IMG/VR virus record: IMGVR_UViG_3300042402_007025
Span: 1 to 46,546 of that record
Strand: one strand, 5' to 3'
Source: a virus
Length of the DNA stretch: 46,546 nt
In this document: piece after piece, positions 1-46,546 of the stretch
Numbering within the stretch: the stretch's first letter is position 1
How the letters are laid out: each line of letters starts with the position of its first letter
Made by a program: the position numbers and the translations under genes
Notes under the pieces: model-generated
The model's input: only the letters and a program-made list of their open reading frames with translations
What the model was told of the DNA's origin: nothing
Database searches by the model: none

Positions 1-399
1 ACTGTTACGCTTGCTCAACCTACACTTCCAAGCACAACATATTATTGGAGAGATGGTAATTCTCAAGCCATTGAAGAGTTTAATCTAGTTGGAGGAGGTA
101 ACCCTGGAACTTATGAAAATCCAAATCTAAGCGCAATTCAATTTAATGCACAGGCTCTAAATGCACAAGGTTCAAATATCGGAAATATTTCAACATTTAT
201 TACTTCATTACAAATTGGAAGTACTATAGTTGCCCAACAAGTTGGACAATCTGTAAGCGGCACCTACACAATTACGTATAAAACTATAGCTAGCCCAGGC
301 AACCCTATCTATGAAAGTTGGGCGATTGGAATTCAACGGGTTTCTGGAACAGGAAGTTTTGAAAATGCTGGCGCCCTATGGTCATTCCAATTTATCTAA
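1..399 (+). CDS. C-terminal part of a structural or tail protein (start outside window)
   Basis: Frame 1 is open from the first base to a TAA at 397-399, giving 132 residues of the C-terminus of a longer protein. The sequence is rich in Ser, Thr, Gly, Asn and Gln and short beta-strand-like stretches (for example GTYTITYKTIASPG), and ends in LWSFQFI. No catalytic motif is visible. Composition and position directly before a string of fibre genes suggest a tail fibre or other virion surface protein. The next gene has its own late-type promoter (410-416), so this is probably the last gene of its transcript. Function is inferred only from context. Confidence 0.7.
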   Translation, partial: TVTLAQPTLPSTTYYWRDGNSQAIEEFNLVGGGNPGTYENPNLSAIQFNAQALNAQGSNIGNISTFITSLQIGSTIVAQQVGQSVSGTYTITYKTIASPGNPIYESWAIGIQRVSGTGSFENAGALWSFQFI

Positions 400-409
400 T
401 GCTCAACAA

Positions 410-416
410 ATAAATA
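410..416 (+). promoter_or_regulatory. T4-type late promoter motif ATAAATA
   Basis: ATAAATA inside ACAAATAAATAACTT, 26 nt before the ATG at 443. It matches the core of the T4 late promoter TATAAATA, although the base before it is A rather than T. Confidence 0.5.
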
Positions 417-442
417 ACTTAAATAAAAAGACTCCATAAACA

Positions 443-1900
443 ATGGCATTAATTAAAGGTAAACAACTACAAGATACTTCAGTTTCATTAGACAAACTGA
501 GTGGCTCAACTGGTTCAGTTACACTAACGACTGGTACGATTACCACACCTGCTGCAAACTTAATAATCAGCTCGCCGCCAGTTGCACCAACTCAAGCTGC
601 AAATAAAGAATATGTTGATTCAGTTGCAACTGGATTAGATATAAAAAAATCGGTAACTGCAATTTATCGTGCAGGTACACCTGCAGCAGGCGGTACACCA
701 GCTATCCTAGTTGACAATGCGGTAAATGGTTTAACTGTTGATGATCAAGATATGTTTACTATAATTTCAACAGGTGCGTCAATTACCAATTTAATTTTAG
801 ACAATGTAACAATTAACGATGGTGATCGTGTCTTAATTGCATTAGCCTTAGCTGGCCGTCAAAAAGTAAATGGTATTTATGTATATCAAGGAGGTCAATT
901 GACTAGATCAGAGGATGCTGATAACAAAACTCCAGATGGAGGAGAAGTTTCTGGCGGATTATTTACCTTTGTTGAGCAAGGAGATGTTTATGCTGACACA
1001 GGTTGGGTATTAAGTTCTCCAAATGGAGCAATTTCTGATACTGGAGCAGCTGGTTTATGGGAACCTACTAATAACGGAGCAGGTAATGCTCAACTTGAAT
1101 TTACTCAATTTTCTGCAGCAGGTGTTGCTGAAGCTGGCGTAGGTTTAACCAGAACTGGTACTAAATTTAATGTAAATTACGATAACTCTTCAATTGGAAT
1201 TGATGGTGCAGATGCTTTATACATTAAAAATGGCGGAGTAACTAATGCGATGCTTGCAAATAGCACGCACGGATTCGCTGGCGATATTGGATCAGGTACC
1301 GTTGCATTAGGTTCAACTTTAACAATTGCCGGTGGAACAAATGGAATTGATACTACATATAGTTCTGGAACATTAACCATTAATTTAGATCTTTCTGAAT
1401 TAGCAACCGTTACAACAATCGCAGATGCTGACTTTATTGCAATTAGTTCATCTGGCGCAGTTAACCAGAAAATTACATTTGCTAATCTTAAAACCCTAAT
1501 CGGAGCTGCCAGTCAATTGGGAATTTCAGTTGAAGGTGGAGTTGCTGCAAGTTTGGATTTAGATACAGATACACTTGATTTTCAATCTGGTGCAGGTTTA
1601 ACTTTTACTAGAACTAATATTGTAGCAGGTACAACTGATACCTTAGCTGTAACTATTAGCAATAATGCACTAAATGTTCAACAGGCAACCGGTTTAACCG
1701 CTGGAACTCCAGGAAATGTTGATATTACCTTATCAAACGCTGCTGCTGAAATCTTTTCAGTTACGCTTAATGGAGTTGCTCTAAAGAAAACCACTAACTG
1801 GGTATGGCCACAAGGTAACAATACAACAGTTCGTATAACTGGATTACCTTATGTAATTGAAACTTCTGATGAAATTGAAATTACTTATAGAGTAAGCTAA
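443..1900 (+). CDS. Tail fibre-like structural protein
   Basis: This 485-residue protein begins MALIKGKQLQDTSVSLDKL, an opening common in phage tail fibre proteins. It is almost entirely beta-type, low-complexity sequence with many T, S, G, N and A residues. The segment near residues 265-310 (NAMLANSTHGFAGDIGSGTV, then TLTIAGGTNGI) looks like a repeated fibre-shaft module. The C-terminus (VTLNGVALKKTTNWVWPQGN onward to EIEITYRVS) resembles a small globular head. There is no S74 autoprocessing domain, unlike the giant fibre downstream. It is a single-gene unit with its own late promoter motif before it and an intrinsic terminator right after it. Fibre role is inferred from composition and neighbours; no exact family is claimed. 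Confidence 0.75.
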   Translation: MALIKGKQLQDTSVSLDKLSGSTGSVTLTTGTITTPAANLIISSPPVAPTQAANKEYVDSVATGLDIKKSVTAIYRAGTPAAGGTPAILVDNAVNGLTVDDQDMFTIISTGASITNLILDNVTINDGDRVLIALALAGRQKVNGIYVYQGGQLTRSEDADNKTPDGGEVSGGLFTFVEQGDVYADTGWVLSSPNGAISDTGAAGLWEPTNNGAGNAQLEFTQFSAAGVAEAGVGLTRTGTKFNVNYDNSSIGIDGADALYIKNGGVTNAMLANSTHGFAGDIGSGTVALGSTLTIAGGTNGIDTTYSSGTLTINLDLSELATVTTIADADFIAISSSGAVNQKITFANLKTLIGAASQLGISVEGGVAASLDLDTDTLDFQSGAGLTFTRTNIVAGTTDTLAVTISNNALNVQQATGLTAGTPGNVDITLSNAAAEIFSVTLNGVALKKTTNWVWPQGNNTTVRITGLPYVIETSDEIEITYRVS

Positions 1901-1925
1901 TTTTGCTAATTTTTAATATTTAATA

Positions 1926-1952
1926 AAAGCCTCCCTTATGGAGGCTTTTTTA
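1926..1952 (+). terminator. Intrinsic terminator
   Basis: AAAGCCTCC and GGAGGCTTT form a 9-bp stem with loop CTTAT, followed by a T-run. It lies 25 nt after the stop of the 443-1900 gene and separates it from the next late promoter motif. Confidence 0.9.
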
Positions 1953-1975
1953 TTATCCAAAGTCAAAACGCGGAG

Positions 1976-1983
1976 TATAAATA
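1976..1983 (+). promoter_or_regulatory. T4-type late promoter, perfect TATAAATA
   Basis: A perfect TATAAATA lies between the upstream terminator and the ATG at 2010, with 26 nt between motif end and start codon. This is one of two perfect T4 late consensus octamers noted before genes here (the other is at 25294). It probably drives the 2010 gene and the giant fibre. Confidence 0.75.
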
Positions 1984-2009
1984 TCTATAGAAAAGATACA
2001 AACTCGTAA

Positions 2010-2438
2010 ATGGCTCAAGTTAAATTAAAACAAGTTAATATTAGTACGCACATGACGTATAACGAAACGTCTGGAGATATTAATCACAATGGTAATTTTT
2101 CAGCTGTTACAAAACAGTTCGTTATTGACCATCCAACCAAGCCAGGCTTTAAACTTGCTCATGGTAACTTAGAGGGTCCTGAACATGGAATCTATCTTAG
2201 AGGAAGGAGTGAAGAAAAACGTATCTTTTTTCCAGAATACTGGGAGAGCCTAGCAAATAAGGACTCAATAACAGTAACAATTACACCATTCGGTAAATCT
2301 CAATCGCTTTGGGTCAAAAACATTACTGATACTTATTTTGAAGTAGCAGGCTCACATAAGCCAAACTTTTTTTATTTAGTACAAGCTGAACGTAAAGATG
2401 TTAAACCATTGCAAATTGAGATAGACATGAATAAATAA
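2010..2438 (+). CDS. Small fibre-associated protein with the virion IDHP/LEGPE-type domain
   Basis: The 142-residue protein contains FVIDHPTKPGFKLAHGNLEG, followed by PEHGIYLRGRSEEK. This pattern (IDHP..., then LEGPE.G.Y.RG) recurs near the C-terminus of structural proteins of many large marine phages, where it precedes an EYW/ESLA segment and an ITPFG-like strand; both are present here (about residues 77-95). In this phage the domain is a separate short protein rather than part of a long fibre. It lies 21 nt before the giant fibre gene and probably shares its promoter, so it may cap, attach or assist folding of that fibre. Family recognition is from memory of the pattern; the role is inferred. 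Confidence 0.65.
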   Translation: MAQVKLKQVNISTHMTYNETSGDINHNGNFSAVTKQFVIDHPTKPGFKLAHGNLEGPEHGIYLRGRSEEKRIFFPEYWESLANKDSITVTITPFGKSQSLWVKNITDTYFEVAGSHKPNFFYLVQAERKDVKPLQIEIDMNK

Positions 2439-2459
2439 TTCAAATAGTCTATTACATAC

Positions 2460-5400
2460 GTGGCGCAAACGGTCAAGATAACTCCCGCATCCGGTTTATT
2501 AGAATTTATAGGAAATACTACCTCCAATAAACCGTATCTACAGCATGATGATAATGGTAATCTTACATTAACTCTACAGGCGACTAAAAAATTTACAGTT
2601 GCCGGTAATCTTAAAGTTAATGGTAAGGTTACAATGGCTCAGCAAACCCTGACTGATGGCGCAGCTGTCGCTTGGGACTTTAACTCTGGTGCAAATGCAA
2701 AGGTAACACTTGCTGGAGCTAGAACTCTAGTAATTTCTAACATGGAAACTGGCGATACTGGTTTAATCTTAGTTAAACAGGATGCAGTCGGCGGTCGCAC
2801 CCTAACTTTACCTGGTGGAAGTACTATTGTTGGAGGTGGAACATATACAGCGTCATCTGCCGCAAATGCAACTGATGTCTTAGGCGTTTACTATGATGGT
2901 ACAACTTATTGGTGGACGATTGGTTACAATACAGTTACTCCACCCTTAACTTCAGTTGGAATTACTGGAAGCGATTTTGTAATTGCAAACTCTCCACTAA
3001 CTTCAAATGGAACAATTGGATTAGCCTTAGCTACAGTCAACTCAAACGTTGGAACATTTGGTTCAGCGTCAGCTGTGCCTGTAATCACAGTTAATGCTAA
3101 AGGTTTAATTACTGCAGTATCTGCAACTAATATTTCAATTCCTACTAACCTAGACAGTTTAACAGATGTTACAATTTCATCTGCGGTAAATGGTCAATTA
3201 TTACAATTTAATGGATCACAATGGGTTAACTGGACTCCAAATTATTTAACTGGAATTACTTCAGGCCAGGTAACTACTGCTTTGGGTTATACCCCAGTTC
3301 CTAATACCAGAAATCTTACGATTAATGGTGTAACTCAAAATTTAACGGCAGATCGTACTTGGACTATCGATACGGTTAATTATGTTTCAAGAGTTCAACA
3401 TGGAGTTAAAGCTGGAGTTGCAATTAATAAAGGCCAAGCAGTTTATGTAACAAGTGCAGATGGAACTAATATGATTGTTGGACTTGCGTCAAATGGAAGC
3501 GAAGCAACTTCATCAAAAACTATGGGTCTCCTAGATGCAACGGTTGCAACCAATGGAATGGCCAATGTAGTTACTGAGGGTTTATTAGCAGGATTAGATA
3601 CTTCCCTAGCTGGTACAGAAGGTGATCCAGTTTGGTTAGGCGATAATGGTAATCTTATTTATGGTTTACTAAATAAACCCTATGCCCCAAGACACCTTGT
3701 TTTTATTGGTATCGTAACTCGTAAAAATGCAAATAATGGAGAAATCTTTGTAAAGGTTCAGAATGGTTTTGAATTAAAAGAAATACACGATGTCGACTTA
3801 ATTACAACTGTTCCAGTAAATGGACATATTTTAGGATATGATGGAACCCTATGGGTTAATAAAACAATTGCAGGTTGGTTAGGTTTTACTCCAGCCAATG
3901 ATGCAAATGTTGTTCATACTTCAGGTAATGAAACTATTTCTGGAATTAAAACTTTTTCTGGAACAACTCAAGCCACTTCAACTACTACTGGAACAATTGT
4001 TACAGCGGGTGGAGTTGGTATTGCAAAGAATTTATATGTAGGTGGCAATATTAATGTCGTAGGAAACCTTATTATTGGTGGAACTACTACAACAGTTAAT
4101 GCTCAAAATTTGAGCGTATCAGATAACATGATTTATCTGAACAATGGTGTTCAAACAACAATAACCAATGCAGTAGGAAATGGTTCAACTGTAGTTTATA
4201 CAACGGAGGAAACCCATAATTATATTGCTGGAATGTCAGTTACAATCACTGGGGTTACGCCTAGTGCATATAACTTATCAAATCAAACAATTACTGCCGT
4301 TTCAACCAACTCATTTACCATTGCAAATAGTGCAACTGGATCTTATAGTTCAGGCGGTACAGCAAGAGCTAAATCAAATGCAAATCCAGATCTTGGTTTT
4401 GCTGCAGGTTACAATGATGGATCCTATGCTCATGCAGGTTTATTTAGAGATGCAACTGATAATGTTTGGAAATTCTTTAAAGGTTATGTGCCAGAACCAG
4501 ACGCATCTCCATTTATTGATACTTCACATGCGTCATTTGCCTATGCCGATCTTAGAGCAAATGATATTACAGGTAGATCCTTTATTAAAGATGGTGGAAC
4601 CTCAAGTCAATTCTTAAAAGCAGATGGTTCAGTTGATTCAAGTACCTACTTAACAACTGGAACTGCTGGTACTACATATCAACCGCTTGATGCTGACCTA
4701 ACTGCAATTGCGGCATTGGCAACAACTGGATTCTTAAAAAGAACTGGTGCTAATACATGGGCGCTCGATTCAAATACCTACTTAACTGGAATTACCTCAG
4801 CCGATGTAATTAATGCACTTGGTTATACTCCAGTTACAAATGCTAGAACCATTACAATTAATGGAGTTACCTATGATTTATCAGCAAACCGTAGCTGGAC
4901 AATTACAGCTGGAGTTTCCTCAGTTAGCGCTGGCACAGGAATCTCAGTAAACACGACAACTGGCGCAGTTACCGTAACAAATACTGGTTTATTAAGTGGA
5001 ACAGCCGGTTCAGGTATTAGCGTTTCTACCTCATCTGGTAACTTAAATATTGTTAATACTGGATTACTAAGCGGTACAGCCGGTTCAGGTATTAGTGTCT
5101 CTACTTCTTCTGGTAACCTAAATATTGTTAATACTGGCCTTCTTAGCGGAACTGCAGGTTCAGGTATTAGTGTTTCGACTGCTTCTGGTAACTTAAACAT
5201 TGTCAATACGGGTTTGCTAAGCGCAACGGCTGGTGCCGGAATTAGTGTTTCTACTTCTTCAGGTAACCTAAATATTGTTAATACTATAACTAACCTTAAC
5301 CAATTAACCAATGGTCCAGGTTATATTACAGGCATTACCTCGGGAATGGTAACTGCTGCATTAGGTTATACTCCTTGGCATGCAGGAAATGATGGAGCCG

Positions 5401-8400
5401 GTTCAGGATTAGACGCAGACCTATTAGATGGATTAAGCTCAGGTTCTTTTTTAAGAAGCGATGATGAAGTTAATTACACTAATAATATTTTTAGAATTTA
5501 TACCCAGCAGGGTGCAACTGGAGATACCGTTGGATCAGCTACTACATTACAAATTTATCAAGCCGATGTTAACCGAGATGCTTTTCAAACTTTCCATATT
5601 TCAGGAGATTATGCAGTTCACTTTGGACTAGACGGTTCAACTAATGATCTTTTTGTTGGAGGTTGGTCAATGGGCCCAGTTAAATATAGAATTTGGCATG
5701 AAGGAAACCTAACTAACTTGAATCAATTAACAAATGGACCAGGTTATATTACTTCTGCTTCTCTATCTGGATACGCAACTCAAACCTATGTCACAACTCA
5801 AATTAATAACTTAATTAATGGAGCACCTGGTGCACTAAATACCTTAGACGAATTAGCAGCTGCTCTTGGAGATGATGCTAACTTTGCAACAACGGTTACC
5901 AACTCAATTGCTGGAAAAGTTTCTAAGAGTGGTGATACTATGACTGGTAATCTTTCATTTGGCACAACTTCTGGATTAGGACTTTCTTGGGGATTAAATA
6001 CGGATGCCGCATTTATTAGATTTGTTTCTACTGGAAATCAAGCCGGCGGATCTTATCTTGAAATTGGTACACAAGATGATTTAGATGAAGAAATTAAATT
6101 TACCCAGTCTGGAAATATTAGATTTTATTTAGCAACTGATGGTAGACTTAAAACTGGAAGTGGTTACAATTATGTTTGGGAAGATGGAACATGGGGAATA
6201 TCAGTTACTGGTAATGCTGGAACTGTAACAAATGGAGTTTATACAACTGGATCATATGCAAATCCTGCATGGATTACATCATTAGCATGGAGTAAGATTA
6301 CAGGCGCTCCTGCATTTATTACTAGCTATACTGAAACTGATACCCTTGCTTCGGTAACTGGTCGTGGTGCAACCACTTCAACTACCCTAACTTTAGCAAA
6401 AGCAATTACAACTGGATTATATGGACCAAGTACAAGTGGAAATATTGCAATTTGGCAATATGATGCAAGTAATACTGGATATGGTATTGTTTATAATGAA
6501 GGTAGTCCAGATACATTAAGAATTGATGTAAGTGGAAATGCACTTACTGGAATACCAGATTTTTTAATAGGAGGCGATTATGCACAAATCAATGGAAATA
6601 CTGTATGGCATGCTGGAAACCTAACTAACCTTAACCAATTAACCAATGGTCCAGGTTATATTACTTCAAGCGGTAGAGCCTATCCTAGAAGAAGCGATGG
6701 TAGTGATATTAATTTCATATGGAGTGGACAAAGTGGTCAGCCAACCTGGTTATGGGGTGGTACGGATGGTACAAATATGTATGTTTACAATCCATCAAAT
6801 TTCTCGGTAAACTATGCAACTAGTGCCGGTTCTGCCAGTACAGCCGGTTATGCAGATGAGGCTAAATGGATTAGTTTCCCAGATGGTCCAAGAGACCTAA
6901 GCGATAGGCGTCCAAACTGGAATAACCGTTCAGTTGCCTGGGATTTTGTAACAGCTGGCACAGCAGATGGCGTAGGTAACTATGCTGGAGTAATGACATT
7001 TAGTCCATGGGACGGAACCTCTGGAAGTACTGGAGATTCTTCTTACCAACTTGCATTTATTAATGAAACTGGACTTAACGCAAGCGGTATTCCAGGATTA
7101 CGATTAAGAAATGGTATTGATTCTGCTTGGAATAGTACATGGTATAAGGTTTGGCACAGTGGACATTTTTCACAAACTAATATTAATAACTGGACTTCTG
7201 CATATAATGATGTAATAACTTCAGCTGCAGTTAGTGGAACAACTACAAAAACTCTTACTCTTACCCAAAGAGATGGAGGTACGGTAACTGCAAGTTGGAC
7301 AGATATTGATACCGATACAGATCAACAAACCCTAAGTTTAAGTGGAAGTACACTTTCAATTAGTGGAGGTAACTCAGTTACTCTTCCAAGTGGAGGTATT
7401 TCACAAGGAACCGCTGATTCTCTCTATGTGAATATAAGTGGAGATGAAATGACAGGAAATCTCTACATTTCTCCAATTAGTGCTAACCCAGCGCAAATTC
7501 AATTAGCTGGATCTAATCCAGAATTATATGTTAGTGCTAAAACTGGAACTGCGAGAGTATTCATTAATCGACAAGCTTCTGGTAATCAAGCAACCCTAAT
7601 GTTTACTACTGGAATGAATGTTTTTCAGGGTACTGCATGGGACTATACTGGAGTTCCGATGTGGTCAATGGGAATGACCAATAACAATAATACAGATAGC
7701 TTTAAAATTGCATATGGCGATATCTATGAACCTACATCGGTTGCTCTTGAAATAACAACGGCCAATGTTGCATATTTTAAATATGTTCCATATGCGGCAG
7801 GTAATTTACTTGCAACTCAATCATGGGTACAAAGTCAAGGTTACTTAACCTCTGTATCTGATGTATGGGTTAATACTACTGGTGATACTATGACTGGTAA
7901 TTTGCAAATTAATGCTAGATTAGGAATTTCAAAAGCCCCAGCGTCAAATGAAAGTATTGTTGTAGATAACCCAGAGGGAACCTGGTTAATTCATGCATTT
8001 AGAGGAGCAACTGATGTCGGTGGTATTCATACTAATAGCGGCGCAATCTATATTCAACACAATGGAAGTGGTGAAATTCGATTAAGTACTCAAGGTACTG
8101 CTACTTGGAATGGCGATATTTTAGCAACTAGACCTTGGGTAACTTCTCAAGGTTACTTAACGTCTTTGCCGAGCCATAACCATGATGACAGATATTACAC
8201 TGAAAGTGAGGTTAATAATTTCTTTAGTGGTGCAACTGCAATTACAGGTTATAACAAATCAAATTGGGATGCTGCTTATAATAAGAGACCTACTGCAATT
8301 TCATTTAGTGGCACTGGTACAAAAACATTAACCTTAACTCAAGGTGACGGTTCAACCTTAACTGCTACATTTAATGATATTGATACAGATACAAATACTG

Positions 8401-11087
8401 ACGGCCAAACTCTAAGTATTAGCGGATCGACCCTTACAATTAGCGGAGGTAACTCGGTTACTCTTCCAAGTGGAGGAATATCACAAGGCACAGCAGACTC
8501 ACTTTACGTTAATGTAAGCGGAGATACAATGACTGGACCGTTAGCAATTAGCGGAGTAACAAGTGGACAAGAATTATTTGCAGTAAATGGAGTTAACGGT
8601 CGATTATTTACTGTAACTGATGATCTAACCGATTCACTATATAGCGTAAATACCCTTGCAGGTTTACCTGTACTCGAAGTATTTGCAAACAATATTGTAC
8701 AAATTGGTAAGTTTGGAACAAATGCAATCTATGTAGGTCAAGACGGCCGGGTTGGATTTGGAACAACTGACTTTTCTTATACAGCCGCCGATCAAACATC
8801 ACCAACTAATAATAGACTATTTGTAAATGGATCAATTCAACTATTAGGAGCCAACGATGCGCTTGTGTTTGGTCGTGGAACTGCTACTGTACTTAGGGAT
8901 GAAAAACTTGCATTTGGTTGGGGCGGCGGTTGGTTCATGGAAGATGCTACTTACCTAAGAGTACATGGAAATAAAATGGTTTATAGTGGAGGTTCGGCTA
9001 GATTTGATGATTCTCTCTACTTAGGAGGTCAAACTTACAGATTTTATTCAGCTAACTCTGGAACTTGGACAAACGGTAATTTTGGCGCAGAGGGTGATAT
9101 CTACTTTGGAACTAGAGGAACTTGGTTATCTAGTTATCTAAACCAAGCTCTCCTAACTTCATCTGCACCAACCTTTACGAATATTTACAATAATAGTTGG
9201 TTCCGAAATAATAACAGCAATGAAGGTCTCTATAACCAGGTAACAACTCAACACTGGTCGTCAAACACAAATGGTTATTGGGATGCTTCATCTACGACTA
9301 GTGTGTCTGCAATTAGATTTTATACAGGCGGTCACGTAAGTTCAATAAGAGGTTATGTTTATGCTAATACATCCAATGAAATTGGTTTCTTAAATTCTGG
9401 CGGTAACTGGGGATTAAGAATGGATAATAACTATAATGTTCAAGTATATGGTCAAATAAGTGCTACTAACTTTAGTGGAAGTTCTTCTGGTACAAACACA
9501 GGAGACCAAACAAACATTAGCGGTAACGCCGCAACTGCTACTAACGTAGCATGGACAGGAGTAACTGGTAGGCCAACTGCTTTGTCGCAGTTTACAAACG
9601 ACTTAGGTAACTATGGCGGATTCTTAACATCATTACCCTCTCACAATCATGATGGAGTTTATGTACCTATTAATCCAGATGGAGACGGACCCGCTTGGTC
9701 GTATGCAGACAATAATCCAACTATTAATGGTAAATATGTAGGAGGAGGCCAGAGATTTGGAGCAGATGGCGATAACTTAACTGGTGGTTTTTTACAATCT
9801 CGACACCTTAATGCATATGATGGACATGTTAACTCAAGTGATGGATATTATGTTGGTGTAATTGAATATGGATCAATACCTGGAGTGTATGATACGACCC
9901 AAGTAATCGATTCTTCTGGTAGATGGGTAGGTGTATCGATTGCTGATAATAAAATTGCAAGCTCGTCTAATTGGAATACCGCATACGGTTGGGGTAACCA
10001 TGCTGGACTATATGCAGCAGCTTCGCATAACCACGATGACCGATATTACACAGAATCTGAGTCTGACTCAAGATTTATAAATGCATCTGGCGATACAATG
10101 ACTGGAAGATTAACACTTACTAGTATTAGTGGTGTTGATCAAATGGTTGAAAATGATTATGGTGCATATTTGCACCTAGGAGGATGGGCAGTTGGTAGAA
10201 CAGATTCTACTGCTGTATTGGTAAACACCGCGTATAGAGCAGACTACGCTACTGATTTGTTTAACATGAACATTTCTAGATTTACAAACGACTCTGCTTA
10301 TATTACATCTTCGGGCCGAGCCTATCCTAGAAATGCAAGCGGCGGGGATATAAATTTCTATTGGTCTGGACAAAGTGGACAGCCTACTTGGTTATGGGGT
10401 GGAACCGATGGTACAAACATGTATGTTTACAATCCATCAAATTTCTCAGTAAACTATGCTGCTTCTGCTGGTTCTGTTGCTTGGACAAACGTTTCAGGAA
10501 GACCTACTGCCTTATCTCAATTTACAAATGACTTGGGTCTTGGTGGAGCCGCCGTTACTATTCAGGACTCTCCTCCAGCAGGAGCCGCTGGTAAATTATG
10601 GTGGGAATCCGATACCGGTAAACTTAAAGTATATTACGGTAGTGCTTGGGTTGATGCTACACCAGTTCCTGATATGTCGCTTTACTATTCCAAAGCCGGT
10701 GGTTCAATTAATGGCGATGTAACAGTTAGACAAACTCTTACTGTGGTAGGTAACACTCTTATTCAAGGTGTTCTTACTGAGACTTCAGATATCTCGCTGA
10801 AAGAAAACATTCTTCCACTTGAGAATTCTTTGGATAAAATAATGAAGCTGAATGGTGTATCTTTTAATAAGAAAACCACACCAAATATGAAAGAAGTTGG
10901 TTTTATTGCACAAGAAGTTGAGGCAATTATCCCAGATCTAGTTACAGAAACAGGCGAAGGAATCAAGACAGTATCTTATTCTAGAGTAACTGCGGTTTTA
11001 GTTGAAACAATTAAGGAGCAACAAGCTCAGATTAATGCACTAACAGATATGGTAAATAGCCTAACTAAAAAACTTGATAATCTATAA
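2460..11087 (+). CDS. Giant tail fibre (2875 aa) with C-terminal peptidase S74 chaperone domain
   Basis: The gene starts with GTG, in frame with a sensible N-terminus (MAQTVKITPASGLLEFIG). The long shaft is built of many repeated modules: four 25-residue repeats at residues 841-940, three copies of a TNLNQLTNGPGYIT segment, GDTMTGNL repeats, and a 56-residue duplicated block (residues 1403-1458 and 2617-2672). HNH triplets (H1906/H1908, H2395/H2397, H2523/H2525), two of them followed by DDRYYTE, resemble the HxH metal-binding motifs of T4 long tail fibres. The last 100 residues are a peptidase S74 intramolecular chaperone: S2776 opens SDISLKENI and the dyad Lys is at +5, as in the endosialidase-type chaperone, so cleavage is expected before S2776. 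GFIAQEVE and a C-terminal coiled coil (KEQQAQINALTDMVNSLTKK) complete the domain. Most likely the main receptor-binding long fibre. Confidence 0.92.
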   Translation: MAQTVKITPASGLLEFIGNTTSNKPYLQHDDNGNLTLTLQATKKFTVAGNLKVNGKVTMAQQTLTDGAAVAWDFNSGANAKVTLAGARTLVISNMETGDTGLILVKQDAVGGRTLTLPGGSTIVGGGTYTASSAANATDVLGVYYDGTTYWWTIGYNTVTPPLTSVGITGSDFVIANSPLTSNGTIGLALATVNSNVGTFGSASAVPVITVNAKGLITAVSATNISIPTNLDSLTDVTISSAVNGQLLQFNGSQWVNWTPNYLTGITSGQVTTALGYTPVPNTRNLTINGVTQNLTADRTWTIDTVNYVSRVQHGVKAGVAINKGQAVYVTSADGTNMIVGLASNGSEATSSKTMGLLDATVATNGMANVVTEGLLAGLDTSLAGTEGDPVWLGDNGNLIYGLLNKPYAPRHLVFIGIVTRKNANNGEIFVKVQNGFELKEIHDVDLITTVPVNGHILGYDGTLWVNKTIAGWLGFTPANDANVVHTSGNETISGIKTFSGTTQATSTTTGTIVTAGGVGIAKNLYVGGNINVVGNLIIGGTTTTVNAQNLSVSDNMIYLNNGVQTTITNAVGNGSTVVYTTEETHNYIAGMSVTITGVTPSAYNLSNQTITAVSTNSFTIANSATGSYSSGGTARAKSNANPDLGFAAGYNDGSYAHAGLFRDATDNVWKFFKGYVPEPDASPFIDTSHASFAYADLRANDITGRSFIKDGGTSSQFLKADGSVDSSTYLTTGTAGTTYQPLDADLTAIAALATTGFLKRTGANTWALDSNTYLTGITSADVINALGYTPVTNARTITINGVTYDLSANRSWTITAGVSSVSAGTGISVNTTTGAVTVTNTGLLSGTAGSGISVSTSSGNLNIVNTGLLSGTAGSGISVSTSSGNLNIVNTGLLSGTAGSGISVSTASGNLNIVNTGLLSATAGAGISVSTSSGNLNIVNTITNLNQLTNGPGYITGITSGMVTAALGYTPWHAGNDGAGSGLDADLLDGLSSGSFLRSDDEVNYTNNIFRIYTQQGATGDTVGSATTLQIYQADVNRDAFQTFHISGDYAVHFGLDGSTNDLFVGGWSMGPVKYRIWHEGNLTNLNQLTNGPGYITSASLSGYATQTYVTTQINNLINGAPGALNTLDELAAALGDDANFATTVTNSIAGKVSKSGDTMTGNLSFGTTSGLGLSWGLNTDAAFIRFVSTGNQAGGSYLEIGTQDDLDEEIKFTQSGNIRFYLATDGRLKTGSGYNYVWEDGTWGISVTGNAGTVTNGVYTTGSYANPAWITSLAWSKITGAPAFITSYTETDTLASVTGRGATTSTTLTLAKAITTGLYGPSTSGNIAIWQYDASNTGYGIVYNEGSPDTLRIDVSGNALTGIPDFLIGGDYAQINGNTVWHAGNLTNLNQLTNGPGYITSSGRAYPRRSDGSDINFIWSGQSGQPTWLWGGTDGTNMYVYNPSNFSVNYATSAGSASTAGYADEAKWISFPDGPRDLSDRRPNWNNRSVAWDFVTAGTADGVGNYAGVMTFSPWDGTSGSTGDSSYQLAFINETGLNASGIPGLRLRNGIDSAWNSTWYKVWHSGHFSQTNINNWTSAYNDVITSAAVSGTTTKTLTLTQRDGGTVTASWTDIDTDTDQQTLSLSGSTLSISGGNSVTLPSGGISQGTADSLYVNISGDEMTGNLYISPISANPAQIQLAGSNPELYVSAKTGTARVFINRQASGNQATLMFTTGMNVFQGTAWDYTGVPMWSMGMTNNNNTDSFKIAYGDIYEPTSVALEITTANVAYFKYVPYAAGNLLATQSWVQSQGYLTSVSDVWVNTTGDTMTGNLQINARLGISKAPASNESIVVDNPEGTWLIHAFRGATDVGGIHTNSGAIYIQHNGSGEIRLSTQGTATWNGDILATRPWVTSQGYLTSLPSHNHDDRYYTESEVNNFFSGATAITGYNKSNWDAAYNKRPTAISFSGTGTKTLTLTQGDGSTLTATFNDIDTDTNTDGQTLSISGSTLTISGGNSVTLPSGGISQGTADSLYVNVSGDTMTGPLAISGVTSGQELFAVNGVNGRLFTVTDDLTDSLYSVNTLAGLPVLEVFANNIVQIGKFGTNAIYVGQDGRVGFGTTDFSYTAADQTSPTNNRLFVNGSIQLLGANDALVFGRGTATVLRDEKLAFGWGGGWFMEDATYLRVHGNKMVYSGGSARFDDSLYLGGQTYRFYSANSGTWTNGNFGAEGDIYFGTRGTWLSSYLNQALLTSSAPTFTNIYNNSWFRNNNSNEGLYNQVTTQHWSSNTNGYWDASSTTSVSAIRFYTGGHVSSIRGYVYANTSNEIGFLNSGGNWGLRMDNNYNVQVYGQISATNFSGSSSGTNTGDQTNISGNAATATNVAWTGVTGRPTALSQFTNDLGNYGGFLTSLPSHNHDGVYVPINPDGDGPAWSYADNNPTINGKYVGGGQRFGADGDNLTGGFLQSRHLNAYDGHVNSSDGYYVGVIEYGSIPGVYDTTQVIDSSGRWVGVSIADNKIASSSNWNTAYGWGNHAGLYAAASHNHDDRYYTESESDSRFINASGDTMTGRLTLTSISGVDQMVENDYGAYLHLGGWAVGRTDSTAVLVNTAYRADYATDLFNMNISRFTNDSAYITSSGRAYPRNASGGDINFYWSGQSGQPTWLWGGTDGTNMYVYNPSNFSVNYAASAGSVAWTNVSGRPTALSQFTNDLGLGGAAVTIQDSPPAGAAGKLWWESDTGKLKVYYGSAWVDATPVPDMSLYYSKAGGSINGDVTVRQTLTVVGNTLIQGVLTETSDISLKENILPLENSLDKIMKLNGVSFNKKTTPNMKEVGFIAQEVEAIIPDLVTETGEGIKTVSYSRVTAVLVETIKEQQAQINALTDMVNSLTKKLDNL
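4980..5279 (+). repeat. Four tandem 75-bp (25-residue) repeats inside the giant fibre
   Basis: Four consecutive units start at 4980, 5055, 5130 and 5205, each encoding NTGLLSGTAGSGISVSTSSG plus NLNIV with small changes (SATAGAG in the fourth, STASG in the third). A truncated fifth unit starts at 5280. Synonymous differences between units show they are not a recent identical amplification. Confidence 0.9.
6666..6833 (+). repeat. Copy 1 of a duplicated 168-bp fibre block
   Basis: Encodes a 56-residue block from SSGRAYPR to NYATSAGS. The second copy is at 10308-10475. The two protein copies differ at only a few positions, mostly in RRSDGS versus NASGGD. Confidence 0.85.
10308..10475 (+). repeat. 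Copy 2 of a duplicated 168-bp fibre block
   Basis: Near-identical protein sequence to 6666-6833 with many synonymous changes. It lies about 100 codons before the S74 domain, so the duplication places the same surface near mid-shaft and near the tip. Confidence 0.85.
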
Positions 11088-11088
11088 G

Positions 11089-12123
11089 ATGGCAATAGAC
11101 TTTCCTTCTTCTCCAGCATTAGGCGATCAATTTCCAGCATCAACTGGTAGACTTTATATCTGGGATGGTTCTTGGACAACTAAAGGTGACACAACTTCAC
11201 CTAATCCATTTGTGGAAAAGCCATTTAAGTTTAGATCAATCTATACTAGAGGCTATATGTTTGGTGGTTATAAGAATGCATCACCATGGAAGAATGCTAA
11301 TCGAACAGTACACTCTACTGATATTACTACAAATTTGGGTGATCATTTAGATTATGGTGGCGCGTATGTAGACGGCGGTTATAGTGATTATTATGCATAC
11401 ATTTATGGACTTCAAGATTCATTTTCTGGAGCCAGTACACATACGTCTTCTTTTAATATGAGTAGTGAAGTAAAACGTACACATGATTCTAATTGGAATA
11501 CTAAAACTACCCGAGACGATGTCGGCTGTATACTGAATTCAACTCTAACTATGGCTTACATTACTGCGGGTGGATCGACTGCTACTGATAAACATAACTA
11601 TGTTACTGAAATAATGTATGTACTAGGATCTGCTCCAGCTGGACCAACTGTCGGCGACGCATATGGTAACGTAGCAGCTTGGCAAGGGGAGTTTAAAGGT
11701 TGGATTTGGAAAACTGGATCAGGTGGAAACTTTACTTTTGCCACAGAAACTTGGGCATCCGGTGGAACAACTGTTGCAACTGATGGTTGGGGTAAAGCTC
11801 TACCAACAAAACACGGTCATGCCTATGTTAAGAATGGCGGTAATATCGTAACTGGTGCATACAAATTAGATGATACAACTGGCGCTCAAATCAGAACAGA
11901 TTTAAACTTTGATAATTCTGGTGAGGAGAACTATCAAACTGGTCAAAACTGGGGATATTGTATAGGTCACTATAATGGCGCTCAAAATAATAACACATAC
12001 AAGGTGCACTCAATTACCGATGTATACACTGTACTAGGCTCAGACTCTCAACCGAAAGGTCATGATGGCTGTTCGTCCGGTGCATGCGCATCAGCAAGTG
12101 CATTAATTATAGGAGGACTTTAA
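11089..12123 (+). CDS. Tail adhesin, paralogue 1 of a pair
   Basis: I start this 344-residue protein at the ATG 2 nt after the giant fibre stop, because MAIDFPSSPALGDQF matches the start of the paralogue that follows. The N-terminal FPSSP...G..F....G..Y.WDGSWTT is a common opening of phage tail adhesins. The rest is rich in Gly, Tyr and Trp, with GGY/GGS-type repeats (YMFGGYKNASPWKNAN, AYITAGGSTATDKHNY), a pattern resembling kelch-like or propeller proteins. It ends in PKGHDGCSSGACASASALII; the Cys pair in GCSSGAC is shared with the paralogue. It lies in the fibre operon. The fold is a guess; an adhesin role is supported by context. Confidence 0.75.
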   Translation: MAIDFPSSPALGDQFPASTGRLYIWDGSWTTKGDTTSPNPFVEKPFKFRSIYTRGYMFGGYKNASPWKNANRTVHSTDITTNLGDHLDYGGAYVDGGYSDYYAYIYGLQDSFSGASTHTSSFNMSSEVKRTHDSNWNTKTTRDDVGCILNSTLTMAYITAGGSTATDKHNYVTEIMYVLGSAPAGPTVGDAYGNVAAWQGEFKGWIWKTGSGGNFTFATETWASGGTTVATDGWGKALPTKHGHAYVKNGGNIVTGAYKLDDTTGAQIRTDLNFDNSGEENYQTGQNWGYCIGHYNGAQNNNTYKVHSITDVYTVLGSDSQPKGHDGCSSGACASASALIIGGL

Positions 12124-12125
12124 CT

Positions 12126-13163
12126 ATGGCATTTTCATTTCCATCATCACCAACTACAGGATCTCAGTTTGTTGCACCAACTGGCATAATATACTTATGG
12201 GACGGTTCATGGACTACCACTGGTGATACACAAACAACTAATCCTTTTGCTAATAGCTTCCTGTATAGGAGCATCTATACAAAGGGCTATATGAATGGTG
12301 GATATAAGAGTAGCTCACCATGGAGAAACGTAAATAAAACAATCCACGCGACAGACATGACAACTAACTTAGGTGATAAACTTGTCTATAATAGTAGTTA
12401 TGTCGGTGGAGGATTTAGCGATTATAATAGTTATATCTATCCTAGTACAGGATCGGTTGGAGGATCGGGTACCATTGTAGAATCTATGAGTATGACTACC
12501 GAAACCATGTTTTCACTAGATGCTGCTAGGTATTTAAAGAGTACACGAAGTGACTGTGAAGCATTAATGACTCCGTCATTAACTTCAGCATACATTGTTG
12601 GCGGCGGTACGACTGCCGTTGATAGGCACAACTTTACAACAGATATTATGTTTTCAGCAGGCACTGCTCCAGCATCGCCATTATCCGGTGGTACTAGCGG
12701 TGGACTTGGTGCACTGTTTGGTGAATATAAAGCCTGGATCTCTCAAGGAGCAGGCTCTTCATTTACTTGGGTAACAGAAACATGGGCAACTGGTGGAATG
12801 AGCTGGGCAACTGATGGTCAGCCGAAGGGGCTATCTAGCAAACATGGACATGGCTATGGCAGTACCGGCTCTTATCCAGGCAGTATTAATCTTTTTAAGT
12901 TTAGCGAAGCAACTGGTTCAAACCTTGCTACAATTACTAGACCTAAAAATAATGGCGAAGAAAATTGGCAAATTGGTCAGAACTGGGGTTACATGCTTGG
13001 CGCATATGATGGAGGTCCTCTTGGCCAAAATAACGATACAGAAAAAGTAAATTATCTAACTGACACGACAGTAGCTATGGGAAGTGATACTGCACCAAAA
13101 GGTCACGATGGATGTTCCTCAGGATCATGCGCTACGGGATCTGCCGTATTTGTTGGATATTAA
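12126..13163 (+). CDS. Tail adhesin, paralogue 2 of a pair
   Basis: The ATG lies 2 nt after the upstream TAA and gives 345 residues beginning MAFSFPSSPTTGSQFVAPTG; an in-frame upstream ATG at 12084 would overlap the previous gene and is not needed. Blocks align with the upstream gene along the full length: WDGSWTTTGD, RSIYTKGYMNGGYKSSSPWR, ATDMTTNLGDKLVY, GGGTTAVDRHNFTTDIM, KHGHGYG, GEENWQIGQNWGYMLG and the terminal APKGHDGCSSGSCATGSAV. The two are tandem duplicates that have diverged strongly, which fits receptor-binding proteins under diversifying selection. The C-terminus is GSAVFVGY with the same CSSGxC cysteine pair. Function is inferred as host recognition. Confidence 0.75.
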   Translation: MAFSFPSSPTTGSQFVAPTGIIYLWDGSWTTTGDTQTTNPFANSFLYRSIYTKGYMNGGYKSSSPWRNVNKTIHATDMTTNLGDKLVYNSSYVGGGFSDYNSYIYPSTGSVGGSGTIVESMSMTTETMFSLDAARYLKSTRSDCEALMTPSLTSAYIVGGGTTAVDRHNFTTDIMFSAGTAPASPLSGGTSGGLGALFGEYKAWISQGAGSSFTWVTETWATGGMSWATDGQPKGLSSKHGHGYGSTGSYPGSINLFKFSEATGSNLATITRPKNNGEENWQIGQNWGYMLGAYDGGPLGQNNDTEKVNYLTDTTVAMGSDTAPKGHDGCSSGSCATGSAVFVGY

Positions 13164-13169
13164 TAAATA
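13163..13169 (+). promoter_or_regulatory. T4-type late promoter motif ATAAATA
   Basis: ATAAATA in TTAATAAATATT, overlapping the last base of the stop codon of the upstream adhesin gene. It ends 26 nt before the ATG at 13196, the same spacing as at 443, 2010 and 21366. Confidence 0.6.
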
Positions 13170-13195
13170 TTTTTTATAACTAAAATTCAAAAACT

Positions 13196-13738
13196 ATGAA
13201 ACATTTTATTGTAAGATTTTATAAATCAGTTCCTCAAATTAATGGAATGACTTCGATTGGTTGGCTTGATTCATACGGTATTTTCTCGGTTACGGTTGAG
13301 GCAGAATCTGCACTTCTTGCGCTAGATGTTAGTAAAGAAGAAATTACCGAAGATGAAGCTATCACCGGTTCTAAGTTCTATGGTATCTCTAGAGATTATC
13401 GTAAAGCCTATTCAGTGGTAGAAGGTTTGGAACCCGATGAAGAAGGTGGTTCTAAAACTAAAGTCTATCATACCGATCACACAAGGTCAGTTACACTTAG
13501 TCTAATGAAAAAGATTACTAAACGTAGAATCGTAGATGAATTCAATCGAAGAGAAGATAGAACTGGTGAAGAAAGTTTGATTACCTCAGTTGATGCAGCT
13601 ACTACTATTTGGGATCTAAATATTCTTAGAGAAGATCTACTTGGTGTAGAGATGCCCGTATATCAAGCTCAAGAAATGGGTCTGCTGGATGAAAGAGGAC
13701 TACGTATTGTACCAGTTGATTACAGTAAAGGATTCTAA
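13196..13738 (+). CDS. Unknown protein, 180 aa
   Basis: The protein starts MKHFIVRFYKSVPQINGMTS, an antiparallel beta-like N-terminus. A middle part is rich in acid residues (KEEITEDEAITGSKFYG, EGLEPDEEGG) and the C-terminal half appears helical and charged (LSLMKKITKRRIVDEFNRRE). There is no signal peptide, membrane segment or recognised motif. It follows a late promoter motif and heads the run of genes leading to the U32-like/methyltransferase fusion and the second S74 fibre, so it is probably expressed late. A virion or assembly role is possible but not shown. Confidence 0.6.
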   Translation: MKHFIVRFYKSVPQINGMTSIGWLDSYGIFSVTVEAESALLALDVSKEEITEDEAITGSKFYGISRDYRKAYSVVEGLEPDEEGGSKTKVYHTDHTRSVTLSLMKKITKRRIVDEFNRREDRTGEESLITSVDAATTIWDLNILREDLLGVEMPVYQAQEMGLLDERGLRIVPVDYSKGF

Positions 13739-13757
13739 ACAAATTAAACAAAACTAT

Positions 13758-14471
13758 ATGAATAAAAACGATGTTTTACAATTAGCGGAAAGCCATGGTG
13801 GCTGGAGCATGAGCGATTTTCAAAGTCGGTATTTTGTAGTAAACTCACAAGTTACAGATTATCGTCGAGTTAGGCAAGCCCTGCTTGAAATAGAAACTCG
13901 GCTTGCTGCTAAAAAACAAATAATTCGTGATTCTAAGAAAACAGAAGTAAATATTAAGATTAAGCAGCGCGATTTAGAAAATGAAAGCCGTGATCTTGAA
14001 AAGGAATTAATCTTATTAGATATCGATCAATATAATTATGATTTATCAGTATATGCAAAAAAGCTGAGAATCGTTGAAGAAGAACTTGATCAATTTTCTA
14101 AATTAGTGGTAGAAATTGTGCCAACCGCTGAGGACTTGCAAAAGTATACTCAACATGACGAAGAGTTAGAAAGAGAATATTGGATTTATCGTATGGCAAA
14201 GCAGGCTAGCGTCGATATGGTAACGACTGGTCGCATTGGAGCAGGTAACCTTGATTCAATTGCAATGATGACACCAAACGATCAAGCTTTTACAATTGGT
14301 TCAGCTTTACTTAATTCTAAAAAGTTAACATCTGGTATTAATAAACTAGAAGAAGCAATTAGTACAAATACTAATTTGTTAAATAGCAACTTTACTGGCT
14401 TGTTTGAAAACACTGAGCTGCTGAAATTATTAGCAGGTAATAATGAAAAGATTGATGGCGAAGATATTTAG
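13758..14471 (+). CDS. Unknown coiled-coil protein, 237 aa
   Basis: I chose the ATG at 13758, 19 nt after the upstream stop; an upstream in-frame start at 13689 would overlap the previous gene by 50 nt and adds an unlikely N-terminus. Residues about 40-120 are a long charged helix (RQALLEIETRLAAKKQIIRD, then QRDLENESRDLEKELILLD) with heptad-like spacing, suggesting an oligomeric coiled coil. The C-terminal half (TGRIGAGNLDSIAMMTPNDQ) looks more globular. No enzyme motif is seen. Its 3' end overlaps the start of the U32-like/methyltransferase gene by 17 nt, so the two are probably made together. Function unknown. Confidence 0.6.
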   Translation: MNKNDVLQLAESHGGWSMSDFQSRYFVVNSQVTDYRRVRQALLEIETRLAAKKQIIRDSKKTEVNIKIKQRDLENESRDLEKELILLDIDQYNYDLSVYAKKLRIVEEELDQFSKLVVEIVPTAEDLQKYTQHDEELEREYWIYRMAKQASVDMVTTGRIGAGNLDSIAMMTPNDQAFTIGSALLNSKKLTSGINKLEEAISTNTNLLNSNFTGLFENTELLKLLAGNNEKIDGEDI

Positions 14472-16107
14472 TATACCAATTAACCCTAAATTATCTGAGA
14501 CACAATTTATAGAATTCGTTCAGTTCTGCGATACCTATAAAGACTATATCTCAGATCTATATTTTACTTGTAGAATTACTCCATTTACGCAAGATGCAAT
14601 GGGTGATGTGTTTGTTGCAGATGATTCTGCGCAATACATGATTGATATGGCAAAATTTATTCAAGACAAGACAGGTATTACTGCATCTGCAACATTTAAT
14701 AATATATCAGTTAGACCTACTCAAGAAAATCTAGACCTATGGATAGAGTCATTTAGGCCATTGTATGAGGCTGGCATTCGACTATGTACACTACCATTTA
14801 ATCATTGGCTCTTAACTGGGCAAATTCAAAAGGAATTTCCAGAATTAGAGGTACGAAGTTCCATCCTAATGGATACGAAGACAGCGACCGACGTCTATAA
14901 TGTAGTAACCAGTGGGTTTAACTCAGTTTGTATTGATAGAGCCCTAATGCGAGATCATGATACAATAAAGACAATTGCCAAAATAAAAAGAAAAAATCCA
15001 TTTAAGCTGGTTCTTTTAGCAAATGAAGGCTGTTTAGGTAAATGTCCAGTAATGGCGGAGCATTATCATTACAATAATACTAGAACAACAGATAGTCAAT
15101 ATTTCAATAATGCAATTAGCCGAGTTTCTTGCCCAAAATGGGATTTTACTAATCCGGCAGTCGTGCTAAAAACTGCAGATATTCCTGCATGGAAAGAGGA
15201 TTGGGACGAATTTCTTGAACTTGGAGTTGACATTTTTAAAATGCATGGCCGAGAAAACGTCAAGAAGATTTATGAGACTATGGAAATTGTTCGCAATTAT
15301 GCAGAGGGTAAAGAGAAGTTGTACAGTATTAATCTAGGTATAAACGAGCAAGTCGAGAGTAAATGGAGAAAGATCATTAAGACCTGTAAATTTGAATGTT
15401 GGAACTGTAATTTTTGTGACAGAGTGGCAACAGACAGTCTAAATTCAAAGGCTACTCAAATTGCAAATCTATTAGTAACAAGCGTTAACTCTAGCTTTGA
15501 AACAGCTGTACCCGGTATATCTAGCCCAAGGGTAGATAAACTTCTAAATGAATTAGGTAAAATTTCAACCTCATATCTTGAAGTCGGTTGTCTCGGTGGT
15601 AGAACCTTTTCGAGCGTATTAGCCGGTAATTCTCTCAGGGCCTATGCAGTAGACAATTGGAAAGAAGGCGTCTCAGCCGAGAATGAAGAAATTGGTATGT
15701 CTGTTACAAAAGATGATTTTGTTAAAAATATTTCGCCATATAAGGGTGAAAATCAAATAAAGGTCTTTAATTGTGATTTCATTGATGTAAATAAAGAATC
15801 AATTAAGGATATTGATCTTTTCTTATACGATGGTGACCACTCTTATGAAAGTACTAAATTGGCGGTTGAATATTTTGCATCAACTTTTGCAGATGAGTGT
15901 ATTTTAGTATTTGATGATGCAAATTGGGATGGTGTAATCGATGGTGCGCTTGCTGGTATCGAATCAGCTGGCTTAACTGTTCAGTATGATAAAAAAATAC
16001 TGAATAATATTGAAGATAAAAACATGTGGTGGAACGGAGTGTTCATCGCATTGGTAAATAAACATAAAGCTAGTTACAACGACTTGGCACCAGCTACAAA
16101 AAATTAA
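14455..16107 (+). CDS. Fusion of a U32-like Fe-S TIM-barrel domain and a class I SAM methyltransferase
   Basis: I prefer the ATG at 14455 (MAKIFSIPINPKLSETQF, 550 aa); an ATG at 14443 is also possible. Residues 1-325 resemble peptidase U32-family proteins (the RlhA/TrhP/UbiU-UbiV type), barrel proteins that hold a [4Fe-4S] cluster. The key signature is NEGCLGKCP (C193, C197), joined by C226 and a cluster C311-x3-C315-x2-C318-x2-C321. Residues about 350-535 form a Methyltransf_24-type domain: YLEVGCLGGRTFSSVLAG is the SAM-binding motif I, YAVDNW the acidic strand-2 end, LFLYDGDHSYESTKLAVEYF and ILVFDDANW the later motifs. The gene overlaps the coiled-coil gene upstream and stands 11 nt before an S74 fibre. 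Known U32 proteins hydroxylate RNA bases or ubiquinone precursors; the substrate here is unknown. Domain calls are from motifs, not alignment. Confidence 0.65.
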   Translation: MAKIFSIPINPKLSETQFIEFVQFCDTYKDYISDLYFTCRITPFTQDAMGDVFVADDSAQYMIDMAKFIQDKTGITASATFNNISVRPTQENLDLWIESFRPLYEAGIRLCTLPFNHWLLTGQIQKEFPELEVRSSILMDTKTATDVYNVVTSGFNSVCIDRALMRDHDTIKTIAKIKRKNPFKLVLLANEGCLGKCPVMAEHYHYNNTRTTDSQYFNNAISRVSCPKWDFTNPAVVLKTADIPAWKEDWDEFLELGVDIFKMHGRENVKKIYETMEIVRNYAEGKEKLYSINLGINEQVESKWRKIIKTCKFECWNCNFCDRVATDSLNSKATQIANLLVTSVNSSFETAVPGISSPRVDKLLNELGKISTSYLEVGCLGGRTFSSVLAGNSLRAYAVDNWKEGVSAENEEIGMSVTKDDFVKNISPYKGENQIKVFNCDFIDVNKESIKDIDLFLYDGDHSYESTKLAVEYFASTFADECILVFDDANWDGVIDGALAGIESAGLTVQYDKKILNNIEDKNMWWNGVFIALVNKHKASYNDLAPATKN

Positions 16108-16118
16108 CTTCTTAGGAA

Positions 16119-17654
16119 ATGGCAAATTTATTATCAACTAGTGTCACAGGTACAGTTAACTCAACTGGCAATATGACAGCCGCTGGTTTTACTGGTAATG
16201 CAAACGTTGGCGGAACTGGTGCTGCAACTTGGCACCCAAGTGGTATTTATGTCGGCAGTACACAATGGTTATATGGAGCCATGTATAAAAATGGATCAGG
16301 CATTTATGATGCTGGTGAAATTACGACGTCTTCACACGGCACTTCTGCAAACTGGAAGTCTGCTTATGATTGGGGTAACCATGCAAGTGCAGGCTATTTA
16401 ACATCTCTCCCATCACACAACCACGATGATCGATACTACACAGAAACAGAAATTAATAATTTTTCATATTTTAGAGATAATGAAGACCGAACTCTAAAAG
16501 TTCTACGATTTACTGGAGTCGGTGGAGATTCTGGTAACACAAGTAATCACTCCTATGCAATTTATCAAGGTGGCGGAGGATGGAGTCATCCTTATCCAGA
16601 TCTACATATAGGTTATCATACTGGTATTAAGATTGGAGCAAATACAGGATATGGCGGTATCAGATTCTATGATGATTCTACTATGGTAACTGAACTTTTC
16701 TCAGTCGGTAACGGAAGTTCAGATGTTAGAGTTTCTAATAATTTATCAGTAGGCGGTACTATAACCGGAAGTAACTTATCGGGAACAAACACTGGCGACC
16801 AAACTAATATTTCGGGTAATGCCGCTACTGCAACCAACGTCGCAGCTTCGGGTATTACTGGTCAAACAGGTATGTGGACGAGTGCCGCTAGACCTGGTCC
16901 ATATAGACTTTACCGAAATGAAGATAACTCTGCATACAACGTTCAAACTACTTGGAGTGCAGATGTAAGTGGATATTGGTCTCTTCGTGGTTATCTTAAT
17001 GATACCTACCATGCTCCATGTTATGTAGGATATGCGGGATATGCAAGTAGCGCAGGATCTGTTGCATGGGACAGTGTTACAAGCAAACCTGGAATTTATC
17101 TTCATAATACTTGGCATGGAAATGTTTACTTAGGAACTGGTGGTGATGTTTACTGTACAATCCTCTATGATTCAAATAACTCTGGTTATTACCTAGATCC
17201 AAATGGTACTTCTAGATTAAATCGAACTAACTATGATTATGTTTATTCATACAATTGGGTATATGCTGAAGGCGATGTCATTGCATTTTATTCTGACGAA
17301 CGGTTAAAAACTAGAGTCGGCACTATTGAAAATGCACTAGATAAAATTAAGCAGTTAACAGGTTTCTATTACGTAAATAACGACTTAGCTAAGTCATTTG
17401 GATATAAAGACGAAAAAATTCAGGTAGGTCTTTCTGCACAAGAGGTACAGTCAGTTTTACCAGAAGTTGTTACACTTGCGCCATTTGATACAGAGTTCAA
17501 TGAAAACAATCAAGTAATTGGATCCAAGAGTGGAGAATCATATTTAACAGTTAGCTATGATAAATTAGTGCCTCTCTTAATTGAATCTATTAAGGAACAG
17601 CAACTTCAAATCGAAGAACTTAGATTTGAAGTTAAAAAATTAAAAGGCGAATAA
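16119..17654 (+). CDS. Second tail fibre with C-terminal peptidase S74 chaperone domain
   Basis: This 511-residue fibre begins MANLLSTSVTGTVNSTGNMT. H100-N-H102 followed by DDRYYTE is the same HxH module as in the giant fibre, and NTGDQTNISGNAATATNVA is also shared, so the two fibres exchange or descend from common modules. The C-terminal 120 residues are an S74 chaperone: S392 opens SDERLKTRVG with the Lys at +5 (S/K dyad), then GLSAQEVQSVLPEVV, a conserved YLTVSYDKLVPLLIESI helix and a coiled coil. Cleavage is expected before S392. It may be a side fibre or alternative adhesin. It is followed 1 nt later by the Hint-domain protein. Confidence 0.9.
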   Translation: MANLLSTSVTGTVNSTGNMTAAGFTGNANVGGTGAATWHPSGIYVGSTQWLYGAMYKNGSGIYDAGEITTSSHGTSANWKSAYDWGNHASAGYLTSLPSHNHDDRYYTETEINNFSYFRDNEDRTLKVLRFTGVGGDSGNTSNHSYAIYQGGGGWSHPYPDLHIGYHTGIKIGANTGYGGIRFYDDSTMVTELFSVGNGSSDVRVSNNLSVGGTITGSNLSGTNTGDQTNISGNAATATNVAASGITGQTGMWTSAARPGPYRLYRNEDNSAYNVQTTWSADVSGYWSLRGYLNDTYHAPCYVGYAGYASSAGSVAWDSVTSKPGIYLHNTWHGNVYLGTGGDVYCTILYDSNNSGYYLDPNGTSRLNRTNYDYVYSYNWVYAEGDVIAFYSDERLKTRVGTIENALDKIKQLTGFYYVNNDLAKSFGYKDEKIQVGLSAQEVQSVLPEVVTLAPFDTEFNENNQVIGSKSGESYLTVSYDKLVPLLIESIKEQQLQIEELRFEVKKLKGE

Positions 17655-17655
17655 T

Positions 17656-18978
17656 ATGGCAATCGGAACTGGCACAGTTTCAATGACCGCTATTAACTTA
17701 GAATTAGGTCGTTCATCTAATGCTCAAATCAGTTTAGATTCAGCAGAAAATGGTTCGTACGCTGCAATAAACTCGTGTTCGCCGAGCCGTCCTAGTTCAG
17801 CCAATTCTGCGGCAATGTCTGAGTGGCGAGGCTATAACCACTCCTTTGCCTGCTGTAATGCTCCAAGCATTTCATCAAATTCAGTTTCTTCAAGCTCCTT
17901 TACTATTAATGTAAGTTACACAAACTGTTCAGCCATGCACGTTGAATATAGTTCAAATGGTGGATCTACTTGGAGTACTAATACCGGTGGGTGTAGTACA
18001 ACTTCAACAGTATCTGGTCTTGCTTCAAATACAGCATACCAAGTTAGAGTGCGAATAACTTGTACTTCAACTAATGGTTATTCTGGATATTCAAATACAA
18101 TTACAATGACAACTAGCGCCGGATGCCCAGCATATGGAACTTATCTGAGTCAATTTTGTTCAGGCTGTGCACTTTATTATCGATACGCGAATGGTAGCTG
18201 TGGAACTTACGATCAAGTTTATTCAGACTGTACTACTGCATGTGGTGGATGTTGTTGTTCGCCTGGGTATGGAACCTATTTAAGTCAATATTGTTCCGGC
18301 TATGATCTTTACTATACGTATTCAAATGGTTGTAATGGAACCTATTCTTCTCTAATTGAAAGTAATTCTACAACATGTGGATATCAAGAGCCATCCATAA
18401 ATTGTTACGTCTACTTTGGAGATGGAAGTGGTAGCTGGTCAGGCCGTGACTGTGATGGAAATATAGTCGAAGGCTGGTCTTGCTGTTATGGCGAATACCT
18501 ATTTTGTGGGACTAGTATTTCATATGGTGGATATGGAGACCTTAACCAAGTGTGCGGAACCAGCCAATGCCCTACTCCAGATATGCCTATTCTAATTAAT
18601 CCTAATACTTGGGTGATGGCAGGAGACCTTAAAGTTGGAGATTATGTTTACACTAAACACGAAACAACTGGTGAATGGGGATCATACCAGGTGACCTCAG
18701 CAAACTCAGGAACAAATATTGTTAGTCGTACTATAATTGGAGGCCAAGAAATAAAAGTATCAAGCAATCATAAATTCTTAACTGAAAGCATGGGATTTGT
18801 TCCATTATCAGAACTATGGGTTGGTGCTAAGGTACAAACAGTAAATGGACTTGCCGAAATTGAATCTATTGAATCAATTGGAGTGATGGAAGTAGTTCAA
18901 ATTGAAGTTGATCAAGCTCACACCTATGTTATTGGTGAAGTTGTATCACATAATAGAAAAGACGAAGGAATCGTATAA
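17656..18978 (+). CDS. Cysteine-rich tail protein with FN3 and C-terminal Hint (intein/hedgehog-type) domain
   Basis: The 440-residue protein starts MAIGTGTVSMTAINLELGRS, a common opening of phage tail proteins. Residues about 68-153 look like a fibronectin type III domain (VRVRITCTSTNGYSGYSN). Residues 158-241 hold two cysteine-rich repeats of the type YGTYLSQ(F/Y)CSG..LYY.Y.NG. From C305 to N433 a Hint fold is visible: block A CPTPDMPILI, MAGDLKVGDYVYT, block B SNHKFLTESMG with H372, and the terminal block AHTYVIGEVVSHN with H432-N433. Residue +1 is Arg rather than Ser/Thr/Cys and only seven residues follow, so classical splicing is not expected. Hedgehog-like or bacterial-intein-like cleavage at C305 is more plausible. 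More than 20 Cys in a virion protein is unusual. The next gene overlaps its stop by one base. Confidence 0.8.
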   Translation: MAIGTGTVSMTAINLELGRSSNAQISLDSAENGSYAAINSCSPSRPSSANSAAMSEWRGYNHSFACCNAPSISSNSVSSSSFTINVSYTNCSAMHVEYSSNGGSTWSTNTGGCSTTSTVSGLASNTAYQVRVRITCTSTNGYSGYSNTITMTTSAGCPAYGTYLSQFCSGCALYYRYANGSCGTYDQVYSDCTTACGGCCCSPGYGTYLSQYCSGYDLYYTYSNGCNGTYSSLIESNSTTCGYQEPSINCYVYFGDGSGSWSGRDCDGNIVEGWSCCYGEYLFCGTSISYGGYGDLNQVCGTSQCPTPDMPILINPNTWVMAGDLKVGDYVYTKHETTGEWGSYQVTSANSGTNIVSRTIIGGQEIKVSSNHKFLTESMGFVPLSELWVGAKVQTVNGLAEIESIESIGVMEVVQIEVDQAHTYVIGEVVSHNRKDEGIV

Positions 18979-19229
18979 TGCAAAACTTACAAACATATCA
19001 AATCGAAGATGCTGTCTATGAATTAGACACATACTACAACATTGGAGCAGTTTCCAGATTTAAAATTGTTGGAATAGTTGATGTAAATTCAACTGTATTC
19101 TTTATTTGTGAACGAGAAAATGGGGCAATTCATATTGGTTCCCCAGAGTATGGAATCTATACTCATACCTTTATGTACTATGCCCTCTTATTTCACAATA
19201 AAGCAAAAAATGCAGCAACCCAACCTTAA
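18978..19229 (+). CDS. Unknown small protein, 83 aa, coupled to the Hint fibre
   Basis: The ATG shares its A with the upstream TAA (TAATG), indicating translational coupling. The protein (MQNLQTYQIEDAVYELDTYY) is mixed beta/alpha in appearance with a central VSRFKIVGIVDVNSTVFFIC strand pair and an aromatic C-terminal part (TFMYYALLFHNKAK). No motif is recognised and no signal peptide is present. One-base overlap with the Hint protein suggests it may be a partner, chaperone or acceptor for it, but nothing in its sequence proves this. Confidence 0.6.
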   Translation: MQNLQTYQIEDAVYELDTYYNIGAVSRFKIVGIVDVNSTVFFICERENGAIHIGSPEYGIYTHTFMYYALLFHNKAKNAATQP

Positions 19230-19249
19230 AACTGCCTAATTGAAAATAG

Positions 19250-19255
19250 TATAAC
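19250..19255 (+). promoter_or_regulatory. Possible TATAAT-class promoter (TATAAC)
   Basis: ATAGTATAAC occurs just after the stop of the previous gene and 68 nt before the barrel gene. It resembles the GTATAAT-like boxes before 25763, 44526 and 45427. No clear -35 element is visible. Confidence 0.3.
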
Positions 19256-19263
19256 TAATTGTA

Positions 19264-19302
19264 TGAACTTTTCTGTGTGGTCCAATTACACAAACAAGTT
19301 CA
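19264..19302 (+). other. Two-tier hairpin in the 5' leader of the outer-membrane protein gene
   Basis: TGAACTT (19264-19270) pairs with AAGTTCA (19296-19302), and inside it TGTGT (19274-19278) pairs with ACACA (19288-19292), separated by a symmetric 3x3 internal loop. No T-run follows, so it is not a standard terminator. It may be an operator or an mRNA control element for the downstream membrane module. Confidence 0.5.
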
Positions 19303-19323
19303 GTTAAAAATAAAACAATTAGT

Positions 19324-20295
19324 ATGAAGAAAACTTCAATTGGGTCAAATGCGGCCCGTTTTCTCTCAACATTCAATGCGCTTGTTAGAGGGAGTAAGAG
19401 TTGGATCCTTGTATTACTTGTTATGTTGACTACGACTGTAGCCCAGGCACAGTATAGCAATACTGCAATTAAGAATGGTTCTGCTGAAGCTAGAAAAACT
19501 AGCGACACAATAATTAAGCCCGGTCCAGGCGACTCAATCATGGGTCCAACCGAGATCGCCGAAGTTATTGTTACTGCGAAAAAATATCCGCTACAAACAA
19601 AGGTTGGTCCTTATAATCAACCACTTTGGAGTACTATGCGAATGTTTCCATCGACCAGAGTCTATGTCATGAATCCACCGGGCTCAGTGATGTATGAAAA
19701 ATGGTTTGACATTCGTGACCGTCGGAACGGTCCAGCTCAAGTCAGAATGCGTGATGAATTTACATTTGGCTTAGGTAACCGACTACAACTTGACTTATAT
19801 TCACACACAGTATATGATGGTGAAGACGGTAGTAAAGAATTCAAATGGAGAGGTTTCTCATGGGAAATACGTTATGCACTTGCCGATTGGGGTAAGATTT
19901 GGGGTAACCCAACCATTTATTTAGAACATAAGTTATTGGATGGTCGTATGGGTATTGAACCAAAATTATTACTTGGTGATAGAATTGGTAATAATGGCAT
20001 TTGGGGATTAAATTTAATTTATGAGGGTAACATTGCCCCAACTAAAGAATTACAAGAACGGGAATACGCGTCAACTGCATCGTATGGTCACATTATTAAT
20101 AACGATGTTACAATCGGTGTAAGTAGTATGTATCGTTATAATGATTATGGAGGTAGTAGTCAAGAGATTTATCTTGGACCATTATTTCAATATCGTTTCA
20201 ATGGACACGCATACCTCAGTGTTGAGGTAATGCCCGGTTTAACAAAAGAATCAAAAGCATCACGTAGCACAATCATTTTTGCATGGAGATTTTAA
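19324..20295 (+). CDS. Predicted outer-membrane beta-barrel protein
   Basis: The 323-residue product has a long N-region, a hydrophobic core (SWILVLLVMLTTTVA) and a plausible signal peptidase I site after A42 (AQA-QYS). The mature part contains a short IAEVIVTAKKYP segment and then alternating polar/hydrophobic strands rich in Tyr, Trp and Gly (FSWEIRYALADWGKIWG, GIWGLNLIYEGNIAP, TIGVSSMYRYNDYGG, YLGPLFQYRFNGHAYLSVEV). It ends in AWRF, a terminal-Phe beta signal typical of proteins inserted by BAM. This points to a barrel in the host outer membrane, not a virion protein. It overlaps the permease gene by 13 nt. A phage-encoded barrel could exclude other phages, alter uptake or help release. 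No specific family is claimed. Confidence 0.7.
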   Translation: MKKTSIGSNAARFLSTFNALVRGSKSWILVLLVMLTTTVAQAQYSNTAIKNGSAEARKTSDTIIKPGPGDSIMGPTEIAEVIVTAKKYPLQTKVGPYNQPLWSTMRMFPSTRVYVMNPPGSVMYEKWFDIRDRRNGPAQVRMRDEFTFGLGNRLQLDLYSHTVYDGEDGSKEFKWRGFSWEIRYALADWGKIWGNPTIYLEHKLLDGRMGIEPKLLLGDRIGNNGIWGLNLIYEGNIAPTKELQEREYASTASYGHIINNDVTIGVSSMYRYNDYGGSSQEIYLGPLFQYRFNGHAYLSVEVMPGLTKESKASRSTIIFAWRF

Positions 20296-21287
20296 TAAAA
20301 GGACAAGAATTTCTTGTCTATTTAATTTTTATTATGTTTATCACAGGTATCCTCAAGGACCGGGGATACCTGATGGACATTTTTAGAGTCTTAACCCAAC
20401 GAGTTAAGTCCAAAAAGATGGTGGTCTTTTTTGTCTCACTGTTTGGTGGAATCCTACCCATTCCAGGTAGAGTTGCACTCTCAGCGAGTATGCTAAATAG
20501 CATTGCACCAGTTAATGATAAAAAGAGACAGAAATTTGGCATCATCGATTATTTAGCAACTCACCATTATTATCTATGGTCGCCTTTGGAAAAAACTACA
20601 ATTATTCCAATGGCAGTGTTGGGTCTTACTTATATGCAATTTATGTCATATATTTGGCCTCTGTTACTTATTAGTGGTCTCTATATTAGTTACTATATTC
20701 TTTCATTAAAGGACGATGAAATTGATATAATTATGCATGACGAACCAGTTAACTGGAAAAATATCACATTAGTGGTTCTACCATTTTTTGCAGCAATCTT
20801 AGCAAGCTGTTTTAGCGATCACTACTTTGCTATTTTTACGGCATTTACCACTTATCTAGTTTGGTATTCAAAGAGTTGGAAGAATCTTATATCGTATATC
20901 AATTGGGAGATTGTTTGGATAGTTGCGCTAGTTATTATTTTAGGTAACCTAGTCGCATCATATTATCCACTAATTGAATCTTATATCAAAACCTATTCCA
21001 CATCACAGAGCATCATTCTAGTCTCTATGGTAGCGTTTCTATCGTCATTCCTATTGGGATCTTCGGCCAAATACGCAAGTATTGTAAGTTTATTAACAAG
21101 TATCTTTGGCATGCACTATTTTGTGCTGTTCTTTACACTTGAATATTCAGCATACCTAATTTCTCCATCTCACAAGTGTTTACCAATTGGGCAAAAATAT
21201 TTTCATACTGGGTTTTTAACATATCTAAAGGCCCTAGTCATTTGGATTTCATTAATGATTGCCTATGCGCTGCTAACAATTCTTTAA
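20283..21287 (+). CDS. Polytopic inner-membrane protein, DUF401-like permease
   Basis: This 334-residue protein has about nine hydrophobic segments across its length (for example FLVYLIFIMFITGIL, MVVFFVSLFGGILPIPG, ITLVVLPFFAAILASC, IVWIVALVIILGNLVA, AFLSSFLLGSSAKYASI, ALVIWISLMIAYALLTI). The segment GGILPIPGRVALSASML followed by IIDYLATHHYYLWSPLE and then IIPMAVLG matches the pattern LP.PG..(A/L)SA.M ... Y...H....PL...I..A.LG that I associate with DUF401 membrane proteins, which resemble ion-transporter-superfamily permeases. Its start overlaps the barrel gene by 13 nt. Substrate unknown. It is probably an auxiliary host-derived gene acting in the host inner membrane during infection. Confidence 0.65.
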   Translation: MEILIKGQEFLVYLIFIMFITGILKDRGYLMDIFRVLTQRVKSKKMVVFFVSLFGGILPIPGRVALSASMLNSIAPVNDKKRQKFGIIDYLATHHYYLWSPLEKTTIIPMAVLGLTYMQFMSYIWPLLLISGLYISYYILSLKDDEIDIIMHDEPVNWKNITLVVLPFFAAILASCFSDHYFAIFTAFTTYLVWYSKSWKNLISYINWEIVWIVALVIILGNLVASYYPLIESYIKTYSTSQSIILVSMVAFLSSFLLGSSAKYASIVSLLTSIFGMHYFVLFFTLEYSAYLISPSHKCLPIGQKYFHTGFLTYLKALVIWISLMIAYALLTIL

Positions 21288-21332
21288 TCGGTAGTAGCAG
21301 CCAGTATTTCCGGTAGAAATAGACAAGTTCGA

Positions 21333-21339
21333 ATAAATA
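21333..21339 (+). promoter_or_regulatory. T4-type late promoter motif ATAAATA
   Basis: ATAAATA in CGAATAAATATCTTTAG, 26 nt before the ATG at 21366. It restarts late transcription after the membrane module and probably drives the LamG array. Confidence 0.6.
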
Positions 21340-21365
21340 TCTTTAGAATAAACTTTTCAAGAATA

Positions 21366-22043
21366 ATGGCTCTACACTATAATCCAAGAATAACTACCCG
21401 AAATTTACTCCTAGCCCTGGATGCAGGTGACGTTAATAGTTACCCTGGATCCGGTGCAATTTGGTCTGATATTAGTGGAAATGGATTCTATGCAGATGTT
21501 ATCGGAAGTCCTCGTAATATTACAGTAGGCGGAGCCAAATGTTTCTATTTAGATGATATTGGAGACAGGTTTGTAATTAGATTCGGCAGTGCGCAATATA
21601 TGAATTCACTTACGCTTGAGGCTTGGATTTACCCAGAGGCTAATGAATTAAGTGGAGGAGACCGTGGGTGTATTTTTCAGGGATGGGCGTATCTTAGTTG
21701 GAATAAAGGTAACCAGCAGTTAAGTAACTATTGGTATGCAACCACAAATCAGGGATATCACGAGCCTGGAGTAACCATGGACAGACAAGCTTGGCACCAC
21801 CTTACTTCAGTATGGGACCGAGGTACAAATACTCTAAAGCAGTATGTAAATGGATCCTTGGTTAATACTGTTTCAACTTATGCAACCGCTGGCTATGTAT
21901 ACAGTGATTGTAATGTTGGATGGGAAGCAGACGGCCGTCAATTTTCTGGTGGAATTTCTGTATTACGGGTTTATAATAGCGCCCTATCCAGTGAAGAAGT
22001 TTTAGCAAATTACAATGCACAAAAAAATAGACACGGTCGATGA
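21366..22043 (+). CDS. LamG/concanavalin A-like lectin tail protein, 225 aa
   Basis: The whole protein is one LamG-type jelly-roll domain after a short lead-in (MALHYNPRITTRNLLLALDA, then SYPGSGAIWSDISGNG). Typical features follow in order: SLTLEAWIYPEAN, RQAWHHLTSVWDRGTNTLKQ, YVNGSLVNTVS, and the terminal FSGGISVLRVYNSALSSEEV plus LANYNAQ. Such domains in phages bind carbohydrate on the host surface. It follows a late promoter motif. The stop overlaps the start of the next small gene (ATGA). Confidence 0.85.
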   Translation: MALHYNPRITTRNLLLALDAGDVNSYPGSGAIWSDISGNGFYADVIGSPRNITVGGAKCFYLDDIGDRFVIRFGSAQYMNSLTLEAWIYPEANELSGGDRGCIFQGWAYLSWNKGNQQLSNYWYATTNQGYHEPGVTMDRQAWHHLTSVWDRGTNTLKQYVNGSLVNTVSTYATAGYVYSDCNVGWEADGRQFSGGISVLRVYNSALSSEEVLANYNAQKNRHGR

Positions 22044-22162
22044 AATACGTAGAAACTGGAATTGACTTAGATGGAACTCCATGTTGGTTTGTTCTAGAAG
22101 GAGCTGACCTAATTGGTATTTACTATTCTGAAGCCGAGGCAAACTCTGCCGCACAGGAATAA
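22040..22162 (+). CDS. Small ORF, 40 aa, between LamG genes
   Basis: ATGA overlap with the LamG gene before and only 2 nt to the LamG gene after. The product begins MKYVETGIDLDGTPCWFVLE and ends EAEANSAAQE. The complete lack of free space if it is coding, and the overlap junction, support a real gene. Function unknown; perhaps a chaperone or linker for the adjacent adhesins. Confidence 0.6.
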   Translation: MKYVETGIDLDGTPCWFVLEGADLIGIYYSEAEANSAAQE

Positions 22163-22164
22163 TT

Positions 22165-23385
22165 ATGTCAATTAAAAGCGGATTAGATTATAATGAAAAT
22201 GGATTAATTTTTGCATTTGATACAAATGACAGAAATACTTCATATTTAGGGGCACCTACTACAAACCTAGCATATTTGTCAAATCCTTCCCTAAACTCCA
22301 ACTCAAATTGGTGGACTAACAGTGGATCAACCACATTTAATGATAATGACACATCAATTGCTAAACCGGTAATCGCAAATGTTGATACGTCTGGTCTTAA
22401 GATTTTTAGTTCAACCGTAACTGAAGTTGGGAGTCAGCATATAGGAAGCTCAATTGTTCCAGTAAGCCCAAGTACAGTCTATACATTCTCAATCTATTTT
22501 TATTTTACCGGAACCACTATTGGAATACAGCCGCATGTTAGAACTGCAGTCAATAATACGTTTATTGCGCCCTTTGCCTATAATGGAGATACTAATTACC
22601 TAAATTGGCCTCGGCATAAGTGGATTAGAATTTCTGCTACGGTAACTACTCCAGCTAATGAAAATGGCCTCTATATGACTAGCTATACCGGAGACTTTGT
22701 TGGTGAAAAACTGGCATATTTTGGTTTTCAGCTTGAACAAAGAGATTTTGCAACTCCATTGGTGCTTGGATCAAGAAGTATAACTGGCGGTTTACTTGAT
22801 GTAACCGGAACTGGCACAATAGATTTAACCCGAGCTGGTTATCTAAATGATGGCACTCTCTATTTTGATGGTACAAATAATTGGTTAACGGTAAGCGGTA
22901 TATCTAACGCAAATCTTTCGCAAAATCAAACTCTAATTTCATGGTTTGAATGGTGGGGAGACACAGGCGCTCCGCACCGAACCCTAATTTGTACTTCACC
23001 AGATTATCGAGCAGGTCTTAAACTAATGAGTTACTACCACGGTTCAATTGCAGCATGGGTTGGTAATAATACCGGATCTGCCGACTATCTCCTAGGTGGG
23101 GGTGGAACTCCAACTGGCTGGAATATGCTGGCTTGTACACGATCAACCGATGGTCAACTTAAATTATATTTAAATGGTTCACAAGTAGCTAGTGCAAATA
23201 CTGGATTTTATGGAGGAACCTATTTAGGATCGGCGCCAATGATCGGCGGCGAATATCATTCTAAATATTTAGGTGAAATTCCAATGGCTCTTGCATATAA
23301 TCGAGTTTTAGGTCAGCCTGAAATATTAGAAATTTATAATAGAACCCGAAGTAGATATGAAAATAGGGGTTGTTACCTTTGTTAA
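22165..23385 (+). CDS. Two-domain LamG adhesin, 406 aa
   Basis: N-terminal MSIKSGLDYNENGLIFAFDT is followed by a tract ending in GAPTTNLAYLSNPSLNSNSN. Residues about 75-195 look like a carbohydrate-binding-module-type jelly roll (YTFSIYFYFTGTTIGIQP, KWIRISATVTTP, LAYFGFQLEQRDFATPLVLG). Residues about 225-395 are a LamG domain (LYFDGTNNWLTVSG, LKLYLNGSQVASANTG, YLGEIPMALAYNRVLGQPEI). It ends in RGCYLC. It shares both domain order and the GSRSITGGLLD linker with the next gene, so the two are paralogues. Predicted glycan-binding tail protein. Confidence 0.8.
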   Translation: MSIKSGLDYNENGLIFAFDTNDRNTSYLGAPTTNLAYLSNPSLNSNSNWWTNSGSTTFNDNDTSIAKPVIANVDTSGLKIFSSTVTEVGSQHIGSSIVPVSPSTVYTFSIYFYFTGTTIGIQPHVRTAVNNTFIAPFAYNGDTNYLNWPRHKWIRISATVTTPANENGLYMTSYTGDFVGEKLAYFGFQLEQRDFATPLVLGSRSITGGLLDVTGTGTIDLTRAGYLNDGTLYFDGTNNWLTVSGISNANLSQNQTLISWFEWWGDTGAPHRTLICTSPDYRAGLKLMSYYHGSIAAWVGNNTGSADYLLGGGGTPTGWNMLACTRSTDGQLKLYLNGSQVASANTGFYGGTYLGSAPMIGGEYHSKYLGEIPMALAYNRVLGQPEILEIYNRTRSRYENRGCYLC

Positions 23386-23398
23386 AATAATTTAAGAT

Positions 23399-24955
23399 AT
23401 GGCAATTCGTATTGGATATAATGGACAAGTTTCGACTGGGTTAATTTTTGCATTTGACTCTGCCGATTTTTTTAATAGTTATAAAGGAGCACCAACTGTA
23501 AATACTATACCGTCACCACAAGTAAACAGCTATCCGACCTTAGGTAATGGTTGGGCCACTTATAATACAAATAAGTATTGTGGAAATAATGGCTGTGCTG
23601 TTTATTGGGATATTCCCGCAATTTCAAGCGTATCCAATAATATAATTACTACAGTTAGCTCGCATGGAATATACTCATTTGATGTAATTCGACCAGAAAC
23701 TAGTGGAGGTGGAGTTAGTGCAGGCACAGACTATTTTGCAAAGAAAATTTCAGATACTCAGTTTTCACTACATGCGTACAATGGTTCACAAGGTGGGGAT
23801 CAGGGTTATATTAATCCAGCAACCGGTGGTCATAAAGTTCACGATTCCTTTTGGTTAGATCAAAGAGTTTCAGTAAGCGCCAGCGGATTTCCTACTAAAT
23901 GGTGGGGAGCACCGCACCTTCCAAATTCAGGTCTTGTTAAAGAAATAATCACTGGAGGATTTGATCTATATCCTTCTCAAAAAACTGATTGTATGCGTCT
24001 ACATGCGCATCGTCCAGAAAGCGCAGATGGAATGGCATACGGGCCAGACGCAGTAGTTGTACCAGGACAAGTTCATACATATTCATTTTGGACAAGAGCT
24101 TTAAACCAACAGACTGCAAATGCTGGCGGAAGCATGTCTAATTATAATTATGGAAGTGTTAGTCCAACTAGCTGGGGTCACAGTTATACACATGGTCCTC
24201 TTGGTGTTTGGACCAGACAGTCTTTTCAATTTACACCAATTAATGAATATGTAATTTCCTACTTTTGGCCAGGAGCCCTTGATAAGTATGATATAGCAAA
24301 CATTCAAGTAGAACAAAAATCTCACCCTACTCCATTTGTTGCAGGGTCAAGAAGTACAACGACTGCTCTACTTGATGCAACAGGTAACCGAACAATAGAT
24401 TTACCAGTTATGAGTTATGATAATACTGGAATGTTTCAATTTGATGGAACCGACGATTACGGTAGCGTAGGTAATTTAGGATCAATTTCTGATTTTACCG
24501 TTGAAATAGTTTTTAAATCAGATAACGTTTCTAATTATAGAAATCCAATTGATTGTAATTGGTTAGTTTATAGCGGAGCTTATAGTAATATTGGACCGAG
24601 GCTTGAACAAAACTCTTCTGGAAATTTAGTATGGATAGTTGGAGACTCATCCGGTAGTTATACTGGAATACCCGTAGTTTCTTCTGGGTTAAGTGGCACA
24701 CCATACCACTATACTGCAATTACCCGAACCGGATCAACCTTTAAGACCTATTATAATGGTGCTCTTGTAAGTACAGCCTCTTTTAGTAATTGGTATGGAG
24801 CATTTTCAAATTTAGTTTTCGGAAAAGGTTTTTCCACAAGTAGTGAACGATGGTTTATTGGAAAAATTCCAATTGTTAAAATATACAATAGAGTTTTATC
24901 AGATAATGAAGTATCTCAAAACTTTAATGCATACAAAAAAAGATTTAATTTATAA
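23399..24955 (+). CDS. Two-domain LamG adhesin, 518 aa, with an extra inserted block
   Basis: It opens like its upstream paralogue (TGLIFAFDSADFFNSYKGAP) and shares the GSRSTTTALLDATGNRTIDL linker. The extra length is mostly an inserted block at about residues 55-165 (CGNNGCAVYWDIPAISSVSN, then VSAGTDYFAKKISDTQFSLH). The jelly-roll part lies at about residues 170-310 and the LamG domain at about 330-515 (FQFDGTDDYGSVGN, FTVEIVFKSDN, YYNGALVSTASFSNWYG, WFIGKIPIVKIYNRVLSDNE). Predicted carbohydrate-binding tail protein. The stop overlaps the next start by one base. Confidence 0.8.
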   Translation: MAIRIGYNGQVSTGLIFAFDSADFFNSYKGAPTVNTIPSPQVNSYPTLGNGWATYNTNKYCGNNGCAVYWDIPAISSVSNNIITTVSSHGIYSFDVIRPETSGGGVSAGTDYFAKKISDTQFSLHAYNGSQGGDQGYINPATGGHKVHDSFWLDQRVSVSASGFPTKWWGAPHLPNSGLVKEIITGGFDLYPSQKTDCMRLHAHRPESADGMAYGPDAVVVPGQVHTYSFWTRALNQQTANAGGSMSNYNYGSVSPTSWGHSYTHGPLGVWTRQSFQFTPINEYVISYFWPGALDKYDIANIQVEQKSHPTPFVAGSRSTTTALLDATGNRTIDLPVMSYDNTGMFQFDGTDDYGSVGNLGSISDFTVEIVFKSDNVSNYRNPIDCNWLVYSGAYSNIGPRLEQNSSGNLVWIVGDSSGSYTGIPVVSSGLSGTPYHYTAITRTGSTFKTYYNGALVSTASFSNWYGAFSNLVFGKGFSTSSERWFIGKIPIVKIYNRVLSDNEVSQNFNAYKKRFNL

Positions 24956-25293
24956 TGGCAAACCCATTTGAAAATAGAAGATGGCTAGTTATTCCATCAA
25001 CTATTGTTGAGTCAATTAATTTTGATCAGGTTCACGAGTTTAATGAAAGTTCTCTAAGATATTCCCTGGACGGTTCTCAAACATTTGTTAAATACGATAT
25101 TAACATAGTAGAAGAAGATATTGTACAAACTCTGCTTAACCCAGAATCAATGGTCGAAGAAACTTTTACTACTCCAGCTGGGATATATGGAAGACCTTCT
25201 ATTTGGAGCGAATCTTATCCAGAATTAACTCATGAAGAGATTATTACTCTTCTTTCCACTGAAGCTTGGTCAGAACCTTTAGCTGAAGTCTAA
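24955..25293 (+). CDS. Unknown small protein, 112 aa, coupled to the LamG gene
   Basis: TAATG overlap with the LamG gene upstream. The protein (MANPFENRRWLVIPSTIVES) is acidic, with IVEEDIVQTLLNPESMVEE in the middle and a Trp-containing C-terminal part (LLSTEAWSEPLAEV). No motif is recognised. Its position in the adhesin operon suggests a small fibre accessory protein. Confidence 0.6.
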   Translation: MANPFENRRWLVIPSTIVESINFDQVHEFNESSLRYSLDGSQTFVKYDINIVEEDIVQTLLNPESMVEETFTTPAGIYGRPSIWSESYPELTHEEIITLLSTEAWSEPLAEV

Positions 25294-25301
25294 TATAAAT
25301 A
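25294..25301 (+). promoter_or_regulatory. T4-type late promoter, perfect TATAAATA
   Basis: TATAAATA lies 1 nt after the stop of the 24955 gene, ending 19 nt before the ATG at 25321. Confidence 0.6.
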
Positions 25302-25320
25302 ATAAAAAATATTGTTTACA

Positions 25321-25656
25321 ATGTTAAAAGTAAAAATCGAATCGATTACAGGATTTGGCAAAACTGCAGAATTTGCTATTATCCACTTAATGCACTATGA
25401 TTTAGCATCAGGCAGCGCGACTGCTTCTGTTAACTTATATGAAGCTGATCCTAATCCAGGAACACCATCAACTCCAGTTGTTCAAATTATGACTAAGCAC
25501 ATTAACTGCACAGCAGAAGATACTGCTAATTGGGGTACCGATGATATGGTATTCGTTGATGTAGTATTGGAAAAAGCGGGTTTAGTTAGAGATACTGAAT
25601 GGGTTCAACCAGAACCGACTCCAGTTACGCCTCCGGCTGAACCAGAATTACCATAA
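25321..25656 (+). CDS. Unknown small protein, 111 aa, with proline-rich tail
   Basis: I start at the ATG at 25321 (MLKVKIESITGFGKTAEFAI) rather than the in-frame TTG at 25312, because of its distance from the late promoter motif and the sensible N-terminus. The body is beta-like with alternating hydrophobic residues (SATASVNLYEADPNPG) and the last 20 residues are a Pro/Glu tail (PEPTPVTPPAEPELP). It has its own late promoter motif and its own terminator, so it is a single-gene unit and may be abundant. A small virion protein is likely; identity unknown. Confidence 0.65.
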   Translation: MLKVKIESITGFGKTAEFAIIHLMHYDLASGSATASVNLYEADPNPGTPSTPVVQIMTKHINCTAEDTANWGTDDMVFVDVVLEKAGLVRDTEWVQPEPTPVTPPAEPELP

Positions 25657-25675
25657 TTTAAATTTTAAATTAGTT

Positions 25676-25705
25676 AAAAGGGAATATTTTATGTTCCCTT
25701 TTTTT
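25676..25705 (+). terminator. Intrinsic terminator
   Basis: AAAAGGGAA (25676-25684) pairs with TTCCCTTTT (25694-25702) around a 9-nt loop, followed by T residues to 25705. It closes the 25321-25656 unit. Confidence 0.9.
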
Positions 25706-25734
25706 ATGCAGCAAAACCAGAGTTTGACCCATAG

Positions 25735-25740
25735 TATAAG
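25735..25740 (+). promoter_or_regulatory. Possible TATAAT-class promoter (GTATAAG)
   Basis: ATAGTATAAG lies in the short gap between a terminator and the ATG at 25763 (22 nt away). A promoter is needed here because of the terminator. No ATAAATA motif is present in the gap. Confidence 0.45.
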
Positions 25741-25762
25741 AAAACAAAAAAGTAATAACTTC

Positions 25763-26212
25763 ATGAAGAACTTAACAGTAAAACTTTTTGAAATCTACTC
25801 TCTACAAAGCGAACTTAATGGCTTGATCAACCAGCAGAATGGAGAGAAGGTAAAATCAGGTATTCTAGACGAAGAAATTGGTCTAGTTGCTAAATACTGG
25901 ATTAACCAGTTAAACGATGTGGTAAATGCTGAGGCTAAAACCTTAGATTCACAACGTGAAGAATTGATCAAAAAATATGGTACGGCTGACGAGCAAGGTG
26001 GAGTTTCTCTCCAAATGGTTATCAAAGAAATGGACAAAGATGGTAAAGAAGTTTCTAAGATGAATCCTAACTTTGCAGAATTCAATAAGGAATTTAATGA
26101 ATTATTGAGTCAAGAGAAAGAATTATCGTATCACCCAATTAAGTTAGAAACGCTTAAAGATGTAAAGAGCGGTAATAACTACCCTACATTCTTTAAGTTT
26201 GTAGAGGCTTAA
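25763..26212 (+). CDS. Unknown protein, 149 aa
   Basis: The ATG at 25763 is chosen because the longer in-frame start (25691) lies inside the upstream terminator. The product (MKNLTVKLFEIYSLQSELNG) is mainly helical and charged (LIKKYGTADEQGGVSLQMVI, FAEFNKEFNELLSQEKELSY). No enzyme motif is seen. It stands alone between two terminators and uses a GTATAAG-type box, unlike the structural genes around it. That makes an early or middle regulatory or host-directed function plausible, but nothing identifies it. Confidence 0.65.
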   Translation: MKNLTVKLFEIYSLQSELNGLINQQNGEKVKSGILDEEIGLVAKYWINQLNDVVNAEAKTLDSQREELIKKYGTADEQGGVSLQMVIKEMDKDGKEVSKMNPNFAEFNKEFNELLSQEKELSYHPIKLETLKDVKSGNNYPTFFKFVEA

Positions 26213-26240
26213 TCTAATAATACCTACTATGAAAGACCGA

Positions 26241-26270
26241 GGCTGTACGCGAGTGCAGCCTTTGTTTTTT
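26241..26270 (+). terminator. Intrinsic terminator with GCGA tetraloop
   Basis: GGCTGTAC and GTGCAGCC form an 8-bp stem (one G-U pair) closed by a GCGA GNRA tetraloop at 26249-26252, followed by TTTGTTTTTT. Confidence 0.9.
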
Positions 26271-26277
26271 AGGTGGA

Positions 26278-26284
26278 ATAAATA
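26278..26284 (+). promoter_or_regulatory. Late promoter motif ATAAATA, leaderless spacing
   Basis: GAATAAATAATCTATATG: only 6 nt separate the motif from the ATG at 26291. If transcription starts about 6 nt after the motif, as in T4, the mRNA begins at the AUG. The minus-strand promoter at 28485 has nearly the same sequence. Confidence 0.6.
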
Positions 26285-26290
26285 ATCTAT

Positions 26291-26923
26291 ATGATACTAA
26301 GCGCAAGACAAAATGGATTCCTAATCAGTTTCCCAGAGACTTTCTTCTCAAAGGAGATAAGTAAGAAATACGAGAAATACTACAATAGTCTTATTATGCC
26401 ATACGAGACGATTGAAGATTTTATGGCATCTACTATTCAGTCAGTAACATTTAATGGCTTTACCGTGCCTATGGTAAGTCAAGTTCGACCTCTTGGTAAA
26501 ATGCAAGAGTTTCATAGTGCAAAACCGATTGCAGAAATGTTTGAGCGTAAGTTTACAATTAAATTTAAATTGAGTGATGCTTACCTTAACTATTTTATCT
26601 TTTTAGATAATGCTCTTAACTATTTAGATCAAGGAAACTTGGAACCAACTAACCTACGTAGATCGCTAAGTGGCGAAGGCAAGCCTTTTGTTAAGGATCC
26701 ACAAGGAATTACAATGGATCCAATCAGGTTAACTCTCTTAAATAATGAGGGTTATGCAGTTTCGTCTATTGTGTTTAATCACCCAATTTTGTCAGGAATG
26801 ACACAAATCTCGCTTTCATATAATGAAAATGCTCCAAAGTTTAATACATTTGAAGTATCATTCCAATTCTATAACTTTGATATTGCCCTAGATTTTGGTG
26901 AGGGTCTTAACTATATTGGTTAA
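26291..26923 (+). CDS. Putative tail tube-type protein (gp19/gp54-like)
   Basis: The 210-residue protein has a pattern seen in phage tail tube and tube-initiator proteins: an N-terminal strand NGFLISFP, a central IQSVTFNGFTVPMVSQ, a conserved-looking region around SAKPIAEMFERKFTIKFKLS, and C-terminal paired strands (DPIRLTLLNNEGYAVSSIVF, TQISLSYNENAPKFNTFEVS, FQFYNFDIAL). In T4 gp19, similarly placed strands build the tube ring. No alignment was possible, so this is a fold-level guess. The neighbouring minus-strand gene encodes a gp15-like tail completion protein, which fits. The stop codon overlaps the convergent minus-strand gene's stop. Confidence 0.45.
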   Translation: MILSARQNGFLISFPETFFSKEISKKYEKYYNSLIMPYETIEDFMASTIQSVTFNGFTVPMVSQVRPLGKMQEFHSAKPIAEMFERKFTIKFKLSDAYLNYFIFLDNALNYLDQGNLEPTNLRRSLSGEGKPFVKDPQGITMDPIRLTLLNNEGYAVSSIVFNHPILSGMTQISLSYNENAPKFNTFEVSFQFYNFDIALDFGEGLNYIG

Positions 26924-27723
26924 ACGTAAGAGTCTAACGTAACACTCTTTGGAAAAGGTAAGCCTTCGTCCTTTAATTTTTCAATATAAGCCATAACAAT
27001 ATCCTGTTTATTTGGATAGAGCGGAGACTTCATGAACAGATCAAATGTTTTCTTAAATGTATTCCATTCGTTAAAAGGTAAGGCTTCTCCAAAAATCGCT
27101 TTTGCCATATCTTCGGCAGACTCAGCAATTAATTGACGATCCATGATTTTGTAATTTACCTTTTTCATCTCTTTAACAATCTTATAGAGACCGTCTGGTC
27201 TTAACATATAACCTGTAAATTTAGAAGGTTGTGTAGGATCGCCTTCGATATCTTCTTTTCTGGAATCAAGAATTGTAAATAGGAAATATACACGGTGTTT
27301 AGTTGTATCAGGATCTTCTTCTATATTTTTATAGAAAACATCAGTAGCCTCTTTATTTGCAGTTTCCGGTCTTACAAAAATATCAATTTGAACAGGCTCG
27401 TGATTGGTTGGAGTAAAATTAGTTGAAACAATATTAAAACCATAAAATGCTTTTGCATCAATTCCTTGAGCTTTACACAGCTCAACGATTTTAGGAAGTT
27501 CTAAATCTGTGTATACCAGGCAATCAATATCTCCTGAAATAGGTTTCTGTTTCCAGCTACCAATCGGTTCACCAGGCTGGCTTCCGAGTATTCCCTGGAC
27601 TACCTTATCGTTAAACTCTGCAACGATTCTTTGAATATCTTCTCTTTTAACAGAAACCGTTTCTGGAAAAGCATTACCGCCTTCTGATATGATAAAACTG
27701 GTATATTCTAATAGGTATTTCAT
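26920..27723 (-). CDS. Nucleotidyltransferase-fold protein (DNA polymerase beta superfamily)
   Basis: The 267-residue protein holds the NTase signature: GSWKQKPISGDIDCLVYTD, with G55-S56 and the acidic pair D65 and D67, and a third acidic residue D114 in VQIDIFV on a following strand. These are the metal-binding positions of Pol beta-type nucleotidyltransferases, so it could be catalytically active. Hallmarks of tRNA CCA-adding or kanamycin-type enzymes are not clear. The rest (EDMAKAIFGEALPFNEWNTF) is helical. It is convergent with the 26291 gene (stops overlap by 4 nt) and lies downstream of the gp15-like gene, whose start abuts its own start. Substrate unknown. Confidence 0.7.
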   Translation of the reverse strand: MKYLLEYTSFIISEGGNAFPETVSVKREDIQRIVAEFNDKVVQGILGSQPGEPIGSWKQKPISGDIDCLVYTDLELPKIVELCKAQGIDAKAFYGFNIVSTNFTPTNHEPVQIDIFVRPETANKEATDVFYKNIEEDPDTTKHRVYFLFTILDSRKEDIEGDPTQPSKFTGYMLRPDGLYKIVKEMKKVNYKIMDRQLIAESAEDMAKAIFGEALPFNEWNTFKKTFDLFMKSPLYPNKQDIVMAYIEKLKDEGLPFPKSVTLDSYV

Positions 27724-28478
27724 TATAGTGGGTTATTGTTATCAATCCAAGCTTTACCGTCAAGCTGGCCAGAATCTTGATCAATAGTTTTTATTAAAAT
27801 TTGATCAATAACATTTCCTCTAAACATTTCCGTAGTTTTATCAAAGCTTGGAAAGTAGGTTTCAATTTCAATTTGAAAAGTTATTGTAATTTTATTATTG
27901 TCAGTATAGGAAAATTTATAGGCTTTATCATTTGTCGCCTGATCTGGAAAAACAAATAGCGCAGGAATTCGGATTCCTCTATATTGAAAATACATTACAC
28001 GATTACTATAGAAGAGATCAAATAGTTTTTCGGTTGCTTTAAATGTTTTATTAAGATTATCAACAATAATTTTTGCATCAAAATTTACTTTAAGCGGAAG
28101 CGAATAGAGTCTAGCTGAATAGGCTTTACTTTTCTTTGCATCATTTTCATCAAACTCATCTCGTTGAAAAGTTCCTCTAACATATTTGTTTACAAGATCT
28201 GAAGATTTTACATTAAATGAGCTTAAGGTAATAATTCCTCTTGGAATAGGATCGTAATTACCCTCTGCCATTTGAGAAATTTTACAACTAGATGGAATTC
28301 CTACAAAAAAATCTTGCATAAATCCCTCATCCGTTCCTTGATTAAAGTAGAATGGAATAGTATGTGTTTCTAGACGATCGTCTCGCCAAAGCTCAACCTC
28401 CAATTGTCTATTTAGAAGATCTAATAGCGAAATTGTAAGGTTACGAAGGAATATATCCTGTGTGTTTGTATTCTTCAT
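27723..28478 (-). CDS. Tail sheath stabilizer/completion protein, T4 gp15-like
   Basis: This 251-residue protein has the pattern I associate with T4 gp15: an N-terminal RNLTISLLDLLNRQLEVELW, a centre with DPIPRGIITLSSFNVKSSDL, the segment YSARLYSLPLKVNFDAKIIV followed by a helix (EKLFDLFYSNRVMYFQYRG), IPALFVFPDQA, and the strand TITFQIEIETYFPSFD near the C-terminus. In T4, gp15 caps the tail tube and sheath and forms the head-binding interface. Length is close to the T4 protein (272 aa). It is on the minus strand with its own late-type promoter motif (28485-28491) 6 nt before its ATG. Family assignment is by pattern, not alignment. Confidence 0.6.
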   Translation of the reverse strand: MKNTNTQDIFLRNLTISLLDLLNRQLEVELWRDDRLETHTIPFYFNQGTDEGFMQDFFVGIPSSCKISQMAEGNYDPIPRGIITLSSFNVKSSDLVNKYVRGTFQRDEFDENDAKKSKAYSARLYSLPLKVNFDAKIIVDNLNKTFKATEKLFDLFYSNRVMYFQYRGIRIPALFVFPDQATNDKAYKFSYTDNNKITITFQIEIETYFPSFDKTTEMFRGNVIDQILIKTIDQDSGQLDGKAWIDNNNPL

Positions 28479-28484
28479 ATAGGT

Positions 28485-28491
28485 TATTTAT
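28485..28491 (-). promoter_or_regulatory. Late promoter motif ATAAATA on the minus strand, leaderless spacing
   Basis: On the minus strand the sequence reads GAATAAATAACCTATATG, nearly the same as at 26278. The spacing to the ATG is again 6 nt. It sits directly downstream of the tmRNA 3' end. Confidence 0.65.
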
Positions 28492-28512
28492 TCACCTAGA
28501 AAAATACAGTAG

Positions 28513-28979
28513 TGGAGCTGACGGGAGTCGAACCCGTGTCCAATCCGGCTACTTCAATGAATTCATTCACAGGCTTAGTCCATTTTTTCTAAATTGGACA
28601 AAATATCTGATTTGATGTATGTGGGAAACCCATCAGAAAAACAACCTGGTCTCGAAATTATTTAGTAGAGCTCCGACCTGTTACTCCAACTCTTTCGCCC
28701 CCTGTATAGATCGACTACGATCAGATGCTCAAGGTCAGCCTTGACTATTAAGGGAGCCACCTGGATTTGGCTTTCACTTCTTCTTAAAGTCCCATGAGTG
28801 ATACGGGAGAGATTAGGCAGCTACTGCTAAATCTGCACCTACGAAAGACATTGCGTCTTCGAAAGTCCAAGTTGACTTATTGTCAGTTATTGTTCGTATA
28901 GGTTATTAAGGAGTTTCCAATACTAACTCCGCCTGCATTCAAAGAACTACGACCGCTTGTCAAACGCCAAAACAGCCCC
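28513..28979 (-). ncRNA. ssrA: Phage-encoded tmRNA (transfer-messenger RNA)
   Basis: Read on the minus strand, the 5' end GGGGCTG pairs with CAGCTCC at the 3' end to form a 7-bp acceptor stem. The T arm is clear: ACGGG, loop TTCGACT, CCCGT (complement of 28522-28538). The 5' segment GGCGTTTGACAAG resembles the conserved tmRNA D-like region, and GCAGGC / GCCTGT can form part of the long H2 helix. An early hairpin GGAGTT/AACTCC and several later stems (for example GATCG-TAGT-CGATC, GTCCA/TGGAC) fit pseudoknots. A tag reading frame ends in LAVAA then TAA at 28813-28815; with GCA (28852-28854) as resume codon the tag is AMSFVGADLAVAA. The bases before GCA (AAGAC) resemble those before the E. coli resume codon (TAGTC). 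The 3' CCA is not encoded (A then CT). At about 467 nt it is long for a tmRNA. Confidence 0.92.
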
Positions 28980-28988
28980 ATATTTCTT

Positions 28989-28994
28989 AGTATA
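28989..28994 (-). promoter_or_regulatory. Possible tmRNA promoter (-10 TATACT)
   Basis: Minus strand TTAGTATTATACTAAG, with TATACT ending 9 nt before the tmRNA 5' end. The element is a near-palindrome (28987-29001), so a + strand TAGTATAAT box is also present. No -35 is visible. Confidence 0.4.
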
Positions 28995-29060
28995 ATACTA
29001 AAGAATTATCTATTTGGTCTAGAGCGACGGTAAATCTTTTCCAAACCTCGATTATCCCTA

Positions 29061-29067
29061 ATAAATA
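29061..29067 (+). promoter_or_regulatory. T4-type late promoter motif ATAAATA
   Basis: CTAATAAATAACA, 20 nt before the ATG at 29088. It lies in the divergent region between the tmRNA and the baseplate gene. Confidence 0.6.
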
Positions 29068-29087
29068 ACAAAAAAGAATTCGCCAAG

Positions 29088-30755
29088 ATGGCCGAAACAC
29101 TTTCACCAACATACAAGCTTTTTAAAGGCCTTAGTGTAAACGCTGGAGATCTATATAGAGAGTCTTATCAGTTTTTACAAGAAAAATTTAAGACAAAGGG
29201 CGAAATATTTACCCTAGCTTCGCCATTCGGTCAGTTACTGGTAGTTTTACACAACTTAACTGAGCTTATACTTTTTTATATTGAAGACTCTATTACTGAA
29301 CTTAACATATATGAAGCGGCTCGCCCTTCATCTGTATATTCACTAGCCTCATTGGCTGGACACAATCCAAGCCGTGCGATTTCTGCAGCAGGTACAATTA
29401 ATATCAAACCAAGTCCAAAGGTTGATTTTGAAAAGGTTCCAGGTAATAAGTTAATTTTTACTAAATACATGAATCTAAATTGTGAAAACAATGGATTAAA
29501 TTATGTATTGGAAATGGCAGGTGATGAATCTCGCCTAGATATGAAAGGTACAATTGGTTTAAATTTTACAATTAGACAGGGAAGACTTCAACAACAAACC
29601 TATGGTGGAACCGGAGTTGCTTTTCAAAGTTTTCAATTAGGCTATCCAAATAACTTTTTAATTGATCAGTTTTTAGTTAACGTCTATGTTAATGGAGAAA
29701 TATGGACTAAATATGAGTCAATGTTAGATATTCCAAGAAATGCTCAAGGATATGTATGTAAAACTGGTATTACTAATGGATTAGACATTTATTTTGGTAA
29801 CGGATCCTTTGGAAAAATTCCAGAATCTGGCTCAGAGATTATTGTTGAATATTTAGTAACTGAAGGTAGCGTTGGTAATATTAATACTGATTCACTATCT
29901 GAATTAGTGTTTACCTTTACTGATACTGCTCTAAATATGATTGGGGAAGAGGTTACACTTTCTGATATGGTTACGGTAAGCTGTCTAAATGCCCCTAATT
30001 TTGGAACAGATCCAGAATCTTTAAGTTTAACTAGACTACTTGCGCCAAAAGCAAGTAAAAACTTTGCACTTGTTAATATTGATAATTATGAAGTCTTAAT
30101 GAGAAAATTACAAATGTTTTCTTCAATTAGAGTTACATTAGATCCTTTGGATAATCGCGTAATTAATATTTTCTTGGTTCCAGATATCACAAAGATTTTT
30201 GCAAGAGGCGTTGATTATTTTAATTTAATTGAAGATAGATTTAAATTAACAGCATTTCAAAAAACTGAACTATTAAAATACATTAAGAAGTCTGGCACTG
30301 AAATGGTCTCAACCACAGTTAGATTATTGGACCCAACTCCAAGAAAATACGCACTAAATATCAGTTTAGTTACATTTTCTGATTTTGATAAAGATTCAAT
30401 CAAAAGTCAAATTACAGATCAAATTGGTTCTTACTTTATTAATAGTACCCGTAAAGATCGTATTCCAAAGAGTGATTTAATTAAATTAATTGAAGGAATT
30501 TCTGGAGTAGATTCAGTTAGTATTCAAATTATTGGAGAGGCAAATGAAGCTTCTGCAATTAAAAATCCAACTTCAGTTAATCCACCACTAGTCGGGTTAG
30601 ATTCGTATAATGATATTATAATTCAACCAAATGAATTTGCAATTATCAGAGGAGGTTTTAAAGATCGCACAGGACTAGTGTATGAGGCCGGTCTTTCTGA
30701 CGATAAGTTATGTGCAATAAATGTATTCTTTAGGGATGAAACAAAATCTGTTTAA
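29088..30755 (+). CDS. Baseplate wedge protein, gp6/baseplate J-like
   Basis: The 555-residue protein shows the baseplate wedge pattern: an N-terminal helical region (LHNLTELILFYIEDSITELN, EAARPSSVYSLASLAGHNPS), a central beta domain (GTINIKPSPKVDF, LDIYFGNGSFGKIPESGSEI, IVEYLVTEGSVGNIN), and a C-terminal part with LAPKASKNFALVNIDNYEVL, IRVTLDPLDNRVINIFLVPD and FINSTRKDRIPKSDLIKLIE, then GISGVDSVSIQI. The GNGSFGKIP and GSVGNIN motifs are typical of the J/gp47/gp6 family, which forms the wedge ring around the hub. It heads the gene run that continues to the terminase genes. Start codon supported by the upstream late promoter motif. Confidence 0.85.
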   Translation: MAETLSPTYKLFKGLSVNAGDLYRESYQFLQEKFKTKGEIFTLASPFGQLLVVLHNLTELILFYIEDSITELNIYEAARPSSVYSLASLAGHNPSRAISAAGTINIKPSPKVDFEKVPGNKLIFTKYMNLNCENNGLNYVLEMAGDESRLDMKGTIGLNFTIRQGRLQQQTYGGTGVAFQSFQLGYPNNFLIDQFLVNVYVNGEIWTKYESMLDIPRNAQGYVCKTGITNGLDIYFGNGSFGKIPESGSEIIVEYLVTEGSVGNINTDSLSELVFTFTDTALNMIGEEVTLSDMVTVSCLNAPNFGTDPESLSLTRLLAPKASKNFALVNIDNYEVLMRKLQMFSSIRVTLDPLDNRVINIFLVPDITKIFARGVDYFNLIEDRFKLTAFQKTELLKYIKKSGTEMVSTTVRLLDPTPRKYALNISLVTFSDFDKDSIKSQITDQIGSYFINSTRKDRIPKSDLIKLIEGISGVDSVSIQIIGEANEASAIKNPTSVNPPLVGLDSYNDIIIQPNEFAIIRGGFKDRTGLVYEAGLSDDKLCAINVFFRDETKSV

Positions 30756-30757
30756 TT

Positions 30758-31003
30758 ATGAATAGAGATTCAATTTTTAGAAAATCAATAGAACGTAAAG
30801 AAAATCGTCTCTATGTGGGTTTTAGCTACAGAAATAAGATTATAGAAAAAACAGTATCTCCATATCTATTGGGAGTTTCAGCCTTTATGGATAAATTCTT
30901 ACTAAAATTGGATGCAATCGTGTTTAACAATATTGAAGCGGTCAAAAAAATTAAAATATTTGCTAACCCAGCTCTGGATAAGAACGAGACAAAATTAAAC
31001 TAA
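30758..31003 (+). CDS. Unknown small protein, 81 aa
   Basis: It lies 2 nt after the baseplate wedge gene and 6 nt before the terminase small-subunit candidate. The product (MNRDSIFRKSIERKENRLYV) is basic, with a single hydrophobic helix-like stretch (VSPYLLGVSAFMDKFLL). No motif recognised. It may be a small baseplate or packaging accessory. Confidence 0.6.
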   Translation: MNRDSIFRKSIERKENRLYVGFSYRNKIIEKTVSPYLLGVSAFMDKFLLKLDAIVFNNIEAVKKIKIFANPALDKNETKLN

Positions 31004-31009
31004 AGTCCA

Positions 31010-31735
31010 GTGATCAGCAAAGAGAAGAAAACACAAATAAAAAACGAACTCGAAAGTTTCTTAAGCACCTATTCTGGAGATACTTCAGAAAATGATATAG
31101 TCGACGATCGTTTTAATGAACTTGAGCAAAATCCTCCTATTGATTTTGATGAAATGAGTTCGGGTTTCAAGAAGAAAGCTCTTGAGATTACAGATTCCCT
31201 ATTTAAATTTTATGTAGATTTAGGTTTAATTACTCAACACGATTACCTAAAACAAAAGAAAGAACTCGATAATATGAATATCGAGACCATGTTCTTTCAG
31301 CATAAAACTATTAAGATGGCGATTGAAAGAATTATGGAAGAAATAAATCAGGGTGCAGCACATCCCCGTTTATTTGAAGTAATGTCACAATTACAGGATC
31401 GTCTTACCACAGTTACTAAAACACAAGCAAACTATATGTTGTTCTTAGAGGATACGTACAAGAAAATGCGTAGTGAAGTTGATTCAAAGGGAGACCAGGC
31501 CGGTCTTCCTGCCTCTTCTGTAAATGCTATTCAGGCTGGAGACTATTATATTACAGCCGGTACCAAAAATATCATGAAGGAGATTGAGAGCGACGGTTTA
31601 AATAGTGATTTTGATAATAGGCTGACTAATCCAAATGAAAAAAATTCATTGATGACGGAAAGAGGCTTAGAGCATTTAATTGAAAAAGAAAATGACGATG
31701 AAGATTTAAGCTCAACTATTTTCGAAATCATCTAA
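31010..31735 (+). CDS. Putative terminase small subunit (T4 gp16-like by position)
   Basis: Starts with GTG six nt after the previous stop. The 241-residue protein is mostly helical and acidic, with a central region likely to be coiled coil (MAIERIMEEINQG, LFEVMSQLQDRLTTVTKTQ, YMLFLEDTYKKMRSEVDS), as in T4-type small terminases, which form ring oligomers. It directly precedes the large terminase (2 nt gap), the T4 16-17 order. No HTH is obvious. Assignment rests on position and architecture. Confidence 0.6.
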   Translation: MISKEKKTQIKNELESFLSTYSGDTSENDIVDDRFNELEQNPPIDFDEMSSGFKKKALEITDSLFKFYVDLGLITQHDYLKQKKELDNMNIETMFFQHKTIKMAIERIMEEINQGAAHPRLFEVMSQLQDRLTTVTKTQANYMLFLEDTYKKMRSEVDSKGDQAGLPASSVNAIQAGDYYITAGTKNIMKEIESDGLNSDFDNRLTNPNEKNSLMTERGLEHLIEKENDDEDLSSTIFEII

Positions 31736-31737
31736 TT

Positions 31738-33696
31738 ATGAAAGACTTTTTATCAAAAGGAGGAAGGACCAGTGTACAGGTATCTAGAATGGATGATACT
31801 GAAAATAGCGCGGTTTGGACTACAAAAAAAGTGGATCAGCTTCTACTAGACTTTGAAAATGGTTTAATTGATATTAAGACCATTAAGAATTCTCCATTTA
31901 AAGATAATGACCCTGCCTGGAAAAAACAAAATTTGGTTTTTGAATATACTCCAGAAGAACTTGAAGAAATTAAGAGATGCAAATCTGATGTAGGCTACTT
32001 TGCAAATAAGTATGCTCAGGTTTTAACTGAATATGGAGTAGAACAAATTGTTTTACGTGATTACCAAGAAGAAATTATTAAAGCATTTGGTGCAAACCGT
32101 TTTAATATTCTAATGGCAAGTCGCCAAATTGGTAAAACCGTAATGTCTGGTGTATTTGTTGCATGGTATCTTATTTTCCATACAGACAAAAATGTCTTAG
32201 CTGTAGCCAACATTGCAAGTACAACCAAAGAGGTTGTTGACAAAATTAAATCTATTTTTGAAAACCTTCCATTTTTCTTAAAGCCCGGTTGTATTTCAAA
32301 TAACGTTATGTCGATGAAATTTGATAATGGCTGTAGATTAATTGGACGTACTACAACCAAAAATACAGGTATTGGTTTTACCATTCACTTACTATACATT
32401 GATGAGTTTGCGCATATTTCTCCAGCATATTTAGATTTCTTTTATCGAGCAATTTACCCTACTATTTCTGCATCAACTACCTCCAAGATTATTATTACGT
32501 CAACACCAAACGGTATGAATAGATTCTATGAAATCTATATGGATGCAGTAAATGGACTAAATACATATACTCCACTAAGAGTAGACTGGTGGCAAGTTCC
32601 AGGTAGAGATGATAAATGGAAAGCTGAAACTATTGCAAATATGGGATCTGAAGAAGACTTTAACCAGGAATATGGTCTACAGTTCTTTTCTTCTGATAGA
32701 TTACTACTTTCGTCTAAAGATCTTAAAAAGATTTTTGGAATCATGACTAAATACGAAGAGCCTCTTAAAATTAATTGGGATCCAGAAGTTCTTGCCCTAA
32801 TGGAAGGTAACTTTACCGTACATCCAAACCTAAAGGATTGGGATGAGCAGGATTTTCGAAATTCTCCAGATCGATATGTATTTTCAGTCGATACTGCAGA
32901 TGGAACAGGCAAAGACTTTTCAGTTATTAATATATTTAAAGTTGCACCCCTTCCAGTTAAAATGTTAGAGCCAATTAAAAACCTAGTAAAAAGCGAAATG
33001 GATTGTCTTTCTCTTGTTCAGGTTGCAACTTGGAGAAGTAATAAGCAGACAATTAATGAATATGCCCAGGTTTTAGAATATTTAGTTTATAGACTTTTTA
33101 ATTTTGAAAATCTTAAAGTCTTAATTGAATTAAACCATAAAGGAGATTTTATCCTAGATAAGATTGCAAATAATGAACAATATTGGCCAGGACAGTTAAT
33201 TCATTCAAAACATACTGAAGCAACTAAATTACTTAAACCTGGTCTTAAATTAAGCGTTACCAATAAAATCAAATTTTGCGAACGTTTTAAATATCACGTT
33301 AATGTAAATAAGATTCTACCAAACGAAAGTAAAACTGTAATGGAATTAGGTTCATTTGGTCGATCTACTAATGGAACCTATCGAAGTCAAAGCGGAAACG
33401 ATGACTTAGCAATGACATGTGTCAATACTGCAGCATTCTTTGATTCTCCAAGTTTTCTTGAATTAGGAACTGAAGTTTGGGATAGTACAAGTGCAGAATA
33501 CCAAAGGGAAATAACTGAAAAAATCTTAAATTCTACTCAAGGTGAAGGTTCAACCAAGATTAGTTCAGATTTAGTAGGTTATCTAAACGATACTCCACAA
33601 TTAAAAAAGCCTGGACAGCGTCAAGTCTTTGATGAAAATTATTTGGATTCATATAAAAGGACACTGTCTGGATTTTATGGAGATCAAAAAAATTAA
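31738..33696 (+). CDS. terL: Terminase large subunit (T4 gp17-like)
   Basis: The 652-residue packaging motor has all hallmarks: Walker A ASRQIGKT (127-134), Walker B LLYIDEFAH (218-226), coupling motif TSTPNG (254-259), and a nuclease domain beginning at FSVDTADGTGKDFSVINIF with D385. The later acidic residues are in VLIELNHKGDF and GNDDLAMTC. Its C-terminus (KRTLSGFYGDQKN) is typical of a T4-type large terminase in length. It translocates DNA into the prohead and makes headful cuts. It lies directly behind the small-subunit candidate. Confidence 0.97.
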   Translation: MKDFLSKGGRTSVQVSRMDDTENSAVWTTKKVDQLLLDFENGLIDIKTIKNSPFKDNDPAWKKQNLVFEYTPEELEEIKRCKSDVGYFANKYAQVLTEYGVEQIVLRDYQEEIIKAFGANRFNILMASRQIGKTVMSGVFVAWYLIFHTDKNVLAVANIASTTKEVVDKIKSIFENLPFFLKPGCISNNVMSMKFDNGCRLIGRTTTKNTGIGFTIHLLYIDEFAHISPAYLDFFYRAIYPTISASTTSKIIITSTPNGMNRFYEIYMDAVNGLNTYTPLRVDWWQVPGRDDKWKAETIANMGSEEDFNQEYGLQFFSSDRLLLSSKDLKKIFGIMTKYEEPLKINWDPEVLALMEGNFTVHPNLKDWDEQDFRNSPDRYVFSVDTADGTGKDFSVINIFKVAPLPVKMLEPIKNLVKSEMDCLSLVQVATWRSNKQTINEYAQVLEYLVYRLFNFENLKVLIELNHKGDFILDKIANNEQYWPGQLIHSKHTEATKLLKPGLKLSVTNKIKFCERFKYHVNVNKILPNESKTVMELGSFGRSTNGTYRSQSGNDDLAMTCVNTAAFFDSPSFLELGTEVWDSTSAEYQREITEKILNSTQGEGSTKISSDLVGYLNDTPQLKKPGQRQVFDENYLDSYKRTLSGFYGDQKN

Positions 33697-33702
33697 ACGT
33701 GA

Positions 33703-33966
33703 ATGATTAATTTTGACTTAACTAGAGACAGGGACGTTATTTTTAGAAGAACTATTGCTGCTATACAGCATGCTCTTAAAAATGACGTAGATATTGCAGA
33801 GCTGCCTAGCGTTAAGGTTGCCGAATCTGAAATTGATGCATTCGTTTTAAGGGACGGATGGGAAGATGCTATTGAAAAAGCAAAAAAGCATTTTGAAAAA
33901 ATTGAAGATTATGAAATGTGCCACACTTGTGTGTCGCTAATTGAAGAAATTAAAAAATCAAACTAA
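33703..33966 (+). CDS. Unknown small protein, 87 aa
   Basis: It lies between the large terminase and PhoH with gaps of 6 and 3 nt. The product (MINFDLTRDRDVIFRRTIAA) is helical and charged, with one Cys pair in EMCHTCVSL that could bind metal. Function unknown. Tight packing and conserved-looking start support it as a real gene. Confidence 0.65.
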   Translation: MINFDLTRDRDVIFRRTIAAIQHALKNDVDIAELPSVKVAESEIDAFVLRDGWEDAIEKAKKHFEKIEDYEMCHTCVSLIEEIKKSN

Positions 33967-33969
33967 CTA

Positions 33970-34671
33970 ATGCAAAAATCCACTAAAAGAAGAGGTAACT
34001 CTACACAATCTATCCCAGAATTATTAAAGCAAGTTTCGCTTAAACCTTCACAAAAGGAGTATTGTGACAAAATCATGAACAATGATATTACGTTATGTCA
34101 TGGACCAGCCGGAACTAGTAAAACCTTTGTTGCATGTTATGCATCAATGAAACTACATACAGAAGATAAGATTCAGCGTATAATTTTATCAAAGCCAATT
34201 CAAGAGTCTGGAGAAAAATTAGGATTTTTGCCTGGAGATATTAAAGAGAAAATCGACCCATTTATGGAAAGTTACCGAACTAACCTTGAAAAAATTATTG
34301 GTTGGGATAACTTAATTAAATTAGAAGGGGACGGTCTTATTGAATTTAGACCGCTTGCATATATGAGAGGTGCAACTTTTGATAATTGTTTAATGGTATT
34401 AGATGAAGCACAAAATGCAGATTTTAGACAACTGATGCTATTCATTACACGAATGGGAAAAAATTCAAAGGTCTTAATTTGTGGTGACGTTAGCCAATAT
34501 GACATATCAAGAGACAAAGTGGCACTTCCAAAATTTATTGAAATGATGCAGGGAATTAAAGGAATGGGAATTCATACCTTTGGCGATTCAGATATCGTTC
34601 GTAATAAAATTCTAATAGAAATTGCGGAAAGATATGACGAGTGGAAGGCAAATAATAAAGTTAATTGGTAA
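33970..34671 (+). CDS. phoH: PhoH-like P-loop ATPase
   Basis: The 233-residue protein has Walker A GPAGTSKT (45-52), the IILSKPIQESGEKLGFLPGD segment diagnostic of PhoH proteins, RPLAYMRGATFDNCLMVLDE containing Walker B (LMVLDEAQN, 141-149), and the sensor-like KVLICGDVSQYDI. PhoH-like proteins are common in large phages; they are ATPases linked to RNA metabolism in hosts, but their phage role is not settled. It lies at the end of the terminase gene run. Confidence 0.95.
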   Translation: MQKSTKRRGNSTQSIPELLKQVSLKPSQKEYCDKIMNNDITLCHGPAGTSKTFVACYASMKLHTEDKIQRIILSKPIQESGEKLGFLPGDIKEKIDPFMESYRTNLEKIIGWDNLIKLEGDGLIEFRPLAYMRGATFDNCLMVLDEAQNADFRQLMLFITRMGKNSKVLICGDVSQYDISRDKVALPKFIEMMQGIKGMGIHTFGDSDIVRNKILIEIAERYDEWKANNKVNW

Positions 34672-34681
34672 ATTAGTTAAG

Positions 34682-34687
34682 TACAAT
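34682..34687 (+). promoter_or_regulatory. Possible TATAAT-class promoter (TACAAT)
   Basis: AAGTACAATAACT, 24 nt before the ATG of the sigma factor gene. It fits the TATAAT-like class seen at 44494 and 45415 with one change. Confidence 0.35.
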
Positions 34688-34711
34688 AACTCTATCTAGA
34701 AAATAATTTTT

Positions 34712-35356
34712 ATGACAGGAAACAAAAAGGTCACAGGTTACGAAGATCTAAACCGCCGTCTCAATGATGAAATGCAGCAGCTTGCCGAAGCAATTGTTGC
34801 TAAAACTTTCACCGAAAGAGACCGAAATCGATTAGTTCGAATAATGGAACCTAAACTTAAATACTTTATTTGGAAGTTCTTTAACGATAAGGACGAAACC
34901 GAAGAAGTATTACATAATACGTTCTTTAAGATATTCAAATCGCTTGATAGTTATAATCCAAAATACAGATTTACAACTTGGATCTATACTATTGCCAGAA
35001 ATGAATCTCTACTGCATTTGCATAAACTTAAACAGCAAATGACCACTGATATTGATAAAATTGGAAATTCTCTATTTTTAGTCGATGACAGTCGAGATAA
35101 TTTGGAAAAAGAGAATTCTTTGGAAAATCTTTATACTGCGACTATGCTTGCAATTGAGGAGATGCCAGAGTCTTTAGAAAAATCTATCTTAATTGATAAA
35201 GAGCTAAATAAGATGAAGGGCGCTGATATTGCAGACAAATACGATATGAATCTCAATACAGTTAAAACTAAAATCAGAAAAGCACGTAAAATATTAAAAG
35301 ACTCAGTTTTGGAAAGTAATCCTGAACTGGTAGAAAAAATAAAGGACCTTTTCTAA
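34712..35356 (+). CDS. ECF-like sigma factor (sigma2 + sigma4 domains)
   Basis: The 214-residue protein has a sigma region 2 (about residues 40-105: LVRIMEPKLKYFIWKFFNDK, then DETEEVLHNTFFKIFKSLDS and FTTWIYTIARNES) and a region 4 helix-turn-helix at about 155-200 (MKGADIADKYDMNLNTVKTK, followed by IRKARKILKD). This is the group 4 (ECF) arrangement, without regions 1 and 3. T4 uses gp55, a reduced sigma factor, for late promoters; this protein is a candidate for the same role, directing host RNA polymerase to the ATAAATA motifs, but it could also serve another class. It is coupled to the next gene by a TAATG overlap. Confidence 0.88.
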   Translation: MTGNKKVTGYEDLNRRLNDEMQQLAEAIVAKTFTERDRNRLVRIMEPKLKYFIWKFFNDKDETEEVLHNTFFKIFKSLDSYNPKYRFTTWIYTIARNESLLHLHKLKQQMTTDIDKIGNSLFLVDDSRDNLEKENSLENLYTATMLAIEEMPESLEKSILIDKELNKMKGADIADKYDMNLNTVKTKIRKARKILKDSVLESNPELVEKIKDLF

Positions 35357-35853
35357 TGAAATACTTAAATCCACTAGTTTTTATTACTAAACTAATTGCT
35401 CTAATTAAGGAATTGGTTATATTTAGACGATATCTAGGTATACTGTCTGAATTAGATAAAAACGGCGAGCTTGATAAGCTAAACTTGCGAAAAACCCGAT
35501 TAGGCCGTCTATACTATGTTAAAAATCTTCAGCCAGAAGTATTATTAAATACAGACGATCTTAAAGGCTTTGAAATAATGCAGGTCAAAGAATCCCTAGC
35601 TGATTATAATGATCCAATTACTCGACTTGGAATTATCGATTTTGTTAAAACCGGATTTCGTCGAATTAAAACACCTGAAGTATACGCATATTTAGTATGG
35701 ATGGAGTTTGATTTTAAACAGCTTACACTAGACAGAATTTTATATTTAGTGTTCTATCCGATTGCAGCATTTTTTGTAATTTCGCTTGCAGTTTTACCAG
35801 CGGTTGGCTATGTGGAGTGGTCACAGATTTGGCAAACACTAAATTCCAAATAA
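35356..35853 (+). CDS. Unknown protein, 165 aa, with C-terminal membrane segment
   Basis: TAATG overlap with the sigma factor gene suggests joint expression. The N-terminal part is amphipathic (FITKLIALIKELVIF), the centre soluble and charged (LDKLNLRKTRLGRLYYVKNL), and the C-terminal end holds one clear transmembrane segment at about residues 130-150 (YLVFYPIAAFFVISLAVLPA). No domain recognised. It could anchor to the inner membrane, possibly controlling the sigma factor like an anti-sigma protein, though no anti-sigma motif is visible. Confidence 0.65.
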   Translation: MKYLNPLVFITKLIALIKELVIFRRYLGILSELDKNGELDKLNLRKTRLGRLYYVKNLQPEVLLNTDDLKGFEIMQVKESLADYNDPITRLGIIDFVKTGFRRIKTPEVYAYLVWMEFDFKQLTLDRILYLVFYPIAAFFVISLAVLPAVGYVEWSQIWQTLNSK

Positions 35854-35856
35854 ATA
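35850..35856 (+). promoter_or_regulatory. T4-type late promoter motif ATAAATA
   Basis: CCAAATAAATAATCG overlaps the stop of the 35356 gene and ends 23 nt before the ATG at 35880. Confidence 0.5.
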
Positions 35857-35879
35857 ATCGTATCAAATAATCTTAAATT

Positions 35880-36155
35880 ATGAATAAAGTAGAACAATTT
35901 TTACAGAAAAACGGATTAAAGGTAGTAATATTTTTATTAATTTTAACCTATATGAAATCTTGCGGAGTAGACCGTGAAGTTACTAAAATTAAAAAGCAAT
36001 TAACTACACTAGATTCGCTAGCAACAAAAAAGGACCTTGAAATTGAGGGTCTTAAAGCCGAAAAACGCATGATTCAGGCAACTGACCGAAAAATGCTAGA
36101 CGTTCAGCGCCAATCTGAAATTGATGCTGAATTGAAAAAACTTGGTGCAAAATAA
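35880..36155 (+). CDS. Small membrane-anchored coiled-coil protein, 91 aa
   Basis: The N-terminal transmembrane segment (VVIFLLILTYM, about residues 14-26) is followed by a long charged coiled coil (EVTKIKKQLTTLDSLATKKD, LEIEGLKAEKRMIQAT). A Cys at position 28 follows the hydrophobic stretch but the preceding residues do not make a good lipobox. The layout (short N-terminus, one TM, coiled coil) is that of an i-spanin, but no o-spanin partner is evident, so this is only a possibility. TAATG overlap with the next membrane gene. Confidence 0.65.
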   Translation: MNKVEQFLQKNGLKVVIFLLILTYMKSCGVDREVTKIKKQLTTLDSLATKKDLEIEGLKAEKRMIQATDRKMLDVQRQSEIDAELKKLGAK

Positions 36156-36865
36156 TGAAAAATAAAGCAACCCATTACTTTATAATTGGTTCTTTTGTTA
36201 CTCTATATCTTTTAGTATCAATTATTTCAACGATTCACGTAATCGACTTTTTTAAATTATCAAATCCTACGTGGTTAGCAGTTTCTCTTGCAATTGGTTT
36301 TGAAGTTGGTGCAGCTGCATCCCTAGCATCTCTTATTATTTTAGAAAAAATGAATAAAGGTATTGTTTGGGGACTTTTTATTCTTTTAACTGCAATGCAG
36401 GCAATGGGAAATACCTATTATGCATTTTCTCATCTTGAAAATTTTACGGGCTGGATTGAACTGTTTGGACTTCAAGAAGAAGACTTAATTTATCAAAAGA
36501 GAATACTTGCAATTATTTCAGGTGCAGTTTTACCGGTGGTTGCACTAGGTTTCATTAAATCTCTAGTTGACTATATTAAACCTACACCAGATCCTATTCA
36601 AACTGAACCTATTGTAGAAGAGCCAATTATAGAAGAACCAATATTGGAACCAGTTGGACCAATTGTCCAAGAAAGCGTCCAAGCCGAGACTCCCAGCAAA
36701 GCTCCAAAAGTTAAAAAAAAGACTCAAGTGACCCAGGAAAAATCTACTGGACCAATTGAAGTTGACTTAACTAAGCCCAAACACATAGATTTACTTGAAA
36801 TTCCAGACCGAGATACCAGAAGACTTTCGGCAGATGAAAGAATTTCACGAGGAATTGTCTCGTAA
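36155..36865 (+). CDS. Four-TM membrane protein with Pro/Glu-rich cytoplasmic tail, 236 aa
   Basis: Four hydrophobic segments are visible at about residues 8-31 (FIIGSFVTLYLLVSIIST), 38-62 (WLAVSLAIGFEVGAAASLAS), 70-90 (IVWGLFILLTAMQAM) and 116-138 (ILAIISGAVLPVVALGFI). A long soluble tail begins near 145 with repeated Pro/Glu pairs (PIVEEPIIEEPILEPVGP) and then Lys-rich sequence. No enzymatic motif. Coupled by TAATG to the preceding single-TM coiled-coil protein; the two probably form one membrane complex. Function unknown. Confidence 0.7.
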   Translation: MKNKATHYFIIGSFVTLYLLVSIISTIHVIDFFKLSNPTWLAVSLAIGFEVGAAASLASLIILEKMNKGIVWGLFILLTAMQAMGNTYYAFSHLENFTGWIELFGLQEEDLIYQKRILAIISGAVLPVVALGFIKSLVDYIKPTPDPIQTEPIVEEPIIEEPILEPVGPIVQESVQAETPSKAPKVKKKTQVTQEKSTGPIEVDLTKPKHIDLLEIPDRDTRRLSADERISRGIVS

Positions 36866-36872
36866 ATCGAAG

Positions 36873-36879
36873 GTAAATA
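36873..36879 (+). promoter_or_regulatory. Late promoter-like motif GTAAATA
   Basis: AAGGTAAATAATAAA, 19 nt before the ATG at 36899. The first base of the core differs (G for A), so it is a weaker match. Confidence 0.4.
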
Positions 36880-36898
36880 ATAAAAAGAACTTCGGCTA

Positions 36899-37687
36899 AT
36901 GTCTTACATTAAATTTAAAGGTGATCCAAGCTATAAAAGAGTCAATTCTGGCATGGCTAAACTATGTGACCCAGTGCCTGTCAAAAAGTCAGTTCGACTT
37001 ATTGATAACTGTTTTTCAATTGTAGACAAAAATGTTAGTCAAGCAGATCTTTGCGACTTTGGTAAACTGGCATATCCAGCAGATTCTTATGTTAAACAGG
37101 AATTAGAAATATGTCAAGGCGAAAACGTTATTGTTTTTGGTAATAATTTAGTTGGCGGAACTACCGCAACTTCTTCAACTACTCTTAATAGTACTGCTGT
37201 GGTTACGGCTTCAGTTAATGCATTAATCAGAATCGGTAGCACGGTTTCCGGTAGCGGAATTGCTGATGGAACTACCGTTACTGCAGTTAATGGAACAGCT
37301 ATAACTTTATCTAAGGCTGCTACTGCAACCAATGCAAGTGTAGTATTAACCTTTGTTGAAGTTTTAAATCCAAACAAAGCTTACGTAAAAGGGGTAATTA
37401 TCTATGTAAATTATCCTACACTAGATGAAGATGGTGCAGAAATTAATCCTTCTGAATATATGTTAACAGGATCTATTTCGTCAATTTTTTCAAATGGTGG
37501 AAATAGTTCATCTAATTTTACAATAGGTCAAGCCTATATGTACTTTGCGCCAGAGGCAACAACTGATCCAACTAAGATTATAAACACTTTAACTTTATTA
37601 AACCCAAGTTCAAAATTCAGTGTTAAAGTTAGCGTCTTATTAATTAAGACAAAAACTGACGTTGACCCAAATAATTGTGATTGCTAA
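36899..37687 (+). CDS. Structural protein with inserted beta module, 262 aa
   Basis: The N-terminus (MSYIKFKGDPSYKRVNSGMA) and C-terminus (LTLLNPSSKFSVKVSVLLIK) look like one folded protein. Between them, at about residues 83-150, lies a low-complexity beta module (TTATSSTTLNSTAVVTASVN, then IRIGSTVSGSGIADGTTVTA and VNGTAITLSKAATATNASVV). This type of module (G..VSG.GI..GT.V..VNG..ITLS) recurs as an add-on in many phage structural proteins. The Cys pair CDC ends the protein. It is preceded by a late promoter-like motif and coupled by TAATG to the next gene. Probably a virion surface protein. Confidence 0.65.
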   Translation: MSYIKFKGDPSYKRVNSGMAKLCDPVPVKKSVRLIDNCFSIVDKNVSQADLCDFGKLAYPADSYVKQELEICQGENVIVFGNNLVGGTTATSSTTLNSTAVVTASVNALIRIGSTVSGSGIADGTTVTAVNGTAITLSKAATATNASVVLTFVEVLNPNKAYVKGVIIYVNYPTLDEDGAEINPSEYMLTGSISSIFSNGGNSSSNFTIGQAYMYFAPEATTDPTKIINTLTLLNPSSKFSVKVSVLLIKTKTDVDPNNCDC

Positions 37688-38139
37688 TGAGACCAGTAAT
37701 GTCATATGGACAAAAGAATAACTTTATAAGCAGTATTCCATTTCAAGGAAGAGGCGATTTTGGTTTTGTTGCATCTCAATCAAATTTTACTCCAGGTATT
37801 ACAATTAAATTATTACCACTGGCAGATCTTTCGTTACCACAAGAGGTTGAGATTTCAGAGTTTGACCAACTGGTAAATGATTTAAATGACCAATTTAGAC
37901 TAGGAAAAAGACTTAGTGGCGTTGAAGTAAACACTCAACATCAAAAAGGCGGTTCTAACAAGATATTTGGTAGATTTATGGGATTTGAACTTGATAGAAA
38001 ACACCAGGTTATTAGAGCATTTATTAGAGACTCTATTTCTAATAAAAGGGTTGAAGTTTATCCTGCCTCGCTAATGACAGTTAACGAAGCTACATCCCAT
38101 CACACAAAAACTTTTATGCAGTTTTTAATACAAGATTAG
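37687..38139 (+). CDS. Unknown protein, 150 aa
   Basis: I chose the ATG at 37687, which overlaps the upstream stop in TAATG; an in-frame TTG at 37681 is less likely. The product (MRPVMSYGQKNNFISSIPFQ) has a beta-like middle (GRFMGFELDRKHQVIRAFIR) and a positively charged centre (FRLGKRLSGVEVNTQHQKGG). No motif recognised. Coupling to a structural protein and its position before the gp26-like gene suggest a baseplate or tail role. Confidence 0.6.
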   Translation: MRPVMSYGQKNNFISSIPFQGRGDFGFVASQSNFTPGITIKLLPLADLSLPQEVEISEFDQLVNDLNDQFRLGKRLSGVEVNTQHQKGGSNKIFGRFMGFELDRKHQVIRAFIRDSISNKRVEVYPASLMTVNEATSHHTKTFMQFLIQD

Positions 38140-38158
38140 AAAGGTCTGTATTAATATA

Positions 38159-39112
38159 ATGCAAGAAATCGATCCAATTAAGGCCCAAGAATACTTAGAC
38201 ACAAGAGACCAAGAGTCTGGTGTTAACACAGTAGCGACCGCGCCTAAATCAAAAACCAAAAAGAAAGAATCACTTTCTCAACCCAATGAACTAGGTTGGA
38301 AAAACATTCCATTGGAAAATCTTCCAAGTAAAGGAAAATTCTATTTAGATAATTTTAGTCTAGCTATTAGATCAGCGACTGTTGCTGAAGTTAGACACTG
38401 GTCAACAATTGATGAAACTGATATGCTTTCAATTGATGATCAATTAAACTATATTTTAGAGCGTTGCGCTGAAATTAGAATAGATGAAGAGGAAGTTTCA
38501 TGGAAAGAACTTTTAGAAATTGATAGATTTTTTATCATATTTAAAATTCAAGAACTAACCTTTCCAAATGGTGAAAATCAATTACCACATAGATTTGAAT
38601 GCTCATGCTCAGAACCTAAATATTCTGAAAAACTTCCAATTGAAAGTTCAATGCTTAGAATATTTGATTTTCCAGAAGAACTTGATCAATTTTATTCGCC
38701 AGAGGATCGTGCGTATGTAATTAAATCAGAAAAAATGAATGCTGAGTTTAATCTATACTTACCAACTCTAGGTACAATGAATAGACTTAGAGAAATTATT
38801 ATAGAATTAACTGCTAAGGGATTGGAAGTAGATAAAGCCTTTATTAAAGTGGTTCCATATTTAATTGGTAATTGGGAATCTTTAAATATTTCAACCTATT
38901 CTGCGCTAAATCAGGATTCTTTAACTTGGAATATTCCAAAGTTTACGTTTATTTCAAAGTTTGCAGATGAAATACAAAAATCTAAAAAACAGTTACTTAA
39001 AGCAGATTGTCCAAATTGTGAATCTAAAATAGACTCACGAATTTTTTTGGACTCCAGCTTCACTGTCAAAGATCTTTTCCTTATTTCAACTGGATTTAGT
39101 GAACTTGTTTGA
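38159..39112 (+). CDS. Baseplate hub assembly protein, T4 gp26-like (T4_baseplate family)
   Basis: The 317-residue protein matches the pattern of the T4 baseplate gp26 family: LPSKGKFYLDN, then IRSATVAEVRHWSTIDETDM, SIDDQLNYILERCAEIRIDE, a DRFFIIFKIQELTFPNGENQ segment and FECSCSEP, which holds the CxC common after the G-E-N turn. A later CPNCESK gives a second pair that might bind zinc together with it. In T4, gp26 acts in hub assembly. The N-terminal 40 residues are Lys- and Ser-rich. The next small ORF begins inside it in the +1 frame. Confidence 0.7.
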   Translation: MQEIDPIKAQEYLDTRDQESGVNTVATAPKSKTKKKESLSQPNELGWKNIPLENLPSKGKFYLDNFSLAIRSATVAEVRHWSTIDETDMLSIDDQLNYILERCAEIRIDEEEVSWKELLEIDRFFIIFKIQELTFPNGENQLPHRFECSCSEPKYSEKLPIESSMLRIFDFPEELDQFYSPEDRAYVIKSEKMNAEFNLYLPTLGTMNRLREIIIELTAKGLEVDKAFIKVVPYLIGNWESLNISTYSALNQDSLTWNIPKFTFISKFADEIQKSKKQLLKADCPNCESKIDSRIFLDSSFTVKDLFLISTGFSELV

Positions 39113-39290
39113 AACTAACAAGTTCTTGGCGGTGAAGCTGAATCAATCACTAGATGTATTGTACAGTCTTCCATTTTATGAATATTCAATTTACCTTACT
39201 ATAACAAATAAACAAATTTCTGAAAATAACTCAAGGATTGAATCTGAGCTCGACTCAGGACCTCCAATTTTACCTAGAAGAATGACGTAA
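39099..39290 (+). CDS. Small ORF in +1 frame, 63 aa, possible gp51-like or frameshift product
   Basis: It starts with GTG 14 nt before the gp26-like stop (another candidate is TTG at 39105). The segment LYSLPFYEYSIYLTITNKQI resembles the LP.yE....L motif of tail assembly chaperone-type proteins. The frame is open upstream to 39033, so it could be expressed by +1 frameshifting from the gp26-like gene (near GTT TGA) or by reinitiation. The coding character is supported by the sensible motif and by filling the gap. T4 has gp51 near the baseplate hub genes, but no similarity can be stated. Confidence 0.5.
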   Translation: MNLFETNKFLAVKLNQSLDVLYSLPFYEYSIYLTITNKQISENNSRIESELDSGPPILPRRMT

Positions 39291-39311
39291 CCGATTTTCT
39301 AGAAATTTTCA

Positions 39312-39318
39312 ATAAATA
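39312..39318 (+). promoter_or_regulatory. T4-type late promoter motif ATAAATA
   Basis: TCAATAAATAACAAAA, 16 nt before the ATG at 39335. Confidence 0.55.
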
Positions 39319-39334
39319 ACAAAAAGCAAATCGG

Positions 39335-40393
39335 ATGGAAATTTTTATAGATCTTGCTAAAATTGCTGGCGGTCAACCTGAATCTACTCTTCCTGGAATA
39401 GATTTAAACCTGTCCGGTCTAGTTAATTTTAATAAAGTCGAAACCTCGCCTGGAATTATACAAAATCAACTCAAGAATGAGCCAGAATTAATTTCTCCTG
39501 GATTCAATCCAATTGAATATTTTGGACAAATTCAAGCAGAATTCGATAAAATTAGAGCGGCCCAAGCATCATTTTCAGTTAAAGACGATGTTAAGACTTT
39601 CCAGGCAGCTCAGCAAAATTCAAATACTGCATTGGATCCAATGGCAGCCTATTTGGAGCAAAGATTTAATAAAATTGAAACTATTGCAACAAACAATTCT
39701 GAATTAAGAGAATTAATACAGGGGACTTCCGACAACAAATTAACAGAAATCCAGACGATAGTAAACAGTCCACTTAACCAGGTTGCTGCTATAGAAAAGG
39801 AAAGTTCAGTTAATTCAATAACTGATACTATAAACAATTTAGTTGAGATATTAACTGACAAAACTCAAACTACATTAATTCAAGAACCTGCTCTTTCTGC
39901 AAATACTAAAGAACTTTCATCATCAGAGGAGACTAATATTAATCAAATGTCTCAAAGTATATCAAGTTTATCTGATACAATTTCGAACTTTGCAACAACC
40001 ATTATTAATGGTGGAACCCAGTCTACAGTAAATCAATTTAGTTCTACTACTCAAAACCTAGCTGAACCAAAAAAGGAGCTTCTTCCAATTACAAAAGAAA
40101 CAGTTAAACCGGATTTTGCCGCAGCTTCCTTGTCTACTTTACAAGATTTAGCCGCGATGGGTTCATCTAATGTAAATAATTTATTAACTAATTCAAATTC
40201 GCAAATTAATAATACAACAAATTTAGTTAATCCAAACCAAGCCGGACCTAATGTGATGAGCTCGGGTCAAACCGAGGAATCTTCTCAAAATCAAGTAGTT
40301 ATTGCCGGCGGATCCGAGGGTATTTCATCAATATACCTTTTACAGATGTTAAACCTAATGAAATCTGGGCAGCTTAGAGTTAAAATACAATAA
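39335..40393 (+). CDS. Unknown low-complexity protein, 352 aa, probably tail/baseplate
   Basis: The protein is rich in Ser, Thr, Asn and Gln and appears largely helical with long stretches of heptad-like spacing (QAEFDKIRAAQASFSVKDDV, MAAYLEQRFNKIETIATNN, SISSLSDTISNFATTIING). The N-terminus (MEIFIDLAKIAGGQPESTLP) and the C-terminus (IYLLQMLNLMKSGQLRVKIQ) are better ordered. Such elongated, polar proteins near baseplate hub genes often act as hub or tail-length proteins, but it is far too short for a myophage tape measure. Identity unknown. The next gene follows 1 nt after the stop. Confidence 0.6.
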   Translation: MEIFIDLAKIAGGQPESTLPGIDLNLSGLVNFNKVETSPGIIQNQLKNEPELISPGFNPIEYFGQIQAEFDKIRAAQASFSVKDDVKTFQAAQQNSNTALDPMAAYLEQRFNKIETIATNNSELRELIQGTSDNKLTEIQTIVNSPLNQVAAIEKESSVNSITDTINNLVEILTDKTQTTLIQEPALSANTKELSSSEETNINQMSQSISSLSDTISNFATTIINGGTQSTVNQFSSTTQNLAEPKKELLPITKETVKPDFAAASLSTLQDLAAMGSSNVNNLLTNSNSQINNTTNLVNPNQAGPNVMSSGQTEESSQNQVVIAGGSEGISSIYLLQMLNLMKSGQLRVKIQ

Positions 40394-40394
40394 T

Positions 40395-40619
40395 ATGGAA
40401 ATACCAGTTAAAATTAAAAACGAGGCAAAAAACATTCTTTCAGAATATTCTCAAATATTTGGAGAGTTAGAACGTCTTGAAATGATGGCATCAAGCCTAG
40501 AATTACAAAAAGACCTATTATTAAGCAGGTTAGAGTCGCTGAGAGATCGCGAACGCATGCTAATAGATAATATAGGAGAAGTTGATAATAAGATCACACT
40601 AAGCGAGCTTTTATCATAA
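40395..40619 (+). CDS. Small coiled-coil protein, 74 aa
   Basis: Starts 1 nt after the upstream stop. Almost the whole protein is one predicted helix with heptads (YSQIFGELERLEMMASSLEL, QKDLLLSRLESLRDRERML). No other motif. Possibly an assembly factor for the adjacent structural proteins. Confidence 0.6.
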   Translation: MEIPVKIKNEAKNILSEYSQIFGELERLEMMASSLELQKDLLLSRLESLRDRERMLIDNIGEVDNKITLSELLS

Positions 40620-40631
40620 CCAAAAAATTAG

Positions 40632-40637
40632 TATAGA
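40632..40637 (+). promoter_or_regulatory. Possible TATAAT-class promoter (TATAGA), leaderless spacing
   Basis: TTAGTATAGAGCAAGAATG: 6 nt between the box and the start codon at 40644. This is the same short spacing as at 26278, 28485 and 45415. The match to TATAAT is weak. Confidence 0.3.
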
Positions 40638-40643
40638 GCAAGA

Positions 40644-42704
40644 ATGCAATCTAGATTTATTAAGTTAACGGAATACTGTCTGCTAGAGTATCAATACGAA
40701 TCTCTATCACCATCTAGTCCAATCCTAATAACTTCGCCGTTTTATAAGTTAAAAACGGGCGAAAACGAAATATTTTTGTATAACCCAGATTCTGCTCTAT
40801 ATGAAACTGGAAATACTAAAGATTTAACTGTAATTCCAACTTCGACCAATGGTGGTCGATTTGTCTATCTTGACTCAGAAAACAGTCCAAATTATACTGA
40901 ATACGAAACAACCCTTAATGAAACAGTTGTTCCAGGCGGATCGATTATTGCAGATCGCGCTAGATTCTATATTGCATCAGGTTTCCAATTCACAGAATTT
41001 ACAAATATGGTCTTATCGGTTAGACAAGACATGAATGACGGCAATGCTTTAATTTTAGCAAATATTCTATTAAATGCTACAACAATTGGAAATATTCTAC
41101 TCTATACAACTAGACCATTTATTATTGGTAATACTCTATACGATCGATATATTGATATAATTATTCCATCAATAAAAAATATAGATGAGGACTTTTATAC
41201 TTCCCCAAACCAGGCAAATACATTTGAATATCAAATAACTAATGGTGTTGGATTAGTTAAGAATAACCCAATTACTATAAACTTATTTGAATGTGCATTT
41301 GGTCCAGATCTAAGAACAGCTGATGAGATTTATACAACCGTTGATATTACACGTTCTTATAACGCTCAAATTTCTCAAGCAAACGATTTTGATTTAGTTG
41401 GTGCAAAAATTAGAGAAGCTTCAGATGGAGACTACTTAGAGTTTTTTGCAACTTGGAATCAAGGTTTTCCGGAAGAATTTATTGGAATTCTTGAGAAAAG
41501 ATCAGGTCAAAGCTGGATAATTTTCCATCAACTTACAATATTTGAACAAATTGGTTCAAGTTTTGTTCAAAGTGGAGAGGCAACATTTTTCCAAGAAACC
41601 AACTTTGATGAGCCGTTAATTTACAGACCAATTCTTAAAAATGCAAATGAGGCTGTTACAATGGCAGTCGACTATTCAGTTAGACTTGTAAATAGAGTAA
41701 CTAACGAACAAATTATTAGAACTGCTTCACTAACCGTAGTTAACCCAAACAAATATGGAAAATCTCTACTTAAGTTAGATTTAGCAGACAAACCTAATTC
41801 ATATAAAATTTCAAATATTGTCGTAAAGAAATTAACAGACGGTTTTCAGGTTTATAATGATCCAGCAATGGTTAAAGCTGCAGCTGCCCCAGCGCCAACT
41901 ACGACTGCGGTAGTTGAGCCAACTGTTATAACTAATACAGTTACTCAATATGTTCCAGTATTTTATCAACAAAATACAGTCGCGGTTTCTCAAATTAGCC
42001 ACTTAATTAGAACTGGAAAAACGACAGATCTAGCATTTGGCCAAGGCAAATTATCGATTGCAGTAACACCATTTGATAATACGTTTAAGTTTCAGGTAAA
42101 AACTGAATCGACTTCTAACCAAGGAACAGTTAAACTAAATAATATGGATCTAACTCAATTTAGTGGATTTGAATTAGTGTTTGGCTCAGCTTCTTCTAAG
42201 ATAAGTATTGCTAATGTTACAGACCAAGCTCAAGTTAACTCAAATCTTGGTGAAATTCTTTTTAAAGTTGATGCAACTACAACCTCAAAGATTCAAAACT
42301 TGGATGACCCTAAATTCTATATTGTTACCGTTGGAAAAGACGGCAGTCGATCCGCTCTATACACCGGAAAATGGTATAAATCTGATGATGTTACTAAAGC
42401 AGCCGATGATAATTCAGCAGAATTAGCAGTTGCTAAAAAACAGGTAGATTTAGCCGATACCGTAGCGTCTCTTCAAGAAAGAATAGGTCAACTTGAAACA
42501 GAAAACGCTAACTTAAGAAATGCTACTGTTAATATAAAAGTTTCTCAACCAGCCGGCTCAGTAGTTGACACTGGCGTAACTGATAATCCAATTACATTAA
42601 CCAGACCAGTTTCAGGATATGGTAAGATGAAATATGGTAAGAACTTTGGTAGACCAGGATCTGGCGGAATGTTTATTGAAGATGCTACACAGACTCAATT
42701 CTAA
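40644..42704 (+). CDS. Large structural protein of unknown type, 686 aa
   Basis: The protein begins MQSRFIKLTEYCLLEYQYES. Its first 420 residues are beta-rich (FIIGNTLYDRYIDIIIPSIK, AVTMAVDYSVRLVNRVTNEQ, SLTVVNPNKYGKSLLKLDL). An Ala/Pro linker at about 425-440 (MVKAAAAPAPTTTAVVEP) leads to a second beta domain (ISIAVTPFDNTFKFQVKTES minus the first residue). A coiled coil follows (VASLQERIGQLETENANLRN) and a Gly-rich tail (RPGSGGMFIEDATQTQF) ends it. This layout suits an elongated virion protein such as a neck/whisker or baseplate appendage, but no family is recognised. Only a weak promoter-like box precedes it. Confidence 0.65.
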   Translation: MQSRFIKLTEYCLLEYQYESLSPSSPILITSPFYKLKTGENEIFLYNPDSALYETGNTKDLTVIPTSTNGGRFVYLDSENSPNYTEYETTLNETVVPGGSIIADRARFYIASGFQFTEFTNMVLSVRQDMNDGNALILANILLNATTIGNILLYTTRPFIIGNTLYDRYIDIIIPSIKNIDEDFYTSPNQANTFEYQITNGVGLVKNNPITINLFECAFGPDLRTADEIYTTVDITRSYNAQISQANDFDLVGAKIREASDGDYLEFFATWNQGFPEEFIGILEKRSGQSWIIFHQLTIFEQIGSSFVQSGEATFFQETNFDEPLIYRPILKNANEAVTMAVDYSVRLVNRVTNEQIIRTASLTVVNPNKYGKSLLKLDLADKPNSYKISNIVVKKLTDGFQVYNDPAMVKAAAAPAPTTTAVVEPTVITNTVTQYVPVFYQQNTVAVSQISHLIRTGKTTDLAFGQGKLSIAVTPFDNTFKFQVKTESTSNQGTVKLNNMDLTQFSGFELVFGSASSKISIANVTDQAQVNSNLGEILFKVDATTTSKIQNLDDPKFYIVTVGKDGSRSALYTGKWYKSDDVTKAADDNSAELAVAKKQVDLADTVASLQERIGQLETENANLRNATVNIKVSQPAGSVVDTGVTDNPITLTRPVSGYGKMKYGKNFGRPGSGGMFIEDATQTQF

Positions 42705-42744
42705 TCAATTACCTTAATCCAGTGAATCGCTATATAAGGCACAG

Positions 42745-42751
42745 ATAAATA
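42745..42751 (+). promoter_or_regulatory. T4-type late promoter motif ATAAATA
   Basis: CAGATAAATAATAAAAAAT, 21 nt before the ATG at 42773. It belongs to a single-gene unit closed by the terminator at 44464. Confidence 0.6.
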
Positions 42752-42772
42752 ATAAAAAATAGATCGTCTATA

Positions 42773-44437
42773 ATGAACGACTTAACAAAAAACTTAATCA
42801 AAGAATTAAAAGCAGCTCACGCTGTATCTGAAAGCAGAATGCTACAGATGTTCGTCGCTGGCCTTGAAGCCAACGTTAATGCTTCTGGTAACATCGAGCA
42901 AGCGCTAGTCGATCTAGCTGAAGTTAGTGAAAAGCTACAAAATACTGAACTTGATGCTATCGTTAAGAAATTTAACGAAATGTCAAATACTCCAGCTAAA
43001 AAGTTAAAAATGATTGAAAATGGTGCAGCAGTTCTTCCAAAGATTGCACAAATCAAAGAATCTGCAGCATACGCAGATCCTATCTTTAAAACTGTAGTTG
43101 CTGGCCTTGAAAAATATGCAATGGTAAATCCTGAGCCAATCATTATTGAATCAGTTATTGCAAAACTTAAACCATTTTCATTTGACTCGACTGTTAAATC
43201 AGTAGTATCAGATTTAACTACTTACGTAGAAGAAAATCGTGCAACACTTGCAATCTTTAATACTATTGCAGATTTAAAGAAAGCGCCTAATGCTTACTAT
43301 GCTCAAGTTTGCGAAAAATTAGAAGGAGCAATTCTTGAAGGTAGAACTTCAGTTGATGCCTTAACTATGATTTTAGCTGAAGCTACTGCTCAACCAGTTA
43401 TTAAAAATCTTCTTAATAAACTTTCACAGTTTGAATCTTCTAAAAACGGAGGATTTAACTTAGGTTCTGGTAATAGTTCAACTAAAATTAATCCAGTAGT
43501 TGGAGTTTATACTAGAACTGCAAACGGAGTTAGAGTTTTAATTGAGAATCATATTATTGATATGAACGATGAAGAAGAAGCCGAAATGGTTCCTTTCTCA
43601 TCTCTTCCACAAGAAGACGAGTTTACTCAAACTGCAAAAGCTTACACTGATTTAGGTTTTAAACCTACTGAACATGGTGTTGAAGCTAAAGGTAAAGCAA
43701 ATACTATTGCATTTAAAGTTTCTCCAGAAGGTGAAGTTTCATTTGAAATCAATGGTAAAGTTGCAGAAGACTTAAATAGCTCTGAAATTTACAAAACTTT
43801 AGTTGTTGAAACTATTTCATTTAAGCAAAATGTTGCAAAGATTTTAGAAAATGCAAACATGATTGCTCAATTTGAATTTGTTCAAAGATTTGTTACTGAA
43901 GGCGCACAAAGCTATGCAATCAATACTGATAAAGCTGGTATTTTTGTTTTAGACAGACAAGGTCTTAAGAAATACGATACATTAGGTTTCCACAAATATG
44001 TTGCTGAGACTTTTAAATATGATGTAAGTGATCTTTTTGCAATTCAACTTTCCGAAAGACAAGAATTTATTAAGAGTGTTAACGAAAGAAAAGCGGTAAT
44101 CCAATCTGATATTGCTAAATTAGAAGAGTCAATCGCTCAATTAGATTCAGTAATTGAAGATGCTGACGAAGAAACTCAAGATCAATTAGAAACTCTTAAA
44201 CATACTATTAATTCAAGTATAGTAGGTCTTAAAGATGAGTATCTTTCACTAGATGATAGTTTAGAAACAGATCCTATGCTAGGTTCAAACGGTACTAAAT
44301 ATACAGTAGGTCAAAGTGTAATGCACAATGGCGAACCAGTTGAAATTAGCGGAGTTACTGCAGATGGTTTATACCAATTAAGCAATGGCGAAACCGTTAA
44401 AGAAGACGAGATCCTGCCAGAAGTTGAAACTATGTAA
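42773..44437 (+). CDS. Unknown 554-aa protein, likely abundant late virion protein
   Basis: It has its own late promoter motif and its own terminator, the arrangement of a highly expressed gene. The first 210 residues are helical (LIKELKAAHAVSESRMLQMF, then LAEVSEKLQNTELDAIVKKF); a beta part covers about 235-320 (GVYTRTANGVRVLIENHIID, VSPEGEVSFEINGKVAEDL). A strong coiled coil sits at about 435-490 (NERKAVIQSDIAKLEESIAQ). The end (YTVGQSVMHNGEPVEISGVT) looks like a small SH3-like barrel. No known family is recognised; a head-interior, scaffold-related or tail protein is possible. Acidic overall. Confidence 0.65.
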   Translation: MNDLTKNLIKELKAAHAVSESRMLQMFVAGLEANVNASGNIEQALVDLAEVSEKLQNTELDAIVKKFNEMSNTPAKKLKMIENGAAVLPKIAQIKESAAYADPIFKTVVAGLEKYAMVNPEPIIIESVIAKLKPFSFDSTVKSVVSDLTTYVEENRATLAIFNTIADLKKAPNAYYAQVCEKLEGAILEGRTSVDALTMILAEATAQPVIKNLLNKLSQFESSKNGGFNLGSGNSSTKINPVVGVYTRTANGVRVLIENHIIDMNDEEEAEMVPFSSLPQEDEFTQTAKAYTDLGFKPTEHGVEAKGKANTIAFKVSPEGEVSFEINGKVAEDLNSSEIYKTLVVETISFKQNVAKILENANMIAQFEFVQRFVTEGAQSYAINTDKAGIFVLDRQGLKKYDTLGFHKYVAETFKYDVSDLFAIQLSERQEFIKSVNERKAVIQSDIAKLEESIAQLDSVIEDADEETQDQLETLKHTINSSIVGLKDEYLSLDDSLETDPMLGSNGTKYTVGQSVMHNGEPVEISGVTADGLYQLSNGETVKEDEILPEVETM

Positions 44438-44463
44438 TTTTTTAATATTTTAAATATTTTTAG

Positions 44464-44488
44464 AGCCCGAGGTAACTCGGGCTTTTTT
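44464..44488 (+). terminator. Intrinsic terminator with GTAA tetraloop
   Basis: AGCCCGAG and CTCGGGCT form an 8-bp stem around GTAA (44472-44475), a GNRA loop, followed by a T-run. Confidence 0.95.
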
Positions 44489-44493
44489 ATTAG

Positions 44494-44499
44494 TATAAT
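44494..44499 (+). promoter_or_regulatory. Promoter -10-like TATAAT
   Basis: TTAGTATAATATTC directly after a terminator and ending 26 nt before the ATG at 44526. No ATAAATA motif occurs in the gap, and no clear -35 is visible. Confidence 0.5.
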
Positions 44500-44525
44500 A
44501 TTCTAAACATACTTAAAGTAGTAAC

Positions 44526-45344
44526 ATGGCAAAACAGAAAACAGCAGACGTATTGATTAGTCTAGAAGAAGCTAGAGAACGCGGACTCCTAATCCATACT
44601 AAAAAAGACACACCGTATTTTAATTACAGTTTATTTGTACGTTCAGAAGATGAAGTTAAATACAATATTAATCAAAACATCAGTAAAACTGCTACAGGCG
44701 GGGAATACTTTAGTCCATTATTTAGAACCGATTGGAATACTAATGGTCATCAATTTCAACTAGAAGATTTAGACCAAGAGGACGTGTGGTTAGATGCAGG
44801 CGGACACATTGGAGTTTTTGCAACCCGTCTCCTAACGCAATTTCCAAGAATTAAGAAAGTTTTATCTTATGAACCTTTTCGTAATAATATCGAGTTTGCT
44901 GAACTTAATCTAGGCGAAAATGGAGTAGCTGATCGTTGCGAAATGATTGAAGCTGCACTTGTACCAAATGATGATACAAAGAATGTGGACTTCTTTTTAG
45001 CTTGGGATTCAGGTAAACACTCACTACTTCCAGTTAGAGGTCGTACTCAGGTAACAGTTCCTGCTAAAAACTTTAGCGAAGCACTTAAAGAAGCAACTTG
45101 TTTAAAAATGGATGTGGAAGGTGCTGAATATGACCTAATTAAATCTGTAGAAGATTGGTCAAATATCCGAATTGCAATTATAGAATACCATTTCCACTAT
45201 CGTAACCTTTCTAAAGGTAGAGTTGAGAAATTTAACGAAATCTTAGATATTTTTAAAGAAAACTTTGACGATATCTATGTATGCCCAAATGTTGAAAATA
45301 CTAAAACTTGGATTACTCACTTTGCAGCAGTAAAGCGCAGCTAA
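44526..45344 (+). CDS. FkbM-family SAM-dependent methyltransferase
   Basis: The 272-residue protein holds FkbM-family motifs: SAM-binding motif I VWLDAGGHIGVFA (87-99), the acidic residue region VLSYEPFRNNIEFAELNLGE, and CLKMDVEGAEYDLIKSVEDW (192-211), the family hallmark DVEGAE. FkbM-type enzymes usually O-methylate sugars or small molecules. The gene is isolated between two terminators and uses a TATAAT-like box rather than the late motif. Next to it lies a putative glycosyltransferase, so a glycan (on virion, DNA or host envelope) is a reasonable substrate, not proven. Confidence 0.9.
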   Translation: MAKQKTADVLISLEEARERGLLIHTKKDTPYFNYSLFVRSEDEVKYNINQNISKTATGGEYFSPLFRTDWNTNGHQFQLEDLDQEDVWLDAGGHIGVFATRLLTQFPRIKKVLSYEPFRNNIEFAELNLGENGVADRCEMIEAALVPNDDTKNVDFFLAWDSGKHSLLPVRGRTQVTVPAKNFSEALKEATCLKMDVEGAEYDLIKSVEDWSNIRIAIIEYHFHYRNLSKGRVEKFNEILDIFKENFDDIYVCPNVENTKTWITHFAAVKRS

Positions 45345-45366
45345 TCTAAGTTTGATCTAGACCTAC

Positions 45367-45391
45367 AGGCCGAGGAAACTCGGCCTTTTTT
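45367..45391 (+). terminator. Intrinsic terminator with GAAA tetraloop
   Basis: AGGCCGAG and CTCGGCCT form an 8-bp stem around GAAA (45375-45378), followed by a T-run. Confidence 0.95.
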
Positions 45392-45414
45392 GTAATCTTA
45401 TGATGAAACTATTG

Positions 45415-45420
45415 TATAAT
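45415..45420 (+). promoter_or_regulatory. Promoter -10-like TATAAT, leaderless spacing
   Basis: ATTGTATAATAAAAATATG: TATAAT ends 6 nt before the ATG at 45427. Transcription would then start at or next to the start codon. Confidence 0.5.
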
Positions 45421-45426
45421 AAAAAT

Positions 45427-46506
45427 ATGAATACCCCAGCTGCATTATATGCATATTTTGGATATCTAGGAGATTTTTCAACAGATATTCCAGGTCACAC
45501 ATTTTATCAACTTGGTCTAATTGATCAATTATGTCTTTCTCATCATGTAGATAAAGTCGATTTTTATTCCTACTTATCGCACGATTCGATTGGAGCAGAG
45601 CAAAAATCTCCAATTTGGCCAAAAAGTCCAATTACCCCAGTTTTTGAAAGGTTTACTAAAGAAAGAATCCGGTCCTATAATCTAGGCTTTGCCAAAATTA
45701 TGGAAAATATTGAAAAGGGCCGATACGAAAAAATATTCTTAAAAGCCAGATTTAGAAATCTTTCGACTTTAACTAAACAATTAACTGATGCTAAGCAATT
45801 TGAATTAATTATTACGGCTGCAATCCAAAGCGGCCAAGCTAATAAAGTTGTAATCCTAGATACAGATCTTTCGCTAGAGCCAGAGTTTGTAGAATTTTGC
45901 AAATCTCAAGGAATCTCATTTGAAATCCCATCGATAGATTATCCAAATGTATCAAAGGATTTTATTAAAGCCTGTGAAAAAGTTTGGTTAGAAGAAACTG
46001 ACAGATTTGAAAGAAATAATAAAGTTTTCTATTATGGAAATATTTCATTTGGCAACTATAAAGCCGGTCATGCAAAAAATCCAATAGTAGTTGATTCGAT
46101 TAAAACTGCAGCAGATTTTAAATCATTTACTGGTAAAAAATACGAAGTCTCCGTTGCAGGTAAATTAGATCAGGGTATTGCAGCAGACTTTAGCGAAAAA
46201 CATGTGGGGCTAATCAACAGATTTGATCGTGTTGATATTTGGAATGAATATGCAAGTTCCACAATAAGCTTGAATATCTCAAAGGATTTATATGTTGACC
46301 GTGGATTCTTTCCAGCCAGGGTATACGAAAGTCTTATTTTTGGAGCAATTCCGGTATCTTATAAGGATTATCGAATCCATGAAGCTCTTGGGTTTACGGA
46401 TTTGCCCAAACTTGAGGAGATCTTAGCCTTTTTTAAAGACTCAGGCCCGTCTGATCGAGCTTCAATCTATTCTAAGTGTATTTCAAATCTGTTTCCATTT
46501 AGATAA
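45427..46506 (+). CDS. Putative glycosyltransferase (GT-B-like), 359 aa
   Basis: I start at 45427 (MNTPAALYAYFGYLGDFSTD) because the longer start at 45400 would put the probable promoter inside the gene. The N-terminal half looks like a Rossmann-type domain (TFYQLGLIDQL, KVDFYSYLSHDSIG, FELIITAAIQSGQANKVVIL). The C-terminal half has GKLDQGIAADFSEKHVGLIN and then ISKDLYVDRGFFPARVYESL followed by IFGAIPVSYKDYRIHEALGF, matching the R..E.l..G.iPV region of GT-B glycosyltransferases, including phage DNA glucosyltransferases. Donor and acceptor are unknown; DNA base or virion glycosylation are possible. Paired in location with the FkbM methyltransferase. Confidence 0.6.
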   Translation: MNTPAALYAYFGYLGDFSTDIPGHTFYQLGLIDQLCLSHHVDKVDFYSYLSHDSIGAEQKSPIWPKSPITPVFERFTKERIRSYNLGFAKIMENIEKGRYEKIFLKARFRNLSTLTKQLTDAKQFELIITAAIQSGQANKVVILDTDLSLEPEFVEFCKSQGISFEIPSIDYPNVSKDFIKACEKVWLEETDRFERNNKVFYYGNISFGNYKAGHAKNPIVVDSIKTAADFKSFTGKKYEVSVAGKLDQGIAADFSEKHVGLINRFDRVDIWNEYASSTISLNISKDLYVDRGFFPARVYESLIFGAIPVSYKDYRIHEALGFTDLPKLEEILAFFKDSGPSDRASIYSKCISNLFPFR

Positions 46507-46509
46507 ATA
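46503..46509 (+). promoter_or_regulatory. Late promoter motif ATAAATA, near-leaderless spacing
   Basis: AGATAAATAAAGAAAAATGG: the motif overlaps the stop codon of the upstream gene and ends 7 nt before the next ATG at 46517. Confidence 0.5.
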
Positions 46510-46516
46510 AAGAAAA

Positions 46517-46546
46517 ATGGCCTTACTATTAAATGGCATCAAAATA
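46517..46546 (+). CDS. Start of a further gene, cut by the window end
   Basis: ATG followed by an open frame encoding MALLLNGIKI to the last base. A late promoter motif stands 7 nt before it, so a structural gene is likely. Too short to identify. Confidence 0.5.
   Translation, partial: MALLLNGIKI

Follow-up and report, generated by a model that had tools for sequence, protein, structure and literature searches.

The gene at positions 17,656-18,978 (+ strand) of the window, as we call the whole 46.5 kb virus record analysed here (46,546 nucleotides), encodes a probable tail-fibre-type protein of 440 amino acids plus stop that ends in a Hint domain, followed after its terminal His-Asn (HN) by a lysine that is nearly invariant across a phage family of such domains. 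On the strength of sequence comparison and structural modelling, we consider it rather probable that this is an autoprocessing domain resembling A-type bacterial intein-like (BIL) domains, in which a thioester between Q304 and C305 would be resolved by the adjacent lysine. Inteins, Hedgehog and scattered bacterial proteins are the known settings of Hint chemistry; in the present case the domain recurs as a module at the C-terminus of phage proteins, accompanied by an invariant lysine. If that lysine is the acceptor, bacterial viruses would possess a counterpart of the isopeptide-forming domain of Tetrahymena, a new route to covalently joined virion parts would exist, and isopeptide ligation could be achieved in one step with a compact tool.

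The carrier protein is modular, and its full architecture is common to three orthologues (L002, L003 and L011). Residues 1-64 (17,656-17,847, +) recur at 56-58% identity in five fibre-locus genes without a Hint domain (L004-L008), and are therefore a reusable module that probably serves virion attachment, judging from the sequence. The original prediction had called this region a tail-protein N-terminus, a view that agrees with its occurrence in fibre-locus genes and with the S74 fibre adjoining the gene, but tblastn searches against cultured phages returned no match for residues 1-64 or for the whole 440-residue protein. A fibronectin type III (FN3) domain, at about residues 70-155 (17,863-18,120, +), is matched weakly by HMM (E=0.006) and is supported by the predicted structure, in which this region matches the FN3 of NCAM with a probability of 1.00; the full-length model has a mean pLDDT of 42 and is confident in the FN3 region only. 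Cysteine-rich GTYLSQxCSG repeats follow in residues 157-243 (18,124-18,384, +), and residues 1-304 contain 24 cysteines in all, compared with one, C305, in the Hint domain. Both the FN3-like domain and the cysteine-rich repeats had been read correctly from the sequence. It is probable that the protein is located in the virion.

The gene lies directly 3′ of a tail-fibre gene (16,119-17,654, +) whose product ends in Peptidase_S74, the endosialidase chaperone domain, and a 2875-residue fibre further upstream likewise carries S74. Peptidase_S74 is, as proposed for the Hint domain, a C-terminal autocleaving domain of phage fibres, although the two families are unrelated and cleave by different mechanisms. 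The window terminase is closest to those of large phages of Sphingomonas, Prevotella, Flavobacterium and Tenacibaculum, and one orthologue-bearing contig measures 217 kb; we therefore regard the window as part of the genome of a large T4-like phage, the host of which probably belongs to the Bacteroidota.

The Hint domain covers residues 305-433, from C305 to N433 (18,568-18,954, +). In a phmmer search of the PDB, the window protein matched the BIL domain 2lwy (E=5e-6) and an intein (E=0.0015), and a profile of the whole family matched 2lwy at E=2e-12. The AlphaFold model of residues 290-440 reached a pLDDT of 91, and Foldseek related it to BIL domains, inteins and Hedgehog with a probability of 1.00; the best PDB folds were Tetrahymena BIL2 at the top, then a Clostridium BIL and DnaB inteins, with Hedgehog further down. 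The C-terminal Hint domain proposed earlier is thus borne out by profile search and structure prediction alike, and the residues named with it (C305, H372, H432-N433, Arg at +1 and seven residues after HN) are all exact.

The fold, C305 at position 1 and a block B that reads S-S-N-H372, in keeping with [ST]xxH, place the domain in the Hint superfamily. C305 (18,568-18,570, +), the predicted thioester-forming residue of block A, is Cys in 49/49 complete cluster representatives of the family described below, and the block B histidine H372 (18,769-18,771, +) is present in 52/52. The block G residues H432-N433 (18,949-18,954, +) and a near-invariant motif, T333-x-H335-E336 (18,652-18,663, +), complete the conserved set. 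Of these positions, C1, the block B histidine and HN remain invariant while overall identity within the family drops to about 30%, and dN/dS values of 0.16-0.20 for the Hint part indicate purifying selection, which argues against an idle domain. A Hint fold without activity, kept as a structural or binding tip, would suit the C-terminal position, where fibre tips usually lie, but given the invariance of C1, the block B histidine and HN at such low identity we regard this reading as very improbable.

Among known systems, A-type BIL domains such as that of Clostridium thermocellum (PDB 2lwy) are the closest in kind: they share the Hint fold, C1, the block B histidine and a terminal HN, lack Cys, Ser or Thr at +1, and sit in variable proteins at non-conserved sites. 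The class is defined by a C-terminal HN with a non-nucleophilic +1 residue (PMC7765530, PMC4031507), and the window domain has H432-N433 followed by R434 and belongs to a family borne by variable, non-conserved proteins. What sets the phage family apart from A-type BIL domains is its association with structural-type proteins, its near-invariant lysine at +1 or +2, its T-x-H-E motif and a tail that is often only 2-15 residues long after HN. B-type BIL domains, by definition, have no intein-type C-terminal motif (block G), whereas HN is present here.

Class 1 inteins, including those of phage terL genes, agree with the window domain in fold and in blocks A, B and G, but the window domain has Arg at +1, lacks an endonuclease domain and is not set within a conserved enzyme. 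That the fibre gene holds an intein, spliced or decaying, as the Hint fold and HN might suggest, is scarcely credible: there is no Cys, Ser or Thr at +1, only seven residues follow HN, and related domains are found at the linker regions of about 40 unrelated proteins. Hedgehog (Hog) likewise has a C-terminal Hint fold and uses its thioester to release the upstream part, but the window protein has no sterol-recognition region, possesses HN and ends seven residues after it. Pretoxin Hint (PT-HINT, PF07591) is the best Pfam match of the window protein, yet its score of 18.4 bits is below the cut-off of 27.7, and no toxin domain follows the Hint domain, only the seven-residue tail.

Despite being the closest fold by Foldseek, BIL2 of the Tetrahymena thermophila BUBL1 locus (6y75, 6tmm) is eukaryotic, zinc-activated and situated between ubiquitin-like domains. 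No ubiquitin-like match was found upstream of the window Hint domain and only seven residues lie downstream, so the flanking that characterizes a BUBL BIL is lacking. The nucleophilic lysine of BIL2 resides in a folded ubiquitin-like domain, whereas the phage lysine is here in a short tail.

To delineate the family, IMG/VR was scanned with a DNA pattern for DAHTY-x6-[ST]HN, which demands neither C1 nor the block B histidine nor the lysine, and at least 120 stretches were obtained. Iterated HMM searching yielded 108 distinct Hint domains, which fall into 52 clusters sharing less than about 60% identity, and 122 distinct domains were considered in total, with every catalytic position retained. 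Nearly all carriers are uncultured phages and prophages. By single linkage, the domain stands behind about 40 unrelated upstream families, at linker regions, and so is not rare. Among the upstream parts are PHROG tail-fibre and tail-protein families (L156, L152 and L091), encoded in prophage-like loci of Stakelama, Anaeromyxobacter and relatives, and some contain collagen-like stretches; of the relatives that have a long C-terminal part, some are perhaps not virion proteins. Culturable carriers include Sphingomonas glacialis (L154), Sphingomonas sp. QA11 (L155) and Stakelama pacifica (L156), in each of which the domain lies in a probable prophage. In genome 3300024346_000016, two unrelated proteins (L003 and L105) bear the domain. 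No second Hint domain was found within the 46.5 kb window. A large protein of the window's structural region (40,644-42,704), which groups with L105 (4704-7133), L063, L027 and L029, has no Hint domain, whereas its 80%-identical homologue in L105 carries one at the C-terminus, which makes the domain an optional extra.

Further arrangements were observed among the relatives. A phrog_376-type tail protein appears to be split into two adjacent ORFs in five loci (L155, L134, L147, L127 and L091), where the first ORF ends in a Hint domain with a short lysine-bearing tail and the second starts with MSVARIYRVG or similar. Tandem Hint pairs occur in the single ORFs of L057, L088 and L114, from which internal segments would be released if both copies were active.

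Database coverage of the family is sparse. With Pfam and NCBIfam, the Hint part scored below curated cut-offs in the proteins scanned, apart from one borderline match of a relative to TIGR01443, a 24-residue intein C-terminal motif (16.8 against a cut-off of 15.6 bits), and PHROGs gave no Hint match in these proteins. When the Hint domain alone was compared with cultured phages by tblastn, mainly terminase and other inteins were retrieved. Structural matches included UniProt entries from uncultured phages named only “Hint domain containing protein,” which means that phage Hint domains are already recorded in databases, without a function. Our literature search on phage Hint or BIL domains, structural proteins and isopeptide bonds returned nothing beyond inteins of phage enzymes, an unrelated helicase and BIL2, and an invariant lysine after the HN of Hint domains was not described in the papers searched. 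A phage Hint family with a conserved lysine is thus apparently undescribed and uncatalogued. Genome-wide PT-HINT matches were also considered as possible relatives; they were few and mostly different, and were kept as a comparison group.

The window protein ends in the tail RKDEGIV (residues 434-440; 18,955-18,975, +), and orthologues end in RKEGIV, VKQP or RKMGGFE. While Arg at +1 had been noted correctly, the conserved lysine at +2 (K435 in SHN-R-K; 18,958-18,960, +), which the family comparison marks as the proposed acceptor, had been overlooked. The family HMM contains the lysine columns, and two selections made independently of the lysine agree with its result. In the first, which required neither C1 nor the lysine and covered 102 loci preceded by 100 or more open codons, Lys occupied +1 in 54, +2 in 41 and +3 in 4, that is, 99 of the 102 loci; the remaining three have Ser or Cys at +1, like ordinary inteins. 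In the second, which required neither HN nor Lys, HN together with a lysine within three residues was found in 32/32 clusters. None of the 122 distinct domains is without the lysine. Its register, on the other hand, is not fixed: a tree of 77 domains calls for at least 13 changes, a count that was the same after weak branches had been collapsed. The tails after HN comprise 2-20 residues in about half of the domains and from 34 to several hundred in the others.

The habit may extend beyond phages. Among other HN-ending Hint domains, in proteobacterial genomes, we counted Lys at +1 or +2 in 8 of about 23, and some of those with short tails end exactly in HNK. Four alphaproteobacterial proteins (L185, L186, L180 and L194), several of them cysteine-rich, end in a Hint domain with HNK or HNK plus a few residues, and represent a possible cellular parallel.

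Based on these observations, we propose the following course. In the folded protein, the Q304-C305 peptide bond would be converted to a thioester on C305 with the assistance of H372; the thioester would then be resolved, N433 could cyclise, and the mature protein would end near Q304. K435 would take part in the resolution, most likely as the attacking amine, leaving the C-terminus of the fibre linked by an isopeptide bond to the lysine of the short tail; in relatives with a long C-terminal part, the bond would form with the lysine of that part instead. That processing occurs at all is, in our judgement, likely. A lysine that stands beside the active site, tolerates shifts of register and is never replaced by arginine is most simply read as the residue whose side chain resolves the thioester, and we give this acceptor role a little under an even chance. 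BIL2 offers a precedent, as it is reported to form an isopeptide bond between its upstream part and the epsilon-amine of a lysine and to conjugate that part to other proteins (PMC8616854). A-type BIL domains, for their part, make the thioester, undergo cleavage through Asn cyclisation and possibly ligate via the backbone amine freed in this way (PMC4031507); such a ligation would not need the lysine, which counts against the lysine step.

Another explanation is that the Hint domain aids folding or marks completion, is then removed by its own hydrolytic cleavage and plays no further part, while the lysine does no more than orient the tail or accelerate Asn cyclisation. Cleaved products dominate with BIL domains (PMC4031507, PMC7664689), two fibres of the same locus carry S74 chaperone domains, and the protein at 40,644-42,704 works without the Hint domain that its L105 counterpart has; all three observations fit such a maturation device. 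However, a positioning role should accept arginine in some of the 122 domains and none has it, the lysine is kept even in the shortest tails, which consist of FK, and a discarded domain offers no obvious reason for residues after HN. We therefore consider this explanation possible but unlikely.

The original prediction held that the fibre could release itself from the Hint domain and be joined through its new C-terminus to a nucleophile on the virion or host surface. Its chemical basis is plausible, in that all residues for thioester formation and Asn cyclisation are present, under purifying selection, at the C-terminus of a probable fibre. The nearly invariant lysine at +1 or +2 points, however, to an acceptor within the protein itself as likelier than an outside one. 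Intein-type thioesters hydrolyse. A thioester kept until an amine or hydroxyl of another virion protein or of the host surface attacks it, bonding that partner covalently to the fibre, would thus have to survive from assembly to adsorption, which is doubtful, and the conserved lysine beside the active site is a nearer acceptor. Such attachment in trans appears improbable, even with the intact thioester chemistry, the recurrence of the domain at the ends of tail proteins and on two unrelated proteins of one genome, and the reported conjugation of other proteins by BIL2 in its favour. Returning to the built-in lysine, we suggest tentatively, and with somewhat less assurance than for the acceptor role itself, that this widespread family of phage Hint domains couples the carrier protein's C-terminus to this residue through an isopeptide bond. 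It would constitute a conjugation module that needs neither ATP nor an enzyme and that phages have added to dozens of unrelated proteins, most of them structural; in some cases it might link one phage protein to another, or to the host surface.

Several features of the surrounding locus were also recorded. An ORF of 83 residues (18,978-19,229, +) overlaps the stop codon of the Hint gene and is conserved downstream in the orthologues; as a family-wide partner of the Hint domain it was rejected, being confined to the orthologue group. Between the Hint locus and LamG-like genes, positions 19,324-21,287 encode a 323-residue protein and a DUF401 membrane protein, and this segment is probably a recent insertion, since both genes are missing at the same place in L002 and L003. 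Inside the tail-fibre cluster, a 554-residue protein (14,443-16,107) belongs to a PHROG of unknown function and has a methyltransferase-like C-terminal part. The phage also encodes a tmRNA (28,510-28,979, -; Rfam RF00023, 95.7 bits, full model), for which ARAGORN predicts the tag VKADLEHLIVVDLYRGRKSWSNRSELY, without the usual Ala-rich end signal and unusually long.
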